DNA of 64,000 bases from Cylindrospermum sp. NIES-4074 (GTDB taxonomy: Bacteria > Cyanobacteriota > Cyanobacteriia > Cyanobacteriales > Nostocaceae). Under the pieces are notes generated by a model. It did not search any database. It was not told the DNA's origin and saw only the letters and a list, made by a program, of their open reading frames with translations. This document shows, in pieces, positions 1-64,000 of this stretch. The stretch's first letter is position 1. Each line of letters starts with the position of its first letter. The stretch covers positions 3,395,677 to 3,459,676 of the forward strand of contig AP018269.1 of NCBI GenBank assembly GCA_003994795.1, given 5' to 3'. Both the position numbers and the translations under genes were made by a program.

Positions 1-2473
1 CTTCTGAAAGTGACAGATTTTCTTCGCTGCTGTCATCAAAATTCCCGAACAAATCATCTGTTGCCAAGTCTGTGGTTTCTGGCTGAATTTCGCTAGAGTG
101 AGTCGCTGCTACTTCTGCTCCTAAAAGTGACAGATTTTCTTCGCTGCTGTCATCGAGATTCCCAAACAAATCATCAGACGCAAACGGCTGAATATATGTT
201 GAGTCTCTTGCTGCTACTTCCTCTCCTGGAAGTGACAGATTTTCTTCGCTGTTGTCATCAACAGTTTCAAATAAATCAATTGCCATTTCAGCAAATGTAT
301 TGGGAGAGCCAGTTGCAGTTGCCTCTAGAGGTTGGTTGGCAAATTCTGGCATGAAATCTACCGCTTCTGGCTCTTGTGAAAAGCTGTGAATTTCCTGCAA
401 AGACACTTCGCTGCTGTCAATAATGGCTGGAGAAATTATAGAGTTGGCTGCCTCTAAATCCTCAAACAAATTATTCTCTGCATCTGATACTAATCTCAAA
501 TCTAGAGACTGCTCTGGCTGCGGAACACTAATATCGAAATCTTCTATATCAAAACTTGCTACGGAGGAGGGTATAGACTGCTGAGAGTCGGCAAAAATGT
601 CTTCTGAAACTGCTGCTGCAAACAAATTCTCCTCTAATTCCCTAGCCACATCCTGCTCGTCGGCTCCAGAATCCAATTGGAGTAGTGGTGTTTCTTCTGT
701 CTGGTTCCAAAAGCGGTTCAGTTCCTCTTCTGCTGTGGAAACTTTTGCTGCCGTTATTTCTGGCTCATTAAATAAATCACCAATTTCTGATGACAGTACT
801 AATGAATTTTCGTCCACATCATTAACAGAAATCGTCGGGGCTGCTTCCTGCGGGTATGGCTGGAAGTCGCTGGAACTTTCCGTAAATTCCCCTAAAATAT
901 TAACTGGAGAGGATAATAAATCTGTATCAGAAAGGGAAATATTGCTAACTTCTGCGGTACTAACATCTGTTAGTTGATTTTGCGATTCTGAATTCTCATT
1001 GTCTAGGAAGTTTTCGTCGCCAAATAACAGAGTTAAATCTTCTGTACTATTTGTAGCAGTTGGGCGTTCATTATTACTTGTATTGTCATCAAACAGAAAA
1101 TCGTCTAAATCGTGATCAACATTCTCAACGTCGCTGTCTTCAGTTCCTAATGAATTGGTGGAAATAATGTCGATGGTTTCTTCTTGATGCCAGCTGTCCT
1201 CTAGTTCAGGAGATTCACCTTCAAACAAGTCGGCAAGGGTATTTAATTCAGCGATGCCTACCTCTGGACCGTGGGGATCAATACTACTCTTGGTCAGAAG
1301 TGCTTCGTCTTCATGATCAAACAAGGAGTTAGCAGCAAAATTAATCGGTGTTATGACATTTGCTGGTGTTACTTGCAACTGCTCAGAGGAGGGTAGGGGT
1401 AGCCCATCGTAAACATTACCATTATCCTCTTCTTGAATCTCGAAGAGGTCAGTCATGGCATTTTGTGGCTGTAAATCAGCCGTGACTGGTGCCAATGTTT
1501 CAGTTGATTCAGTTACAGCCTGTGGTTGTTCGTTAACAAAATCAGGTGTTATTTCTAACTCCTCAATTTCTGGCAAGCTGATGATGGCTTTTAGTTGCTG
1601 ACTAATAGTAATTTCCGATTCTCTACCTTTAAGGACTAATTCTTGAGCTTGTTTGATTTCGGTAATGACTATTTTGGCTAAAATCAGATATGTGTTATCG
1701 GGATTAGCGATCGCACTACCTGCTGCCGTACACAAATTACACCAGTTGGGCAAATCTAACCCCTCACCAAGTTTGACTAACTTGTGACAACATTGCTCTA
1801 GATTTTGCCGCGTTGAGGGGGTTGTTGCTTGCTTAAACAGTTGCAACATTTCCCGCAGGATTTGTAATACCTGGCTTTGAAATTCGCTCCGTTGATCATT
1901 AACAGCTGTGGCTGCTGATGGAATGCGGGTTTCTGCTCCTTTAGCAAGAGGCTGAAGAGTTTGCTTTGGTTTAGAGCTTGAGGATGTTGCCGCATTTACC
2001 AAAACTGGTTCTGGTTTAGTTACTACTACTGGGGTGGCGAAATCACCCCCTTGTTGCACGAGTAGTTCTAAATGTTGATGTAGCCCTTGAAAGACTGGCT
2101 CGGTTTGTGCCATCAGCGTATTCGCTGCCTCTTCTGACAGACCAAATGGCCCGCCCAAATTTTCTAACAGCACTTTTAGGGTATCAGAGACACCGAGAAA
2201 TAAAGTCTCTAACTTTTCATCAATCTTAACTGGATTATCTTTAAGAAGTTTGAAACAATCTTCCAAACGGTGAGAGGTGTGCTGGATGCTACTAAGCCCC
2301 AGCATTGCTGCACCTCCTTTGATTGAGTGAGCGGCCCGGAAGACTTCGTTGATCATTTCCGGGTCGTCCAAGGTACTTTGGAGATTCAACAACCCCTGCT
2401 CAATGGTGTTCAGGTGGTCTCTGGCTTCTTCAAGAAAGTAACCCAAAATCCGCTGTTGTTGTTCCGGCAGCAT
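1..2473 (-). CDS. hmpE: HmpE/CheA-type hybrid histidine kinase, N-terminal part (cut by window edge)
   Basis: Read on the minus strand from ATG at 2473; no stop occurs before position 1, so only about 824 N-terminal residues are present. The N-terminus is an Hpt phosphotransfer domain with the motif FRAAHSIKGGA, where the phospho-accepting His is about residue 49. A second helical region follows around residues 200-290, then a long acidic, Ser/Asn-rich low-complexity linker with internal repeats. The kinase core, CheW-like and receiver domains expected of this family would lie outside the window. It is the last gene of a run of PATAN regulator, CheY, CheW, MCP and CheA, the order I recall for the hmp locus of Nostoc punctiforme, where CheA passes phosphate to the CheY protein and controls hormogonium motility. 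The symbol rests on this synteny. No clear Shine-Dalgarno precedes the ATG. Confidence 0.88.
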   Translation of the reverse strand, partial: MLPEQQQRILGYFLEEARDHLNTIEQGLLNLQSTLDDPEMINEVFRAAHSIKGGAAMLGLSSIQHTSHRLEDCFKLLKDNPVKIDEKLETLFLGVSDTLKVLLENLGGPFGLSEEAANTLMAQTEPVFQGLHQHLELLVQQGGDFATPVVVTKPEPVLVNAATSSSSKPKQTLQPLAKGAETRIPSAATAVNDQRSEFQSQVLQILREMLQLFKQATTPSTRQNLEQCCHKLVKLGEGLDLPNWCNLCTAAGSAIANPDNTYLILAKIVITEIKQAQELVLKGRESEITISQQLKAIISLPEIEELEITPDFVNEQPQAVTESTETLAPVTADLQPQNAMTDLFEIQEEDNGNVYDGLPLPSSEQLQVTPANVITPINFAANSLFDHEDEALLTKSSIDPHGPEVGIAELNTLADLFEGESPELEDSWHQEETIDIISTNSLGTEDSDVENVDHDLDDFLFDDNTSNNERPTATNSTEDLTLLFGDENFLDNENSESQNQLTDVSTAEVSNISLSDTDLLSSPVNILGEFTESSSDFQPYPQEAAPTISVNDVDENSLVLSSEIGDLFNEPEITAAKVSTAEEELNRFWNQTEETPLLQLDSGADEQDVARELEENLFAAAVSEDIFADSQQSIPSSVASFDIEDFDISVPQPEQSLDLRLVSDAENNLFEDLEAANSIISPAIIDSSEVSLQEIHSFSQEPEAVDFMPEFANQPLEATATGSPNTFAEMAIDLFETVDDNSEENLSLPGEEVAARDSTYIQPFASDDLFGNLDDSSEENLSLLGAEVAATHSSEIQPETTDLATDDLFGNFDDSSEENLSLSE
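8..290 (-). repeat. Tandem coding repeats in the acidic linker of the CheA-type kinase
   Basis: Three copies of a unit about 110 bp apart start near 8, 125 and 231. Each contains agtgacagattttcttcgct, and on the coding strand they give DD-x-S-SEENLSL followed by a variable spacer. DLFGN-like motifs recur between copies. The reading frame is kept, so these are peptide repeats in the unstructured linker. Confidence 0.7.
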
Positions 2474-2623
2474 AGTCACAAGTTAAAAGGTAAAAGGTAA
2501 AAGAAAGGGCAAAGGGCAAACTAAAAGGTAAAACGACAAAGCACAAAGAGTAGGTATTTTTTTACTTTTGTAAGCCAGTCGGCAGAGATGCCCAACGCAC
2601 TGGCTCCTTTTTACTTTTGCCTT
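2474..2623. repeat. Inverted-repeat spacer between MCP and CheA genes
   Basis: This 150-bp gap has A/G-rich runs (aaaaggtaaaaggtaaaag near 2485-2504) and their imperfect inverse (cttttgccttttacctt near 2614-2630), so the transcript can fold into a long hairpin. Inside it is a second small inverted repeat (ccagt/actgg). The last MCP codons lie in the right arm. It may be a degenerate MITE, and it could reduce readthrough from the MCP gene into the CheA gene. Confidence 0.45.
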
Positions 2624-5557
2624 TTACCTTGATTCCATAGTTTCTACTCGGAAGCGTTCCACAGAGGCAATCAAGTCACGGGATACGCCCACTAGATGTT
2701 GGAGGGCGCCGGAAACTCGCTGTGCTTCCTGGGAGGTTTCTTGGGCGGTGAGTTCCACCGATTGCATTACGTGAGCGACGGCACGGGAGGTTTCCGTCTG
2801 TTCTACGGTATCGCTGGTAATTGAGCGCACTAGAATATCAATCCGATTTGCTACTTGAATGATGTTTTCAAGCGATCGCTTGGCTTCTTCTGCCAACTTC
2901 GTGCCTTTAATTACCTGTTGTGTACCTTCTTCCATAGCGGTCATTACCGAGCCGGTTTCGCTCTGGATTTGCATGACTATTTGCTCAATTTCCTTTAAGG
3001 ATTTGGCAGATTTGTCAGCTAGCTGGCGCACTTCATCGGCGACAATGGCGAATCCGCGTCCAGCTTCTCCTGCCCGTGCTGCCTCAATACTAGCATTTAG
3101 CGCTAACAAGTTGGTTCTGGAGGCAATTTGGGAAATTAACGCCACAATTTTGGAAATTTCTTGGGAAGATTCCGCTAGTCGTTTGACTTTGCGTGTAGTT
3201 TCTGCCACAGTTTCCCGAATTTCCAAAATCCCCGCCACGGTATTTTCTACTGCTTCCCCACCCTTAAGAGCGATCGCGCTAGCATCACGGGCCACGATTT
3301 CCGCTTCCCGTGCCGCTTCTGCTACCCGTTGGATGGAGTCGGTCATCACTTGCACGGAATTGAGTGTCACCGCCAACTCTTCTGCTTGCCGCAAAGCATC
3401 ACTAGATAATGCTCTAGCGAAAGTTTCGGAGTTGGTTGAGCCTTTTGTTACTTCTTTTGCCGCAACTTTCACCTGTTGCACAATATCTCGCAGGTTTTGA
3501 ATTGTCAGGTTAAAGGCGTCAGCTACGGCTCCGAGTACGTCGGCTGTCACTTCTGCTTGGACTGTCAAATCTCCCCTAGCGGCTCCTTCCACGTCGTCTA
3601 AGAGGCGGATTACCTGACGTTGCAGGTTTTCTTTTGCTTCCTCTTGTTCATCGGCTTTACGTTGGGCTTCATTGGTAGTCGTAAAGATTACCCTAGACAT
3701 GTCGTTAAAGCCAGAGGCTAAATGTCCGAATTCATCTTCTGAATAGACTGTGGCTTGAGCATTGAGATTGCCTTGACGGACAGCATCAAACTGGGACTGC
3801 AAATCTTTGGTGGTGCGCCGAATTTGCTTGAGTGTGATATTCCCCATAAAGCCGGCAGTAATACCACCTGCAAGCCCCGCTGCCAGTGCCATTGACCAAC
3901 CTGTGTTCCGTACTGATTCCCGTTCCTTGGGTGGCGAAATGTTGGTAGCGATGGAACTGACCAGACCTGCTACTATTACGGAGACAATGCCGACGCCAAT
4001 AGCGATGTAAAATGGTTTTTGTGTTAAGGGAGCATTCTCCAAGAATGCGAACACACCTTGCTCGACGTTGACGTTGGGTTCTAACTTGGAGACATCTGAT
4101 TGATTAAAAACTGGGACTGCTTCTTGTGAACCGGTGATGGTGAACAGTTCTTCTTCGCGATCGCTAGCGGCATTACCAGGGGAAGTATCAGTAGTGTTAC
4201 CAAGGGAATTACTGCGGTTTTCCTGTTGTGCAGAAAGCAAGGACATCTCATCGAAGCTAGAATCGCCTGTGATCTCAAACCCCGGAATGTTCCCTAGATC
4301 GTCAAATTCTTCAAAATCGTCTAAAAACTCGATATTATTCCGATAATTTTCCCCACCCAGAATATTACTGTTGTCTTCTTCAGAGTTTGAGCCTTCTGAG
4401 CCAAAAGCGGACTCAAATGCTTCTATATCAAAACTATCATCATCAAAGTGATCTTGGCCTACCGTTGCATTCAATTTAACTGGCGTTGCTTCCAGGGGAG
4501 TATTGCTGTTAAAAGATGAGGATACTTCTTGATTTAAATTCCTTACAGATTCTGCTTGTAATGATTCATCTATTTCATTCAACCAATTATCTGTTTCTGG
4601 GGAAACTAAATTATCTTGACTGCTATCTGCCAAGTTAGTTGTTTTTGCCAAATTATTGTTGAGTTGCTCGTCAACAATCACTAAATTTTCATCTCCGTGG
4701 CTATTGTTTGTTGAGTCAAAATTATCAGCACTAAACACTGGAAAATCTGTCTCTGTCAATAACTCAGGAACATTTTCACTGCTATTATTGGTTGATAAAC
4801 TAACTTCTCCAAAAGGTGAGTAGTTACTATGATTTTTCTCTGTTACAAAATGCTCATTGCTAGAAAAATGACCATTTTCTATTGGCCCTTCAATACTCTC
4901 TTCAGAAATATCTTCCTGCCAGAACGCGGGCAGTTCTAGTTCTGCTGGCTCCTGCCAACTGTTGCCATTTGGCTCCAGTTCCTTTGGTTGTTGATTCAAG
5001 GCAAAGGGATCGTCGCCAAAAGCTACTGAAGCTTCTGGTGTTGGCTCAAATTCAATACTGTCGAGAGTGTTAAAAGGACTGCTTAAAGATGGATCTTCGC
5101 TATCATTTCCAGATGGTTGATATTCACCAAAGGCTTGAAAATCAAAGCTATGGTTATTCAACTCCTCACTCAACCCCAAATCTGAAAATTCTGCTGTACT
5201 AGATAACAGATTGGGCGACAGTTCTGCGGGATTTATTTGCTCATGCTCCTCGCTTGTCAGCACCTGCTCCCCTGATGATCCTAGAGCTTGGTTGATGTTC
5301 TCCAGACCATTAGTGGCCAAACTAATGAGTTCTTGATCCTGCGTTAAATGCAACACTTGTTGATATTCTGCTGTTGCTGGATCGTACTGCTGCAAAACGT
5401 AGTAGATATGACCCCGTAACAAATGGAAGTTGGGTTCATCTGGAAAATTTTGCAACACTTGATCAAGTACAGTAGCGGCAGCTTCAAAATCCCCTTTTGT
5501 GTAAGCTGTCACTGCCTGTTGGTATGCTTGATTGTAATCATCTATACTTACTGCCAT
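2624..5557 (-). CDS. hmpD: HmpD-type methyl-accepting chemotaxis protein
   Basis: A membrane chemoreceptor of about 977 residues. The N-terminus has TPR-like helices ([20 protein letters not shown] and a following repeat), then an acidic Ser/Asn-rich linker of about 430 residues. Two hydrophobic segments follow ([20 protein letters not shown] and [20 protein letters not shown]), then a HAMP region and the MCP signalling hairpin with its conserved tip ([35 protein letters not shown]). I place the start at 5557 because a strong GGGAGGGAGG lies just upstream; an earlier in-frame ATG at 5587 would overlap the CheW gene. The TPR plus long cytoplasmic linker replaces the usual periplasmic sensor, as in PilJ/Hmp-type receptors. 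In N. punctiforme HmpD forms rings near cell junctions (recalled, not shown here). Confidence 0.92.
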
Positions 5558-5574
5558 GTCCCTCCCTCCCGATT

Positions 5575-6105
5575 TCATCCTGCCCACCTAGCACTCCGCA
5601 AAATTGCCATTTGATCAAGCAGTCGTAGACACTGTTTGTTTTTAGTATCTAATAACCACTCTCCGCGCAAAAAGGGAGCCATAGCATCCGGCACGTTAGT
5701 GGGTGGCATCAAATACTGTACGTCAAGCCAGTCCATACCACCGATGTCTTCAACTGCTAAACCCACGATTGTATCTTGCTCTTCAATAGCAATTACAGCT
5801 ATCTCAGCGCGATCCGTGTTTAACGCAGTTGCTTGTCCTAAAAATTGACCCAAATCAGCCACCCAAATTACTCGACCTCGTAAATTTAGAGTACCCAAAA
5901 GTAAAGGAGAAGCATTAGGAATTGGGGTGATTCTATCAGGACTGAGTTCAATCACCTCGCGAATACCAGTTGCTTGGAGTGCAAACTCCTGATGCGAAGG
6001 AATGTAAAACCGTAAATGTAACTCACCTTCGGGACTTTCTACTTGTAATTCAGGTCGAAAGTGGTCTTGACCACTTCCACTTAAAAAGTCTGGTTTGCTG
6101 ACCAT
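5575..6105 (-). CDS. hmpC: HmpC, CheW-type coupling protein
   Basis: A 176-residue CheW-domain protein that should bridge the MCP and the CheA kinase. Conserved CheW stretches are [40 protein letters not shown] and the later [15 protein letters not shown]. It is a single CheW domain of normal length. It sits 13 bp downstream of the CheY gene and 17 bp upstream of the MCP start, so it is clearly cotranscribed. Confidence 0.92.
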
Positions 6106-6118
6106 GTTGTTTTCATCC

Positions 6119-6484
6119 TTATCCTCGCAGCAATTGTTTGACTGTTCCTACCAACTCGGTTGGTTGAAAGGGTTTAGCTATGTAAGCGTCTGCACCCTGC
6201 TTCATGCCCCAGTAGCGATCAAATTCTTCACCTTTAGAGGAACACATCACTACAGGGACATTTTGGGTTTTGGGGTCAGACTTTAACCGCCGACAAAGTT
6301 CATAACCGTTCATCCGGGGCATGACAATATCCAATACCACTAAATCGGGAGGTGCGCTTTGAATTGCTTCTAAAGCTTCTACTCCGTCGCCGGCATGGAT
6401 GACTGTTAAGCCACTTGCTTTCAGAAGGTCTGTAATCATCTCCCTTTGTGCGAGACTGTCTTCGACAATCAGAACTATACTCAT
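6119..6484 (-). CDS. hmpB: HmpB, CheY-type response regulator
   Basis: A 121-residue stand-alone receiver domain. The N-terminus VLIVEDS supplies the acidic pocket, LVVLDIVMPRMNGYEL has the phospho-accepting Asp (near residue 52), VMCSSKG has the conserved switch Ser position, and AYIAKPF the conserved Lys. There is no output domain, so it should act by protein contact, probably on the type IV pilus machinery. It lies between the PATAN regulator and CheW genes on the same strand. Confidence 0.93.
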   Translation of the reverse strand: MSIVLIVEDSLAQREMITDLLKASGLTVIHAGDGVEALEAIQSAPPDLVVLDIVMPRMNGYELCRRLKSDPKTQNVPVVMCSSKGEEFDRYWGMKQGADAYIAKPFQPTELVGTVKQLLRG

Positions 6485-6658
6485 AAATGCCTATCTACCT
6501 CCTGATGTAGACGTTCCTATTTGGAACATTCCCTGATTCTCCTCTAAACATTAACTGTATAAATTAATTCTATTTTTTCACTATTTTACTGAATATTGAC
6601 CTTTTATTGGGTTTAGCTGATTCTGTGATAACATTTTTTACCCCATCTTTATAGTGAA

Positions 6659-7876
6659 TCAACAAGTCTTGTATCCTCTTTGTATGCCCACACAAGAATC
6701 CATATTGATATATTTTTCTACGAGCATTAGTAGTTCAGTATCTGCAAATGGTTTTGTCAAATAATCTGTCGCCCCGACCATCCTAGCTCTGACTCGATCA
6801 ATAAATCCATCTTTACCAGTAAGCATGATAATTGGTAATAGTCGAAATACTGTGGAATGTCTCAGCATTGCACAAATTTCGTAACCATCCAATTCGGGCA
6901 TGGTGATGTCGCATAAAATTAAATCTGGCTTGAGTTGAAAAACGAGACTCAGGGCTTCTAGGGGGTTGGTGAGGGAGATCACTTCATAACCTTGTGGTTT
7001 TAAGATCGACTCTATAGTCTCACAAATGGCGATCGCATCCTCAATACAAACTATCCGCCCTATTTGATTACCCACCTGCTCGCAGTTTTGTTGCTGTGTA
7101 CTTATATTATTTGTCGTAGGATATACCAATTGTAGCCATCCTTGCTGCACGTACGGATATATTGCTTTGGAGACTGTCAAAATATCGCGGTTGAGATAGC
7201 GAGCTAGTTGACGCAACGTGGTTTTACCATCAGCCCAATGCTGTAGCTTATTTACTGTTGCTGGCGGTAGTGAGGAGCGTAGCCGCACTATGTCAGCCAA
7301 CACAGGCAATTGCTCTGGCGACTGAATTTGTGGATATAGCTGCTTCCACTCTTGCACCTGTTTTGTAATTTTTGTCACCAAGGGAGCAATCTCTAAAGTG
7401 GTTAATTGCGGGACTAGGGCAGTATCGAGATCGAAAATAAAACTACCTTGGTGTAAACTCAACAAATCAAAAAGCGTCTCATGCACCAAACCGTGGATGA
7501 TACTGCGAGCTACCTTGGGGTTGATAATATTCCGCTCTAAAAGCTGCCAAAGATAGGCATACTCAGGGGAATTTGTGGATGTCAGTCCAGCAAGCTGCAT
7601 TTTATCAAGCTGCTTTTCAACGCGGTAATGACGTAAGTAATCGCCAATCCGAGATAAGCTACTATCACCTGCTTGGCAATAGACAATTTGACCGTTCAGA
7701 AAAAAGACAAACCAAGATTGAGGTTTTTCCTCCCAGCAAAGGCGTTCCTCGTCTCCACCCAGTTTGTTGATCTGGTAGGAAGCGCGGGCTTCCACCCACA
7801 ATTGCCCAGTTCGCTGCCCTAACTCAATCAATTGCAGGATACTGCAAATATCAATTTCATTTAAATTTCCTTGCAT
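6659..7876 (-). CDS. hmpA: HmpA-type response regulator with N-terminal PATAN domain
   Basis: A 405-residue protein. Residues 1-130 form a PATAN/DUF4388 domain (NEIDICSILQLIELGQRTGQ, WFVFFLNGQIVYCQAGD), as in the heterocyst-pattern protein PatA. A helical middle is followed by a receiver domain with VCIEDA, LILCDITMPELDGYEI (phospho-Asp) and DYLTKPFAD. It opens the chemotaxis-like operon; the 174-bp gap before the CheY gene is the longest upstream of CheA and could hold a second promoter. PATAN proteins are thought to be adaptors. The name follows the order of the N. punctiforme hmp locus as I recall it; it could equally be called PixG/TaxP1-like. Confidence 0.85.
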   Translation of the reverse strand: MQGNLNEIDICSILQLIELGQRTGQLWVEARASYQINKLGGDEERLCWEEKPQSWFVFFLNGQIVYCQAGDSSLSRIGDYLRHYRVEKQLDKMQLAGLTSTNSPEYAYLWQLLERNIINPKVARSIIHGLVHETLFDLLSLHQGSFIFDLDTALVPQLTTLEIAPLVTKITKQVQEWKQLYPQIQSPEQLPVLADIVRLRSSLPPATVNKLQHWADGKTTLRQLARYLNRDILTVSKAIYPYVQQGWLQLVYPTTNNISTQQQNCEQVGNQIGRIVCIEDAIAICETIESILKPQGYEVISLTNPLEALSLVFQLKPDLILCDITMPELDGYEICAMLRHSTVFRLLPIIMLTGKDGFIDRVRARMVGATDYLTKPFADTELLMLVEKYINMDSCVGIQRGYKTC

Positions 7877-8276
7877 TTAGCTAAAAGATACTCCTTATAA
7901 TCCTATTAATACTCTTTACTAGTTGTGAACTTCGATTTTTCCTGGTTTCAAGCGGGCCGATTAAGTAGCGGGCTGTGGCTATTGGCAAGATTATTGCCCA
8001 CATCACAAGTCATGGAAGCGAAATGTTACGCTATAAACCTTAAACTTTTGTTATATACTTTGACAAAGGTAGTAATGGCACGGAAGTCAGCATCACTATC
8101 TACAGTACAAAATATAAAGACGTGGCTCAGTCGCTTCTATAAATATGCAAGACGTGACATCCCATGTCTATAAACAGTTTTGTACTGCTAAACTTAGTTT
8201 AAATAAGATAATTTAACAGATTTATCTAAGGTATATCTCAAAACTCGGACATCAAGTACACAAAAGGACTAGCGGT
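7877..8276. promoter_or_regulatory. Divergent intergenic region between hmpA and hmpF
   Basis: A 400-bp gap between two divergent motility genes must hold promoters for both. It is AT-rich on the hmpF side (8170-8250). A possible plus-strand reading frame of 82 codons (7925-8173) has no recognisable similarity or ribosome site, and I do not call it. I see no unambiguous sigma-70-type promoter. Confidence 0.4.
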
Positions 8277-10037
8277 GTGCTGTATTTAGCAGAAGTACAA
8301 AAGCAGAGAGGCGGCTTACTCGGTGGCGGTGCCAAAACCGAACTAAGATTACTAGCTTGTCAGCGAAGCGACCAGAATTGGAATACTGTGTCGGAAGAAG
8401 TGATTGCTGCTGAAGAAGCAAGCAAACTAAATGATGGCGCACTGGTGCTGGTGGAACTGAGTCCGAATCGTCAAGTGCAACGGATTCAAGAGGCTGGGCG
8501 GCCGCTGGTGAATATTTTGCAGAATTTTTCCCGCCAGTTAGAAAAATTTAAGCTTAAGGAAGATGAAATTGACCAGTGGAAGCAGTCATTGACGTTTCAG
8601 GCGCAAGAGTTAAATCGCCGAGAAATGGATATGGAAGCACGCTCAGAACAACTACAAGAATTGGAGGATGATTTTCAACGCCTAGAGGAACAAAAGCAGG
8701 AAATTAACACCTCCCGTGAGCAAATCGAACGATTACAAACAGAAATTGAGCGCAATCGCCAAGAACTCGAAGGCGCTTGGGAGCATTTGCGGGGTGAACA
8801 GCGGCGATTGGAGGAATTTAAAGCCGATTGCCAACAGGGGACGGTTTTGGATGAAGAGCAAAGTCGGGCAATCGGTGATTTACTCAATCGCTTGTCTAGC
8901 GGCGTTGTTCCCACCCAAACAGTACGGGACAACCTCCTGATTGCTTTTGAATTGTTAGAACGGCAGCAAGCTACTCTTAACCCCTATTGGCAACAACTTG
9001 AAGTACAACGCAATACGGCTGCTCAACAGCAGGAGGAAGTTGAACGTTTGTGGCAAACGTTGGGCGATCGCCAAAATTTATGTCAACAAGCACAAAGCTC
9101 TCTGGAACAACAATTAGCCCAGTTGCATACGAATACAGCCACACTTACCAGCAAGCAAGAATACGCTCGCATTCTTAAAGAACAGTTACGAAATCAGGAA
9201 GGACTGTACCACCAGATTCACTCCTTAGCTGCTATCTCTAGCGATGCAGTTTTTACCCAGCAAGTTGATGTCGAACCTTTGCAGAAAATGCCCCTAGAAG
9301 AACTGCAAAAATTAGTGCAAGACTTGCAGAATAAACTGTCAATAGATTCCAGTTTCGTTCACGATCAAGAACAAGAACTGAATTACAAACAAGAAACCAT
9401 AGAAGAACTAAAAAGAAAAATTAAGCAAGCATCCGGCCAAGAACTCAAAAATTTAGAAATAGAACTAGTAGACGAACAAGACCTCTACCAAATGGTAAAC
9501 CAATCTTTGGTAGGACAACGGCGCAATTTGCTAGAGCGGGAGAAGATTCTTCAGCAACACCAAGCTGTGCTATCCCAACGCCAAGGACATAGCATTACCA
9601 ACACACAAGCAGATATAAAACTTGATTTAGGGCCAATTCTTTCGCAAATTGAAAGCCAGCGACAACAACTGTCACAGGAATTGCAAAGGCTGGAAAATGA
9701 AATTGAGCAAATGCGTGAGGGTGTTGAGCAAGATCAAGGGAATATTGGTAATCAAACCCAGGATTTAGAATCCAAGCGCCAAGAACTGAAAACCACAGAG
9801 GAGAACTTACTCAACCTGCGAATAGCAACCGCTGAATGTTGGAGTCGAGTTAATCTTTATCAAGAGGCACTACAACCCATTCAGGATGCCCTTGATGAGT
9901 TGCGGCTCAAGCTGCAAGGAATTTCTGAATCTTTGGCTGAAGTTCAGGAAACGGGCGATGATCAATTGCAAGCTGTTACCCAGATCCGTCAGTCTCTCCA
10001 GAGTTTGATATCTCAGCCAGAATTGCTCGCTTCTTAA
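8277..10037 (+). CDS. hmpF: HmpF, coiled-coil motility protein
   Basis: A 586-residue protein with a conserved N-terminal globular part (residues 1-90, beginning MLYLAEVQKQRGG and including ALVLVELSPNRQVQRIQEAG), then almost continuous Gln/Glu/Leu-rich coiled coil to the C-terminus. GTG at 8277 is the likely start because the conserved N-terminus begins there. HmpF of N. punctiforme is a pole-localised coiled-coil protein needed for type IV pilus motility, encoded beside and divergent from the hmp operon; both the protein type and the position match. A short paralogue of its N-terminal half lies at 18494-18931. The gene is convergent with tilS, with only 33 bp between them. Confidence 0.88.
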   Translation: MLYLAEVQKQRGGLLGGGAKTELRLLACQRSDQNWNTVSEEVIAAEEASKLNDGALVLVELSPNRQVQRIQEAGRPLVNILQNFSRQLEKFKLKEDEIDQWKQSLTFQAQELNRREMDMEARSEQLQELEDDFQRLEEQKQEINTSREQIERLQTEIERNRQELEGAWEHLRGEQRRLEEFKADCQQGTVLDEEQSRAIGDLLNRLSSGVVPTQTVRDNLLIAFELLERQQATLNPYWQQLEVQRNTAAQQQEEVERLWQTLGDRQNLCQQAQSSLEQQLAQLHTNTATLTSKQEYARILKEQLRNQEGLYHQIHSLAAISSDAVFTQQVDVEPLQKMPLEELQKLVQDLQNKLSIDSSFVHDQEQELNYKQETIEELKRKIKQASGQELKNLEIELVDEQDLYQMVNQSLVGQRRNLLEREKILQQHQAVLSQRQGHSITNTQADIKLDLGPILSQIESQRQQLSQELQRLENEIEQMREGVEQDQGNIGNQTQDLESKRQELKTTEENLLNLRIATAECWSRVNLYQEALQPIQDALDELRLKLQGISESLAEVQETGDDQLQAVTQIRQSLQSLISQPELLAS

Positions 10038-10070
10038 AGAGTTATGAATTCAACCCTTAAAACTCTTGAC

Positions 10071-11054
10071 TCAAGGCTGTTTAAGGCAGATCCAGTCACT
10101 TTCTACTTGGGCGATCGCACCACCGGGAAATGGATCAGTTTGCGATCGGTTTGGGGCTGTAATTAAAGCCGTTAATTTCTCGATATGCTCAAAGCTGGGG
10201 GCATCAGGCAGTATTTGTTGTAATACCTGCCGCATAACACGCCGTTGCAGTGCCAGTGGGGCGGGTTTTAATACCCGCCGATTTAATCGTAAGGGAAGAG
10301 TCCCCCTGCTTGATTCCATCGCTTCTTCCCGCAACTTTTGCGCTGCTTGCTCTAAATATTCCACTTCCGCTTGCAGCAATTCGGCTGTCTGTGCTAAAGC
10401 TGATTCGACTTGGAGGTTGAAATTTTCTTGCAAATATGGTAATAGCTGTTGGCGGATGCGGTTACGGGCATATTTCCAATCTTGATTAGTGGAATCTTCC
10501 CAAATTGGCAGGTTAAACTCTTGACAAAATTGCCCTGTTTGTGAGCGGGTAATTTCTAAAAGTGGACGTACTAACATAATGTCCGCAGTTAGTGCGCGTT
10601 GCCAAGTTAAGGCTTGTAAACCATCAGCACCGGTACCGCGAATTAAATTGTAAAGGAGGGTTTCGGCGCGATCGCTTGCTGTGTGGCCTGTGACAACATA
10701 TTGATAATTATTTGTTTGTGCGATCGCGCTTAAAGCTTGATAGCGCCAATTACGTGCCGTAGCTTCACTATTTATACTAGTATTAGCTGTTTCTAAGTAA
10801 AAAGATATTTCCCAATTTTTAGCTAAGTTTTCTACATGGTTGGCGTTTGCTTGAGAATCAGAACGCCAACGATGATCACAGTGAGCAATACCTAAGCGCC
10901 ATCCCCATTTTGGTTGTAAGTCTAACAGTAGTTTTATTAAACACAGAGAGTCTTGTCCACCGGAAACAGCGACTAGTAGATTTTGATTACGTTCAAATAA
11001 ATTGCGCGATCGAATTGTCCGATGTATTTTTGCGTGTAGGGGAGTCCATACCAT
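10071..11054 (-). CDS. tilS: tRNA(Ile)-lysidine synthetase
   Basis: A 327-residue enzyme that converts C34 of the CAU anticodon of tRNA-Ile2 to lysidine, using ATP and lysine, so the tRNA reads AUA. The PP-loop SGGQDS near residue 31 is diagnostic. Other conserved parts are RLGIAHCDHRWR, YQYVVTGHTASDRAETLLYN, LIRGTGADGL and the later WEDSTNQDWKYARNRIR. The length fits cyanobacterial TilS, which lacks the long C-terminal extension of E. coli. Essential housekeeping gene. Confidence 0.95.
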   Translation of the reverse strand: MVWTPLHAKIHRTIRSRNLFERNQNLLVAVSGGQDSLCLIKLLLDLQPKWGWRLGIAHCDHRWRSDSQANANHVENLAKNWEISFYLETANTSINSEATARNWRYQALSAIAQTNNYQYVVTGHTASDRAETLLYNLIRGTGADGLQALTWQRALTADIMLVRPLLEITRSQTGQFCQEFNLPIWEDSTNQDWKYARNRIRQQLLPYLQENFNLQVESALAQTAELLQAEVEYLEQAAQKLREEAMESSRGTLPLRLNRRVLKPAPLALQRRVMRQVLQQILPDAPSFEHIEKLTALITAPNRSQTDPFPGGAIAQVESDWICLKQP

Positions 11055-11217
11055 TTTGGATTTTTATCTGTCGGTTTTTATACGGCTGTTGTTGCGGTGA
11101 ATTATGCTATTCGCAGGAGGTATTTAAAGGTGTCTGTGTTTGCCTCGAAGAATACAGAAGCGGCTGACTGCGCTTTTGGTGATGCCGGGGGTGGGGGAAT
11201 AGGATATTTAAGAATTA

Positions 11218-11255
11218 ACAAACCGCGAAGGCGCGAAGGGCACGAAGGAAGAGTA
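11218..11255 (+). repeat. Interspersed CGCAAAG-type repeat (diverged copy)
   Basis: The sequence begins aaaccgcgaaggcgcgaag and continues with further seven-base CGCGAAG-like units. It belongs to the same family as the copies at 14711-14747 and 15151-15188 and the one inside putA at 27861-27900. The rest of the 11055-11320 gap shows no gene I can support. Confidence 0.6.
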
Positions 11256-11320
11256 AGAGAGAATAAGAAGGTTTTTGAATAGGGTTAATTTGTATTTTTC
11301 TAAAGTTACATATCAAATCA

Positions 11321-12298
11321 TTAATGAGATGTTTTGAGAGTCCACCTAGCTAATTCTTCATTTTTTAAAATAGCCGCAGGAATAAGCTTCGCACTAATTG
11401 ATACTGGAACTTCAAAATCTGAAGGTCGAAAATGAGCTTTTATTTGTACATCTTTGGTAAATATTCCCTCGATAGTTGGAATTGTTTCTGATAAAGAAAG
11501 TAGGACTCTTCCAGATGCGTCAATGAATATTTGGCTTTCTGTTACTGTTATATTCTTATTTGTAGAATCACCAGATGTAAGAGATATCTTGGTTAAAGGT
11601 GTGCAAGGGAGACATTCTACAATTTCTAACGAAGTAGAACAACGATGAAATGGTATAATTAGCTTGTTTCCGTTTTTGGGTTCTACATATATCTCTAATC
11701 TAAGAATCCATAGTCTGTTTACTCCTTTTTCATCTCCTTGCCAGGTAACATTAATAGGTTGAGGCGCACCTGATGGCATGTCCCGATAAACTACGAGTGT
11801 TCCACTAAGCACTTCAAACGAGGGCACTTTCTGGATGGGAGAAAGCAATCTAATTAAATCAGATCGTTTTGCGGATCTAGTTCGTCTACCCTCTCGCCAA
11901 GGAACTTCATGTGTAATTTGACCCCCATCAGGATTTTTAACAACGTAAGGAGCGTGGTCGGTCTCAAATAAAAGTGCAACAATAGTTTTATCTCTTACCA
12001 CAACATTCAAATCAATTAACTGTGGTGCTAAACCGTCAAACTGTGATTCCACCTGGGGATACCAGTTTGCCAGTTCCATGTTTCCTGCGCCCATAACACC
12101 TTTTTTTTCATCTACTCCTATTAGCCATAAAATCGATTCACCTCGTGCTGCATTAGCGTGTCCTGCTATCAAACGAGCAGCTTTTTTAGCGTCTATCCAT
12201 TCAGATTTTAGTTCAACCCTAGAATCCTCGTTGGGTTGACCTGCTTCAACTTGATCAATTATTTTCAGTACCCAGTTTTCAAGTTCATATAGTTTCAT
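11321..12298 (-). CDS. AlbA_2 (Schlafen-like) domain protein
   Basis: A 325-residue protein. Residues 1-150 resemble the AlbA_2 putative nucleic-acid-binding domain: ESRVELKSEWI-like text (DSRVELKSEWIDAKKAARLI), then AGHANAARGESILWLIGVDE, and ITHEVPWREGRRTRSAKR. The C-terminal half is beta-rich with no family I recognise. AlbA_2 proteins occur in transcription regulators and in some phage-defence loci; no partner gene is adjacent, so the role is open. It has its own promoter region and is not obviously in an operon. Confidence 0.7.
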   Translation of the reverse strand: MKLYELENWVLKIIDQVEAGQPNEDSRVELKSEWIDAKKAARLIAGHANAARGESILWLIGVDEKKGVMGAGNMELANWYPQVESQFDGLAPQLIDLNVVVRDKTIVALLFETDHAPYVVKNPDGGQITHEVPWREGRRTRSAKRSDLIRLLSPIQKVPSFEVLSGTLVVYRDMPSGAPQPINVTWQGDEKGVNRLWILRLEIYVEPKNGNKLIIPFHRCSTSLEIVECLPCTPLTKISLTSGDSTNKNITVTESQIFIDASGRVLLSLSETIPTIEGIFTKDVQIKAHFRPSDFEVPVSISAKLIPAAILKNEELARWTLKTSH

Positions 12299-12333
12299 GG
12301 AGATATTTCTCGTTTAACTTTCTAGCTTTAATT

Positions 12334-12382
12334 AACGAACAACGTGCCTTCCCTGCGGGACGCTACGCGAACGTGGTTCGTT
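12334..12382. repeat. Imperfect stem-loop repeat with HIP-like core
   Basis: Arms aacgaacaacgt (12334-12345) and acgtggttcgtt (12371-12382) pair with one mismatch. Between them is cctgcgggacgctacgcg, a palindromic core I recall as common in Nostoc intergenic DNA. It lies between the AlbA_2 and sugar kinase genes. Confidence 0.55.
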
Positions 12383-12411
12383 TCCTCTTACGTTCCTCAA
12401 CATCATAACTA

Positions 12412-13344
12412 TCATAAACTCTGTAACGCCAATAAACCCGCACCCATTGCAGGTTCATGTCGAGGATAAATAACTCTTACAAAAGAAAAATACCTCACAA
12501 TCGATGTTGCAAATCTCTCTTGCATTTTGCATCTACCCCGCCAAACACTACCCGTTGTGACTACTTCTAAAATAGACTCAGAATTAAAAATTGCCTCAAT
12601 AACTGTAGATGTTGCTTTTACTAACTCATTCACAGCATTATCAATTATCTGATTCGCTATTTCATCACCTGACGCTGCTGCAAAATCTACAATTGGCGCT
12701 AAAGCTGCTATTTCTTTAACTCCCCATCCTCGTCGATAGATTACTTCTATTAAATCTTCTATATTCGTCAAACTAAGATGCTGTTTAAAATCTTCAACTA
12801 AACTTGTTGATATTTCACGTCCATCATAAGCTTTTAATGCTGCTTGCATCCCAGCAACAGCAATTTTATAAGCGCTACCTTCATCACCTAAAATATAACC
12901 CCATCCACCAACTCGCTTGGTTTTTCCTTGATGATTTCGCCCGAAAATTATGGAACCAGTACCCGCTGCAACTACAATTCCTACATCATGACTAATTCCA
13001 CCAAGTAAAGCAATTAAAGCATCATTGCAAATGATAAAATTTGCTGGTTGTAATTCCCTAACAATAGGCAATTCTTGAATTAATTTTTTTATAATTTCAA
13101 TATCTGCTGCACGTCCTGCACCTGCTAAACCTAGACAAATAGCTGAAATTTTTACATTGTTGGTAATTTCTATAGCTTCTTGAATTGCCGATTTAATTGA
13201 TTTTAAGGTTGCTGCAATACCTATACTTTGGTAATTAGATGGGCCTGCTTCCCCTCGACCTAAAACTTGACGGTTATCATCCATGAGGACGCACACAGTT
13301 TTGCTACCGCCGCCATCAATTCCTAAAACGTAATTCATAGTCAA
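12412..13344 (-). CDS. BadF/BadG-type ATPase, probable N-acetylglucosamine kinase
   Basis: A 310-residue ASKHA-fold kinase. The phosphate-1 motif is GIDGGGSKTVCVL near the N-terminus; FIICNDALIALLGG and GTGSIIFGRN follow, then RVGGWGYILGDEGSAYKIA, the typical signature of GlcNAc/glucosamine kinases of this family. The C-terminus VYPRHEPAMGAGLLAL-type motif (VIYPRHEPAMGAGLLALQ) is also typical. It should phosphorylate an amino sugar with ATP in the cytoplasm. The next gene upstream on the same strand is an AmpG-like permease, which suggests recycling of peptidoglycan-derived GlcNAc. Substrate is inferred. Confidence 0.85.
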   Translation of the reverse strand: MTMNYVLGIDGGGSKTVCVLMDDNRQVLGRGEAGPSNYQSIGIAATLKSIKSAIQEAIEITNNVKISAICLGLAGAGRAADIEIIKKLIQELPIVRELQPANFIICNDALIALLGGISHDVGIVVAAGTGSIIFGRNHQGKTKRVGGWGYILGDEGSAYKIAVAGMQAALKAYDGREISTSLVEDFKQHLSLTNIEDLIEVIYRRGWGVKEIAALAPIVDFAAASGDEIANQIIDNAVNELVKATSTVIEAIFNSESILEVVTTGSVWRGRCKMQERFATSIVRYFSFVRVIYPRHEPAMGAGLLALQSL

Positions 13345-13447
13345 AATTTTAATTTAGATGAGGCGGAGCCTCACGGATAGCATTCCCAGCCAGAGGCTAG
13401 GAACGAGCAATTTAAGTTTTCTCTCTGTTTGGGTAGAGGTGCTTCAA

Positions 13448-14707
13448 TTAAAGAGATTTGTCATCTTTTAATGGAATAAAAAACAGAGTTATCATTCCCG
13501 GAATGGTGAGTAAACAAACTAAAATAAAAAATAATGGATATCCCACTGCTTTTTGAATTGTGCCGCTAATTGCTCCGGGTAACATCAAACCTAAAGCCAT
13601 TAATCCAGTAGATATGGCATAATGTGAAGTTTTGTATTTACCTTGGGCAGTATACATTAAATAAACACTAAAAGCGGTAAAGCCTAAACCATAGCCAAAT
13701 TGCTCTAAAGAAACCAGGGGATAAATTAATGTTAGCGATGGTTTAGCGTAAGCTATATATACATAAAATATGTCGGGCAAATTCAAGGCTAAAGCCATTG
13801 GAAACAAGCATTTCTTTAACCCATACTTGGCAATTAAAGCTCCTCCTAAAATACCGCCGATAATTAGAGAAAATACACCAAAGGTTCCATATACCCAGCC
13901 AAATTCCTCTGTTGATAGCCCTAAGCCTCCATTTTCTATCTTTTCTACTAAAAATAAAGATGCTATTTTGAGCAGCATGGCTTCACCTAATCTATAAAGT
14001 AAGATAAAGGCTAAAATTGCGCCTATCTTCTCTTGCTGAAAATATGTGCTAATGACTTCCCAAAAAGGTATCTTTTTTACTTCTGGTTGACGTGGTATAT
14101 CTGATTCTGGTAATGGTAAAATAAAGTGATGGAAAATAAAAAGTATTGCAAATAGGACAGCGGAGAAACCTATAGATATAGTCCAACTTAAAGGTATGTT
14201 ATTAAGGCTTTTTTCTAAGCGACCTGCTAACACTACTAAAAACCCGCTACCGAATAACACAGCTAGTCGATAAAATAGTGAGCGAATACCCACAAAAAAG
14301 GCTTGCTGTGCTGGATTTAATGCCAGCATATAAAAGCCATCTGTGGCTATGTCATAAGTGGCTGAAATAAATGCCCCAACTGTTAAGGCTGCTAAGGATA
14401 AGAAAAAGAAGTTTGGTAGTTGTAAAGATAAGGCGACTAAACTTAAGCAGCAAAACATGGCAAATTGAGTTATGAGTATCCATGTTCTTTTGGTTGAGTA
14501 AATATCGACAAGTGGCCCCCAAAACATTTTGATGACCCACGGGAGATAGAGAAAGCTTGTCCAAGCGGTTATTTGCTCGTTATCTATGCCAAGTTTTTTG
14601 TAAAAAATTACGGAAACGGTGCTGATGATGACGTTAGGGACGCCTTCGGCAAAGTATAGGGTGGGGATGTAAGTCCAGGGGGAATGGGTGGGGGTTTGAG
14701 GTTTCAT
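13448..14707 (-). CDS. AmpG-like MFS permease
   Basis: About 419 residues with roughly 12 hydrophobic segments. The N-terminal WTYIPTLYFAEGVPN, WTSFLYLPWVIKMFWGPLVD and the later SATYDIATDGFYMLAL resemble AmpG muropeptide permeases of the major facilitator superfamily. I choose ATG at 14707 (MKPQTPTHS). An earlier possible start at 14740 adds a peptide encoded by an interspersed repeat and is unlikely. The neighbour is a BadF-type sugar kinase on the same strand, 103 bp downstream; together they suggest import and phosphorylation of cell-wall sugars. The substrate is inferred. Confidence 0.82.
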   Translation of the reverse strand: MKPQTPTHSPWTYIPTLYFAEGVPNVIISTVSVIFYKKLGIDNEQITAWTSFLYLPWVIKMFWGPLVDIYSTKRTWILITQFAMFCCLSLVALSLQLPNFFFLSLAALTVGAFISATYDIATDGFYMLALNPAQQAFFVGIRSLFYRLAVLFGSGFLVVLAGRLEKSLNNIPLSWTISIGFSAVLFAILFIFHHFILPLPESDIPRQPEVKKIPFWEVISTYFQQEKIGAILAFILLYRLGEAMLLKIASLFLVEKIENGGLGLSTEEFGWVYGTFGVFSLIIGGILGGALIAKYGLKKCLFPMALALNLPDIFYVYIAYAKPSLTLIYPLVSLEQFGYGLGFTAFSVYLMYTAQGKYKTSHYAISTGLMALGLMLPGAISGTIQKAVGYPLFFILVCLLTIPGMITLFFIPLKDDKSL

Positions 14708-14710
14708 GAT

Positions 14711-15188
14711 AACGAACCGCAAAGGACGCAAAGGGCGCAAAGGAAAGAAGGAAAGATTAAGAAGAGAGGATAATGCGTTTGATACCGTCTTTGAGGAGGG
14801 GGACGTTAAAGTTTATGAGGAGGGCTAGGGGGTAGTTGGTCATTTTCAGGTAAGAAAGGACTTGCGCTTCGTGGATGGGGGTTAAATTTTGAACGGCTTT
14901 CAATTCAATAATTAGAGAGTCTCCAACTAAGAAATCTAATTTACCCTCTCCTACTGGACGACCTTTGTAATGTACTTTGACCGGATGCTCAAACTTATGA
15001 GGTATGTCGCGTATGAGTAATTCTTCTCTCAGCGCCCTATGATATACCTCTTCTAAAAACCCAGACCCTAATACCCTATGTACTTCAATCGCCGCCCCAA
15101 TAACTCCATAAGCTAGATTCTCTACCTGCTCACTTGGCTGCCTCATCTTACCTTTCTTCTCTTTCTTTGCGTACTTTGCGGTTCGTTT
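14711..15188. mobile_element. GxxExxY gene bracketed by inverted interspersed repeats
   Basis: The left copy at 14711-14747 starts aacgaaccgcaaaggacgc; the right copy at 15151-15188 is the inverse, ending gcgtactttgcggttcgtt. The single gene between them (14757-15146) fills the space, leaving less than 12 bp on each side. No transposase is present and no clear target duplication is visible. It may be a non-autonomous cassette, or the repeats may have inserted separately. The left copy also abuts the AmpG-like gene's start. Confidence 0.5.
14757..15146 (-). CDS. GxxExxY family protein
   Basis: A 129-residue protein with the family-defining motif in VLGSGFLEEVYHRALREEL, and later GKLDFLVGDSLIIELKAVQ and HEAQVLSYLKMTNYPLALLI. 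The D-x-x-V plus ELK arrangement resembles the PD-(D/E)XK nuclease fold, which has been suggested for this family. Function is unknown. It is common in cyanobacteria and often scattered in many copies. It lies precisely between two inverted interspersed repeats. Confidence 0.9.
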   Translation of the reverse strand: MRQPSEQVENLAYGVIGAAIEVHRVLGSGFLEEVYHRALREELLIRDIPHKFEHPVKVHYKGRPVGEGKLDFLVGDSLIIELKAVQNLTPIHEAQVLSYLKMTNYPLALLINFNVPLLKDGIKRIILSS

Positions 15189-15243
15189 CTATTAAATTCT
15201 CTCACCCCTGCGGCTAATTTACTTTCCTCCTCTTTCCCAGCGT

Positions 15244-15278
15244 CTTGGCGGTATGCCGACCGCACCGGCGCGAACGTT
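15244..15278 (+). repeat. Palindromic interspersed repeat (second copy, inverted, near 26200)
   Basis: The stretch gcggtatgccgaccgcacc followed by cgcgaacgttt recurs in reverse orientation at 26201-26235. It lies 70 bp upstream of valS. Confidence 0.6.
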
Positions 15279-15345
15279 TCCATAAATCCCCCTCCAACCC
15301 TGTGGCAAAATTTAGTAGAGTCCTTCCAAACTTAGTTTTCCCAGC

Positions 15346-18300
15346 ATGACCGCAACTATTCCTAATCTCCCCAGTCTCTACGAAGCTTTCTCCACTGAAG
15401 CCAAATGGCAAAAATTCTGGGAAGACAACCAAGTTTACAAAGCTGACCCCAACCACAGTGGCGAACCCTACTGCGTTGTCATCCCCCCGCCTAATGTCAC
15501 CGGCAGTTTGCACATGGGTCACGCCTTTGAAAGTGCTTTGATTGATACCCTCGTGCGCTACCACCGGATGCAAGGGCGCAATACCCTATGGCTACCGGGA
15601 ACTGACCACGCTAGTATTGCTGTGCAAGCAATTCTGGAAAAGCAACTTAAGGCTGAGGGTAAAACTCGCTACGATTTGGGGCGGGAGAAGTTCCTAGAAC
15701 GCGCTTGGCAATGGAAGGCGGAGTCTGGGGGTACAATTGTTAATCAGCTACGGCGTTTGGGTGTTTCGGTTGACTGGACGCGGGAACGCTTTACCCTAGA
15801 TGAGGGTTTATCAAAGGCTGTTATTGAAGCATTTGTTAGCCTGTATCAAGAAGGTTTAATTTATCGTGGTGAGTATTTAGTTAACTGGTGTCCAGCTTCT
15901 CAGTCGGCGGTGTCTGATGTGGAGGTGGAAAATCAAGAGGTTAACGGGAATCTTTGGTATTTCCGCTATCCCCTCAGTGATGGTTCTGGTTATTTGGAGG
16001 TAGCGACGACTCGACCGGAAACAATGCTGGGTGATACGGCGGTGGCGGTTAATCCCAATGATGAAAGATATCGGCATCTAATTGGCAAAACTTTGACTCT
16101 GCCAATTATGCAACGGGAAATTCCGATTATTGGTGATGAGTTGGTTGACGCTGCTTTTGGTACGGGTTGCGTGAAGGTGACTCCTGCCCATGATCTTAAT
16201 GATTTTGAAATGGGTAAGCGTCACAATTTGCCGTTTATCAACATTATGAATAAAGACGGCACTCTCAACGACAATGCTGGGGAGTTTCAAGGGCAAGACC
16301 GCTTTGTGGCTAGAAAGAATGTGGTTTCTCGCCTTGAGGCAGATGGCGTTTTGGTGAAGGTGGAAGATTATAAGCATACGGTGCCATTTAGCGATCGCGG
16401 CAAAGTCCCTGTTGAACCCCTCCTCTCGACTCAGTGGTTTGTCAAAATTCGCCCCCTAGCTGACAAATCCCTAGAACTCCTTGACCAGCAAAATTCGCCG
16501 GAGTTTGTCCCCCAACGCTGGACAAAGGTCTATCGTGATTGGTTGGTGAATCTCAAAGATTGGTGTATCTCTCGGCAATTATGGTGGGGCCATCAAATCC
16601 CCGCTTGGTATGCTGTTAGTGAAACTGGCGGACAAATTACCGACTCGACGCCGTTTATCGTCGCGCAAAATCAAGGGGAAGCTGAGGAAAAAGCCAAATC
16701 ACAATTTGGGGAAGATGTCAAATTAGAACAAGACCCAGATGTGCTAGATACTTGGTTTTCTTCTGGACTGTGGCCATTCTCAACTTTGGGCTGGCCGGAA
16801 CAAACTCAGGATTTAGCGACTTATTACCCCACCACTACCCTAGTTACGGGTTTTGATATCATCTTTTTCTGGGTTGCCAGAATGACGATGATGGGGACGC
16901 ATTTTACGGGACAAATGCCGTTTAAAACCGTTTATATTCACGGTTTGGTGCGGGATGAGAATAATAAGAAAATGTCCAAATCAGCTAATAATGGCATTGA
17001 CCCACTGTTGCTGATTGCTAAATATGGCACTGATGCTTTACGTTACACCTTAATTAAGGAAGTGGCGGGGGCTGGGCAAGATATCCGCTTAGAGTACGAT
17101 CGCAAAAAGGATGAATCTTCATCGGTGGAAGCGTCTCGCAATTTTGCCAATAAGTTGTGGAATGCCGCCCGATTTGTGATGATGAATCTGGATGGACAGA
17201 CACCCCAACAATTAGGTCAACCCCAGCCGACAGAACTCAGTGATAAGTGGATTCTTTCCCGCTATCATCAAGTTGTTAAACAAACTATCAATTACATTGA
17301 CAACTACGGTTTAGGGGAAGCAGCAAAGGGACTGTATGAATTTATTTGGGGTGACTTTTGTGATTGGTATATTGAACTAGTTAAATCCAGGTTGCAACCG
17401 AGTGCAGATCCCGCATCCCGCAAGGCAGTACAACAGACTCTTGCATATGTGCTGGAAGGGATTTTGAAACTACTTCATCCCTTTATGCCCCATATTACTG
17501 AGGAAATTTGGCAAACTCTCACCCAACAACCAGCAGAAAAACCACAAGTTATAGCTTTACAAACCTATCCACAGGTAGATATTAATCTGATTGATACCCA
17601 ACTTGAAGAACAGTTTGATCTGTTAATTAACACTATCCGCACAATTCGGAATTTGCGTGCTGAAGCAGATATTAAACCAGGGGCAAAAGTCACAGTTAAT
17701 TTGCAAACTGCTAGTGAAAGTGAACGGTATATCCTCACCGCTGGACGGTCTTATATACAGGATTTAGCCAAGGTTGAGAATTTAACTGTTACTAGTGAGC
17801 AAAATAACCAAACAGTTGCCGATAAAAAACCTCTCAAGGGTTTGAAGACAATAGGCTTAATTTTCGCGGCTGCTATCTCTTTCCGATTGGGTTTAGTGGT
17901 GATAGATACAGTTAATAACATTCCTGTTTTAGGGACTTTCTTAGAAACAGTTGGTCTTCTGTATTCAATGTGGTTTGTTGCCCGCAATTTAGTGACTGCT
18001 AAAGCTAGACAAAAGTTCTGGGCAAAGGTATTCCAGCCGACTACTGACAAACATCAGCCGCAGACAGAGTTACAACAGCCACAGGAATCAGAAAACTCTA
18101 TAGCTGGTGTTGTGGGTACAGTACAAGTGTTAATTCCCCTCAAAGGTGTGGTAGATATTGAAGCTTTACGTGCCAAGCTAGAGAAGAGTATCAGCAAAGC
18201 AGAAGCGGAAGCTAATTCATTGCGTGGTAGATTAAGCAACGCTAACTTTGTGGATAAAGCACCAGCAGATGTAGTGCAAGGTGCTAGGGAAGCCTTAGCA

Positions 18301-18354
18301 GAGGCCGAGAAACAAGCAGAAATTTTGCGCGATCGCCTACGTGGTTTAGTATAA
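15346..18354 (+). CDS. valS: Valyl-tRNA synthetase with CAAD membrane domain
   Basis: A 1002-residue class I synthetase that charges tRNA-Val. The HIGH-type motif is in [19 protein letters not shown] near residue 50; the KMSKS motif is in [14 protein letters not shown] near residue 540. The editing domain holds [15 protein letters not shown]. The C-terminal tail has the usual ValRS coiled coil ([20 protein letters not shown]). Between the anticodon-binding region and the coiled coil, about residues 828-895, is an insertion with two hydrophobic helices ([20 protein letters not shown] and [20 protein letters not shown]). This is the CAAD domain known from cyanobacterial synthetases, which anchors them to thylakoid membranes. 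The enzyme is therefore probably membrane-bound. Confidence 0.97.
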
Positions 18355-18358
18355 GTGC

Positions 18359-18397
18359 AATGGGTAATTGGAGAGTTATCAATTCCAATTACCCATT
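18359..18397. terminator. Perfect hairpin just after valS
   Basis: Arms aatgggtaattgga (18359-18372) and tccaattacccatt (18384-18397) are fully complementary, with an 11-nt loop, 4 bp after the valS stop. There is no T run directly after it, so it may be a weak terminator, an mRNA 3' end stabiliser, or one of the taattgg-type low-complexity repeats seen also near 29335 and 33500. Confidence 0.5.
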
Positions 18398-18493
18398 AAC
18401 TAGCCCCAAAGAGGTATATTTAAATCTAACTCTTTAACACTTTTTGTATTGTTTTTTTAATTTTTAATTTTTAATTTGGAGTGAAGGGACATC

Positions 18494-18931
18494 ATGCTAT
18501 ACCTAGCCCAGGTGCATAAAAATGAGTTTTTAGATCAGTATCAATTACGTTTGTTAGCACGTCAAGAAGATGAAAACATCTGGGTGGTAATTACAGAAGA
18601 AGCTTTTATTCTCCTGGGAAAGGGAAACGCCATGAGCGAGAAATTGTTGGTTTTAGTTGAGCTTTCCCCCGCAGGTGAAATTGAAAAACTGGAAGAAGCT
18701 ACAAACTGGGTACTTTATCTCATCCAAACTTACTTAGCAACTGGAATTACCCCAGAATTTTTGCAACAGGAAGCAGAGCGAGCGGAAGATTGGAGACAAT
18801 CACTAACCTTACAAAATCAAGATTTAGCACGTCGTTCCTTAGAATTAGAAGCTCGTCGAGAGCAAATTCAAGCTTTAGAAGAAAGTATGCAGCAGGATAA
18901 AAATGGTCATCAAGAACAGGGAGAGTGCTGA
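18494..18931 (+). CDS. Short HmpF N-terminal paralogue
   Basis: A 145-residue protein with the HmpF start (MLYLAQVHKNEF) and the same blocks: LLVLVELSPAGEIEKLEEA, DWRQSLTLQNQDLARRSLEL and EARREQIQALEESM. It matches about the first 140 residues of the 586-residue HmpF at 8277-10037 and then stops. The stop codon and the last two sense codons lie in a heptameric tandem repeat, so the long coiled coil may have been lost through repeat insertion. ATG at 18494 follows GGAGTGAAGGG. It could be a functional short form that pairs with HmpF through the coiled coil, or a remnant. Confidence 0.75.
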   Translation: MLYLAQVHKNEFLDQYQLRLLARQEDENIWVVITEEAFILLGKGNAMSEKLLVLVELSPAGEIEKLEEATNWVLYLIQTYLATGITPEFLQQEAERAEDWRQSLTLQNQDLARRSLELEARREQIQALEESMQQDKNGHQEQGEC

Positions 18932-19006
18932 GTGCTGAGTGCTGAGTGCTGAGTGCTGAGTAAGGAGTGCTAAGTAAGGAGTGAGGAGTGAGGAGTGAGG
19001 AGTAAA
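18924..19006 (+). repeat. Short tandem repeat, GTGCTGA heptamer
   Basis: Five near-perfect gtgctga units (18926-18961) degrade into aaggagtg and gaggagt units. This is the STRR type known from heterocystous cyanobacteria. Further copies are at 46470-46525 and, inverted, at 53405-53435. The 18932-19296 gap otherwise holds only repeats. Confidence 0.9.
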
Positions 19007-19084
19007 CCTTTTACAACAGCCAATTTTATGATAATTGAACCACAGATAAGCAAGAATGTGGCTGCTTAGAGCAGGGTACAGTGA

Positions 19085-19120
19085 TAAATTATCTGTGTTT
19101 ATCTGTGTTTATCTGTGGTT
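19085..19120 (-). repeat. Dispersed repeat with ACACAGATAA units
   Basis: The reverse complement reads aaccacagataaacacagat with one more unit. The same 30-36 bp occurs in the other orientation at 51174-51200, just upstream of the Ap4A phosphorylase-like gene. Confidence 0.7.
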
Positions 19121-19160
19121 CCAAATAATCAACCAGGATGTTTGCAAAAAGTCTAGTCAA

Positions 19161-19279
19161 TATAGCAACCTTCTCGGCGGTTAGGACTATGTTGATTGCT
19201 AAAAGCACTGAAGCAACTGGGTTTATACTCAGCACTCAGCACTCGGAACTCAGCACTCGGAACTCAGCACTTTGCTATA
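19161..19279. repeat. MITE-like element, copy 1 (TATAGCAA termini)
   Basis: Begins tatagcaaccttctcggcgg and ends cactttgctata; the outer 8 bp (tatagcaa/ttgctata) form a perfect terminal inverted repeat. The interior has a conserved segment of about 70 bp and a variable tract of cactcag/cggaactcag tandem units. Related copies lie at 53291-53446 and 60000-60187. No coding capacity is evident; a frame at 19138-19332 crosses the repeat and is not called. Confidence 0.7.
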
Positions 19280-19296
19280 CATTTCAATTAGCTTCT

Positions 19297-21279
19297 TTAT
19301 CCTTCATACTTGACATTTTCTTCTGCTGCTAATAACTCTCGAATTAACCTAGCCATAGCCTTTTGAGCGAAGCGGCTAGCAATTTGTTGACCCAAACGTT
19401 GCACACCTGGGTTAACAAGTATTTGAGCTAATTGGGGAGCAAATTTGGCTGGGTCAAAGCCACGGGTTTGTTGGAGAATATTGAAAATGCGTTTGATATG
19501 CTCTAAGGTTTGTTGTTGCTCAACAGTTGCACCTGGAGTTTCATTAATTGCTGTTAAACCTACCCGTTCTCGCAGCAGGTATGTGAAGTTGTGCATGACA
19601 TTTTTGCCAACAGCATTCAGCCCATTCACAAATTCATCTACCAACTTATCACGAATAAATCCTCCACGTTCAGAAGCCAGAAAATCAACTCCTTGATTCA
19701 AGACTATATTTAAGTCATAATCTTGACTATTCCGGGCATTTTTTAACAAATTCTCCAAGCGATTCCAGCGGAATCTACCATCTTTAAACAGCAAATCTTG
19801 GAGTGATGCTCTTAATGCTGGTGCTGGGTCAGTTAACAGGCGTTTAGAAACATAGGGATAAGCTTCGCTGAGAACTTTGAAGTCGGGGTCTATAAAAATA
19901 GCAATCCCTTCCAATGTCACCAGAGAGCGAATAATTAAAGCGTAGTAGGGGGGTACGCGGAAAGGATATTCATACATCAAAGCCGATAATTCATCGGTGA
20001 TGCTTTTAATATTCAAGTCGGCGACACTGGCACCTTGAGCATCAGCAAACACTCTCGCAAACGCGGGAATAATTGGTGTTAAGTCGGTTTCTGGTGATAA
20101 AAAATCTAATTTAACGTAGTCTTTGGCTAAACCTTCAAAGTCGCGGTTGACTACATGGACGATCGCTTCAATTAAACCATAGCGTTGTGGTGGCTGAATT
20201 TCACTCATCATCCCAAAGTCAAGATAAGCCAATTTGCCATCGGGGGTGGCTAACAAATTGCCTGGGTGGGGGTCAGCGTGGAAAAATCCATGTTCTAGCA
20301 ACTGACGCAGGGAACACTGCACACCGACTTCAATTAAATAACGGGCGTTGATTCCTTGGGCGGTAATTTCTGCTGTTTGAGTTAATTTGGTGCCGTTAAT
20401 CCACTCCATCGTCAGCACGCGACGGTTTGTATATTCCCAATAAATTTTGGGTACATATACATCTTTCATATGACCATATAACTCAAAGAAGCGCTCGGCA
20501 TTTTCGCCTTCGTGGATGTAGTCCATTTCTTCAAAAATGCGATCGCCTAATTCATCGAGAATCCCGACTAAATCACTCCGCACTCGTTTGACTTTTTGCT
20601 GTACCCAGGCGGCGATGCGGCGTAAAATATACAAGTCAATGGTAATTGTTTCTCGCAGGTCAGGGCGCTGGACTTTAATCGCGACTTCTTCACCTGTTTT
20701 TAGCTGACCTTTGTAAACTTGTCCCAAGGAAGCAGCTGCAATTGGCTGGGGCGAAATTTTGGCGTAAACTTCTGCTGGAGGCGCTCCTAATTCTTCTTCT
20801 ATAAACTGGTAAGCTATTTCGTTGGGAAAAGGCGGTAATTGGTCTTGTAACCTAGTTAATTCTTCCAGGTATACTGGCGGTACTAAATCCGGTCTGGTGG
20901 ATAAAGCTTGACCAATCTTGATATAAGCTGGCCCCAGTCGGGTGAGCAATTCTCGTAGCTGGACGGCGCGGGGGCGGTCATTTTTGACCACAATTCCCCG
21001 TTTGTTGTCCCACCATAACCCAAAGACAAAGGCCAGAGTCGGTCGCAAAACTGCTAAGATCCGCCGCAAAACTTGCAAGAGTCTTTTGCTGTAATGAGCT
21101 TCTATTTCTACAGGATCGTAACCTAGTGCCTCTGGTTCGCCTGCTAATGCAAGTCTTGGCGATCGCACAACCGAGTCTGATGTCACTTTTTCTGACACTA
21201 CATCAATCACAGATAGTTCGCCTCCGCGACTATCCTCCGGGTTGGGTCGGGAACTTGGGGGAAGTGTCTTAACAATCAT
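19297..21279 (-). CDS. ABC1/UbiB family atypical kinase
   Basis: About 660 residues. ABC1 family hallmarks are the Ala-rich loop (AAASLGQVYKGQL) and the KxGQ motif (YIKIGQALSTRPDLVP), followed by EVAIKVQRPDLRETI, the FHADPHPGNL catalytic segment and YLDFGMMSE with the metal-binding Asp. These proteins bind ATP and in bacteria and plastids support quinone or prenyl-lipid metabolism. I choose ATG at 21279 (MIVKTLPPSS); an upstream start at 21324 is possible. Cyanobacteria carry several paralogues and I cannot tell which this is. C-terminal hydrophobic helices may attach it to membrane. Confidence 0.92.
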   Translation of the reverse strand: MIVKTLPPSSRPNPEDSRGGELSVIDVVSEKVTSDSVVRSPRLALAGEPEALGYDPVEIEAHYSKRLLQVLRRILAVLRPTLAFVFGLWWDNKRGIVVKNDRPRAVQLRELLTRLGPAYIKIGQALSTRPDLVPPVYLEELTRLQDQLPPFPNEIAYQFIEEELGAPPAEVYAKISPQPIAAASLGQVYKGQLKTGEEVAIKVQRPDLRETITIDLYILRRIAAWVQQKVKRVRSDLVGILDELGDRIFEEMDYIHEGENAERFFELYGHMKDVYVPKIYWEYTNRRVLTMEWINGTKLTQTAEITAQGINARYLIEVGVQCSLRQLLEHGFFHADPHPGNLLATPDGKLAYLDFGMMSEIQPPQRYGLIEAIVHVVNRDFEGLAKDYVKLDFLSPETDLTPIIPAFARVFADAQGASVADLNIKSITDELSALMYEYPFRVPPYYALIIRSLVTLEGIAIFIDPDFKVLSEAYPYVSKRLLTDPAPALRASLQDLLFKDGRFRWNRLENLLKNARNSQDYDLNIVLNQGVDFLASERGGFIRDKLVDEFVNGLNAVGKNVMHNFTYLLRERVGLTAINETPGATVEQQQTLEHIKRIFNILQQTRGFDPAKFAPQLAQILVNPGVQRLGQQIASRFAQKAMARLIRELLAAEENVKYEG

Positions 21280-21523
21280 TGAAAAAGCCACCGGTGGGAT
21301 TGAACATGTTAAGCATTGTAACAATATGTTGCGCTTCCAGCATCCCCCTGAGCAGATATTGAGTTTTTAGTCAAAAAAAATGATTGGTATCAGGCAGAGG
21401 GAATCAAGGGGTTTGCTACACTTAAATGGGCGTATTAGTTCAATGGTAGTAGATATTGCTGATTGCTGAAAGTTTTGCAAATTTTAAATTTCTGGCATCT
21501 GCCCTAATGGAGAATTTGGTCTG

Positions 21524-23260
21524 ATGTTATTGTGCTTACGAATTGAAAACTTTGCTCTCATCGACCAACTAGAACTAGAATTTGGTGTCGGATTAAATGT
21601 ATTGACAGGGGAAACCGGCGCGGGAAAATCGATTATCTTGGATGCTATTGATGCAGTTTTGGGCGGTAAAGTCTCTAGCCGCGTGATTCGCACGGGGACA
21701 AATCGGGCGCTGGTAGAAGCGACTTTTAGCTTTACCCCTCCCCTAGCTGCTTGGTTGAGTGAACAGGAAATCGATTTGATTGACGATAACTCTGTGGTCA
21801 TCAGCCGAGAAATCACCATCACTACTAGTAATATCCGCAGTCGATCGCGAGTGAATGGGGTGTTGGTAAATCGGCAAATGATGGGAGGATTGCGCGATCG
21901 CTTGGTGGAAATCACCGCCCAAGGTCAAACTGTCCAGGTGGGACAATCAGCCCAAGTCCGGGACTGGTTGGATTTGTATGGTGGTGACTCGCTGATGCAG
22001 CAACGACAAAAAGTGGCGATCGCTTTTTCCGCATACCAACAAGCTCATTTAGCATTAGAAAAACGCCGCACATCGGAACGGGAACGCCTACAACAACTAG
22101 ACTTGCTCACCTATCAAGTGCAAGAGTTGGGCACAGCCAACCTCAGCGAACCCCAGGAATTAGAACAACTGCTGCAAGAACGAGAACGCCTAAATCATGT
22201 CGTTGATTTACAGCAAATGAGTTACAAAGTTTACCAAGCTTTGTATCAAAATGACAATGAAACCCCAGCCGCTGCCGATTTATTGGGAGACAGCGAAACT
22301 ACATTAAATGACATGGTGGAATATGATGCCCAACTGCAACCCTTGTTGGACTTGGTGCGGGATGCACAAACAACATTGATGGAAGTGGGTAGACAGATAA
22401 ATGCTTATGGGGAAGAATTAGAAGCCGATCCTCAGCGGTTGGAGGAAGTCGAAGAACGGATTCGGGAATTAAAGCAGATTTGTCGCAAGTATGGCCCCAC
22501 ACTCACGGAAGCGATCGCCTATTATCAGCGTATCCAAGGGGAATTGGCGGAACTTAACGACGGTGAACAATCAATTGAAAGTTTGGAACACCAAGAACAA
22601 ACTTGTTTACAGCAACTTACTCAACTAAGTTATCAATTAACGCAACTGCGCCGTAAATCTGCGAGTCATTTAGAATCCCGCTTGGTGGCTGAACTTAAGC
22701 CTCTAGCGATGGATAAGGTCAAGTTTCAAGTGGAGATTGTGCCTAGTTCCCCCACCGTTGCGGGTGCAGATAAGATTACCTTTATGTTTAGCCCCAATCC
22801 AGGGGAACCGCTGCAACCTTTAATTGCGATCGCCTCCGGTGGGGAAATGAGCCGCTTTTTATTGGCTCTCAAAGCTTGTTTTTCGCAAACAGAAGCCGCT
22901 GAAACAATGGTTTTTGACGAAATTGATGTCGGGGTTTCGGGAAGAGTCGCCCAAGCGATCGCGGAAAAGTTACATCAGCTAGGGCAATTACATCAAGTAT
23001 TATGTGTCACCCATCAGCCTTTGGTGGCTGCAATGGCAGATCGTCATTTTCGGGTGGATAAGCAAACTATCAATAAGGGAAGTAATGGCAATACTGAACA
23101 GCGCACGGTGGTGCGAGTTACTGCTTTGGATAATTTAACCACGCGCCGGGAAGAATTAGCGCAGTTAGCTGGGGGTAAATCTGCAAATGAGGCGATCGCT
23201 TTTGCTGAATCTCTATTATTGCAAGCTGCGAATCACCGTCAGATGAAGGGTGAAGTATGA
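21524..23260 (+). CDS. recN: DNA repair protein RecN
   Basis: A 578-residue SMC-like ATPase acting in double-strand break repair. Walker A is GETGAGKSIILDAIDAVLGG near residue 32. A central coiled coil (residues 150-370) is followed by the ABC signature IASGGEMSRFLLALK and Walker B TMVFDEIDVGVSGRVAQAI, with the switch His in LCVTHQPLVAAMA. The length is normal for RecN. A TTG at about 21524 is read as start after a weak AT-rich leader; the N-terminus MLLCLRIENFALIDQLELEF is the family consensus. Confidence 0.95.
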   Translation: MLLCLRIENFALIDQLELEFGVGLNVLTGETGAGKSIILDAIDAVLGGKVSSRVIRTGTNRALVEATFSFTPPLAAWLSEQEIDLIDDNSVVISREITITTSNIRSRSRVNGVLVNRQMMGGLRDRLVEITAQGQTVQVGQSAQVRDWLDLYGGDSLMQQRQKVAIAFSAYQQAHLALEKRRTSERERLQQLDLLTYQVQELGTANLSEPQELEQLLQERERLNHVVDLQQMSYKVYQALYQNDNETPAAADLLGDSETTLNDMVEYDAQLQPLLDLVRDAQTTLMEVGRQINAYGEELEADPQRLEEVEERIRELKQICRKYGPTLTEAIAYYQRIQGELAELNDGEQSIESLEHQEQTCLQQLTQLSYQLTQLRRKSASHLESRLVAELKPLAMDKVKFQVEIVPSSPTVAGADKITFMFSPNPGEPLQPLIAIASGGEMSRFLLALKACFSQTEAAETMVFDEIDVGVSGRVAQAIAEKLHQLGQLHQVLCVTHQPLVAAMADRHFRVDKQTINKGSNGNTEQRTVVRVTALDNLTTRREELAQLAGGKSANEAIAFAESLLLQAANHRQMKGEV

Positions 23261-23402
23261 AAAAATGCACATCAATGTCTTTTGGTTAGAAAAGTAAGAA
23301 ACGGAGTAATGAACCGCTCCAGGCGCAGAGGACGCAGAGAGAAGAAAAGAATGCTGAACTTTAGATATGAGATAAGCGTTGGCGATCGTCTCACGCTGTA
23401 AG

Positions 23403-23699
23403 CTAGAAAGTTGTAACGGGTACTGGGTAAGTATCAATAGTTTCATTCTTAGACCAAGCTAAAGTAGTTGCTTCCGCTACCACCACAGTATCTTCTGCTT
23501 GCAACAATGGTAATAAAATATTCTTAATGTCTTCAGCGTACTGACATTGATCACCATGCTGATAAATTTCGCTCTTGAAATGCCAAACTGTTTTAGATAT
23601 TGGTTCAGCACCAATTTTAAACAATAATTTGTCGAGTTGTAACTTATCGTAGTTCCGATTGTCGCCAACTAAATTATACGAAATCAAAAACTCTTTCAT
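23403..23699 (-). CDS. Conserved small protein, possibly Cas2/SinR-like fold
   Basis: 98 residues beginning MKEFLISYNLVGDNRNYDKL. The pattern 'short beta strand, then NY-x-x-L plus an amphipathic helix, then IGAEPISKTVWHFKSE' recalls stand-alone SinR/Cas2-like ferredoxin-fold proteins, which are small nucleases or toxins in other contexts. There are no cas genes nearby. The fold assignment is a guess from pattern; a hypothetical protein is the safe call. Confidence 0.55.
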   Translation of the reverse strand: MKEFLISYNLVGDNRNYDKLQLDKLLFKIGAEPISKTVWHFKSEIYQHGDQCQYAEDIKNILLPLLQAEDTVVVAEATTLAWSKNETIDTYPVPVTTF

Positions 23700-24007
23700 G
23701 GGTGTTTACCACGCATTTTAATCTACCAAAGCTTTATACTATTTTAAATAAGTTTTTTAAAGCACCTTGGGACATATATCTATAGAGATAACTATGGGAA
23801 TAGATAACAGATCATGCCCTCAGTGAGTCAAACGAGTCCAGACTATACCTGCGATCGCTTCTTACGCTGCAAACATAAGCAAGCTTTCTCCGAGGAATAA
23901 TGAGGGTTGTAGCGATTCAGATTTATAAGCAGGGATTAAAATGTTGGGATATATTGATTTGACGTTAAAACTAAGTGAATTTGTCAATATATCTAAAGAA
24001 ATAACTT

Positions 24008-24210
24008 ACTATAAATAAAGGAAATTTGTATTAATTAATAGCTGTGTAGGTTGGGGAGCCACTCACGTGCGGGGGTTCCCCCCGTTGAGTGAAGTGGCGT
24101 TTGAGGGACGAAACCCAACACCCCAAAACCTTGTATATGTTAGGTTTCACTTTGTTCAACCCAACCTACATCTGTAACTATAAATAAACGAAATTTGTAA
24201 TAATTAATAG
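24008..24210. repeat. Palindromic repeat flanked by 34-bp direct repeats
   Basis: Direct repeats at 24008-24041 and 24177-24210 start actataaataaa and differ at two positions. Between them is an element with terminal inverse parts gtaggttggg and cccaacctac, containing a nested palindrome (cgggggttccccccg). The flanks are too long for an ordinary target duplication. The stretch 23700-24398 has no gene I can support. Confidence 0.65.
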
Positions 24211-24398
24211 AAGCCTTAGCATAATTATCTAAAAATTTAAAACAATATCTCCCGTCTGGGCTTTCTTTGTTCGTGAATGACAGGGTAACTTAGTTCAACA
24301 TGGATGCTATTTAAACGGGATTTCAGGAAACAGCATGAAGTTTTGTGTAGTATACATCAAACATCGCTATATCTAAACCCAGCGATAAAAAGGAACTT

Positions 24399-24635
24399 AT
24401 GATTAGCCGAGCTATGGATCTGATTTTTATCGATTCTGTTGCTTTTGTAATCAATGTGACATTAGGGACAGTGCTGCGCCGCCAAATATGTAATTACTCG
24501 TGGGACGGAAATATTTCTGACAAGCGGTATAAAGAAAAAGTCGAACCTTATTCGTATACCAATAAGGTTCAAGCCAAGCTGAGAGCAGAAGAAACTTTGA
24601 GTAAAAATCCTTCATCTGAAGTTCTGGAGCGTTAA
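24399..24635 (+). CDS. Small hypothetical protein
   Basis: 78 residues (MISRAMDLIFIDSVAFVINV...). A good AAGGA lies 5-6 nt before the ATG, and the first 25 residues could form one hydrophobic segment followed by a charged tail. I recognise no family. It sits alone in a repeat-rich region; the frame may be fortuitous. Confidence 0.35.
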   Translation: MISRAMDLIFIDSVAFVINVTLGTVLRRQICNYSWDGNISDKRYKEKVEPYSYTNKVQAKLRAEETLSKNPSSEVLER

Positions 24636-24710
24636 GTAACAAATCAGAAACGCCTGTGCTACTAAAGTGAAAAATACAGCAGATTGCAAGTTGGTGAGGT
24701 AGAGATTATC

Positions 24711-24953
24711 GTAGGGGCACAACAATGTTCATTGGTGTCAACTTAAGGGAAAACTCATGTCCCGCAAGGAACTTAAGTTCCTTGCTCATAACAAAAGTCA
24801 TCTCAAGATGACTAAATATCCTGAAAAATCTTTAGTCTACTTCAGTAGACTTTAGATATTAGCCCGGAAATTCATTTCAGGGCGGGTGTGGAAGCCCACA
24901 AATAAGCCATCTGTAGCTTAAGTTGACACCAATGAGCAGTGCTGTGCCCCTAC
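24711..24953. mobile_element. 243-bp MITE with 37-bp terminal inverted repeats
   Basis: The left end gtaggggcacaacaatgttc and right end gagcagtgctgtgcccctac are inverted copies; over 37 bp they differ at three positions. The interior is a series of small hairpins (caaggaacttaagttccttg, agtcatctcaagatgact, aagtctacttcagtagactt and an imperfect gcccggaaattcatttcaggg). It has no coding capacity. The outer gtaggggcac part matches a palindrome frequent in Nostoc genomes, so this may be one element nested in another. Confidence 0.8.
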
Positions 24954-25189
24954 CCGCGTACTGTATTGTGGCACAGGTGAAAAAGCAGTTAGTTTTCCCA
25001 AATTCGCACGGTGGCAGTTTCCGTAACCTATTCCTATAAAAAGCGATCGCTTTTTTCATGGATTTGGTAAAACTGGCAGAAATCTTCATGCGTATAGTTT
25101 AACTAAATCGCAATAGTACCTTCAAGGGTACTATTAACTTTACTTTTTAACAGTTTAAATCAAGGTAAGCACTTAAGAAGTAAATAAAC

Positions 25190-25570
25190 ATGGCAACCTT
25201 ATCTAACCCTGCACTATCAATCAAGCTCATTGCCGGCTCATCTAACGCAAATGTTGTTGCAACGGTCAATGTTGCACTCTCTCCGTTAGAAATCTTTCTT
25301 CTTGGCAATGGACTTAGTTTACAACTCAAATCCAAACTAGTTGGAGATGATGACGGATTCACTGGTAAGGACGATGATTTGTTCTTCTTCCCAACTCAAA
25401 AAGTCACAAATGGGGGGACTTTCACATTTCAAGCAACAGTGAGCCGTGGAACGCTGGATGAAGATTATGGGAACGACGAGGTATTTGCCAATTTTACCCT
25501 CCAAAGCACAGAAGCAGTATTCCCGCTTGTAAAATCGATTAAGAGCAATGTTATTAGTGGCAATTTTTAG
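25190..25570 (+). CDS. Hypothetical protein, beta-rich
   Basis: 126 residues with alternating hydrophobic/polar text typical of beta strands (IKLIAGSSNANVVATVNVAL, TFTFQATVSRGTL). It has no signal peptide, no Cys, and an acidic DDDGFTGKDDD loop that could bind calcium. I recognise no family. Codon use looks like the neighbours. No strong ribosome site; the frame is long for this AT-rich region, which supports it being real. Confidence 0.5.
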   Translation: MATLSNPALSIKLIAGSSNANVVATVNVALSPLEIFLLGNGLSLQLKSKLVGDDDGFTGKDDDLFFFPTQKVTNGGTFTFQATVSRGTLDEDYGNDEVFANFTLQSTEAVFPLVKSIKSNVISGNF

Positions 25571-25627
25571 CCCAAACATGGAAGCATCGTAACTTGTCCT
25601 ACCCTAGTTTTAAGTAAAACAGGTGTG

Positions 25628-25672
25628 AAGCGATCGCCATTCCCCCAGGATAAGCGATCGCTTTTTTCATGC
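25628..25672 (+). repeat. HIP1-containing short repeat
   Basis: Contains aagcgatcgcttttttcatg preceded by a cgatcgcc-type arm and followed by ccttctcatc. A related sequence is at 34753-34835 and a shorter one near 25041. Confidence 0.45.
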
Positions 25673-25684
25673 CTTCTCATCTTC

Positions 25685-25767
25685 GGATGTTTTCTGTGAC
25701 TGTGCGCGGTTCGAGGAACTGTAGCAGGTAGTCAGGGACACCGACTTTGGAACCTACACTAGAAAGG
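25685..25767 (-). pseudogene. Duplicated fragment of the putA 3' end
   Basis: About 83 bp match the interior of the putA 3' region at 26332-26414 with only a few substitutions, in the same orientation and about 650 bp away. On the minus strand it would encode SKVGVPDYLLQFLEPRTVTE, which corresponds to SKAGGPDYLLQFLEPRTVTE in the intact gene. No start or stop is associated with it. It is a partial tandem duplication left after recombination or insertion of the intervening 100-residue gene. Confidence 0.85.
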
Positions 25768-25861
25768 ACGCGCTATAACGGATTTTGATTTGCTTTTTTG
25801 TATCTAGACACAAAAACGCAATCATGTTACGATTCGTGCTGGTGTAATCCCTGGTATATTT

Positions 25862-26164
25862 ATGAAAACAGCCCAGATATTGAAAACTGCTGTAATGCCC
25901 GTTTTGGCTATATTTACTAGTTTATGTGTATCAAATACAGCGCTAGCTGACTACCAAACGGGTGGGGGGTCAGGCGGTGATTACCGTTATGAATTATGGT
26001 CTAGTGATGATGGTAGTTATTACTACTTGAAAATTTGGTCTAATGAGGCAGATCCAAACGATGATTCTTACTCTACAACTGGAAGCTTTGAATCTAGTAG
26101 AGACGCTTTAATTTATTTTGATTGTAATTACGCTGGTAAAAGTTTACCAGAGTGTACACAATAA
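25862..26164 (+). CDS. Small secreted protein
   Basis: 100 residues with a clear signal peptide: Lys-containing start, hydrophobic core AVMPVLAIFTSLCVSN and cleavage after ALA in NTALADYQT. The mature part of about 71 residues is rich in Tyr, Ser, Gly and Asp and has two Cys (FDCNYAGKSLPECTQ) that may form a disulfide. I recognise no family. It lies between the stray putA fragment and intact putA. Confidence 0.6.
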   Translation: MKTAQILKTAVMPVLAIFTSLCVSNTALADYQTGGGSGGDYRYELWSSDDGSYYYLKIWSNEADPNDDSYSTTGSFESSRDALIYFDCNYAGKSLPECTQ

Positions 26165-26198
26165 CCCATGACTTACGGACGAGTTACGGAGTAACGTT

Positions 26199-26250
26199 CG
26201 CGTAGGTGCGGTCGGCATACCGCTCCAGACGCAGAGGGCACAGAGAAATG
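26199..26250 (-). repeat. Interspersed palindromic repeat, inverted copy
   Basis: The reverse complement contains gcggtatgccgaccgcacc and cgcgaacgtt, as at 15244-15278. It runs into cagacgcagagggcacagag, a relative of the stretch at 23318-23340 (ccaggcgcagaggacgcag). Confidence 0.6.
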
Positions 26251-26293
26251 AGATGGTGAGATGGTGGGGCGGGAAAACCCCACCCCAACAGGT

Positions 26294-29278
26294 TTAATCG
26301 ACGCCTTCTATAGGTGCAAAACCTTGACGTTGGATGTTTTCTGTGACTGTGCGCGGTTCGAGGAACTGTAGCAGGTAGTCAGGGCCACCGGCTTTGGAAC
26401 CGACACCAGAAAGTTTAAATCCGCCAAAGGGTTGACGAGCAACGATCGCCCCAGTAATGGTACGATTGATGTATAAATTGCCAACTTCAAACTCTTGTTC
26501 TGCTTGCTGAATGTGGGAAGGAGTGCGAGAATACAGTCCTCCGGTTAAGGCGTAGTTGGTATCGTTGGCGACTTTTAAAGCTTCCTGAAAGTCTTTGACG
26601 CGAATCACTGCTAACACGGGGCCAAATATTTCTTGTTGGGCAATTATCCCATTTGGCGGTACTTCGCTGAAGATAACAGGGCCGATAAAATATCCTTGCG
26701 GTGGTGCGGGTAACTCTAGGGCGAGTTCTGCTTCAGCTTTCCCCTTCTCAATATATTCCAAAATGCGATCGCGTGCGGGAGCATCAATCACCGGGCCAAC
26801 TTGGGTACTGGGTAACTCTGCTTCCCCAATATTGAGGGATTTTGTCGCTTCCACCAACCGCTTCACAAAGGTATCGTAAATTGGTTCCAGCACAATTACC
26901 CTGGAAGCCGCAGAACATTTTTGTCCACTGTAACCAAAGGCTGATTGCACTACCCCAATTACAGCTTGGTCTAAATCAGCACTTTCATCCACAATAATCC
27001 CATTCTTGCCGCCCATTTCGGCAATTACCCGCTTCATATGCCTTTGACCAGGTTTGACAATTGCCGCTTCTGAGTAAATTCTACAACCTACTTCCTGGGA
27101 ACCAGTAAAAGCAATCACATGAGTATCTGGATGATTTACCAAATAAGCACCAACTTGGGAACCCTTACCGGGTACATATTGAAATACACCTTTAGGGATA
27201 CCAGCCGCAATCAAAATTTCTGTAAGCTTGGCAGTAATCACCGAAGATGTTTCCGCCGGCTTGAGCAAAGTACAATTCCCAGCCACCAAAGCCGCCACAG
27301 TCATCCCACAGGCGATCGCTAACGGAAAATTCCAAGGAGAAATCACCACAGCAATTCCCCGTGGTTGATAGATATAACGATTCGTTTCCCCAGAAACATC
27401 GTAATTTACACCTTTATCCAGACGTTCCATTTCATCAGCGTAGTAGCGACAAAAATCGATCGCCTCAGAAACCTCTCCATCTGCTTCCTTAACAGGTTTC
27501 CCCACCTCCAAAACTATCCAAGCAGAAAGTTCAGCACGGCGTTGTTCCATCAAATCAGCAGCCTTCCGCAAAATCCCCGCCCGTTGTTTCACAGGAGTTT
27601 TACGCCAACCAGGAAAAGCAGCCTTCGCAGCTTGCATCGCCTCTTCAGCTTGTTCAACACTAATTAACCCAACCTTCCCAATCACCTCACTAAAATTCGA
27701 CGGGTTGAGAGAATCAACAAACCTCTCAGTATTCACATATTCCCCATTCACCAACGGTAAATAAGTTTTCCCCAATTGCTGACGAACAGATTGGAAAGCT
27801 TGACTAGTATTCATTCTTGCTTCCTCCTCCGCATAATCCGTATCCGCCGCACCCGCAAACTTTGCGCCTTCTTCTTTGCGACTTTGCGACTTTGCGTGAG
27901 ACAAATCCACAACCGGCGGCGCTATCAACTCCTCAACTGGTCGATTCTCCAAATTTTGCCGCAAAAAAGAACTATTAGCCGTATTTTCCAACAAACGGCG
28001 AATTAAATAAGCCATTCCCGGCAATAATTCACCATAAGGACAATAAACACGGACACGATAACCCCTATCAACCAAAGACTTCGCTACCTTATCACCCATC
28101 CCATACAGGACTTGCATCTCAAAGCGACGACGGGGGACATTTAAACTTTCAGCAATAGCTATAGCGCGAGAATGCGATCGCACATTATGGCTACCAATAG
28201 CAGCATACACATATTCGTGATTTTCCAGCAACAACTGAGTGATAGCTTCAAAATTAGCATCCGTTGCCGCTTTATCGTTATAAACTGGCTGTGGCCAGTG
28301 TTTCTGTGCAGCTTTAATGGTTTCCTGATCCCAATATGCACCCTTCACCAAACGGATAGTTAAAGGATAACCGCGCTGTTTTAACCAAGAAATCACATCT
28401 TGGGCATCTTGCTCACTGTCACGCAGATATGCTTGGATTGTGATGCCAACATCTGTGCGTTGCCGAAACTCGTCTTCTAACAGCAGTTTTTTGAGAATGC
28501 TGAGAGTGATATCTTTGTAAGCATACTGTTCCATATCAAAATGGACAGCTGCACCCAACTCTTTAGCGCGACGTAACAAAATGCGAATGCGATCGCCAAC
28601 TCGCTCTTCACTACCTTTAGCATCCAAGGGGTCAAACTGGGAATAAAACGCCGTTAACTTTACAGAAACCTGAACCTTTGGTAACTGTTCTCCATCGGCT
28701 TCATCAATAGCGGGAATCGTTGTCCAATTTCGGGATGCTTCCACCAATTGTTGCATTAATTCCAGATAGCGTTCTAAATAAGATTGCGCTTCTGCTTCTG
28801 TAATTACTGCTTCACCAAGTAAATCGATGGTGAAAGCCATTTTGTCTTTTCGCAGACGTTCAACTGTCTTGATGACTTGTTTAATATTTTCCCCAGAAAT
28901 ATATTTATGTGCTAAGGTTTCTACCGCTGTCCCCACAGTTGTGGCTGCAACTTGTCCGGGAATTGATTCGGGGTTAGCAAAGTTTAGCAGTCCTTTTAAA
29001 GCTGCGGGTAATTCGACAGATTCATCTCCCAGATATTCTTGCAAATGGGCAGCAATTTCTGATTTACTACCTAAAGCGGGTAAAGTATCGATAAAGCGGA
29101 ATAATTGCACCCGCAATCCGGGATTACTCATCGCCCAAGCTAGTAATTTATCATCCCAGCGCATCTGGTCGCGCAAAGAAGCAAAAAATGAGCGATTTTC
29201 TTGAGTTAATGCCAAAAGTTGTTTAGCAATTTCTTGGGTTTTAGCTTCGTAAGTGCTTGATTGTACTTGTAATACCAC
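26294..29278 (-). CDS. putA: Bifunctional proline dehydrogenase / L-glutamate gamma-semialdehyde dehydrogenase
   Basis: A 994-residue enzyme that oxidises proline to glutamate in two steps. The N-terminal FAD-dependent proline dehydrogenase spans about residues 80-440 (VSVKLTAFYSQFDPLD, IRLVKGAYWDQETIKA, YGMGDKVAKSLVDRGYRVRV). The C-terminal NAD-dependent aldehyde dehydrogenase spans about 500-970 (VISPWNFPLAIACGMTVAAL, the FTGSQEVG nucleotide loop, VIAEMGGKNGIIVDESAD with the general-base Glu, FGYSGQKCSAASRVIVLE with the catalytic Cys). There is no DNA-binding domain, so it is the short type. The interdomain linker near residues 460-476 is encoded by an interspersed CGCAAAG repeat. Part of its 3' end is duplicated at 25685-25767. 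Confidence 0.96.
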   Translation of the reverse strand: MVLQVQSSTYEAKTQEIAKQLLALTQENRSFFASLRDQMRWDDKLLAWAMSNPGLRVQLFRFIDTLPALGSKSEIAAHLQEYLGDESVELPAALKGLLNFANPESIPGQVAATTVGTAVETLAHKYISGENIKQVIKTVERLRKDKMAFTIDLLGEAVITEAEAQSYLERYLELMQQLVEASRNWTTIPAIDEADGEQLPKVQVSVKLTAFYSQFDPLDAKGSEERVGDRIRILLRRAKELGAAVHFDMEQYAYKDITLSILKKLLLEDEFRQRTDVGITIQAYLRDSEQDAQDVISWLKQRGYPLTIRLVKGAYWDQETIKAAQKHWPQPVYNDKAATDANFEAITQLLLENHEYVYAAIGSHNVRSHSRAIAIAESLNVPRRRFEMQVLYGMGDKVAKSLVDRGYRVRVYCPYGELLPGMAYLIRRLLENTANSSFLRQNLENRPVEELIAPPVVDLSHAKSQSRKEEGAKFAGAADTDYAEEEARMNTSQAFQSVRQQLGKTYLPLVNGEYVNTERFVDSLNPSNFSEVIGKVGLISVEQAEEAMQAAKAAFPGWRKTPVKQRAGILRKAADLMEQRRAELSAWIVLEVGKPVKEADGEVSEAIDFCRYYADEMERLDKGVNYDVSGETNRYIYQPRGIAVVISPWNFPLAIACGMTVAALVAGNCTLLKPAETSSVITAKLTEILIAAGIPKGVFQYVPGKGSQVGAYLVNHPDTHVIAFTGSQEVGCRIYSEAAIVKPGQRHMKRVIAEMGGKNGIIVDESADLDQAVIGVVQSAFGYSGQKCSAASRVIVLEPIYDTFVKRLVEATKSLNIGEAELPSTQVGPVIDAPARDRILEYIEKGKAEAELALELPAPPQGYFIGPVIFSEVPPNGIIAQQEIFGPVLAVIRVKDFQEALKVANDTNYALTGGLYSRTPSHIQQAEQEFEVGNLYINRTITGAIVARQPFGGFKLSGVGSKAGGPDYLLQFLEPRTVTENIQRQGFAPIEGVD
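27861..27900 (-). repeat. CGCAAAG-type repeat within the putA coding region
   Basis: On the coding strand, seven-base units cgcaaag recur (cgcaaagtcgcaaagtcgca), translated as AKSQSRKEEGAKFAG. The same unit type occurs between genes at 14711 and 15151. The repeat keeps frame and lies in the variable linker between the two enzyme domains. Confidence 0.7.
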
Positions 29279-29533
29279 TGTTTATAAACTCCTTATTTAC
29301 TGAACTGGGAAGTAATTTTCCCTGTTTGACCTTTTTACCGATTACCAATTACCCATCTCCCATCTCTATTTTGGCGCTTTCATTTTCCTGTCACCATCTC
29401 TAGAACGTAGGATAGTAGCGTTTTATGCGGTCAGAATTTTATCCAAGGCATAAAACTGCACTACATCACTGTGAATAGAGTAACTAATGTGCTAAACCTA
29501 CGCTATGTAAATGCTCTAAAGACATATTTTTGA

Positions 29534-30565
29534 ATGTGGTTGCATCCAGATTTATGGAAAAACTTGCCTCTAGCATCCTACGTTACAGCTATTGTCTGCT
29601 TGGGAGGTTGTACAAACCAGCCGACAGATCATCAACTGGAAGTATGGCGCAAAGAAGCGATCGCTCGCAATGCTGAAATTGTGGCAGATAACGCCAAAAA
29701 AACCCGGCAGAGTGAGTGGAATTTGGTTATTCAGGGTGAGACAGCGACTAGTAAACCTGTGCAATTAAATTGGCAACAGATTTTTGCTTTAGCAAACACC
29801 CATGTCAAGACTACTGATGCGAATTATGCCATCCAGCCAAGTCAGGTTTTTGATTTCCGGGGAATTCCTATATCCAGGCTGCTAAATGAGTTTGGTTATC
29901 CAGCGGATGCTTCTGAAGTCACTTTTTTAAGTTACGATGCTTACCAGGTAACGGTCAGCTTGAAAGATTTGCTGACTTACCCAATTATTTTAGCGATCGC
30001 CAAAAATGGTAAACCAATTAACCGTGACCAAGGTGGCCCAATTTATTTGGTTTTCCCACATACTCAATATCCCCAACTCCAGCAAAAGTATGAAGAAACA
30101 TTCTGGGCCTTTTACGTCAGCCATATAGTAGTCGGTACTGAACAAGTGCAGCTGCGGGTGGGGAAGCGCACACTCCGCTTGGCTGACCTAGATCAACTTA
30201 CCCAAGTTACCTTGACGGAAACCGTTGGTTATCGCGCTGGTTGGCCTAGTGGCAAAGTTAAACTACATGGGGTTCGTATCCGAGATATTCTGGCTTTTGC
30301 TGATGTGCAGTTACCCCCCCAAGGAGAAATTGTCCTGCAAGGAAAAGCACCAATTTTCCGTAATCCCACCAACCCAATTACTTTAACAGTTGCTGACGTG
30401 CGCGACTGTGATCTTCTCTTAGCAACCAGATGGGGTGATGACAAACAACCAATCCCTGCAAAACTTGGTGGACCTTTGACTCTAGCTATTAGTTCCGGCT
30501 GTAATGCTAAGACCAGAAATATGCGTTGGGTGACTTTCGTAGAAGCATTGACCACAAAACCATGA
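29534..30565 (+). CDS. Lipoprotein with molybdopterin-oxidoreductase-like fold
   Basis: 343 residues. The N-terminus YVTAIVCLGGCTNQ is a lipobox, so the protein is probably lipid-anchored on the outer face of the plasma membrane. Two segments resemble the sulfite-oxidase-type molybdopterin-binding fold: residues about 55-190 (VFDFRGIPISRLLNEFGYPA, NRDQGGPIYLVFPH) and 205-335 (VKLHGVRIRDILAFADVQLP, AKLGGPLTLAISSGCNAKTR). Cofactor-binding residues are not evident, so it may be a binding protein rather than an enzyme. Its stop overlaps the start of the downstream cyclase (ATGA), which implies a joint sensor role. Function is inferred. Confidence 0.7.
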   Translation: MWLHPDLWKNLPLASYVTAIVCLGGCTNQPTDHQLEVWRKEAIARNAEIVADNAKKTRQSEWNLVIQGETATSKPVQLNWQQIFALANTHVKTTDANYAIQPSQVFDFRGIPISRLLNEFGYPADASEVTFLSYDAYQVTVSLKDLLTYPIILAIAKNGKPINRDQGGPIYLVFPHTQYPQLQQKYEETFWAFYVSHIVVGTEQVQLRVGKRTLRLADLDQLTQVTLTETVGYRAGWPSGKVKLHGVRIRDILAFADVQLPPQGEIVLQGKAPIFRNPTNPITLTVADVRDCDLLLATRWGDDKQPIPAKLGGPLTLAISSGCNAKTRNMRWVTFVEALTTKP

Positions 30566-32019
30566 AATTTTTCACCTTTCGTTCGATTCGCACCCAAATT
30601 TTGACCACCACAACACTATTGATTGTCGCTTTAATTGGCGCAGTAGTTTCAGTTTGGGCAAAAAGTGAAAGTCATCTCTACCACCAGGAAAAGCGGAATG
30701 AAGCCAACTTCTTTGCCAAAGTATTGAGTTATTCATTTGCTGATGAACTTGCTGACGAGAACTGGAGTCAAATCCGCCTTAATCTTGATGTGATGCTGAA
30801 GGAAAATAATGACTTTGTGTATGTGCTTGTCTCGGATGCGCGTCAAGGTAATCTCATCGTTGCTGCTTCCCCTGGTGAGTTTCAAAATCAGTATATTCCT
30901 GATGTTGTGCCCTTAGATGTCACCAATAAAGCCCTAGAGTTATCCCAAAAATCTCATGTTGTAGAGACATTTGTCCTGCGGGATGTGTATTTTTCTGATC
31001 AAGTGCGGGCAAAACGTGGCGATCGCTTAATGGAAGTGGATTCAGATATCCAATTGTTATCAGGTAAAAAAATTGGCACTTTACGCATTGGTATGTCCTT
31101 GAAACGGGTTGATCGCGCTGTCGCTAATGCTGTGAATCAGGCGTTGATGGTGGGTGCTGTGGGGCTGGCTGTTGGTTGGGTATTTGCGTATCTTCTAGCA
31201 CAGCATTTGAGCAAGCCACTGCGGCGATTACAGGTAAGTGCTGCCAAGATTGCTGGGGGAGATTTGCAGCATCGGGCAGAAATCAACCACCGTGAAGATG
31301 AAATTGGCGCTTTAGCCACTTCCTTTAATGAAATGTCCGCAGCCTTGCTGGTATCTTTTAGTAAGTTGCAAAGGACTTTAGAATCTTTTGAGAGATTTGT
31401 ACCTAATAAATTTATTTTAGCGATCGCCCCCCAAGGTGTGGAAAACATTGAGGTGGGTGTGGCTTCGATGCGGACGATGACTATTTTATTTTGCGATATT
31501 CGGGGTTATACGTCCATGTCTGAGGCGATGGCACCTATAGAAATTTTTACTTTTTTGAATGACTATTTGGCTTGTATGGGCAAAGCCATTGATCAAGGGG
31601 GCGGGTTTATTGATAAATATATTGGTGATGCTATTATGGCGCTGTTTGATGATACAGCTACCGATGGCGCTTTAAAAGCCGCGATTTTAATGCATCAGGC
31701 TTTGGATAGATTTAATTTTGAGCGATCGCAAAACGGTTTACCCAAAATTGCCATTGGTATTGGCATTCATCGCGGTAAGGTCGTTATGGGTACAGTGGGC
31801 TTTACTTCCCGCATTGAGTCCACAGTCATTGGTGACGCTGTAAATGTCGCCTCCCGCATTGAAGGGCTGACAAAACAGTATAACTGTGAGGTGCTGTTAA
31901 CAGAGTCGGTAGTTAATAGCTTATCCTATCCAGAAGCCTGTTCTCTGAGATTGGTAGATAAAGCAGTGAAGGTGAAAGGCAAAGATGAGGCGATCGCCAT
32001 TTACGAACTTGAAGTTTAA
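30562..32019 (+). CDS. Membrane-bound HAMP class III adenylate/guanylate cyclase
   Basis: About 485 residues from ATG at 30562, which overlaps the upstream stop by 4 bp (ATGA); the frame extends further upstream but that start is unlikely. A transmembrane helix (TTTLLIVALIGAVVSVWA) leads to an extracytoplasmic domain of about 150 residues, a second helix (VGAVGLAVGWVFAYLLAQ), HAMP (LSKPLRRLQVSAAKIAGGDL) and a class III catalytic domain. Catalytic motifs are ILFCDIRGYTSMSE (first metal Asp), KYIGDAIMALF (second metal Asp) and STVIGDAVNVASRIEGL (Asn/Arg transition-state residues). It makes a cyclic nucleotide from NTP. The Lys in GLPKIAIGIGIH and Thr in STVIGDAVN fit ATP as substrate, but this is not decisive. 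The coupled lipoprotein is the likely input. Confidence 0.92.
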   Translation: MKFFTFRSIRTQILTTTTLLIVALIGAVVSVWAKSESHLYHQEKRNEANFFAKVLSYSFADELADENWSQIRLNLDVMLKENNDFVYVLVSDARQGNLIVAASPGEFQNQYIPDVVPLDVTNKALELSQKSHVVETFVLRDVYFSDQVRAKRGDRLMEVDSDIQLLSGKKIGTLRIGMSLKRVDRAVANAVNQALMVGAVGLAVGWVFAYLLAQHLSKPLRRLQVSAAKIAGGDLQHRAEINHREDEIGALATSFNEMSAALLVSFSKLQRTLESFERFVPNKFILAIAPQGVENIEVGVASMRTMTILFCDIRGYTSMSEAMAPIEIFTFLNDYLACMGKAIDQGGGFIDKYIGDAIMALFDDTATDGALKAAILMHQALDRFNFERSQNGLPKIAIGIGIHRGKVVMGTVGFTSRIESTVIGDAVNVASRIEGLTKQYNCEVLLTESVVNSLSYPEACSLRLVDKAVKVKGKDEAIAIYELEV

Positions 32020-32100
32020 TTACAACTAACCAACAAAGCCAATTAATTTATGAGGATTGTTAATTTTTAATTGTTAATTTTTAATTCGGAGCAAAGCGAC

Positions 32101-33351
32101 GTGACTAACAACTTTGACATTCTCATTCTCTCAAATGGCCCTGGTGAAGTCACTACTTGGGTACGCCCAGTTGTGAAAGCATTACGCCAACAACTTGGCG
32201 AAGATCGTGCTGTTGTCAGAATTTCCGTAGTTTTATCCCCTTGTCCCAATGCTAGCGGCAAAGAAGTGGCGATCGCTCTTTCTTACCCAGAAGTAGATCG
32301 AGTACAAGGGCCAGAACACTTTTGGCAATTTTTGCTTTGGGGAAAAACATTTGAAAACTGGGACTGGAGAAGTCAAGGCGTTGTAGTCTTCCTTGGTGGC
32401 GATCAAATTTTCCCTGTAGTCATCGGTAGAAAACTGGGATATCGCACAGTAGTCTACGCTGAATGGGATGCTCGTTGGCACAACTTAATTGACCGATTTG
32501 GCGTCATGAAACCCAAAGTAGCCCAAAATGTCTCCCCCAAATATGCCCACAAATTTACTGTTGTTGGCGATTTGATGTTAGAAGCCGCAGGAGACGCAGA
32601 TAATTTTGATAACTCCTCACTCAGCACTGAAATTATTGGCATCTTACCAGGTTCAAAGTCAGCAAAATTAACTCAAGGAGTACCCTTAATGTTAGCCATT
32701 GCTGAATACATCCATACCAAAAGACCCCAAACCAAGTTTGTGATTCCTGTCGCCCCAACTTTGGATTTACAAACCTTAATTAGTTTTGGCAATTCCCAAA
32801 AAAACCCTTTTGTTGAAACCTTTGGTTTTAGCGGTGCTACCTTAATTATTCCAGAAAAAGGTAAGGCATCAATTAAAACAGGCACCGGTTTAACTGTGGA
32901 ATTAAGCCAAGAAAACCCCGCCTATGATTTATTATCCCAATGCAGTATTTGCCTAACTACAGTGGGAGCAAACACCGCTGAACTTGGCGCTTTAGGTGTA
33001 CCCATGATTGTTTTACTACCCACCCAACAACTAGACGCTATGCGTTCTTGGGATGGTTTACCAGGATTATTGGCAAATTTACCGGGGGTAGGTACCGCTT
33101 TTGCCAAAGTGATTAACTGGCTATTCCTGAGACGCAAAGGTTTATTTGCATGGCCAAATATCTGGGCACAAGCGGAAATAGTACCAGAGCTTGTGGGTAA
33201 ACTCCAAGCGTCAGAAGTTGGAGAAATGGTTTTAGACTTGTTAACCCATCCAGAAAAATTGGACGATATCCGCGCCAAACTCCGCAGCGTCAGAGGTGAA
33301 AGCGGTGCAGCCCAAAAGTTAGCAACTTTGGTGAAGGAAGAAATGGCGTAA
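32101..33351 (+). CDS. LpxB-related glycosyltransferase-like protein
   Basis: About 416 residues related to lipid-A-disaccharide synthase (GT-B fold) but of the cyanobacterial 'LpxB-related' type: ILILSNGPGEVTTWVRPVV at the N-terminus, VVFLGGDQIFPVVIGRKLGY in the first half, IGILPGSKSAKLTQGVPLML as the LPGSR-like motif, and CLTTVGANTAELGALGVPMI near the end. It need not make lipid A. I prefer GTG at 32101, which has GGAG 9 nt upstream, over TTG at 32071. It follows the cyclase by 81 bp on the same strand. Confidence 0.85.
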   Translation: MTNNFDILILSNGPGEVTTWVRPVVKALRQQLGEDRAVVRISVVLSPCPNASGKEVAIALSYPEVDRVQGPEHFWQFLLWGKTFENWDWRSQGVVVFLGGDQIFPVVIGRKLGYRTVVYAEWDARWHNLIDRFGVMKPKVAQNVSPKYAHKFTVVGDLMLEAAGDADNFDNSSLSTEIIGILPGSKSAKLTQGVPLMLAIAEYIHTKRPQTKFVIPVAPTLDLQTLISFGNSQKNPFVETFGFSGATLIIPEKGKASIKTGTGLTVELSQENPAYDLLSQCSICLTTVGANTAELGALGVPMIVLLPTQQLDAMRSWDGLPGLLANLPGVGTAFAKVINWLFLRRKGLFAWPNIWAQAEIVPELVGKLQASEVGEMVLDLLTHPEKLDDIRAKLRSVRGESGAAQKLATLVKEEMA

Positions 33352-33456
33352 CTGCCCCGGTTTCAGCTATCGTCCAAAAACCATCAAACTATTAGGAAAT
33401 AACAAAATACCTGGGGAGGCTTTCAAACTACTGATGGGGGTTGGTTGTATGCCCTT

Positions 33457-33593
33457 ATATCATGTCCGGTTGAATACTTATCATATCTGTGAGGGCTGGT
33501 AATGGGTAATTGGTAATTGGTAATTGGGAAAAAGGAAAACAGCAATTACCAACAAGGCCAAACTTATTATAAGTAATTAACCGGACTTGATAT
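33457..33593. mobile_element. 137-bp MITE-like element (ATATCA-GTCCGGTT termini)
   Basis: The left end atatcatgtccggttgaata and the right end taattaaccggacttgatat are imperfect inverse copies over about 25 bp. The middle is taattgg low-complexity sequence. No coding capacity. Confidence 0.7.
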
Positions 33594-33665
33594 TATTCCC
33601 TATATGGCAGGCCTTTTCCATTAGGTTATACCATTTCTCTTAAACCTTGATACATATGATTTATC

Positions 33666-33700
33666 CTAGCCCCCCTTTTTAAGGGGGGTTGGGGGGATCT
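33666..33700 (+). repeat. GC-rich palindromic repeat (CCCCCTTTTTAAGGGGG type)
   Basis: Core ccccccttttt/aaggggggttgggggga forms a strong hairpin. The same family lies inside the MITE at 50081-50234. The 33352-33770 gap otherwise has no gene. Confidence 0.7.
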
Positions 33701-33770
33701 CATTTGTTTCAACTTTATGGGGAATTGGTATTATGGGGCAGCATGGTTTATTTACGCCGTGCTGTACTAG

Positions 33771-34679
33771 TTAACTTTTGTTTAATATTACTTCATCAAT
33801 CATATTTAATATATCCTGGTCTATAGTCAGATCAAACTTTCTAGCAAATAACTTTTTTGATTCTTTAATTTTTTCAAAATCATTTCTGTCTAAAATTCTT
33901 GGATGAAAGTCATTCATAGTACCCCATTCTAGATATCTCAAGTGTTCGTTAACTACTTTGTCCTTAAAAGGTGAATTTAAAATAAGCGTCTGAAAAAATA
34001 CCTCATCTGTACAAAAAGTATAATTAAACCGATTAACGAATTGAGGATTTTGCTTAACAAAATTATTAATCCATTTTACACATTCTCCTGTTAAACACCA
34101 AAATTGAGACCCTCCATAAAGAGGGAAGTTTTCGTCAAATTTGCGTTTTTTAAAGAAAATTGGAGCCAAATATGAATACAATAAAGAGTTGATAGGAGAT
34201 TTAAATTCACGCTCTTCGGGAAGACAAAAAAACTCATTTTTCCAACGGATATGCCAATATTCCACTCTTCTTAATCCCCCACCTCTCCATTTACTACAAG
34301 GTAGTGGGAAATACTCTAAAAATTCTTTTCCTTTATTTTCTTCAAGAAAATTCTTTATCTGTTTATTTGATTTAATTAAATAGTCTTGTCCTGATAAATT
34401 TACAATATAATCAAAGTTATTACTTGCTTCAGCTATTGATTTTATTCCCTCAAGAGTAGCTTTGACAATATCAAAACTTCCCCAAGCTGAATTATATCTC
34501 TTAATAAAATAAATGTTTGGTAAATCCTGAAGTTGAGTAACTAATTGCTCATAAACTTGTTTATCTGCTGTTTTGTCAATATGTATAAAAAATGAAACAT
34601 CATCTGTGTTTAGTGCATAAATCAGACGCAATAATTGTTCTGGATATTTATGTGCTAATATTATGTACGCTATTTTCAT
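33771..34679 (-). CDS. GT14-like (core-2/I-branching) glycosyltransferase
   Basis: A 302-residue protein. MKIAYIILAHKYPEQLLRLI, FFIHIDKTADKQVYEQL, WGSFDIVKATLEGIKSI, YIVNLSGQDYLIKSNKQIKN and GSQFWCLTGECVKWI are the blocks of the beta-1,6-N-acetylglucosaminyltransferase-like family. It should transfer a sugar from a nucleotide sugar onto a glycan or polysaccharide. It has no membrane segment and stands alone, in DNA that is AT-richer than its neighbours, which suggests transfer. Acceptor unknown. Confidence 0.85.
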   Translation of the reverse strand: MKIAYIILAHKYPEQLLRLIYALNTDDVSFFIHIDKTADKQVYEQLVTQLQDLPNIYFIKRYNSAWGSFDIVKATLEGIKSIAEASNNFDYIVNLSGQDYLIKSNKQIKNFLEENKGKEFLEYFPLPCSKWRGGGLRRVEYWHIRWKNEFFCLPEEREFKSPINSLLYSYLAPIFFKKRKFDENFPLYGGSQFWCLTGECVKWINNFVKQNPQFVNRFNYTFCTDEVFFQTLILNSPFKDKVVNEHLRYLEWGTMNDFHPRILDRNDFEKIKESKKLFARKFDLTIDQDILNMIDEVILNKS

Positions 34680-34752
34680 TAGGAAATCACTTAAGTTAGT
34701 AAAATATCAATCTTTGTATGTCTGAATTTAGAGTTTGTAATTGTGGTGCATC

Positions 34753-34835
34753 TAGATCGCCTTTTCCCTCAAGATAAGAGATTACCTACGGTAGGATGCA
34801 CGGCTTCGCTTTTTTCATGGCTTCTCATCCTCTGA
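34753..34835 (+). repeat. Relative of the short repeat at 25628-25672
   Basis: Shares cttcgcttttttcatggcttctcatcct-like text in parts (tcgcttttttcatg, cttctcatc) with 25660-25685. The 34680-35137 gap holds this and the palindrome at 35072 and nothing else I can name. Confidence 0.4.
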
Positions 34836-35071
34836 CTGAAGCCAAATCGGGATAGAAATCACAACTTTTGGCGAGTCCATTGGGTAATACTTAAATCTAT
34901 CGCTAATTATTCACTGAAACAGAATAAGTTTAGTATAAATTAAATTAGCACAATCCAGTCTAACCTTACAACATATTTCAATTAACAAAATAATTGACAT
35001 CGTTAACAAACTTTCTAGCAATTTGCGCCTAATTGCCGGAAACCCTTCAATTAGACATATCCAAAAAAGAA

Positions 35072-35101
35072 TGTAGAGACGTTGCGTGCAAAATCTCTAC
35101 A
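35072..35101. repeat. 30-bp palindromic repeat TGTAGAGACGTT
   Basis: Arms tgtagaga and tctctaca flank cgttgcgtgcaaaa. A perfect member of the family is at 37343-37372. It lies 37 bp beyond the stop of the small membrane protein gene and could act as its terminator stem. Confidence 0.65.
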
Positions 35102-35137
35102 TCCAAATGTCTAAAGAAACGAATTCAAATTTTGAGT

Positions 35138-35524
35138 TCAATCTGAAGATTCCCCATCTCTGCGCCCCAATTCATAAATCCCTGCACCCATACAAGCAAG
35201 TATGCCCGTACTAATTCCCCAGCTATCACCTAAACTAATATCCAGACCCCAGTTAAATAAAGCGCCGATTACCAGAAAAGGCAAAATGCTAAAAAGTGAG
35301 GCGTAAAAAGCGTTTTGGGCTTCTCTGGCTTTGCGCGTCTTTTCAAATTCTGTCTTGCTGGTGTAAAGCGATCGCTCCGCAAAGTTAAACCAGCGGTTGA
35401 GTTGCTCAATCACCCATTGTCTAAATGAGTCAAAAGCGATATATAGCGCCAAAGACCATAAACTTGCACCAGCAATGGCGATCGTGTTCAATTCAAACGA
35501 GAAAGGCAGAATATCAGTCAGCAT
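35138..35524 (-). CDS. Small membrane protein of unknown function
   Basis: 128 residues. One hydrophobic stretch near the N-terminus (TIAIAGASLWSLALYIAF), an amphipathic charged middle (YTSKTEFEKTRKAREAQN), and two hydrophobic helices (FYASLFSILPFLVIGALFNW, GISTGILACMGAGIYELG). It is probably an inner-membrane or thylakoid protein. No family recognised. Confidence 0.65.
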   Translation of the reverse strand: MLTDILPFSFELNTIAIAGASLWSLALYIAFDSFRQWVIEQLNRWFNFAERSLYTSKTEFEKTRKAREAQNAFYASLFSILPFLVIGALFNWGLDISLGDSWGISTGILACMGAGIYELGRRDGESSD

Positions 35525-35746
35525 GGCTTGGGGAGTCCTGCAAAGGTTAAATTTGGGCTTCTTTATTCAAAATACTTGTCTGCGTCTGATTTTGATAAGT
35601 TTTTTAGCCAAAATTTTTGTATTGTTAGCTACAGCACTTGACATAGTGAAATTCTGCATCCAAAGTTATATAGTGCAATTTTTATTATTTAAAGCCATAA
35701 ATAATACAGTTATATCTTTGTGTACAGCAAACACAGGAATAAAAAA

Positions 35747-36433
35747 ATGAGCCAGCAGCAACGCAAAATAGCACTTTCTGGATTCACGCTCTCAATATTG
35801 AGTATTATCGGTTCTAGTGCTGTGTTACCCAAACCAGAAATGGCGATCGCTAAACAAGTCCGTCCTAACCGAGTAGCAGCAGCTAATGCTTGGCTAGCAG
35901 CCTCTTTCCCCATAGAAGTCTTTCAAGCTTATACATCCCCCTTCGGCTACCGTCGTTCCGCTACAGGGGGTTCTAATTGGGAATTTCACAGAGGCTTAGA
36001 TATTGCTGCACCCCAAGGTAGCTACATTCGTAATTGGTGGGGGGGTACAGTGATGAAAGTTGGCGATCGCACCGCTTGCGGCACTCATATAGTAATTCAA
36101 TCTGGCCCCTGGCAACACACCTATTGCCACATGGAAGGAAATGTTGAAACAGCCTATAATCGACGTTATTTAATTGACCGTGCAGGTGGTATTCTCATTT
36201 GGGAAGGTCAGCAGTTACCCACAGGCATCAGAATTGGTAGGGTAGGCATGACCGGACGCACCACCGGGCCCCATCTGCATTGGGGGCTAAAGTATAATAA
36301 CAACTATGTAGACCCTGCCTTAGTGATTCGAGAAATGTTTGCTCAACAGAAAATTGCCAGAAGCAGAATTAATTCTCAACAGTCGCAAGTCATCATTCAA
36401 GAATCAAAAGTTATCCGCGATTCTGGTTATTAG
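35747..36433 (+). CDS. Secreted M23 family metallopeptidase
   Basis: About 228 residues from ATG at 35747, which has AGGA 9-10 nt upstream (an in-frame ATG 27 bp earlier is less good). The signal peptide (ALSGFTLSILSIIGSSAV) may end at AIA in KPEMAIAKQ. The LytM/M23 catalytic domain has EFHRGLDIAAPQGSYI with the zinc His and Asp, TYCHMEGN, and TTGPHLHWGLKY with the HxH pair. It should cut peptide cross-links of peptidoglycan in the periplasm. All metal ligands look intact. Confidence 0.92.
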   Translation: MSQQQRKIALSGFTLSILSIIGSSAVLPKPEMAIAKQVRPNRVAAANAWLAASFPIEVFQAYTSPFGYRRSATGGSNWEFHRGLDIAAPQGSYIRNWWGGTVMKVGDRTACGTHIVIQSGPWQHTYCHMEGNVETAYNRRYLIDRAGGILIWEGQQLPTGIRIGRVGMTGRTTGPHLHWGLKYNNNYVDPALVIREMFAQQKIARSRINSQQSQVIIQESKVIRDSGY

Positions 36434-36559
36434 TTGATATCTTCTAAAAAGCTAAATCAAAGTACTAAGCTAAAACACATATAATTTGCATATTTAAATT
36501 TCATAAAACTCTTATATGGTCTTGTGGGGTGGGCATCTTGCCCGCCCTAATTATGTAAT

Positions 36560-37192
36560 TTAAATTTGGATCAGCTTACCAGCGTTAAAAATCTGTTCAG
36601 CACTCAAGTTTAAATCAGGAAAAATTGGTGATACTATACGCTCATCACCCCTAAACTGACTAACCTGATATTCTCCCTCAACAAATGAATAAACCGATAT
36701 AGTAGGCTGTTTAGGGTTTCCTATGAATCGTCTACCACCCAAAGCTAAATAATCTACAATCCAATACTCAAGAATGCCTATTTCCTCATAGTCAGCAGCT
36801 TTGGTCAAGTAGTCAACTCTCCAATTTGTACTCACAATTTCAATTACCAAAGGGATAGAATCACCCTGAGTAACTGTTGATTGCTTTTCCCATAAAGACT
36901 CATTTACAAGATTATCATCATTTAATATTAATATATCAGGAGAATAAGCCGACTCTCCTAATTCACCTCCAGGAGATTTGACTAATGCTTGTTTAGGGAT
37001 AAAGTAGGGTAAATTTAATCTGTCAAATTCCACCGACAGTTTCCTAGTTAAAAAACCTCCTATTCTTTCGTGTTTACCTAATGGTTGGTTCATTTCAATA
37101 ATTACCCCATTGTGTAACTCATAGCGTTTTTCGTCTGATTTCCACTCTAAAAACTCTGCAAAAGTTACAGGTTTTGCTAAGGCTTGAACCAT
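36560..37192 (-). CDS. Uma2 family protein (copy 1)
   Basis: A 210-residue member of the Uma2/DUF820 family, PD-(D/E)XK-fold proteins that are very abundant in cyanobacteria. Motifs: FAEFLEWKSDEKRYELHNGV, YSPDILILND (Asp), IPLVIEIVSTNWRVDYLTKA (E-x-V plus downstream Lys) and YEEIGILEYWIVDY. Function is not established; a nuclease role is proposed from fold. Not in an operon with its neighbours. Confidence 0.9.
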   Translation of the reverse strand: MVQALAKPVTFAEFLEWKSDEKRYELHNGVIIEMNQPLGKHERIGGFLTRKLSVEFDRLNLPYFIPKQALVKSPGGELGESAYSPDILILNDDNLVNESLWEKQSTVTQGDSIPLVIEIVSTNWRVDYLTKAADYEEIGILEYWIVDYLALGGRRFIGNPKQPTISVYSFVEGEYQVSQFRGDERIVSPIFPDLNLSAEQIFNAGKLIQI

Positions 37193-37342
37193 AATTTACC
37201 TATATTTGTAAAACCTCAATTGGTGTGTTTACAACATTTGCCGTTTATCCACATAGCTAAAACTGCTCATACTTGGTTGAAAATAACCAGAAAAGAGCTA
37301 CAGGCGTAAACAGTCTCATAAACAATAGTCATCCAGAACCCT

Positions 37343-37372
37343 TGTAGAGACGTTACATATAACGTCTCTACA
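37343..37372. repeat. Perfect palindrome TGTAGAGACGTTA (13 bp arms)
   Basis: Arms tgtagagacgtta and taacgtctctaca surround cata. It lies 17 bp past the ftsH stop and could form the ftsH transcript's 3' hairpin. Related to 35072-35101. Confidence 0.7.
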
Positions 37373-37389
37373 TTCTTTGTTGGAGATGT

Positions 37390-39300
37390 CTAATGAGGCA
37401 CAGCCAACTTTTGATCAACTACCTGATCAACAACTACAACATTATCAGCCACAATTTTGCGGAATACATCGCCCTCAATAGTCTCTTGCTCCGCCAACAA
37501 ATCAACTAAACGCTCCAAAATTATGCGGTGTTCTTCCAATATTTCTTTAGCTTTGGTGTAGCAATTATTGACAATTTCCCGGACTTGTGAATCAATCCTA
37601 GCGGCAATTTCCTCAGAATATTCTGATTTATTCATCCAGTCCCGTCCTAAAAATACCTCGCTACTCTGATTTTCTAAAGAGAGTGGCCCTAATTCAGACA
37701 TCCCAAATTTTGTCACCATCTGCCGCGCCATACTTGTCACGTGTTGTAGGTCATTACCTGCACCTGTGGTGACTTCTGGTTTACCAAAGACAATTTCCTC
37801 AGCCGCACGACCTCCCAAAGTAGCGGTAATTCTGGCTTTGAGTTGGGAACGGGAAATTAAACCTTGCTCTTCATTGGGTGTAAACCAAGTTAACCCCAGC
37901 GCTTGTCCTCTTGGGATCAAGGTGACTTTTTGCACAGGGTCATGGTCTTTGAGGAATGTACCCACCAAAGCATGTCCGACTTCGTGGTAGGCAATTAAGC
38001 GCTTGCTCTTGCTATCTACCAAGGCGGTACCTTCCATCCCTGCAACTACTCGGTCTATAGCAGCATCAATTTCTAGCAGCGTGACTGCCTCTTTGCGCCT
38101 TCTGGCGGTGAGAATCGCGGCTTCGTTGAGTAAGTTAGCTAAATCTGCGCCGGTGAATCCAGGAGTGCGGCGAGCGATCGCATCTAATGACACACTAGGA
38201 TCAATTTTCTTATTGCGGGCGTGGACTTGCAAGATTTCTAAGCGCCCTTTGTAATCTGGTGCATCCACAATTACTTGTCTGTCAAACCGTCCCGGACGTA
38301 ATAAGGCTGTATCTAGTACATCTGGGCGGTTAGTGGCAGCAATAATAATAATTCCCGTGTTACCTTCAAAGCCATCCATCTCCGTCAGCAGTTGATTGAG
38401 GGTTTGTTCCCGCTCATCATTACCGCCACCAATACCCGCACCCCGTTGACGGCCTACAGCGTCAATTTCATCGATAAATATTAGACAGGGGGCATTTTCT
38501 TTGGCTTTCTTGAACAAGTCGCGCACGCGAGATGCACCCACACCGACGAACATTTCCACAAACTCGGAACCAGAGATACTAAAGAAGGGTACACCAGCTT
38601 CTCCGGCGATCGCTTTTGCTAATAAAGTTTTACCTGTCCCAGGAGGCCCAATCAACAGCACCCCTTTGGGAATACGTGCGCCAACAGCAGTAAATCTTTC
38701 TGGCTGTTTGAGGAAAGTCACCACTTCTTGCAAATCTTCTTTCGCTTCTTCTACCCCAGCTACATCTTCAAATTTCACCCCTGTTTTCGCTTCCATTTGA
38801 AAGCGAGCGCGGGATTTGCCAAAATTCATCGCTTGGCTAGAAGCATTAGTTGAGCGCCGCAGGAACAACAGCATTAAAGCCACTAAGGGCAAAATCCACA
38901 TCAGGTTGATCAACAACCCCACAGCGGCTCTACTGTTGGCAGAAGACACCTCAGCAAAATCCACATTTTTTTCTTTGAGTTTGTTAATTAACTCACTGTT
39001 TTGCTCCAAAAGCCGCACCTGTACAGGTGGTGTATCTGCTTTTTGATCTGCTAGATAAACCCTGGCTACCTGTTCAACTTCGTCCAACTCAACTTTTTTA
39101 ACTTCTCCTTTATCAGTTTTTTGAATTAACTCCCCATAAGTTAAGGACTCGCGTTCTGATTTTTGTGCCAAAGCGGGAGTACCCCCAAATAATGCTGGCA
39201 ACATGATCAAGCCGGCTGCTAAAGCCCCAGTCCAAGCAACGCGCTTGGGCGATACGGAAGAGCGCTGTTTCATCAATGCCTTTTTCCCAAAATTTGTCAT
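37390..39300 (-). CDS. ftsH: ATP-dependent zinc metalloprotease FtsH
   Basis: 636 residues. An N-terminal hydrophobic segment ending in ALAQ (residues 22-46), a lumenal/periplasmic domain and a second membrane helix ([19 protein letters not shown], about 128-147) precede the AAA module. Walker A is GPPGTGKT at 218-225, Walker [12 protein letters not shown], the arginine-finger region [10 protein letters not shown], and the zinc site HEVGH, with a Val where E. coli has Ala, common in cyanobacteria. It degrades damaged membrane proteins such as photosystem II D1. Cyanobacteria have about four FtsH paralogues; I do not assign which. Start could also be Met-10 (39273). Confidence 0.95.
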
Positions 39301-39548
39301 ATTAATTACCCTTTGTCTGTTGGCATAAGCTGAGAGTTGGTTTTATGCCTATTCTTCTAGCAGAAATTGCATTAACTGGAAATTACAGTTGTCTTATCTA
39401 GTCTAACTTCCAGACAAAACGATTCCCAAGTCTCCACTAGTTAAGCCTTGTAGCCTGTCAGTCTGGGTAACTTGATTCCCTGGAGTGATGACAACCCAAG
39501 CAGCCTAACATCAAACTTTTGATTAGGCAGATGTGGTGTAATTATTTT

Positions 39549-39562
39549 GACAAAATTTTGTC
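39549..39562. promoter_or_regulatory. 14-bp palindrome upstream of ftsH
   Basis: gacaaaattttgtc is a perfect inverted repeat in the 416-bp gap between ftsH and the FMN reductase gene. It could be an operator for either gene; no known factor is assigned. Confidence 0.3.
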
Positions 39563-39612
39563 TGTTTTTTGCTTCTCACTCCAGATTTTAACATTTTCCC
39601 CCCTGCGGGAAT

Positions 39613-39642
39613 TTGACAGATTACGAAATATTTCGTTAAGAT
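39613..39642 (+). promoter_or_regulatory. Promoter with overlapping palindromic operator, upstream of the FMN reductase
   Basis: ttgaca (39613-39618) and taagat (39637-39642) are spaced by 18 bp, as in a sigma-70-type promoter. The spacer holds a perfect 14-bp palindrome, acgaaatatttcgt (39623-39636). This is a good layout for repression. The regulator is unknown. Confidence 0.5.
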
Positions 39643-39716
39643 AGGCATAATCATAATGACTACGCCTTTTATAAATTCTGGTGATAGTAGCTAATTATTA
39701 GTTTGTGGGTGGATTT

Positions 39717-40262
39717 ATGGTAAAAATTGTGGGAATTGGTGGTAGTTTAAGGCCCGGCTCTTATACTCAGTTAGGTTTGCAAGTAGCAGCGCAACGAGTA
39801 GCAGCGCTGGGTGCAGAGGTAGAAATTTTAGATTTGCGGCAATTGCAGCTACCCTTTTGCACTGGTGCCAAGGAGTATCCAGAGTATCCAGACGTGCAAC
39901 GGTTGCAAGATACCGTTCGCAACGCTGATGGTTTAATTTTGGCAACACCAGAATATCATGGCAGTGTCAGTGGTGTACTGAAAAATGCCTTGGATTTGAT
40001 GAGTTTTGAAGAACTGTCTGGTAAGGTTGCAGGTTTAATTAGTATCCTGGGTGGACAGGTGAACAGTAATGCTCTCAATGATTTGAGAATCATCTTAAGG
40101 TGGGTACACTGCCACGCTATTATTGAACAAATTGCGATCGGTCAAGCTTACAGTGCTTTCAGTCCTGAAGGTAAGATATTAGATGAAAAACTTTCCCAAC
40201 GCTTTGATCAATTTGCTCAAAGTTTAGTTGATAATACTCGCAAGCTGCGCGGAGTTAGTTAG
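39717..40262 (+). CDS. NADPH-dependent FMN reductase
   Basis: About 181 residues with a flavodoxin-like fold. The FMN phosphate loop is GIGGSLRPGSYTQLGLQVAA; ATPEYHGSVSGVLKNALDLM is the family signature and KVAGLISILGGQVNSNALND follows. It reduces FMN, quinones or similar acceptors with NAD(P)H in the cytoplasm. ATG at 39717 has GGTGGA upstream; an in-frame GTG at 39705 is less likely. Regulation by a palindrome-binding repressor is suggested by the promoter layout. Confidence 0.9.
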   Translation: MVKIVGIGGSLRPGSYTQLGLQVAAQRVAALGAEVEILDLRQLQLPFCTGAKEYPEYPDVQRLQDTVRNADGLILATPEYHGSVSGVLKNALDLMSFEELSGKVAGLISILGGQVNSNALNDLRIILRWVHCHAIIEQIAIGQAYSAFSPEGKILDEKLSQRFDQFAQSLVDNTRKLRGVS

Positions 40263-40381
40263 AAATAAAAGCTCAGGGGAGGACATTTCTATGCATAGTT
40301 TCTCCCCATTATTCTCTATCGCTTCATCTGTAAAATGGCAAAATAGAAGCAGTGCCAAGAACCTTTTAAGGAAACCTTCAA

Positions 40382-40945
40382 ATGGTACAAACACCTGCTC
40401 AAATTCTCACCTTAGAAGAATTCCTTAAGCTGCCGGAGACAGAACCAGCCAGCGAATACATTGATGGGCGCATTATCCAAAAACCTATGCCGCAAGGAGA
40501 ACACAGTGCAATTCAAACTGAGCTACCACCTGCAATCAATTTGATAGTAAAACCCAAAAAGATTGCCAGAGCTTTCTCAGAACTTCGTTGTACTTTTGGT
40601 GGACGCTCGATTGTACCTGATGTTTCTGTCTTCTGTTGGGAAAAGATTCCACGTCAGGAAAATGGTAGAGTTGCCAACGTTTTTTCAACTGCCCCAGATT
40701 GGACTATCGAAATTCTCTCACCTGATCAAAGCCAAACTAAAGTTATTAAAAATATTTTACACTGTCTGAAATATGGAACTCAGATCGGATGGCTGATTGA
40801 CCCAAAAGAACAATCTGTGTTTGTCTACTTTCCAGATCAACCAACAGCTTTTTATGATGAACCAAATGCACGGTTGCCAGTACCAGAGTTTGCCAGAGAT
40901 TTCAATCTCACAGTAGAAGGTTTGTTTGATTGGTTGTTGGAGTGA
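40382..40945 (+). CDS. Uma2 family protein (copy 2)
   Basis: 187 residues: ILTLEEFLKLPETEPASEYI, SIVPDVSVFCW, PDWTIEILSPDQSQTKVIKN and KYGTQIGWLIDPKEQSVFVY. The metal-binding Asp and E-x-L are present. It differs from the copies at 36560 and 43419, so it is not a recent duplicate. It opens a stretch of accessory genes to 44 kb. Function not established. Confidence 0.9.
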   Translation: MVQTPAQILTLEEFLKLPETEPASEYIDGRIIQKPMPQGEHSAIQTELPPAINLIVKPKKIARAFSELRCTFGGRSIVPDVSVFCWEKIPRQENGRVANVFSTAPDWTIEILSPDQSQTKVIKNILHCLKYGTQIGWLIDPKEQSVFVYFPDQPTAFYDEPNARLPVPEFARDFNLTVEGLFDWLLE

Positions 40946-40987
40946 GTAGTTAAAATTTCCGTAATTCATTTATTGTATTAGCTAAAA

Positions 40988-41018
40988 GTCGGGTTTTCTT
41001 GTGCCAACCCAACCTACA
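40988..41018 (+). repeat. TTGGGTT...AACCCAACCTACA repeat, copy 1
   Basis: gtcgggttttcttgtgccaa followed by cccaacctaca; compare 41737-41768. Copies sit on both sides of the toxin-antitoxin pair. Confidence 0.7.
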
Positions 41019-41030
41019 GGAAAAGTAACT

Positions 41031-41414
41031 TTACTGAGTATCTTCTTTCTCTTCAATCGCAAACTTTTCATACTCTGTAATAATGCTTCTGATTTCATCT
41101 GCTACAATATCAGCTTGTTCAGATTTTGCATAAATAGTCAGTAGAATGATTCACTGTGCAGTTTTGACATAATAAATCAGACGGTAGCCCCCACTTTTAC
41201 CTTTTTGAATATCGCTATTTCGGACTCTCAGCTTAAAGACTTCATAACCGATTCCAGATATTTTATCTCCCGGTAAATCACCCCTTTCAAGTTGTTCTAT
41301 TACAGGTTGTATATCTACACGAATACTTCGATATTTTTTGGCAAGATTGCGTATATTTTTGTTGAAAGTTACCGAAACTTGAACTTGAATTAACGGTTGC
41401 TCAGACATGATCAA
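41031..41414 (-). pseudogene. RelE/ParE-type toxin with an internal stop codon
   Basis: From 41414 the frame gives 87 residues of a RelE/ParE-like toxin (SVTFNKNIRNLAKKYRSIRV, KLRVRNSDIQKGKSGGYRLI, YYVKTAQ) and stops at TGA 41151-41153. The same frame then continues for 39 sense codons with the normal C-terminal part of the family (IILLTIYAKSEQADIVADEI) to TAA at 41031-41033. One substitution, such as CGA or AGA to TGA, explains the break. The C-terminal strand usually carries catalytic or ribosome-contact residues, so the toxin is probably inactive. It overlaps the antitoxin gene by 14 bp. Confidence 0.85.
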
Positions 41415-41646
41415 GCCCTTCCCAAAGTTGAGCCACAGGAATAGTTTTCCCTGTCATGGCTTCATGCCAAGCTTGACGAAAATCTTCTAAAATTGCTTCT
41501 TTAGGTTGATCATCTTCATTTATTTCTGTCGTTTCTGAAATCAGAATAATTACTTCAACACGACTATTTTTATCGATTATTAATGGACTATCTAAAGTAA
41601 GCTGTCCCTGTTCATTGATAGTTGCCATTACTTTAATTGCTTTCAT
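41401..41646 (-). CDS. Antitoxin of the broken RelE/ParE pair
   Basis: 81 residues: a short N-terminal beta-rich part (MATINEQGQLTLDSPLIIDK, SRVEVIILI) like cyanobacterial AbrB/MazE-type or Phd-like small antitoxins, and an acidic helical C-terminus (EAILEDFRQAWHEAMTGKTI) that would wrap the toxin. It lies directly upstream of and overlaps the toxin, the usual order. Family is not certain, but the pairing is clear. Confidence 0.8.
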   Translation of the reverse strand: MKAIKVMATINEQGQLTLDSPLIIDKNSRVEVIILISETTEINEDDQPKEAILEDFRQAWHEAMTGKTIPVAQLWEGLDHV

Positions 41647-41736
41647 TGCTGTTCCAACTTATTTACGTAAGATGAGGTTAAATTTATCCTGTATTTACTG
41701 ATAAAATTTATTAGAATATTTAACATTAATTTTAAA

Positions 41737-41768
41737 TGTTGGGTTTCCTTGCGTCAACCCAACCTACA
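41737..41768 (+). repeat. TTGGGTT...AACCCAACCTACA repeat, copy 2
   Basis: tgttgggtttccttgcgtca followed by acccaacctaca. Same family as 40988-41018 and the ends of the element at 24042-24176. Confidence 0.7.
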
Positions 41769-41783
41769 AGATTAGCGATCGCA

Positions 41784-43376
41784 CTAAATAGGCTTTATAC
41801 CATACCATTTAGATTGCCAGTCACCTAGTTGAATATTTACATGACCGACATGAAAATCCTTCCCTCTTTTTGGCAAATACTCTCTTAATTTTAGCCATGA
41901 AATAGTTTCAGATAATGACCTTGATGACTCCAGCTTTCTCATTAGATCGCCAGATTTAATAATAGGAACTTCTAAGTTTTGTACATCAAAGTGACCAATC
42001 CAGTTTTTTGATACAACAATAGTCATTAATTCATAATCAGGTTCAATATTTAGTACCCCTTCAATGAGTCTTCTATCGGAATTTCTGTAAGCATTTTTTA
42101 TTTTTAAAGCTTGTTTGACACTTTTTACAAGTTCTTCAGATCGATCATGACATTCTCTAATTTCTGCTGGCTCAATAAACCATTTCAATTCCATAACAAG
42201 ACATAATCTTTCTTGTCTGTCAATTATAGCTAAATCAACATCTGTACTTTCCTTTGAACCATATTTACAGTCAAAGCTCAAAGACCTGACAAGTTTAATA
42301 AACTCATCTTTAAGAATTGACTCCTTATTTTCAACAAGCTTTGAGTAGATTGTTTTCTCAGATTCTATTTGGTTTAAGAGTACACATAAATTTCTCTCTG
42401 CATCTACGTTTAGCCAGATAAAAGGAGAAATAGCGTAATGGCTATTATACAAATCTATAAGAGGTTGTGTAGCAATATCAGGATGACGGATTCCTGCATT
42501 ACCAAAGGTAATTTTGTCATAAATATTTTTAACAACATTTCTGGGCTGTTTACTATATCTAGCAATATGAGTAATTAGTTCTTGTTTTTTTACTACCCAG
42601 ATTGAAGAACTATAAGCTAAACCTTTCCTACCACGAGCAGCTTCTACTCTAGCAATGTACCAAGCTAAGGAAAGTGCTTGCGTAGTTATAAATATAGACT
42701 TGAATTGTGAAATTGTAAAACCAGAAAATTGCCATTCTTCAGGCAAATTATATTTACTTAGGTAAACTTCGTTACACAAAGCAATTAATTCTGAAGCTAG
42801 ATGGGAATTAAAGTTGACTTTAAATATTTTATGTTTATTATTAAATTCAGTATTGTCAATCACTATTTGAGTGACCTTGTTTAAATCAATTCTTGTTTCA
42901 GCACCATCCCCACTCTTTTTAACTAACCTATTATAAGCTTCATACTCTAGCTCTAGCGTGGTGCAATCAGTTGGAATTAATTTATTTTCAATTACAGAAA
43001 TTTGAATCTTTTTTCTATACCATAGTGGAAATATTAAACAAAAATTCCAATATTGTTTAGATTTTTCTATCCACTCTTGAGCAAGACCATAATGCTCATT
43101 AATTAGCACTTTAGTTAGCTTATTAGAATTTTTAACAGCTTCTTTGAGGCAAATTCTTAGCGGATATGATAACCAGTTAATTAAGTTGTCAATATAAACC
43201 TGTAATTGTTCATCTGACATTGGCTCAACTACTCTTATCCTTAAATGATGATCCTCAACTACAGATAGCAAAGTCCATACTGCTTGTGTGTAGCCAATAT
43301 TTTTGAGTTTGTTAGATAAAAAAGCTGAATCTATTTCTTGCTCGGCTTTTCTTATGAGATCGTCACTTTTATTCAT
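41784..43376 (-). CDS. Large protein with C-terminal PD-(D/E)XK-like nuclease motif
   Basis: 530 residues, mostly helical and unrecognised in the first 370. Near residues 378-400 is TDVDLAIIDRQERLCLVMEL followed by KW, that is Asp-381, Glu-396 and Lys-398 in the D...E-x-K arrangement of PD-(D/E)XK nucleases, with hydrophobic strands on both sides. A helix with Gln/Lys (VKSVKQALKIKNAY) follows, as expected of the fold. It stands among Uma2 and toxin-antitoxin genes in AT-rich DNA, so a restriction or defence role is plausible but not shown. No methylase or helicase is adjacent. Confidence 0.6.
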   Translation of the reverse strand: MNKSDDLIRKAEQEIDSAFLSNKLKNIGYTQAVWTLLSVVEDHHLRIRVVEPMSDEQLQVYIDNLINWLSYPLRICLKEAVKNSNKLTKVLINEHYGLAQEWIEKSKQYWNFCLIFPLWYRKKIQISVIENKLIPTDCTTLELEYEAYNRLVKKSGDGAETRIDLNKVTQIVIDNTEFNNKHKIFKVNFNSHLASELIALCNEVYLSKYNLPEEWQFSGFTISQFKSIFITTQALSLAWYIARVEAARGRKGLAYSSSIWVVKKQELITHIARYSKQPRNVVKNIYDKITFGNAGIRHPDIATQPLIDLYNSHYAISPFIWLNVDAERNLCVLLNQIESEKTIYSKLVENKESILKDEFIKLVRSLSFDCKYGSKESTDVDLAIIDRQERLCLVMELKWFIEPAEIRECHDRSEELVKSVKQALKIKNAYRNSDRRLIEGVLNIEPDYELMTIVVSKNWIGHFDVQNLEVPIIKSGDLMRKLESSRSLSETISWLKLREYLPKRGKDFHVGHVNIQLGDWQSKWYGIKPI

Positions 43377-43418
43377 TTGCTAATAATTCTTCGTTCAAAT
43401 CAACAACACCAAATATTC

Positions 43419-44024
43419 TCAACTCCAAACCTTGGTTAAATCCAACACAAACCCAGGTAAAATATCTTCCCCTGACAAAGTTAAAGGACGTTCCAAAACT
43501 TGCACATCCTGACTTGTTCGATAACTTTCTACTTGTTGATTTTTGCGGTCTATCAACCAACCTAAACTAGCACCATTTTCTATATATTCTCTCATTTTGG
43601 CTTGCAACATTTCCAGAGAGTCACTTTTAGAACGTAGTTCCAGCACGAAGTCAGGACAAATTGGTGCAAAACTTTCTTGCTGTTCTAAAGTGAGCGCATC
43701 CCATTTCTCTTGACGTACCCAAGCTGCATCAGGAGAACGGTCAGCACCATTAGGAAGATGAAAACCTGTTGAAGAGTTAAATGCTTTACCCAGTTTAGTT
43801 TGACGGTTCCACAGCCAAAGCTGTCCTTCTAAATCTAGGTTTTTGTTGCCACTATTGCTTCCCGTTGGTGGTATAATAATTAATTCCCCCGCAGCCGTTC
43901 GTTCTAATTGTAAGTCTCGGTTAGCGATCGCTAAATGAACAAATTGCTCGTGGGAAACTCTCAGCGTTAGTGTAGCGGGGATATTGACGGCAATGGCTGG
44001 GGATAAGTTAGTTTGTGTCATCAT
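43419..44024 (-). CDS. Uma2 family protein (copy 3)
   Basis: 201 residues: LTLRVSHEQFVHLAIANRDL, RSPDAAWVRQEKWDALT, CPDFVLELRSKSDSLEMLQA and YIENGASLGWLIDRKNQQVE are the family blocks, with the metal-binding Asp and the E-x-R variant of E-x-K. It lies 42 bp from the start of the 530-residue gene on the same strand and could be cotranscribed with it. Confidence 0.9.
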   Translation of the reverse strand: MMTQTNLSPAIAVNIPATLTLRVSHEQFVHLAIANRDLQLERTAAGELIIIPPTGSNSGNKNLDLEGQLWLWNRQTKLGKAFNSSTGFHLPNGADRSPDAAWVRQEKWDALTLEQQESFAPICPDFVLELRSKSDSLEMLQAKMREYIENGASLGWLIDRKNQQVESYRTSQDVQVLERPLTLSGEDILPGFVLDLTKVWS

Positions 44025-44164
44025 TGCGTCCTGAAACTGATACTTGCGGAGTTTAACCCAAGTTTTAACAAAAAGCAGGTCTTGGGGTTAGTTTCAGCGT
44101 AGCATCCAAATTTGAGGCAGAAGGCAGGGGACAGAGAAATTAATTTCCCTGTCCCCTTGTCTTT

Positions 44165-45294
44165 TTAATGGTGGTGATGGTGATGATGATGTGCAGCTAA
44201 CTGGGTATTAACTGCTGTCGCTTGTTCTTCCATCAATTCGGCAATATGAGCATTTGCCCATTCAGCAGCCATTGCTAAAAATTGCGGATGATCGTTAACG
44301 CAAGCCATTTGCACATAGTCCACACCAGAATACTGTTTTTCTAAAGCATGGATGACGTGATGGACATCTAACAGGGTTTCGTGGTTTTCTGTTGCAAAGC
44401 CAATGGGCATAAAGATGATGATTTTTGCACCCAATTGAATCAGGTTTTTAGCTGCTTGCGTAGCATCTGGCTGTGTCCATTCAATTAGGGGTGTGTCATG
44501 ATTCAGCCAACCCACGGAAATTAAAGGATAACGGTTAATTAATTCTTCCCGCACCAAGTCGTAAAGTGCCTGACTTTCCACAATTCCGGAGGTGAATCCT
44601 TTGGCTTTGTGGGGACAGCCATGATTCATCAACACAATACCGATTTGGGAAGGTAGGTAAGCTGTAGCTAAATCAGCGTTGATTTTCTCTTCAACCAGAT
44701 GAGCCATCAATTTGATGTATTCTGGTTCGTTGTAGAAAGAAGGAATATAACGCAGACTTTTTACCCAATGTTCTTCACCATCAGTCAATTCGGTGAGGGC
44801 ATTATTAACTTGCTCGATCGCAATTCCGCTGGTAAAGATGGAATCGACAACCAGCAGTGGATAAATAAGGATTTTATCAAAACCTTGGTTTTTGATTTCT
44901 GCTAAAACTTGGTGTGGTAAGAAGGGAGCGCAGAAGTTGAAGGCTTTGAAGACTTGGACACCACCGCCCCACTTGTGTTGTAATTCATGCTCAATGCCAG
45001 CTCGTTGCTGTTCAAAGATGGCGTTGTGTGGCGAGATAAAATCATGATGTGTATGTCCCCACTCGTGGCGATCGAATAGCGCCAACAGCTTTGCCAAGGG
45101 GGGATAAATCCAGGTTGGTACTGGTGCAAATTTTGCTGTGAGTAGATTTAAAGCCTGTTCGTTATAGTTGGCGAAATCTTCGTAGCTTTCGACTTCGCCG
45201 TAGCCCATGAGCAATACGGCTACACGGTCTTTACCTGATAGATGCTCGTGGGTGTGTTGCAGTTCGTCTTTTTTTTTTGGGGCGTGGCAACCAC
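44165..45294 (-). CDS. Ferrochelatase-family protein with His8 tail; N-terminal frame broken at A10 tract
   Basis: Most of the protein reads in one frame to 44165: DRVAVLLMGYGEVESYEDFA, TWIYPPLAKLLALFD, GFDKILIYPLLVVDSIFTSG, IGIVLMNHGCPHKAKGFTSG, SVGWLNHDTPLIEWTQPDAT, IIIFMPIGFATENHETLLDV. This is a HemH/CbiX-like chelatase type; metal is unknown. The C-terminus is eight His. The best start, GTG at 45294 with AGAGGA 7 nt upstream, encodes MVATPQ in another frame; the two frames join if the run of ten A (45269-45278) had eleven. TTG at 45214 gives a start after the tract but would remove part of the first strand. The break may be sequencing error, real mutation or slippage. Confidence 0.75.
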
Positions 45295-45406
45295 AATTAA
45301 TTCCTCTAATAACCAGAATTGAGAGAGCAAGCCTGGGGATAACTGAAATAGTTTCCCGTACTTATTACGATATTATCCCATCCAGGGGGATAGGATAGAC
45401 GCCAAA

Positions 45407-45499
45407 ATGGCAACAACACCTGGAAAGCCATACTACGGTTATTACTGGATACTGAGAGACGAGTACCTGATCCCCGTGCCTCAAATGTGTCACAATTAA
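45407..45499 (+). CDS. Possible 30-residue peptide
   Basis: ATG at 45407 to TAA at 45497-45499 encodes MATTPGKPYYGYYWILRDEY plus ten more residues. Its Tyr-rich text looks less random than the surroundings, but there is no clear ribosome site or known family. The 45295-45835 gap otherwise shows only an AT-rich promoter-like part near 45595-45610; a longer frame at 45622-45882 overlaps the next gene and is not called. Confidence 0.2.
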   Translation: MATTPGKPYYGYYWILRDEYLIPVPQMCHN

Positions 45500-45835
45500 C
45501 GGGTAATACACACCAGGGGCGGTTTTGAGTGATTTATTCAGAGGAGGCAAATTATTTATTTAGGAGAAAAAATCCCCTGGAATTCCGTAAATAAATGTTA
45601 TAATTAAGACAATTAAGATTTTTGAATGATAGCTTGATAAAAGCTGCTGACCCGAAAGGCGACTGGATAATGGCTACAAGGAAAAATTTAGTCACCATTA
45701 GAGGTACAGAGCAACTGAATTTAATCAATTTGAAAGAGGAGATATGTATTTCTGGGGCTGTGCGTCTGGAAATACTGCGTCCATTTATTTTTGGGCTTCC
45801 CCATCCCGCTCACAGAGCATTAACACCGAAGAAAA

Positions 45836-46399
45836 ATGAGCATTATTATTTGCCCTGGAATCCACGAACCACAGATAACTGAAAGCTTGATCACAGAGTT
45901 GTCGAAAGCTGCTGATAGCTCAAGCAGTCAAGATTTCAGGAAGATACTCGTTTTTCCAGAACAGGGGATTTTGACTTTATCAGCGTTTCATATTTTGCAG
46001 TTTTTGCACGATCGCTTGGGGAATGAGCTAAAATCGCCAGTTATATTCATTAGCTTTAGTGCTGGTGTAGTGGGAGCGATCGCCGCAGCTGTGAATTGGC
46101 AACTTTTGGGCGGTCATGTCAAAGCCTTTATTGCTATAGATGGATGGGGAGTGCCACTTTGGGGTAATTTTCCCATTCATCGGCTGAGTCATGATTATTT
46201 CACCCATTGGAGTTCAGCAATGCTTGGTGGGGGGCAAGATAATTTTTACGCCGACCCAGCAGTTGATCACTTATCCATGTGGCGATCGCCCCAAACTGTA
46301 CAAGGGAGGTGGGTAGACCCATCTATTGGTTTTTCTCCAACCAAAAATCCCTTAAGTGCTGCTGAATTTCTGCATCTGCTGATACAGCACTATGAATAA
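45836..46399 (+). CDS. Conserved cyanobacterial alpha/beta-hydrolase-like protein
   Basis: 187 residues: IIICPGIHEPQITESLITEL at the N-terminus, VFPEQGILTLSAFHILQFLH, and VIFISFSAGVVGAIAAAVNW, where FSAG resembles a degenerate nucleophile elbow. AFIAIDGWGVPLWGNFPIHR and DPAVDHLSMWRSPQ follow. The fold is probably alpha/beta hydrolase, although the elbow is not the classic G-x-S-x-G, so activity is uncertain. Similar hypotheticals are common in cyanobacteria as I recall. Confidence 0.7.
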   Translation: MSIIICPGIHEPQITESLITELSKAADSSSSQDFRKILVFPEQGILTLSAFHILQFLHDRLGNELKSPVIFISFSAGVVGAIAAAVNWQLLGGHVKAFIAIDGWGVPLWGNFPIHRLSHDYFTHWSSAMLGGGQDNFYADPAVDHLSMWRSPQTVQGRWVDPSIGFSPTKNPLSAAEFLHLLIQHYE

Positions 46400-46469
46400 A
46401 AATAGTCCGGACAATAGAGTTAGTAAGCAGGAGTGAGAAATAGGATGTTAGTCAGTTGGAAGGGGGAGT

Positions 46470-46525
46470 GTGTGCTGAGTGCTGAGTGCTGAGTGCTGAG
46501 TGCTGAGTGCTGAGTGGGGAGTGCT
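46470..46525 (+). repeat. Short tandem repeat, GTGCTGA heptamer
   Basis: Six or seven gtgctga units in a row, followed by gtgtgggga units and a C/T-rich tract (ccccctctcccccctctccc) at 46578-46610. Same type as 18924-19006. Confidence 0.9.
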
Positions 46526-46642
46526 GAGTGTGGGGAGTGTGGGGGGTGTAGAAAAGACAGAGAAAAAATATTCTTCCCCCTCTCCCCCCTCTCCCCCTGC
46601 TCCCCCTCGCTCCATCTACCCTAGTCATTACCTAAGTATCTG

Positions 46643-47905
46643 ATGTTTCCCACCGAACCTGCTGCTGTTAATAACGGCTTTGGCTCACTGCTAAAAAACC
46701 GTGGTTTTATGCTTCTGTGGATTGGGCAATTAGTTTCCCAATTGGCAGATAAGGTATTCTTCGTCTTGATGATTGCCTTGCTGGAGAACTACCCAGCACC
46801 TTCTTGGTTAGCGGAAAACTCCAAATACTCTACTTTGATGGTGGCGTTTACAGTCCCAGCGGTGTTATTTGGTTCCGCTGGTGGCATCTTTGTTGACCGC
46901 TTGCCAAAAAAGTTGATTATGATTGGCTCAGATGTGGTGCGCGGGTTATTAACACTGCTGATTCCCTTATTGCCAAGAGAGTTTCTCATTCTGTTGATTC
47001 TTACCTTTGCCATTTCCACTGTGACGCAGTTTTTTGCGCCAGCCGAGCAAGCAGCCATCCCCCTTTTAGTACGGCGCGAGTCTTTAATGGCGGCCAATGC
47101 TTTATTTAGCAGTACCATGATGGGTGCTTTGATTGTTGGCTTTGCCGTGGGAGAGCCGATATTAAGTCTGGCAAAAGAGTTGCTGGGAGAGAACTTTGGT
47201 CAAGAACTGATAGTAGGAATATTGTATATGTTATCGGCTGTAATTATGCAGCCGATAAATTTTAAAGACCATAAACACATTGAAGATTCTCCCGTCTTAA
47301 CTCACCCTTGGGCAGAATTCACAGAGAGTTTGCGCTATCTCCGGAAAAATCGGCTGGTGTTGAATGCCATGCTGCAACTGGTGACTTTATATTGCGTGTT
47401 TGCCGCCTTGACAGTCTTGGCAATTAGACTAGCAGCAGAGTTTGGCTTAAAAGAGAAACAGTTTGGTTTTTTCTTGGCTGCTGCTGGGGTAGGTATGGTT
47501 TTGGGTGCAGGAATTTTGGGACATTGGGGTAGTAAATTTCACCATAAACCCTTACCCTTAATCGGATTTTTGATGATTGCCCTGACGTTAGGGGTGTTTA
47601 CTTTTACTCACAGCCTGGCCTTGGCTCTGGGACTCTGTACATTGTTAGGTGTGGGTGCTTCTTTTGTGGGTGTGCCGATGCAAACTTTAATTCAACAGCA
47701 AACACCACCCACCATGCACGGTAAAGTCTTTGGCTTTCAAAATCATGCTGTCAACATCGCCCTTTCTGTACCCTTGGCAATTACTGGGGCTTTAACTGAT
47801 GCTCTGGGGCTGCGAATTGTGCTCATCACCATGAGTAGTGTAGTTGTGGTGATCGGTATCTGGGCTTGGCATAATACCCGGCGAGTCTTGCAAGATTTTA
47901 TCTAA
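46643..47905 (+). CDS. MFS transporter
   Basis: 420 residues with 10-12 hydrophobic helices. FMLLWIGQLVSQLADKVFFV and the loop GIFVDRLPKKLIMIGSDVVR are typical of the multidrug/lysophospholipid-type MFS branch. GLGVGASFVGVPMQTLIQQQ-like text (LLGVGASFVGVPMQTLIQQQ) is the second-half conserved region. Substrate is unknown. It precedes ilvB on the same strand by 135 bp with a probable separate promoter. Confidence 0.88.
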   Translation: MFPTEPAAVNNGFGSLLKNRGFMLLWIGQLVSQLADKVFFVLMIALLENYPAPSWLAENSKYSTLMVAFTVPAVLFGSAGGIFVDRLPKKLIMIGSDVVRGLLTLLIPLLPREFLILLILTFAISTVTQFFAPAEQAAIPLLVRRESLMAANALFSSTMMGALIVGFAVGEPILSLAKELLGENFGQELIVGILYMLSAVIMQPINFKDHKHIEDSPVLTHPWAEFTESLRYLRKNRLVLNAMLQLVTLYCVFAALTVLAIRLAAEFGLKEKQFGFFLAAAGVGMVLGAGILGHWGSKFHHKPLPLIGFLMIALTLGVFTFTHSLALALGLCTLLGVGASFVGVPMQTLIQQQTPPTMHGKVFGFQNHAVNIALSVPLAITGALTDALGLRIVLITMSSVVVVIGIWAWHNTRRVLQDFI

Positions 47906-48040
47906 ACAATGTAGAATCAATATTCTATTCTTATGCTTGCATTGGCAATTATGTAAGTATTTGATGGAATTTTTCTATTAAAATGAATTATTAAATACAG
48001 AATTGAAGCTCTAAATTTAGCTATAATTTGAGGTTTCCAA

Positions 48041-49957
48041 GTGCGTTCACACAGTGTCTCTGAAAGAGAATCGCTTTCCCCAATCAGTCTTCCACAATCT
48101 GAGAATCAAACCCAGTCTCCTATCTCTAACTCGATAGCCGTCACGCCCAAACGTGCATCAGGTGGTTTTGCCTTACTTGATAGCCTTCTGCGCCACGGCG
48201 TTGAATATATTTTTGGTTATCCTGGTGGGGCTATTCTCCCGATTTATGACGACCTGTATAAAGTCGAAGCTACTGGCAGTATTAAGCATATTTTAGTTAG
48301 GCACGAACAAGGCGCATCCCATGCCGCTGATGGCTATGCCCGTGCTACAGGCAAAGTAGGAGTATGCTTTGGTACTTCTGGCCCAGGAGCAACCAACTTA
48401 GTCACAGGCATTGCCACTGCCTACATGGACTCGATTCCGATGATTGTGGTGACAGGACAAGTGCCACGGGCGTCAATTGGTACGGATGCGTTTCAAGAAA
48501 CGGATATTTACGGCATTACTCTACCAATTGTTAAACACTCCTATGTAGTGCGCGATCCCAAAGATATGGCGCGAATTGTGGCGGAAGCGTTCCACATCGC
48601 TAGTACGGGGCGTCCGGGTCCAGTTTTGATTGATGTCCCCAAAGACGTAGCTTTAGAAGAATTTGACTATGTACCTGTGAAACCTGGTGCGGTGAAACTG
48701 CCTGGTTATCGTCCCACAGTTAAGGGAAATCCCCGCCAGATTAATGCCGCTATCCAGTTGATTCGGGAAAGTCGCCGCCCACTGCTGTATGTTGGTGGGG
48801 GTGCGATCGCCGCTAATGCTCACGAAGAAGTAAAACAACTAGCAGAATTATTTAATATCCCCGTCACCACAACCTTGATGGGTATTGGTGCTTTTGACGA
48901 ACATCATCCCCTATCTTTAGGAATGTTGGGGATGCACGGCACAGCCTACGCTAACTTTGCTGTCACAGATTGCGATTTGTTGATTTGTGTTGGTGCCAGA
49001 TTTGACGATCGCGTAACTGGGAAGTTAGACGAATTTGCCTCCCACGCCAAAGTCATTCACATCGACATCGATCCGGCTGAAGTTGGCAAAAACCGCGTTC
49101 CCGAAGTTCCCATTGTTGGGGATGTGAAACACGTTTTAACTGACTTGTTGCGTCGCTGTCAAAGCGCCAACACCAAAGCGACACCCAACCAAAACCAAGA
49201 ATGGTTGAACTTAATTCACCGTTGGCGGGAAGAATATCCTCTAGAAGTGCCCCACCATGCCGATAGTATGTCACCCCAAGAGGTGATTGTGGAAATTGGT
49301 CGCCAAGCCCCCACCGCATTCTACACAACAGATGTCGGTCAACATCAAATGTGGGCAGCGCAATTCTTAAAGAATGGCCCTAGACGCTGGATTTCTAGCG
49401 CTGGTTTAGGAACAATGGGTTTTGGTGTACCTGCGGCTATGGGTGCAAAAGTAGCATTCCCCGATGAAGAAGTTATTTGTATCAGCGGTGATGCCAGTTT
49501 CCAAATGTGCTTGCAGGAGTTGGGAACATTAGCACAATATGGAATTAATGTCAAGACAGTCATTTTAAATAATGGCTGGCAGGGGATGGTGCGCCAGTGG
49601 CAACAAGCCTTTTATGGTGAGCGCTACTCATGCTCAAATATGGAAGTAGGGATGCCAGATATTGAGTTTTTGGCTAAAGCTTATGGCATTAAGGGCATGG
49701 TGATTCGTCATCGGGATGAGTTAAAAGATGCGATCGCCGAAATGCTCGCACACAATGGCCCTGTAATTGTCAATGCCCAAGTCACCAGAGACGAAAACTG
49801 CTATCCAATGGTAGCCCCTGGCAAAAGCAACGCCCAAATGGTTGGTTTGCCCAAGCAAGCACCGAAAACCGCAGTTGAACCAGTTTATTGCAGCCACTGC
49901 GGCACGAAAAACCAACCCAGCCATAATTTCTGTGCTGAGTGTGGGACGAAGTTGTAA
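48041..49957 (+). CDS. ilvB: Acetolactate synthase large subunit with C-terminal zinc ribbon
   Basis: 638 residues. It condenses two pyruvates, or pyruvate and 2-oxobutyrate, in branched-chain amino acid synthesis, with ThDP, Mg and [23 protein letters not shown] and [20 protein letters not shown] (catalytic Glu) mark the ThDP-binding N-terminal domain; [20 protein letters not shown] and [19 protein letters not shown] mark the C-terminal pyrophosphate domain. The last 24 residues add a four-Cys zinc ribbon, [20 protein letters not shown], not part of the enzyme core. GTG at 48041 has GAGG upstream. A strong terminator follows. Confidence 0.95.
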
Positions 49958-49977
49958 GACTTTGTAACCATCTTTTG

Positions 49978-50008
49978 ACGCAGAGGATAAACACCTCTGC
50001 GTTTTTTT
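49978..50008 (+). terminator. Rho-independent terminator of ilvB
   Basis: Arms acgcagagg (49978-49986) and cctctgcgt (49994-50002) are perfect, with a 7-nt loop, followed by a T run to 50008. It lies 21 bp after the ilvB stop. Confidence 0.9.
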
Positions 50009-50080
50009 ATAAACCAAAGATTCCGTAAAGCAGCAACAGCCTGTGTATTTTTCTGCAATTTTATGGGAATCTTAATTCTC

Positions 50081-50234
50081 AGAGGATGTCTGAAAAGTTT
50101 TTGGTGATGTATCAAGCACCCGGAGATCCCCCTAAATCCCCCTTAAAAAGGGGGACTTTAAGAAAAATTCCCCCCCCTTAAAAAGGGGGGTAAGGGGGGA
50201 TCTCGATCAATTTTGATACTTCTCAGACATCCTC
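50081..50234. mobile_element. 154-bp MITE-like element with GAGGATGTCTGA termini
   Basis: Left end gaggatgtctgaaaagt and right end acttctcagacatcctc pair with one mismatch; tca flanks both sides as a possible target duplication. Inside are two GC-rich hairpins (cccccttaaaaaggggg and ccccccttaaaaagggggg), the same family as 33666-33700. Rest of the 49958-50360 gap: ilvB terminator only. Confidence 0.75.
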
Positions 50235-50360
50235 TCAGGAAGCAGCGTAATGCAAAATTCTTGGTTTTTTGACAAAAGGCATAATTTCCCTTATTGTCCC
50301 AAGATGTATAGCACTGCCGGAGATTGCCTCCTACAATTACAAAATTTTTAAAGGATAATT

Positions 50361-50825
50361 ATGCCTCAACGCAAGTTGCCGAAAAAAAGCACTAGTTCAG
50401 TGGCCTTAGAACCAGAAGTAGCGATCGCCATTATTGGACTTTTTTCTGCTGCTGCTGATGGTGAAGGTATCACCTCAACAGAAGAATACGCTTTGAGTGA
50501 ATTTTTAAGTGGCGTTGGTTTATTTGAAGATTACTCTGAAGAAGACTTTGAAGAGTTGACAGAACAAGTTGTCAGCTTGATAGAAGAAGAAGATCCAGAG
50601 GAACTAGTCGCCCAGGCGATCGATTCTTTACCCAATGAAGATTATCGGGAAGCCGCATATATCACTGCTATCTTGGTGGTGGGAATTGATGAAGAAGTAC
50701 CCGAAGCAGAACAAGATTATATTTCTGAACTTCAGGGTGCTTTAAATATTTCCGATGAACGCGCTCAAGAACTGATAGATGAATTGTTCGGGGAATATGA
50801 CGAAGATGAAGAAGAGGAAGAATAA
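50361..50825 (+). CDS. TerB-like (tellurite resistance B) protein
   Basis: 154 residues, very acidic. EPEVAIAIIGLFSAAADGEG and TSTEEYALSEFL match the first helix pair of TerB-type domains, and YITAILVVGIDEEVPEAEQD the second. The C-terminus is a run of Asp/Glu. A good AAGGA precedes the ATG. TerB proteins bind metal ions and are linked to stress responses; here there are no other ter genes. Role unknown. Confidence 0.75.
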   Translation: MPQRKLPKKSTSSVALEPEVAIAIIGLFSAAADGEGITSTEEYALSEFLSGVGLFEDYSEEDFEELTEQVVSLIEEEDPEELVAQAIDSLPNEDYREAAYITAILVVGIDEEVPEAEQDYISELQGALNISDERAQELIDELFGEYDEDEEEEE

Positions 50826-50943
50826 ATCTTTCTCTATGTGAATTCCTGATTTTGCAGACTTTCTTGAAGGCAAAATCAGGGAGAATTTAACAGTTGTAGG
50901 GTGGGCAATGCCCACCATTTTTTTCTGCGGTAGAAACTGGAGT

Positions 50944-51135
50944 TTAGAACGTAGAAGGAATGTGTAAAGGCTCAATTTGTGGTGCTTCCTGATTTCCTTC
51001 AACAGGGACAAAATGAATTTCCACAGCGTAACCAGCACCAGCAGCTAATTTAGTTAAAGTTTCCAGTTTAGGAATTTGTTTTCCCGATTCTATCCGTGCT
51101 AGCTGTGGTTGTTTAATCCCTATAGCGTTTCTCGA
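50944..51135 (-). pseudogene. Truncated XRE/HigA-type helix-turn-helix gene
   Basis: The minus strand encodes GIKQPQLARIESGKQIPKLE, TLTKLAAGAGYAVEIHFVPV and a short tail to the stop at 50944. This is the second half of an XRE-type HTH with the usual tail of HigA/HipB antitoxins. Upstream of about 51125 the expected first helix (Gly-Leu-Thr-Gln type) is missing; the frame runs instead into the ACACAGATAA repeat at 51174. It is probably a gene whose N-terminus was lost. No toxin gene is adjacent. Confidence 0.7.
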
Positions 51136-51173
51136 CAAGCGTGAGGTACAAGAAGAAGTTTTTAACCACAGAT

Positions 51174-51200
51174 AAACACAGATAAACACAGATAAATTTA
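51174..51200 (+). repeat. ACACAGATAA dispersed repeat, second copy
   Basis: aaccacagataaacacagat and one further unit; matches 19085-19120 in inverted orientation. It lies just before the Ap4A phosphorylase-like gene and beside the truncated HTH gene. Confidence 0.7.
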
Positions 51201-51209
51201 AGGAAAAAC

Positions 51210-52103
51210 ATGATACCAGAAAAAATATTGCTCAAACCTGGCACTTTATGGACAAGTGTCAAAGAACGAACCGAACACGCTTTAAAATGCGGGGCGCTAC
51301 TGTCGATACCGACGGAATTTGAATTTGTAGAACAGGATGGAGTGCGCTTTTTGGTGAGGGTTTTGGCTAACATTGACCGCAAAAAAGCAGCTAAGGAGAA
51401 ACAGGAAAAACAAACAATTGTTTCTGGTAAAGAGTTTAATCCTTTTCTGCCTTATGAAGAAGATTTATTTGTGGCAGATATTTCCGACACTCATGTATGT
51501 ATTTTAAATAAATTTAATGTTGTTGACTATCACTTGCTCATCATCACCCGTGCTTTTGAGGAACAGGAAAGCTTACTTACTCTAGAAGATTTTGCGGCTA
51601 TGTGGGCTTGTTTAGCTGATTTTGATGGTTTAGCATTTTACAATAGTGGCAAGGCTGCGGGAGCGAGTCAGCGACACAAGCATTTGCAAATTGTACCCCT
51701 ACCACTTGCACCTTCAGGGCCGCAAATACCCATTGAACCATTGCTGACTGCGGCAAAATTTCAGGATGCGATCGCTACTATCCCCAGTTTTCCTTTTATC
51801 CACGCTTTCACTACTCTAACTCCCCTAATGAGCGCCCAGACTATACTTGAGCGTTATCATAGCTTATTACAAGCCGTGAATTTACAGCCATCTGGGGCTT
51901 ATAATTTACTAGCCACGCGAGAATGGATGTTAATCGTTTTGCGATCGCATGAGGAATTTGAGTCTATTTCTGTCAATTCATTAGGTTTTGCAGGTGCGCT
52001 GCTGGTGCGAAATCAACAACAAATGCAGCTTCTCAAAGATTACGGGCCCATGACCATCCTCAAGAATGTTGCTGCTGTTGACGAGATTAGTAGTGGGAAA
52101 TAA
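51210..52103 (+). CDS. ATP adenylyltransferase (Ap4A phosphorylase) family protein
   Basis: 297 residues of the HIT superfamily GalT/Apa1 branch: NPFLPYEEDLFVADISDTHV, KFNVVDYHLLIITRAFEEQE, ALADFDGLAFYNSGKAAGAS-like text (CLADFDGLAFYNSGKAAGAS) and the catalytic RHKHLQIVPLPL with the H-x-H-x-Q motif. It splits diadenosine tetraphosphate with phosphate, giving ADP and ATP. AAGGA lies 6 nt before the ATG. The length is normal. Confidence 0.9.
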   Translation: MIPEKILLKPGTLWTSVKERTEHALKCGALLSIPTEFEFVEQDGVRFLVRVLANIDRKKAAKEKQEKQTIVSGKEFNPFLPYEEDLFVADISDTHVCILNKFNVVDYHLLIITRAFEEQESLLTLEDFAAMWACLADFDGLAFYNSGKAAGASQRHKHLQIVPLPLAPSGPQIPIEPLLTAAKFQDAIATIPSFPFIHAFTTLTPLMSAQTILERYHSLLQAVNLQPSGAYNLLATREWMLIVLRSHEEFESISVNSLGFAGALLVRNQQQMQLLKDYGPMTILKNVAAVDEISSGK

Positions 52104-52255
52104 TAGTAATTCAGCAACAGCGCTTGATGAAGTCATAGTAACTCCTACTCAAATTTTTTGAGAAAATCGTCCTGTGCATTCCCCTGAAGAAAGATTACCA
52201 ACTGCTAGAAGTTTGCAACAATTGAAGTGACAGCAGCTGTTGCAGAGGTAGAGAT

Positions 52256-53182
52256 ATGACAGATAGTAGTATAAGAATTGTTTCTTTGATTCCCAGTGGA
52301 ACAGAGATATTAGCAATATTGGGGTTGACTAATGCCATTGTCGGGCGATCGCATGAATGTGACTATCCCCCAGAAGTCCAACATCTCCCCGTATGTACCA
52401 AAGCGCGGGTAGACAGCAACGCTTCCAGCAGCAACATTCACGATGATATCAGCAATTTGTTACAATCTGCCCTGAGTATCTATGAAATTAGAATAGATGT
52501 TTTAGAACAATTAAAACCCACCCACATTATCACTCAAGACCAGTGTGATGTCTGTGCAGTCAGCTTTTCAGAAGTAGAAAAAGCTGTTGCTAGCCTCATC
52601 GACTCCTCACCCCAGATAATTTCTTTACAGCCGAATATTCTTACAGATGTTTGGACTGATATTGAGCAAGTCGGCAAAGCTTTTGGGGTAGACTCAGTAA
52701 AGGTGATAGAAAACTTAGAAGCCCGTGTAAAGATTTGTCAGCAAAAAATCCAAGGGCTTTCTTTAGCAGAACTACCGAAAGTGGTTTGCATCGAGTGGAC
52801 AGATCCTTTAATGACTGCTGCAAACTGGATTCCTGAATTAGTCAACTTAGCAGGTGGACAGACTTTATTTAGTGTTGCAGGTAAGCCTTCCCCTCAGTTA
52901 CAGTGGGAGACATTAATAGCCAGCAATCCAGATATCATTGTTTTTATGCCCTGCGGCTTTGATTTACATCGCACTCGGCAAGAAGCTAAGGTATTAACTC
53001 AACGTCCAGAATGGCAAAAACTCCACGCTACCCAAGCCGGTAGAGTGTTTGTGACTGATGGCAACGCTTACTTTAACCGTCCCGGCCCACGACTGGTAGA
53101 TTCTTTGGAAATTTTAGCAGAAATTCTGCATCCCGAAATTTTTGACTATGGCTATAAAGGTGTCGGCTGGGAACCATTTTAA
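52256..53182 (+). CDS. BtuF-like cobalamin/siderophore-binding protein without a signal peptide
   Basis: 308 residues of the periplasmic-binding-protein family of BtuF/FhuD type: RIVSLIPSGTEILAILGLTN, AIVGRSHECDYPPEV, KPTHIITQDQCDVCAVSFSE and FVTDGNAYFNRPGPRLVDSL. It begins straight with the first strand and has no signal peptide or lipobox, so it is probably cytoplasmic and not a transport component. Homologues are often called cobalamin-binding protein, but the ligand is unproven. The DQCDVCAV pair of Cys is a conserved feature. Confidence 0.82.
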   Translation: MTDSSIRIVSLIPSGTEILAILGLTNAIVGRSHECDYPPEVQHLPVCTKARVDSNASSSNIHDDISNLLQSALSIYEIRIDVLEQLKPTHIITQDQCDVCAVSFSEVEKAVASLIDSSPQIISLQPNILTDVWTDIEQVGKAFGVDSVKVIENLEARVKICQQKIQGLSLAELPKVVCIEWTDPLMTAANWIPELVNLAGGQTLFSVAGKPSPQLQWETLIASNPDIIVFMPCGFDLHRTRQEAKVLTQRPEWQKLHATQAGRVFVTDGNAYFNRPGPRLVDSLEILAEILHPEIFDYGYKGVGWEPF

Positions 53183-53184
53183 CT

Positions 53185-53288
53185 TATAGCAGTGGACAAA
53201 GCCGTTGGGACAAGCCGGCGGTAGACACCCTCAACAAGCGTACATTGTGAACTGATTGTTGTCCTAAGCTTCCTGTCCGTTGCTATAC
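53185..53288. mobile_element. 104-bp MITE with TATAGCAnnGGACA termini
   Basis: Left end tatagcagtggaca and right end tgtccgttgctata are inverse copies with two mismatches. It starts 3 bp after the stop of the BtuF-like gene and ends 2 bp before the next element (53291); the junction gttgctatacatatagcaac is itself a perfect palindrome. Confidence 0.75.
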
Positions 53289-53290
53289 AT

Positions 53291-53446
53291 ATAGCAACCT
53301 TCTCGGCGTTTAGGACTGTGTTGATTACTCAAAGCATTGAAGCATCTGGGTTTAGACTTTGGACTTTGGACTTTGGACTTTGGACTTTGGACTTTGGACT
53401 TTGCACTCAGCACTCAGCACTCAGCACTCAGCACTTTTCCATAGCA
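53291..53446. repeat. MITE-like element, copy 2 (TATAGCAA start)
   Basis: Begins tatagcaaccttctcggcgt, shares about 65 bp with copy 1 at 19161, then has six ggactttggacttt units and four cactcag units. The right end ccatagca is degenerate. It abuts the stop codon of the emfourin gene. Confidence 0.75.
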
Positions 53447-53749
53447 TCAAGCGGGACGCTTGGCAATGTTAGTCAGCCATTCAATCAAAGGTCTTAACGT
53501 ACTTGGTAATGCAGCTTCACTAACGGTGACTGTATGTTGCTGACCGTTATCTTCCACAGTTAACTTATATTGAAAGCGATCGCTTTGGGGAGTTGGGGAA
53601 GTAATTTGTGTAGCTAAATGAAAAAAATCGGCTACTTCTACCAATCGGGGTAACACATCAGCATCATGTGGTGGAAGTGTAGCTGTATCAACGGTCGTTG
53701 TCTTATTAATCCCAGCAAAGCCACCAGTGCGTTCAAATGTGATCCGCAT
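53447..53749 (-). CDS. Emfourin-type protease inhibitor
   Basis: 100 residues: MRITFERTGGFAGINKTTTV, LPRLVEVADFFHLA, YKLTVEDNGQQHTVTVSEAA. This matches emfourins, small inhibitors of M4 protealysin-like metallopeptidases encoded beside the enzyme. Its peptidase partner is directly upstream on the same strand (75 bp gap). It should bind the peptidase in the cytoplasm and keep it inactive. The stop lies at the edge of a MITE-like repeat. Confidence 0.85.
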   Translation of the reverse strand: MRITFERTGGFAGINKTTTVDTATLPPHDADVLPRLVEVADFFHLATQITSPTPQSDRFQYKLTVEDNGQQHTVTVSEAALPSTLRPLIEWLTNIAKRPA

Positions 53750-53824
53750 TATTTACTCTCCGTGGAAATTCTCAATCATGAATGATGAGAGATAGAATTA
53801 GCGATCGCTCATCATTCTTCTATC

Positions 53825-54883
53825 CTAAATCACACCAACCTTTAGCCAAGCATTCTCCACTGCTGTCTTTTCTGAACTATCAACGCCGTAAAGTTCCCCA
53901 GCCACTTTGATAGTTGTGTCAGCAGCCGTTTTGAAATCTGCTTTATTCCGCAGGCGATCGCGTAAACTAATGTACCAGATTTTGCCAGCTTTCTCCCAAG
54001 CATAGCCACCAATCTCAGTCGCTGCTAGGTAAAAAGCATGGTTGGGAATACCTGAGTTGATATGCACCCCGCCATTATCATCATCTCCCATATACTTATC
54101 TCTCATATGTGCTGGCTGAGGATCTTTACCCAACACCGGATCATCATAAGCTGTTCCCGGTGCTTTCAAGGAACGGATACCAGTACCTTTCACATTTGGT
54201 GCTAACAAGCCTTCTCCCATCATCCAGTCAGTCTCCAAGGCTGTTTCATTTTCTAGCCGCTGTTTGACTAAAATCCCGAAGACATCAGCAAAAGACTCAT
54301 TCAGCGCCCCAGATTCACCGTTATAATCTAAACCCGCTTCATATTGGGTGATACCATGAGTTAATTCATGGGCAATGATATCAACGCATTTGGTGAAACG
54401 CTGAAACAACTCACCATCACCATCACCATAAACCATTTGGTCGCCATTCCAAAAGGCGTTGTCATATTCGACACCAAAATGCACTGTAGAATCTAAACGC
54501 AGTCCCTTGTCATCAATAGAATTGCGCTCAAAAACCTCATAAAAGAAGTCGTAGGTAGCGCCAGTAGCGTCATAGGCTTCATTGGCAGCTATATCTGTGG
54601 TGGGAGGATCACCTTCACCACGCACCAATATACCCGGAAGATTCTGAGTATTTTTAGCATTATAGATAGTGCGGCGTTTTACTCCAGGGGAAGGCGCAAA
54701 GAAGAGATTACCGACAGCATCCCGTCTGCCGCGAATCTGCGCGGAAAGATTCAACGTCTGAAAAGCCCAATTTCTGTGATGAGATTCACCGTTAATGGCG
54801 ACGCTTTGCAGCAAATGCGGTGGTAAGATGCAACAAATGGGACATCTAGTATTGTGTAAAGATTTCTTATTTTTTCGAGCCAT
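53825..54883 (-). CDS. Protealysin-like M4 metallopeptidase
   Basis: 352 residues. A short propeptide-like N-terminus (NTRCPICCILPPHLLQSVAI), typical of protealysin, replaces the long thermolysin prosequence, and there is no signal peptide. Catalytic motif DIIAHELTHGITQYEAGLDY gives two zinc His and the Glu; GALNESFADVFGILV gives the third ligand; HINSGIPNHAFYLAATEIGG and the later active-site region complete the domain. It is paired with an emfourin inhibitor gene downstream. It is probably a cytoplasmic or lysis-released protease. Confidence 0.92.
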   Translation of the reverse strand: MARKNKKSLHNTRCPICCILPPHLLQSVAINGESHHRNWAFQTLNLSAQIRGRRDAVGNLFFAPSPGVKRRTIYNAKNTQNLPGILVRGEGDPPTTDIAANEAYDATGATYDFFYEVFERNSIDDKGLRLDSTVHFGVEYDNAFWNGDQMVYGDGDGELFQRFTKCVDIIAHELTHGITQYEAGLDYNGESGALNESFADVFGILVKQRLENETALETDWMMGEGLLAPNVKGTGIRSLKAPGTAYDDPVLGKDPQPAHMRDKYMGDDDNGGVHINSGIPNHAFYLAATEIGGYAWEKAGKIWYISLRDRLRNKADFKTAADTTIKVAGELYGVDSSEKTAVENAWLKVGVI

Positions 54884-55439
54884 GTAAAATAATTTCCTGT
54901 TGAGTCTAAGTAATAATTCCCCTGGGGAAAGAAAAAGAAAAAATGCAAACAGCCTACATCTGGTTTGTTTTCCCAGAAGTTTCTCATTTTATACTTTAAA
55001 AATATATCTGTGGCGAGAAGACAGAACCCTCAACGGAAATTTTATTGGCGAACATTGCCTAAACTCGTACCACAGGCTTTGATACCATCAATTTAAAAGA
55101 AATCACTTAGTAAAACCTCAACAACAACCCCTGTATTAAATGTACAATTATAGGGCTACAGTAAGTGAGTACGCGATCGCACAGGTTATGGTGTGTTCAT
55201 CCACTCAGAATTTGCACAGTTATGTGTATAGACTTAGAGGTTGGTGGTTAAATTTACAAAACTTACATTTAGATAATGTATAAGCAATAATATTTTCTCT
55301 CACCAGAGGATTAGTAAATCCCAATAGTCAAAGGGTTGTTATGCGATCGCCGAATGATTACTATTGCAAATCAGGTATAACTTGCTTAAATTATGGCAGT
55401 ATAGCAGCTTATCAGGCTTAAACAACCAAAAATGGGCGA
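54884..55439. other. Intergenic region upstream of the M4 peptidase gene
   Basis: About 550 bp with no gene I can support. It is AT-rich with scattered HIP1 octamers near 55170 and 55345. A frame at 54900-55082 is probably fortuitous. Confidence 0.5.
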
Positions 55440-55720
55440 ATTAAAGAGCTTCTCGGCTTGATGGAATTGACACAAGAAGATTTTGCAGATTAGCTGGGTA
55501 TAACTTTGTCTACTTTAACAGGTGGGAGAATAGGCAATTAGATTACCTACGATACTCTACCCCAACGCATCCATCACCGATGGCAAGGAAGATTTTTAAG
55601 CAGAAGCTTGATGAAATGAATAAATTTACAACTGCTGGCATTTACTTCACCCTGTTCAAAAAAATTGGCTTAAAGCAATTTGCAATTTCTTTTTCCAGCA
55701 ACTTTGGTGCATTTTTATGA
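55440..55720 (+). pseudogene. Decayed helix-turn-helix (XRE) gene
   Basis: From 55440 the plus strand gives IKELLGLMELTQEDFAD, a TAG at 55491, then LGITLST. Near 55510-55520 the frame shifts, and the continuation reads FNRWENRQLDYLRYSTPTHP and SPMARKIFKQKLDEM. The intact family has the order LTQ-x-x-FA-x-x-LGVT-x-x-T-x-x-RWE-x-G...PSPLA, so this is one gene broken by a stop and a frameshift. No start codon with a ribosome site is evident. No partner gene remains. Confidence 0.75.
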
Positions 55721-56016
55721 CCTTCAGGTATTTCTAAAGTCAATTTGCTTTTGAAAGAGAAGAAGATATAAATCTATGGAGTGCAAAATTATATATACTT
55801 TTAAAAATTCCCTGTTTTCATTGAGTGTTTTCCGTACCCAGTAAACTAATAGCTGTTGAAAAAATTCATCACAGTTCTATATCAGAAGTAAACTAGTTAG
55901 TACAAATAAATCATTTTTGAACTAGTATTGATATACTAGCTTGAACGTGATAAACACTCTTGATATTTCAACGCTCAATTTTCAAGAATCTTCAAAGTAG
56001 TGTAGATAAAGTAGCA

Positions 56017-59000
56017 ATGCCACAAGTAGAGAAGATAAAGATATTCCTAGCTTCGCCAAGTAATGCACCTAAAGAACGTAAATATTTAGTTGAAGTAATC
56101 GATGAAATTAACCGTACTATTGCTTCTAGTAAAGGGGTGATGCTAGAGATAATCCGCTCGGAGAACGCCCGTCCGGGTTTTGGTGAGGATGGTCAAGCAG
56201 TTCTCAACAATCAAATCGGCGAAATGCAACAGTATGAGTTATTTGTTGGCATTATGTGGAACCGCATCGGGACTCCAACACAGCGTGCTGTGTCTGGGAC
56301 AGTTGAAGAATTTGAGCGGGCTGCTGAATCGTTGCAGAAAGAGGGTCAGCCTGATATATGGTTTTATTTTCGACAATCAGGAGCACAACTTAATACAGAA
56401 AAAGAACTAGAACAACGACAAAAGGTACTGGAGTTTAAGAGAACACTTCAGGGAAAAGCATTGATCCGAGAATATTCTACTCCCACAAAATTCCGTGATA
56501 ACTTCCGTGAGCATATATCGTCATGGTTAGGCAGACGTGAAAGCAAAACTCTTCAACCCAGTGGAACATACTCCTTACCTGAAAATGTTGACACTCAAAC
56601 AGATCAATCAGAGGAGGAAATCCCCAAATTTATTAATCAGATCACTGAAGAAATTGAAAAGGGAGAGTTGAAACTCTTAAAAAAAACGTCGCTTTTCAAA
56701 AAACAGCAGATAATGACAGATGAAATAATTAATCATATAAAACAATGTTTATTGAATAAATTTAATGGTGAGGAGACAAAAATTACAGAGCATCTAAAGA
56801 ATTTTTTAGTCAAGCATAAATCAGAATTATCAAATAATTATGCGGCAGGTAATATTCTAAATTTATTATTGAAACTCGACTTAGAAAAAGATTTTAGCTA
56901 CTTTGACCTATCTGATATCTCTATTTGGGAGGCTGACTTACAAAAGGCTATTTTAACAGGAGTAGATTTCTCTAATTCTGACCTAAAAAACTCTAGCTTT
57001 TCTGAACCATTAGGTTGCATTCATTCTATCGCTTTTAATACTGATGGTAGTTTATTTGCTACAGGGGATGCTCATGGCTCAATTCGAGTTCATAAGACAG
57101 AAAGTTTGGAACTCTGTATTTTTAATAACGAAAGGGGAAACCAGATTTGGTCGGTTGCTTTTGGCTCAAACACTCAATATCCTCAAATGTTAGCTTGGGG
57201 AGCAGAAGACGGTAGTGTTGTTGTTAAAAGAAAATCCAATAATGTCATTGACAGTTCATCAGATAATATTACATTTACAAATATTTACCAGGGTAATGAG
57301 GACAGACGTATATTATCGGTAGCATTCAGCCCTAATGGAAATATTTTTGCAATTGGAGGAGATGGAAATAAAGCAATAAAGTTAGTAGAGATTAATAATA
57401 ATCAGAAGGGAGCTTTGGATGCAACTGATGTGTCTTGCATGACTTTTATTGATGACGACTTTATTGCTAGCGGTAGCCAGCATGGAGAAATTAGTCTTTG
57501 GCATTTAAAAACGAAGAAGCAAGATAAAAATATTCAAAACGTACATGAAGGAGTAGTACGTTGTATTGCATTTAATCAAAACAGAAGAATTTTAGCCAGT
57601 GGAGGTGAAGATGGAAAAGTGAAAATGTTTTCTATCCCCACTCTAAATCAATTGGAATTCGATTCTCCACAAGAAATTACTCAGGTACGGACATTAGCGT
57701 TTAGTCAGGATGGGAATATTCTTGCTGTTGGAGGTATCGATAAAAATCTCGAAGGACAGAGCGAACATAAGATTTGGCTGTGGGAGTTTAAGGAGGGAAG
57801 ATGGAGTAGGATGGGCAAATTGGATAACTTAAATAAGGATGGTCATGAACATTTGATTAGAAGTTTAGCATTTTGCCCTAATCCTAACCAACGGCAACTT
57901 TTAATAAGTGGTGGTGATGGTCGCACCGTCAAATTTTGGGATATCAATAACACACAATGTAACCAGACTTTGAGAGGATATGCTAATCGTATTTGGTCAG
58001 TAGCATTTAGTGGAGATGGCAAAAGTTTTGCCTGTGGAGGTGAAGATAATAAAATTCGTCTTTGGAATTACCATGATCGCACACATATTCCCACTTATAC
58101 CCTTTCCAAACATACTGCTTGGGTTTGGTCAGTAGCATTTAGCCCAAACGCTAAAATTTTAGCCAGTGGTAGTGAAGACAATAAGATTTTTTTGTGGCAG
58201 TTAAAAAAGCAAAAGTGGCAATACATTAGTGAGTTGAAAGGACAACATAATAAACGCGTTCGATGTGTTGCTTTTAATCCTTCTGGGGATAGGTTAGCTA
58301 GCGCAGGCAATGATAAAAAAGTTGTTTTATGGGACATAAGTAATGTAAAAAATCCTAGACTATTACAGGAATTTACTCAACACAGTGACCGAGTACTATC
58401 CCTAGCTTTTAGTCCAAATGGTCTTTACCTAGCTAGCAGCAGCCGCGATCATACTATTCGTCTAATAGATATCAAGACCCGGAATGGGCAAAGTAATCTG
58501 GGGGATCATGAACACCGTCATCAAGACCAAGTTCATAGCATTGCTTTTAGCCCAGACAGCGATAAATTGGTTAGCGGAGGTTTTGATAAAAAACTAAAAT
58601 TGTGGGAAGTTCCTTCTGGAAATTGTATTCAAACTTGGACTGAATATCAAAAAATACTTTCTGTCGCTTTTCATCCCACAAAGCAAATCGTTGCTAGTGC
58701 TGGAGATAATCACATAATTACGCTATGGGATATAAGTGATGCAAATAATAGTAAACCTACTATTATCAAGACACTCAAAGGACATAAACGTGCTGTAGAG
58801 TCTATAGCATTCAGTCCTGATGGCAAGAAGCTTATTAGCTGTAGCCAAGATCAGACTATTAAGTTTTGGGAAATAGATGGAAAAATTAATACTAGTATTC
58901 ATACTATAGAACTTGGCAAACCATATCAGGGTATGAATATTTCTGGTGTTAGTAATTTAGACCGTTCCCAAATATCTGCGCTAGAAGAATTGGGAGCTTC

Positions 59001-59028
59001 AAAGTATTTAAACTTTCCTGATGTTTGA
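56017..59028 (+). CDS. DUF4062-like/TIR-like N-terminal domain fused to 14 WD40 repeats, without an NTPase module
   Basis: About 1003 residues from ATG at 56017 (an upstream TTG at 55960 is possible). Residues 1-180: KIKIFLASPSNAPKERKYLV, YELFVGIMWNRIGTPTQRAV and SGTVEEFERA resemble the DUF4062/TIR-like domain found at the N-terminus of STAND (NLR-like) proteins. A helical linker and a pentapeptide-like stretch (DLSDISIWEADLQKAILTGV, DFSNSDLKNSSF) follow at about 300-340. From about residue 350 to 960 I count 14 WD40 repeats (SVAFSPNAKILASGSEDNKI and kin), enough for two seven-bladed propellers. I find no Walker A or NB-ARC. A sensor-effector protein is inferred. Confidence 0.85.
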   Translation: MPQVEKIKIFLASPSNAPKERKYLVEVIDEINRTIASSKGVMLEIIRSENARPGFGEDGQAVLNNQIGEMQQYELFVGIMWNRIGTPTQRAVSGTVEEFERAAESLQKEGQPDIWFYFRQSGAQLNTEKELEQRQKVLEFKRTLQGKALIREYSTPTKFRDNFREHISSWLGRRESKTLQPSGTYSLPENVDTQTDQSEEEIPKFINQITEEIEKGELKLLKKTSLFKKQQIMTDEIINHIKQCLLNKFNGEETKITEHLKNFLVKHKSELSNNYAAGNILNLLLKLDLEKDFSYFDLSDISIWEADLQKAILTGVDFSNSDLKNSSFSEPLGCIHSIAFNTDGSLFATGDAHGSIRVHKTESLELCIFNNERGNQIWSVAFGSNTQYPQMLAWGAEDGSVVVKRKSNNVIDSSSDNITFTNIYQGNEDRRILSVAFSPNGNIFAIGGDGNKAIKLVEINNNQKGALDATDVSCMTFIDDDFIASGSQHGEISLWHLKTKKQDKNIQNVHEGVVRCIAFNQNRRILASGGEDGKVKMFSIPTLNQLEFDSPQEITQVRTLAFSQDGNILAVGGIDKNLEGQSEHKIWLWEFKEGRWSRMGKLDNLNKDGHEHLIRSLAFCPNPNQRQLLISGGDGRTVKFWDINNTQCNQTLRGYANRIWSVAFSGDGKSFACGGEDNKIRLWNYHDRTHIPTYTLSKHTAWVWSVAFSPNAKILASGSEDNKIFLWQLKKQKWQYISELKGQHNKRVRCVAFNPSGDRLASAGNDKKVVLWDISNVKNPRLLQEFTQHSDRVLSLAFSPNGLYLASSSRDHTIRLIDIKTRNGQSNLGDHEHRHQDQVHSIAFSPDSDKLVSGGFDKKLKLWEVPSGNCIQTWTEYQKILSVAFHPTKQIVASAGDNHIITLWDISDANNSKPTIIKTLKGHKRAVESIAFSPDGKKLISCSQDQTIKFWEIDGKINTSIHTIELGKPYQGMNISGVSNLDRSQISALEELGASKYLNFPDV

Positions 59029-59054
59029 ATAAAACTGAACTTAACAATTAAGTT

Positions 59055-59855
59055 TTATCCTTCCAAAAACCCAAAGTACTCCAAACCTTCCTCAATTCCA
59101 GCCGCAAATTTAGCTTTTGCTAAGTGACGATTTGGGTTTAGGTTAGCGTTGTGCCAATCTAGTAATTCTTTTTTTGCATTACCAACAATAATACCTTTTT
59201 CTTCCCTGTCCGCAAACAAGGCAATATCGTTACCAGAGTCACCACAAGCGACTGTTTGTGCTACATCTATTTCTAGATTTTCGCGTACAAAGGTCATTGC
59301 CATACCTTTATTTGCCTTACGTGGCAGAATATCTAAATCTTTACCACCGCTATAGATAACTTGAATATCCAATTTTTGCTCTAGTAAAGAATGCTTTAGC
59401 TCTGGCACAATTTGTTCAGCAAATTTTTCTTCTAGCAAATAACTAACTTTTAAAGGTCTTTGCTCACTTTCGGGCTGGAGTTTTAATTTAGTAAAAGCCG
59501 CAGAGATTTTTTCAACTAATTCTCTATCCCAAGCTTCAGAAAGATGATCTGACCACTTGGAATTTAGAGTTAACTTATCTTTATCTTTATAAGAGTAAAT
59601 TTCTGTACCTACAGCGCAAATAAGGATATCTGGCTGTAAAAGTTCTTTTTGCCTTTCTTTTTGCTTTTTATGAAGTTCTTGATAGAGAAAAAGCGATCGC
59701 CCAGTGGAATACACAATCTTTGTAGCGTGCTGCTGCCGATGCCGCTCTAGCCTTTGATTGAGTTTTACCATTGCTGGGTCGTTATCTACCGCCATTGCTG
59801 GATTTTGAGGCACTAGGGTATCGTCCAGATCCGTAATGAAAAGAAATTGTTTCAC
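59055..59855 (-). CDS. Sucrose-phosphate phosphatase-like HAD hydrolase
   Basis: 266 residues of the HAD IIB/SPP family. Motif I FITDLDDTLVPQ (nucleophile and acid Asp), motif II IVYSTGRSL, and motif IV ACGDSGNDIALFADRE with KANKGMAM (motif III Lys) are intact. In cyanobacteria this family removes the phosphate from sucrose-6-phosphate, the last step of sucrose synthesis. Length suits the stand-alone SPP. The enzyme acts in the cytoplasm. A glucosylglycerol- or mannosyl-phosphate phosphatase relative cannot be excluded. Confidence 0.85.
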   Translation of the reverse strand: MKQFLFITDLDDTLVPQNPAMAVDNDPAMVKLNQRLERHRQQHATKIVYSTGRSLFLYQELHKKQKERQKELLQPDILICAVGTEIYSYKDKDKLTLNSKWSDHLSEAWDRELVEKISAAFTKLKLQPESEQRPLKVSYLLEEKFAEQIVPELKHSLLEQKLDIQVIYSGGKDLDILPRKANKGMAMTFVRENLEIDVAQTVACGDSGNDIALFADREEKGIIVGNAKKELLDWHNANLNPNRHLAKAKFAAGIEEGLEYFGFLEG

Positions 59856-59999
59856 ACTATACCTTTTTTTACACTATACTCCTGGTGGTAGTGGGCGACA
59901 ACGACAGCCCCTAAGAATACCACAATTTGAAAAAGTTGGCAAACTGCGGGGACGACTATTCTGGTTCAAGATTACAAACAAAAAATCGCATTTACAAGT

Positions 60000-60187
60000 T
60001 ATAGCAACCTTTTCGGTGGTTAGGACGGTGTTGATTCCTCAAAGCCTTGAAGCAACTAGGTTTATACTCAGCAACGCCAGTCCGACGCCACTTGCTTCAA
60101 CGGGGGGAACCCCCGCAACGCAGTGGCTCCTCAAGTCGGGAAACCCGCCCACGCGGCTGGCTCCTCAGCACTCAGCACTTTGCTATA
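60000..60187. repeat. MITE-like element, copy 3 (TATAGCAA termini) with nested palindromes
   Basis: Starts tatagcaaccttttcggtgg and ends cactttgctata, so the 8-bp terminal inverse is perfect as in copy 1. The middle carries an insertion of about 85 bp with ttcaacggggggaaccccc and gtcgggaaacccgcccacg, the same kind of nested palindrome as at 24059-24098 in reverse. The 59856-60359 gap has no gene I can support. Confidence 0.75.
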
Positions 60188-60359
60188 CCTAAATTTTATC
60201 TCACGGAGTTGATCACCCCAATATTTGATAACGCAACAAAACCAGCGCAGTATCTCCTTGTCGTCTGCGTTCTCTGCGGTTCGATTCTGAAAAACGCCGC
60301 CACAATAGGTGCGTCACACAGCGCCAACGCACCCTAAAAAATATAGGGAAATGCCTTAA

Positions 60360-62630
60360 TTACTCGTCAAGCTGACCTACACGGCGGATATTGAGAATAT
60401 CGCTCATTTTCTTAATTTGGATAAATAAATGTTCTAATTGAGAGCGATCGCGAATTTCTATCCCCAAATCCATCAACGCAGGTTGACCAATAGCAGTTTT
60501 TACCTGAGCATAGCGGACATTAATACCCTGGTCACTCAACCGTGATAAAACGTCCTTTAACACCCCCACACGGTCAAGGGCTTCTATTTGCACATTCACC
60601 GGATAAGTGTGGGGACGACCGCTATTTTCCGCCGTAGAGTTCCACTTCACTGGTACTAAACGCTCACATTCCACACTCTCCACATTGTGACACCCTTGGC
60701 GATGGATAGAAATTCCTCTACCCCGCGTCACCACACCAATAATTGGTTCCCCAGGAATGGGTGTACAACATCCAGATATATGATGAACTAACCCCTCTAC
60801 CCCAATAATTGGTGAATCACTACCACGGGAGGAGGTGGGAGTCGCATCACGCAAAGCTTTTGCAGATGCAGATTCTTTAGGGAGAAATGGGATCACTTCC
60901 GGAACTGGTTGTTGTCCCTTCACGACTTCGCGCCAACGATTTAGCACCAAATTGAGGGTGATTTCCCCGTAACCTAAACCCGCGAGTAAATCTTCTACAC
61001 TGTGATAATTACACTTCTCCGCCACAGTCTGCATGGCGTCTGACTTGAGCAAACTATCAAAACCAGTTTTTCCAAGTTCTTTTTCTAATAATTCTCGTCC
61101 CCGGGCCACATTTTCTTCGCGGCGCGATCGCTTATACCATTGTTTGATCCGATATTTTGCCGCTGACGTTCTCACAAAATTTAACCAATCCAAACTCGGA
61201 TGGCTGTTCTTTTGCGTGATCACCTCCACAATATCGCCATTTTGCAGCCGTGTAGATAATGGTACCATCCGCCCATTCACCCGCGCCCCTGCACAGTGGT
61301 TTCCCACTTCCGTATGAATGCGATAAGCAAAATCTATACTCGTAGATCCAGGGCTTAAAGGGACAACATCTCCCTTAGGGGTGAAGACATAGACATCATC
61401 TTCAAATAAATTATCCTTGACACTATCTAAATATTCTTGAGCGTCTTTTAAATCACTTTGCCATTCCAGCAGTTGCCGCAGCCAAGTAAACTTCTCATCT
61501 GATCCTGTTAATTGGCTATTATTAGAACCCCCGGTTTCTTTATACTTCCAATGAGCAGCAATCCCATATTCGGCAACATGATGCATTTCCAGTGTACGAA
61601 TTTGTACTTCCAAAGGACGCCCTGTCAAGCCAATTACCCCAGTATGCAACGACTGGTAACGGTTAGGTTTTGGCAATCCAATATAATCTTTAAATCTACC
61701 AGGTATGGGGCGGAAAGCATCGTGAACGACTGCCAAAGCGCGATAGCATTCCTCATTAGTTTGCACAATAATTCGCAGCGCTGCCAAATCATAAATTTCA
61801 TGAAATTCTTTGTGCTGCCGTTGCATCTTCTGGTAGATACCATAAAGGTGCTTGGGACGACCACTGATATCTTGGCAGTGAATCCCCGCTTGTTGCAACC
61901 GCTGACGTAAAATATCCGTAACTTTGGTTAATTTGTCTTCCCTGTCTGCTCGTTTTTCAGAAACGTGCTTTTGAATTTCGCGGAAAGCTTCCGGTTCCAA
62001 ATACTTAAAGGCTAAATCTTCTAATTCCCATTTAATCTGCCAAATGCCTAAACGATTTGCTAAAGGTGCAAAGATATCTCGTGTTTCTTGAGCGATGCGG
62101 CGGCGCTTCTCATCTGGCATAAACTGTAAGGTTCGCATATTATGCAAACGGTCTGCCAATTTCACCACAATTACCCGAATATCTTGGGCCATAGCCAAGA
62201 ACATCCGCCGGAAGTTTTCCGCTTGGCCTTCGGTTTTGCTTTTAAAGTTGATTTTAGAAAGTTTGGTGACCCCTTCTACCAATTGACGCACTTCTGGGCC
62301 AAAACGTTCTTCTATTTGTTCAATTGTGACATCTGTATCTTCAACTACATCATGGAGAAATCCAGCTGCTATCATAGCAGGACTGCCCCCCAAGTCTCGC
62401 AGCAAGCCAGCTACAGCCACGGGATGGCCAATGTATGGTTCTCCCGATTTACGGAATTGACCCTGATGCAGTTGATACGCAAATTGAAATGCTCGACATA
62501 TCAAGTTGCGATCGCTATACGTTCGGTCATCTTCCGCTTCACGCCTATTTGCTGAGGACTCTTTTAAACATTTTTTTAGCCATTCCGGAAGAGTCATATC
62601 AATGGAGGAATTAACGAGTAAGCTGCTCAT
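60360..62630 (-). CDS. Bifunctional (p)ppGpp synthetase/hydrolase (RelA/SpoT)
   Basis: 756 residues. The HD hydrolase domain has GEPYIGHPVAVAGLLRDLGG and FLHDVVEDTDVTIEQIEERF; the synthetase domain has DLAALRIIVQTNEECYRALA and YIGLPKPNRYQSLHTGVIGL; TGS has DVYVFTPKGDVVPLSPGSTS; the C-terminal ACT reads IEALDRVGVLKDVLSRLSDQ. It makes and breaks the starvation alarmone and is the only long RSH usually found in cyanobacteria. All catalytic motifs look intact. Its upstream 297 bp hold a perfect hairpin (62681-62709). Confidence 0.95.
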   Translation of the reverse strand: MSSLLVNSSIDMTLPEWLKKCLKESSANRREAEDDRTYSDRNLICRAFQFAYQLHQGQFRKSGEPYIGHPVAVAGLLRDLGGSPAMIAAGFLHDVVEDTDVTIEQIEERFGPEVRQLVEGVTKLSKINFKSKTEGQAENFRRMFLAMAQDIRVIVVKLADRLHNMRTLQFMPDEKRRRIAQETRDIFAPLANRLGIWQIKWELEDLAFKYLEPEAFREIQKHVSEKRADREDKLTKVTDILRQRLQQAGIHCQDISGRPKHLYGIYQKMQRQHKEFHEIYDLAALRIIVQTNEECYRALAVVHDAFRPIPGRFKDYIGLPKPNRYQSLHTGVIGLTGRPLEVQIRTLEMHHVAEYGIAAHWKYKETGGSNNSQLTGSDEKFTWLRQLLEWQSDLKDAQEYLDSVKDNLFEDDVYVFTPKGDVVPLSPGSTSIDFAYRIHTEVGNHCAGARVNGRMVPLSTRLQNGDIVEVITQKNSHPSLDWLNFVRTSAAKYRIKQWYKRSRREENVARGRELLEKELGKTGFDSLLKSDAMQTVAEKCNYHSVEDLLAGLGYGEITLNLVLNRWREVVKGQQPVPEVIPFLPKESASAKALRDATPTSSRGSDSPIIGVEGLVHHISGCCTPIPGEPIIGVVTRGRGISIHRQGCHNVESVECERLVPVKWNSTAENSGRPHTYPVNVQIEALDRVGVLKDVLSRLSDQGINVRYAQVKTAIGQPALMDLGIEIRDRSQLEHLFIQIKKMSDILNIRRVGQLDE

Positions 62631-62680
62631 ACAATGGGAACTACAGGTTTTCTGTGGATGAGTGGGATATAGACGAAATT

Positions 62681-62709
62681 GACAGCATCGTTAAAAAGAA
62701 GATGCTGTC
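62681..62709. promoter_or_regulatory. Perfect 9-bp hairpin in the relA/spoT leader region
   Basis: Arms gacagcatc (62681-62689) and gatgctgtc (62701-62709) enclose an 11-nt A-rich loop. It lies 50 bp upstream of the RSH start and also upstream of the divergent PatD-like gene. It may be in the 5' leader of either transcript. Confidence 0.35.
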
Positions 62710-62927
62710 GCCCAAAGCCGGGTAGCAAAGACAGTGTGAGAATGATTCCTTAATTGCCTATGGTAATCATCCATTGGGGTTGCGAAGGATTATGTTGCTG
62801 AAAATCCATATGATGGCAAACATAGCCTCAAAACGTCGCTTGAGGTTTATAGTTTTCATAAGACAGTCAGAAAGTTTATTGTAAAAGAAAATTTTCTTGA
62901 CATTAATACTATCGTAACTAGCACTGG

Positions 62928-63281
62928 ATGTCTCTAAATCGTGATAAATATCAGGCATTAGCAACATTGCTGGAGCAATTACGCTCTGATGCCACCACAA
63001 CTCAATTAGATGCCCCCGAATTGCGACGGCGTTTGGCCTCCTTGCAGGAATTTTTTGGGCAGCAAATTGTGCCTTTAACTGATGTAGACTCACGGGTGCA
63101 GTCTTATCGGACGGAAATTAGCAAGCAATTGCGACTTTTGGAAATAGATGTCATGTTTTTCCAAGGGGCGCGGCAGGTATCGACTGCACAAACAAGATTG
63201 CAGACAATTAGCGATCGCCTGACAACTTTGCTCCGATACTGCACCGCCATTCTCGAACCAGAAGCACAAGGGGAAAAATAA
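62928..63281 (+). CDS. patD: PatD-like heterocyst frequency control protein
   Basis: 117 residues, all helical: MSLNRDKYQALATLLEQLRS, LDAPELRRRLASLQEFFGQQ, LTDVDSRVQSYRTEISKQLR, DVMFFQGARQVSTAQTRLQT. The text fits my memory of PatD, a small cyanobacterial protein that limits heterocyst frequency and interacts with FtsZ in Anabaena PCC 7120. The symbol is tentative. It is divergent from the RSH gene with a shared 297-bp upstream region. Confidence 0.6.
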   Translation: MSLNRDKYQALATLLEQLRSDATTTQLDAPELRRRLASLQEFFGQQIVPLTDVDSRVQSYRTEISKQLRLLEIDVMFFQGARQVSTAQTRLQTISDRLTTLLRYCTAILEPEAQGEK

Positions 63282-63612
63282 AATAACTCTCCTTTTGATC
63301 TAATTATTCTATCATCCCACTTAGGACTTGTAGCGCACGGTTATCTTCGCAACAAGTCATAGAATCTTTAAATTGGGGATTGGGTTGACTTGCTCACAGA
63401 ATTAAAAGCCAAGTCATGAATTCAGCAGCGACTCAACAGCAAGCAATTAGCTGTTATGAGTCCATTTTTGACTACCCAAGCTGCTGTTTTGTATTATGCA
63501 GATATCTTTCCAATGGGAAGGGTGGCTTTTCTCTGCTCGTTGCCTTTATTGCTATTCCTGGGGATAGTTAACCAACTTGAGTTAAGCAGGGGTGTGTTAT
63601 TTTGAGATTTAA
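63282..63612. other. Intergenic region before the VapBC-like pair
   Basis: About 330 bp in which I see no gene, repeat or strong promoter. A frame starting ATG near 63416 is too short to support. Confidence 0.4.
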
Positions 63613-63915
63613 GTGAATGATAAAAAACTCATGACCCTCACCCTTAACTTGCCACCAAAATTAGAAGAGTATCTGGCACGGGAAGCTAGACAGCGAGGGC
63701 TTTCGCTTGAAGCGTATACGTTGCAAATTCTCACCAACCACATTCCTCCGCAAGAGAAACAGTCCCAGCTAGTGAATTTGCTTCAGTCTTGGATTGATGA
63801 AGATGAAGCCCAGGAGCAGCAAGAAACAGGTGAGTATTTAATTCAAGCTTTGGACGAAGATCGATTATCTGAGCGTAAGTTATTCCCCATTGAGTTAAAA
63901 GGTGTAACTTGGTGA
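63613..63915 (+). CDS. Antitoxin of a VapBC-like pair
   Basis: 100 residues, or 94 if ATG at 63631 is used (MTLTLNLPPKLEEYLAREAR). The N-terminus has the form of a ribbon-helix-helix DNA-binding part (LTLNLPPKLEEYLAREARQR, GLSLEAYTLQILTNHI); the C-terminus is acidic and helical. The stop overlaps the next start (GTGA), and that gene encodes a PIN-type toxin, so the pair is a type II toxin-antitoxin system. It would repress its own operon. Confidence 0.75.
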   Translation: MNDKKLMTLTLNLPPKLEEYLAREARQRGLSLEAYTLQILTNHIPPQEKQSQLVNLLQSWIDEDEAQEQQETGEYLIQALDEDRLSERKLFPIELKGVTW

Positions 63916-64000
63916 GTCGGGTTATCCTTTTGGATTCAGGGCCAATAGGTCTAGTCACAAATCCAAAACTTTCTTCTGAAAGTGTTGCTTGCACCCAATG
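63912..64000 (+). CDS. PIN-domain (VapC-like) toxin, 5' end only
   Basis: Starts with GTG at 63912, overlapping the antitoxin stop by 4 bp (GTGA), and runs off the window after about 29 codons: MSRVILLDSGPIGLVTNPKL. ILLDSGPIG holds the first catalytic Asp of the PIN nuclease fold. The remaining acidic residues lie outside the window. Confidence 0.75.
   Translation, partial: MSRVILLDSGPIGLVTNPKLSSESVACTQ

Follow-up and report, generated by a model that had tools for sequence, protein, structure and literature searches.

The gene described here, which lies in a 64,000-nucleotide stretch of the Cylindrospermum sp. NIES-4074 genome (contig AP018269.1; "the window"), probably encodes an NLR-derived receptor in which the neck and the WD40 sensor are retained and the NB-ARC ATPase is lost. 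Such a receptor would act independently of ATP, and its output would be the destruction of NAD+. NLR and STAND receptors are held to be switched by an ATP cycle.

The 1003-residue open reading frame was confirmed, with an ATG start (Table 1). An in-frame TTG is located upstream at 55960; the start of the donor family (see below) agrees with the ATG instead. A preliminary description of the stretch had assigned to the product an N-terminal effector-type domain, a helical and pentapeptide-like linker, and 14 WD40 repeats, and all three assignments held. Residues 8–102 matched Pfam DUF4062 (E = 7.8e-5; 23.2 bits on the fragment, slightly below the 24.7-bit cut-off, and 24.7 bits, equal to the cut-off, in the genome-wide Pfam search), and residues 6–171 matched PADLOC PDC-S60 (E = 1.2e-43). 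The "TIR-like" label in that description agrees with a 2026 preprint (PMC13174449), which reports that DUF4062 is an antiphage NADase resembling TIR and has a catalytic Glu. The linker comprises the neck and the pentapeptide-like strip listed in Table 1. Fourteen blade cores were picked by spacing out of 18 motif matches, and 12 WD40 stretches were recognized by Pfam; the cores would make up two seven-bladed propellers. When residues 1–350 were searched against the PDB, only pentapeptide proteins and chance xylanase matches were returned.

Table 1. Features of the window gene and its surroundings (window positions; L numbers denote loci)
Feature	Position	Strand	Evidence
ThsA-Macro/TM partner-gene remnant, 5' end fused to 3' end, lacking 727 bp from the interior of the intact gene	55607..55756	+	DNA matches to L144, L145, L143, L034
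Unbroken donor-operon DNA: Macro gene 3' end, intergenic stretch, DUF4062 codons 1–182	55711..56563	+	82% to L144 5501-4666
DUF4062-neck-WD40 protein without ATPase, 1003 aa	56017..59028	+	
DUF4062 (TIR-like) output domain, residues 1–182	56017..56562	+	Pfam, PADLOC, alignment
Scrap from the C-terminal part of the donor gene itself, about residues 184–197, left after a deletion relative to the donor	about 56568..56607	+	39 bp, 85% to L144 4436-4398; protein comparison
Helical neck, residues 201–284, equivalent to the arm behind the winged helix in NB-ARC-WD40 proteins; neither P-loop nor winged helix present	56617..56868	+	NB-ARC-WD40 profile positions 328–418 of 418
Pentapeptide-like strip, residues 304–329	56926..57003	+	Pfam PF00805, E = 7.3e-6
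WD40 region, 14 blade cores, residues about 331–955, presumed sensor	57007..58881	+	Pfam WD40 and motif positions
Convergent sucrose-phosphate phosphatase gene, the genome's intact copy	59055..59855	-	Pfam S6PP, E = 6.1e-75

The lack of a Walker A motif, also part of the preliminary description, was borne out by motif and profile scans alike. The motif scan found none in the window protein, and no NTPase was matched by Pfam in residues 172–358. Four NB-ARC-WD40 proteins supplied a profile of 418 positions that runs from P-loop to neck; it matched the window protein only by its last 91 positions, and positions 1–327 were unmatched. A P-loop hidden in residues 180–350 was sought with these sequence methods (Pfam, Walker A motif and profile), none of which gave a sign of one. 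Since the profile matches only by its end, the "helical linker" was taken to be the post-winged-helix arm with the ATPase gone. The comparisons thus support the identification of the window protein as a derived NB-ARC-WD40 (NLR-like) protein without ATPase and without winged helix.

A survey of homologues showed the loss to be common to a ten-genome clade and not confined to the window copy. A profile of the module was run against 217 genomes of the window's taxonomic family, and 14 genomes were returned at E = 1e-110 or better, ten at 902–1122 bits and four at 487–526 bits. The ten, the window's included, carry the neck-WD40 module without ATPase. Seven of them were used to build the profile, the remaining three being independent of it. 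Because nine other genomes scored at 902–1122 bits, against 526 for the next best, the module is more than a chance arrangement. Walker A was absent from all eight members scanned (seven complete, one partial; G364 and G483 were outside the motif scan), and profile positions 1–250 (P-loop, ARC) were matched in none of the eight. The NB-ARC-WD40 profile matched three of the eight, namely the PNP member, the window protein and that of Nostoc LPT. The cyclase members may retain part of the winged helix, as suggested by a weak match (E = 0.002) and by reading of the sequences by eye. The reading frame is complete in seven of the ten members, with stops in G364 and G483 and a frame break in G562.

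The four lower-scoring genomes encode NB-ARC proteins with Walker A, and in the three examined with Pfam, caspase or metallophosphatase heads were found ahead of NB-ARC. As a control, Walker A was present in 42 of 42 non-family locus records that had the neck and at least 300 residues upstream, some of these records being the same gene. In 388 genomes sampled from the class, scores above 240 bits were obtained in three, all of the window's own taxonomic family, and the next score was 134. A pattern scan of the genome contigs yielded four loci: three ATPase-less members and one distant relative of 1231 residues. One scan of viral contigs confirmed no phage-borne copies of the module. Thirteen plasmid-borne records were considered and rejected as copies (all below 60% identity, best 47%; eight annotated NB-ARC).

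In a tree of 52 neck-WD40 rows, from which G034 was left out as the neck pattern was not found, the ten ATPase-less rows formed one clade (100/100). This clade joined three NB-ARC rows (G475, G540 and G477; 100/100), and the remaining 39 rows, all with Walker A, fell outside. Inside the clade, the PNP member branched first, followed by a division of the TIR members from the DUF4062 protein and the four cyclase members. Since the ten form a single clade that is sister to NB-ARC-WD40 proteins, the ATPase was probably lost once, in the clade ancestor. Chance and a single-copy deletion are both ruled out by the ten-genome set, the one clade and the Walker A control.

The heads fused to this module are of several kinds. 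A PNP head is present in G020 (PNP_UDP_1, E = 3.8e-27). Nostoc sp. LPT has a TIR head, and another TIR type is found in G433 and its two broken relatives (TIR_2, E = 2.4e-25 and 2.4e-16). The two TIR types share 33% identity over just 58 residues; their upstream partner proteins, unmatched in Pfam, NCBIfam and PADLOC, are 78% identical. A class III cyclase head occurs in G028, G562, Fortiea and N. spongiaeforme (profile against PDB 3mr7, E = 1.2e-5; Pfam Guanylate_cyc only 0.035, on one of three cyclase members scanned), and a PycTM gene is located 55–58 bp upstream of the cyclase members (Pfam, 1.8e-6; PADLOC, 9.2e-25). When the cyclase domain was searched against the 217 genomes, 17 loci were found at E = 1e-5 or better, the four WD40 fusions and 13 without WD40, and all 17 had PycTM upstream. 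The DUF4062 head of the window protein is unlike those of the other nine members. The sensor halves are 49–75% identical across head types, heads of different type show at most weak matches, and pairwise dN/dS over neck and WD40 is 0.37–0.68, i.e. below 1. As read from these sequences, one sensor has had its output domain replaced several times, sometimes along with the upstream partner gene.

Sequence comparison traces the window's DUF4062 to a DUF4062/ThsA-Macro operon. Its close relatives (73–80% identity) are separate proteins of about 480 residues. Of 14 fetched loci with a close homologue, 13 have a ThsA_Macro-TM gene adjoining the DUF4062 gene (ThsA_Macro, E = 7.8e-55 and 2.3e-56 for the Macro domain), and in four loci both genes are preceded by a second DUF4062 gene (532–533 residues). 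By DNA, the nearest locus is L144, which lies on pNe_3, a conjugative plasmid of Nostoc edaphicum CCNP1411, with mobC and a relaxase alongside. Identity over the donor-operon DNA ranged from 80 to 87%. Directly upstream of the unbroken donor DNA, the stretch at 55607–55715 corresponds to the beginning of the Macro gene, which has therefore lost 727 bp, a length that comes out equal against L144, L145 and L034. The scrap that follows the head reads ENVDTQTDQS in the window and ESVDTQADQS in the donor, and it ends at about residue 197, just ahead of the neck. A Macro-TM protein search of the window's genome gave the remnant, with one stop, as its sole match (G040 and G007 served as positive controls), and a Pfam search run without a positive control found no other Macro-TM gene. 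The donor arrangement resembles Thoeris with a Macro-TM ThsA, with DUF4062 in place of the ThsB TIR; at the window, the linked ThsA effector gene by which Thoeris is defined is absent, and only the deleted remnant is retained. Donor operon, junction and deleted partner gene are all still legible in the DNA and together record the movement of an output domain between defence systems.

The condition of the imported domain bears on its presumed function. E98, the putative counterpart of KpSwz E97, is invariant in 11 aligned DUF4062 sequences. In the SPxDxxxER motif, D16 is changed to N in the window (as read from the codon), D being present in the other ten; R21 is kept. For DUF4062, dN/dS was 0.36–0.49 between the window and the donors against 0.09–0.21 among the donors, and 25 window-only changes were counted at positions common to the other four sequences. 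A PDB search with the DUF4062 alignment profile A6 gave a sorting nexin as its best match (E = 0.76). D16N and the raised dN/dS allow a reduced DUF4062 activity. It could accordingly be proposed that the sensor module is real and that the head of the window protein, imported recently, deprived of its partner gene and now drifting, is catalytically weak or in decay; the reduction of the Macro gene to a remnant and the breakage of three of the ten family members point the same way. We regard this as unlikely, given that the 1003-codon frame is complete, that E98 and R21 are retained, and that dN/dS stays under 0.5; the faster change would fit adaptation to the new partner domain equally well.

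By analogy with Thoeris, in which ThsB signals to ThsA, the DUF4062 domain might instead make a nucleotide signal for a Macro-domain effector, the system being orphaned here. The adjacency of the ThsA-Macro-TM gene at nearly all fetched donor loci suggests such a pairing. A signal of this kind, going beyond the destruction of NAD+, would lack a receiver, since the donor operon's Macro partner has been lost and the genome's only Macro-TM match is the remnant. In addition, the published DUF4062 enzymes yield ADP-ribose and nicotinamide (PMC13174449). This alternative was judged improbable.

Two options had been offered in the preliminary description: sensing by WD40 without the protein's own ATPase, or an ATPase supplied by a partner. 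The first is favoured, because no NB-ARC-like sequence was found in 34000–64000 of the window and the nearest of the genome's 17 NB-ARC loci is about 248 kb away. Under the second, one of those NB-ARC proteins would supply the ATPase in trans, and the ATPase-less protein would be a helper or decoy. The 17 loci leave it a small share of the probability, and related necks and WD40 arrays could pair, but a conserved linked ATPase is absent at the other nine family loci as well: seven have no NB-ARC nearby, and two have a weak, distant match, about 4 and 7 kb from the gene. A contribution in trans is thus quite unlikely.

All ten ATPase-less genes are convergent with a sucrose-phosphate phosphatase gene; in G433 the arrangement spans a contig break (L092/L110), and in G020 a phosphatase fragment sits between the two. 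The same convergence was seen at three of the four NB-ARC loci (L095–L097), which represent two of the three nearest tree relatives and G034. In control loci, the phosphatase gene is directly upstream of ruvA in 11 of 11 cases, a gap of 1.1 kb separating the two in one of them. This native site, with a disrupted phosphatase gene, is occupied by the cassette in five of the ten genomes (G020, G551, G433, G364 and G483). An N-terminal phosphatase piece is found on the far side of the cassette in three of these five, and a direct repeat of 145 bp (99%) flanks the insertion in G020. The genome of the window retains only a fragment of its native phosphatase, next to ruvA and some 630 kb from the cassette; the copy in the window is intact. 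Insertion into the phosphatase gene is not the rule, as only half of the cassettes are at a broken native gene and in G567 the native gene is intact beside ruvA; the four cyclase cassettes are at a different site, beside moaC.

Among the matches listed, at least 20 genomes have a window-type phosphatase (a limit of 318 bits or more was chosen by eye), with the WD40 gene in nine, a scar in one and neither in ten. The cassette is patchily distributed, and one scar and an empty site were noted. That the phosphatase and the WD40 gene are simply inherited together was not fully supported: the complete G020 copy groups with native genes (85/72), in a tree from which four of 11 native phosphatases were left out as the motif was not found, and three ATPase-bearing loci have another phosphatase type. 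The phosphatase was treated simply as a companion of the cassette.

More broadly, we tentatively propose that NLR-like receptors can shed their ATPase and turn into plug-and-play sensors: a single WD40 module would have been joined in turn to Thoeris-like, TIR, Pycsar and PNP outputs, often with a partner gene, by recombination at the neck. The module would travel with a sucrose-phosphate phosphatase copy that replaces the native gene disrupted where the cassette went in, and the host could therefore not easily drop the cassette's neighbourhood. The sugar phosphatase neighbour and the lack of an obvious defence island (a non-exhaustive search recognized no other defence genes beside the window gene) might be taken to mean that these are regulatory or scaffold WD40 proteins with enzyme-like heads for signalling or metabolism, but PNP, TIR, PycTM/cyclase and DUF4062 all match defence families, and this, with the patchy presence, empty site and scar, makes a role outside immunity highly improbable.

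For an ATP-independent receptor, the WD40 propellers would bind a phage or damage signal, and binding would gather the DUF4062 domains, or free them, without an ATP cycle. The activated domains would hydrolyse NAD+, and growth would stop or the cell would die ahead of phage release. The neck may serve as a joint for attaching other outputs, since an ATPase would no longer limit the fitting of an output. A clade without ATPase, bearing varied and mostly intact immune outputs, allows a natural test of whether such outputs can be activated solely by sensor-driven clustering.

Among known systems, the cyanobacterial NB-ARC-WD40 proteins share with the clade a homologous neck, pentapeptide strip, WD40 array and C-terminal tail; they possess the P-loop/ARC that the clade lacks, and the window copy lacks the winged helix as well. 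APAF-1 is the classical WD40-sensing, ATP-driven case (PMC13174449, PMC7159879). Swarozyc, a DUF4062 antiphage NADase triggered by the phage portal, has in common with the window protein a DUF4062 head with the conserved Glu, but it has a C-terminal portal-binding HTH/winged auxiliary domain where the window protein has neck and WD40, with D16 changed (PMC13174449). TEP1, NWD1 and NWD2 (DUF4062-NACHT, several with WD40) likewise have an N-terminal DUF4062 and a C-terminal WD40, with a NACHT between them, whereas the window protein has neither NACHT nor other ATPase (PMC13174449). iSTAND systems also depart from an active STAND ATPase; they keep an inactive STAND domain, whereas in the window clade the domain has been removed (PMC7159879). 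In the open-access literature, outside which most subscription papers fall, no account was found of ATPase-less NB-ARC-WD40 relatives with exchanged heads, nor any paper combining Pycsar with WD40. By their class III cyclase and adjacent PycTM, the four cyclase relatives would be classed with Pycsar, like the 13 non-WD40 loci, from which they differ in that the cyclase is fused to an ATPase-less WD40 sensor.

The gene order DUF4062 (532-533 aa), ThsA-Macro-TM, DUF4062 (about 480 aa) was found in four loci (L143, L144, L145 and L034), and one copy of this triplet was located on a conjugative Nostoc plasmid. DUF4062 was also paired with ThsA-Macro-TM in nine more loci. These rows look like Thoeris with the ThsB TIR replaced by DUF4062.

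The class III cyclases preceded by PycTM (loci L173-L189) varied in their C-terminal parts, which were absent, WD40 or formylglycine-enzyme-like (the last assigned by eye in L180 and L185). These loci are probably Pycsar with exchangeable sensors. One (L189, contig C4) is in the window's own genome.

The partner proteins encoded upstream of two TIR types were 78% identical, and the TIRs themselves 33%. No match for the partner was obtained in Pfam, NCBIfam or PADLOC.

In the Cylindrospermum genome, the sucrose-phosphate phosphatase gene that is intact belongs to the cassette-linked type, and next to ruvA the native gene has been reduced to a fragment (locus L169). In genome G566 (L100), the flanks of the cyclase cassette were present without the WD40 gene, and in G541 (L107) a scar left by the partner gene and the WD40 end adjoined the phosphatase gene.

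Coordinates of the features described
Feature	Location	Positions	Remark
Sucrose-phosphate phosphatase gene	window	59055-59855	intact
M4-type metallopeptidase gene	window	53447-54883	emfourin gene adjacent
Long reading frame	window	8277-10037	586 aa
Long reading frame	window	41784-43376	530 aa
Small gene directly upstream of TIR	locus L070	8779-9261	160-178 aa
Small gene directly upstream of TIR	locus L092	6445-6981	160-178 aa

A Pfam search at 1e-6 gave no match for either long frame. The metallopeptidase and emfourin genes likely constitute a protease-inhibitor pair.
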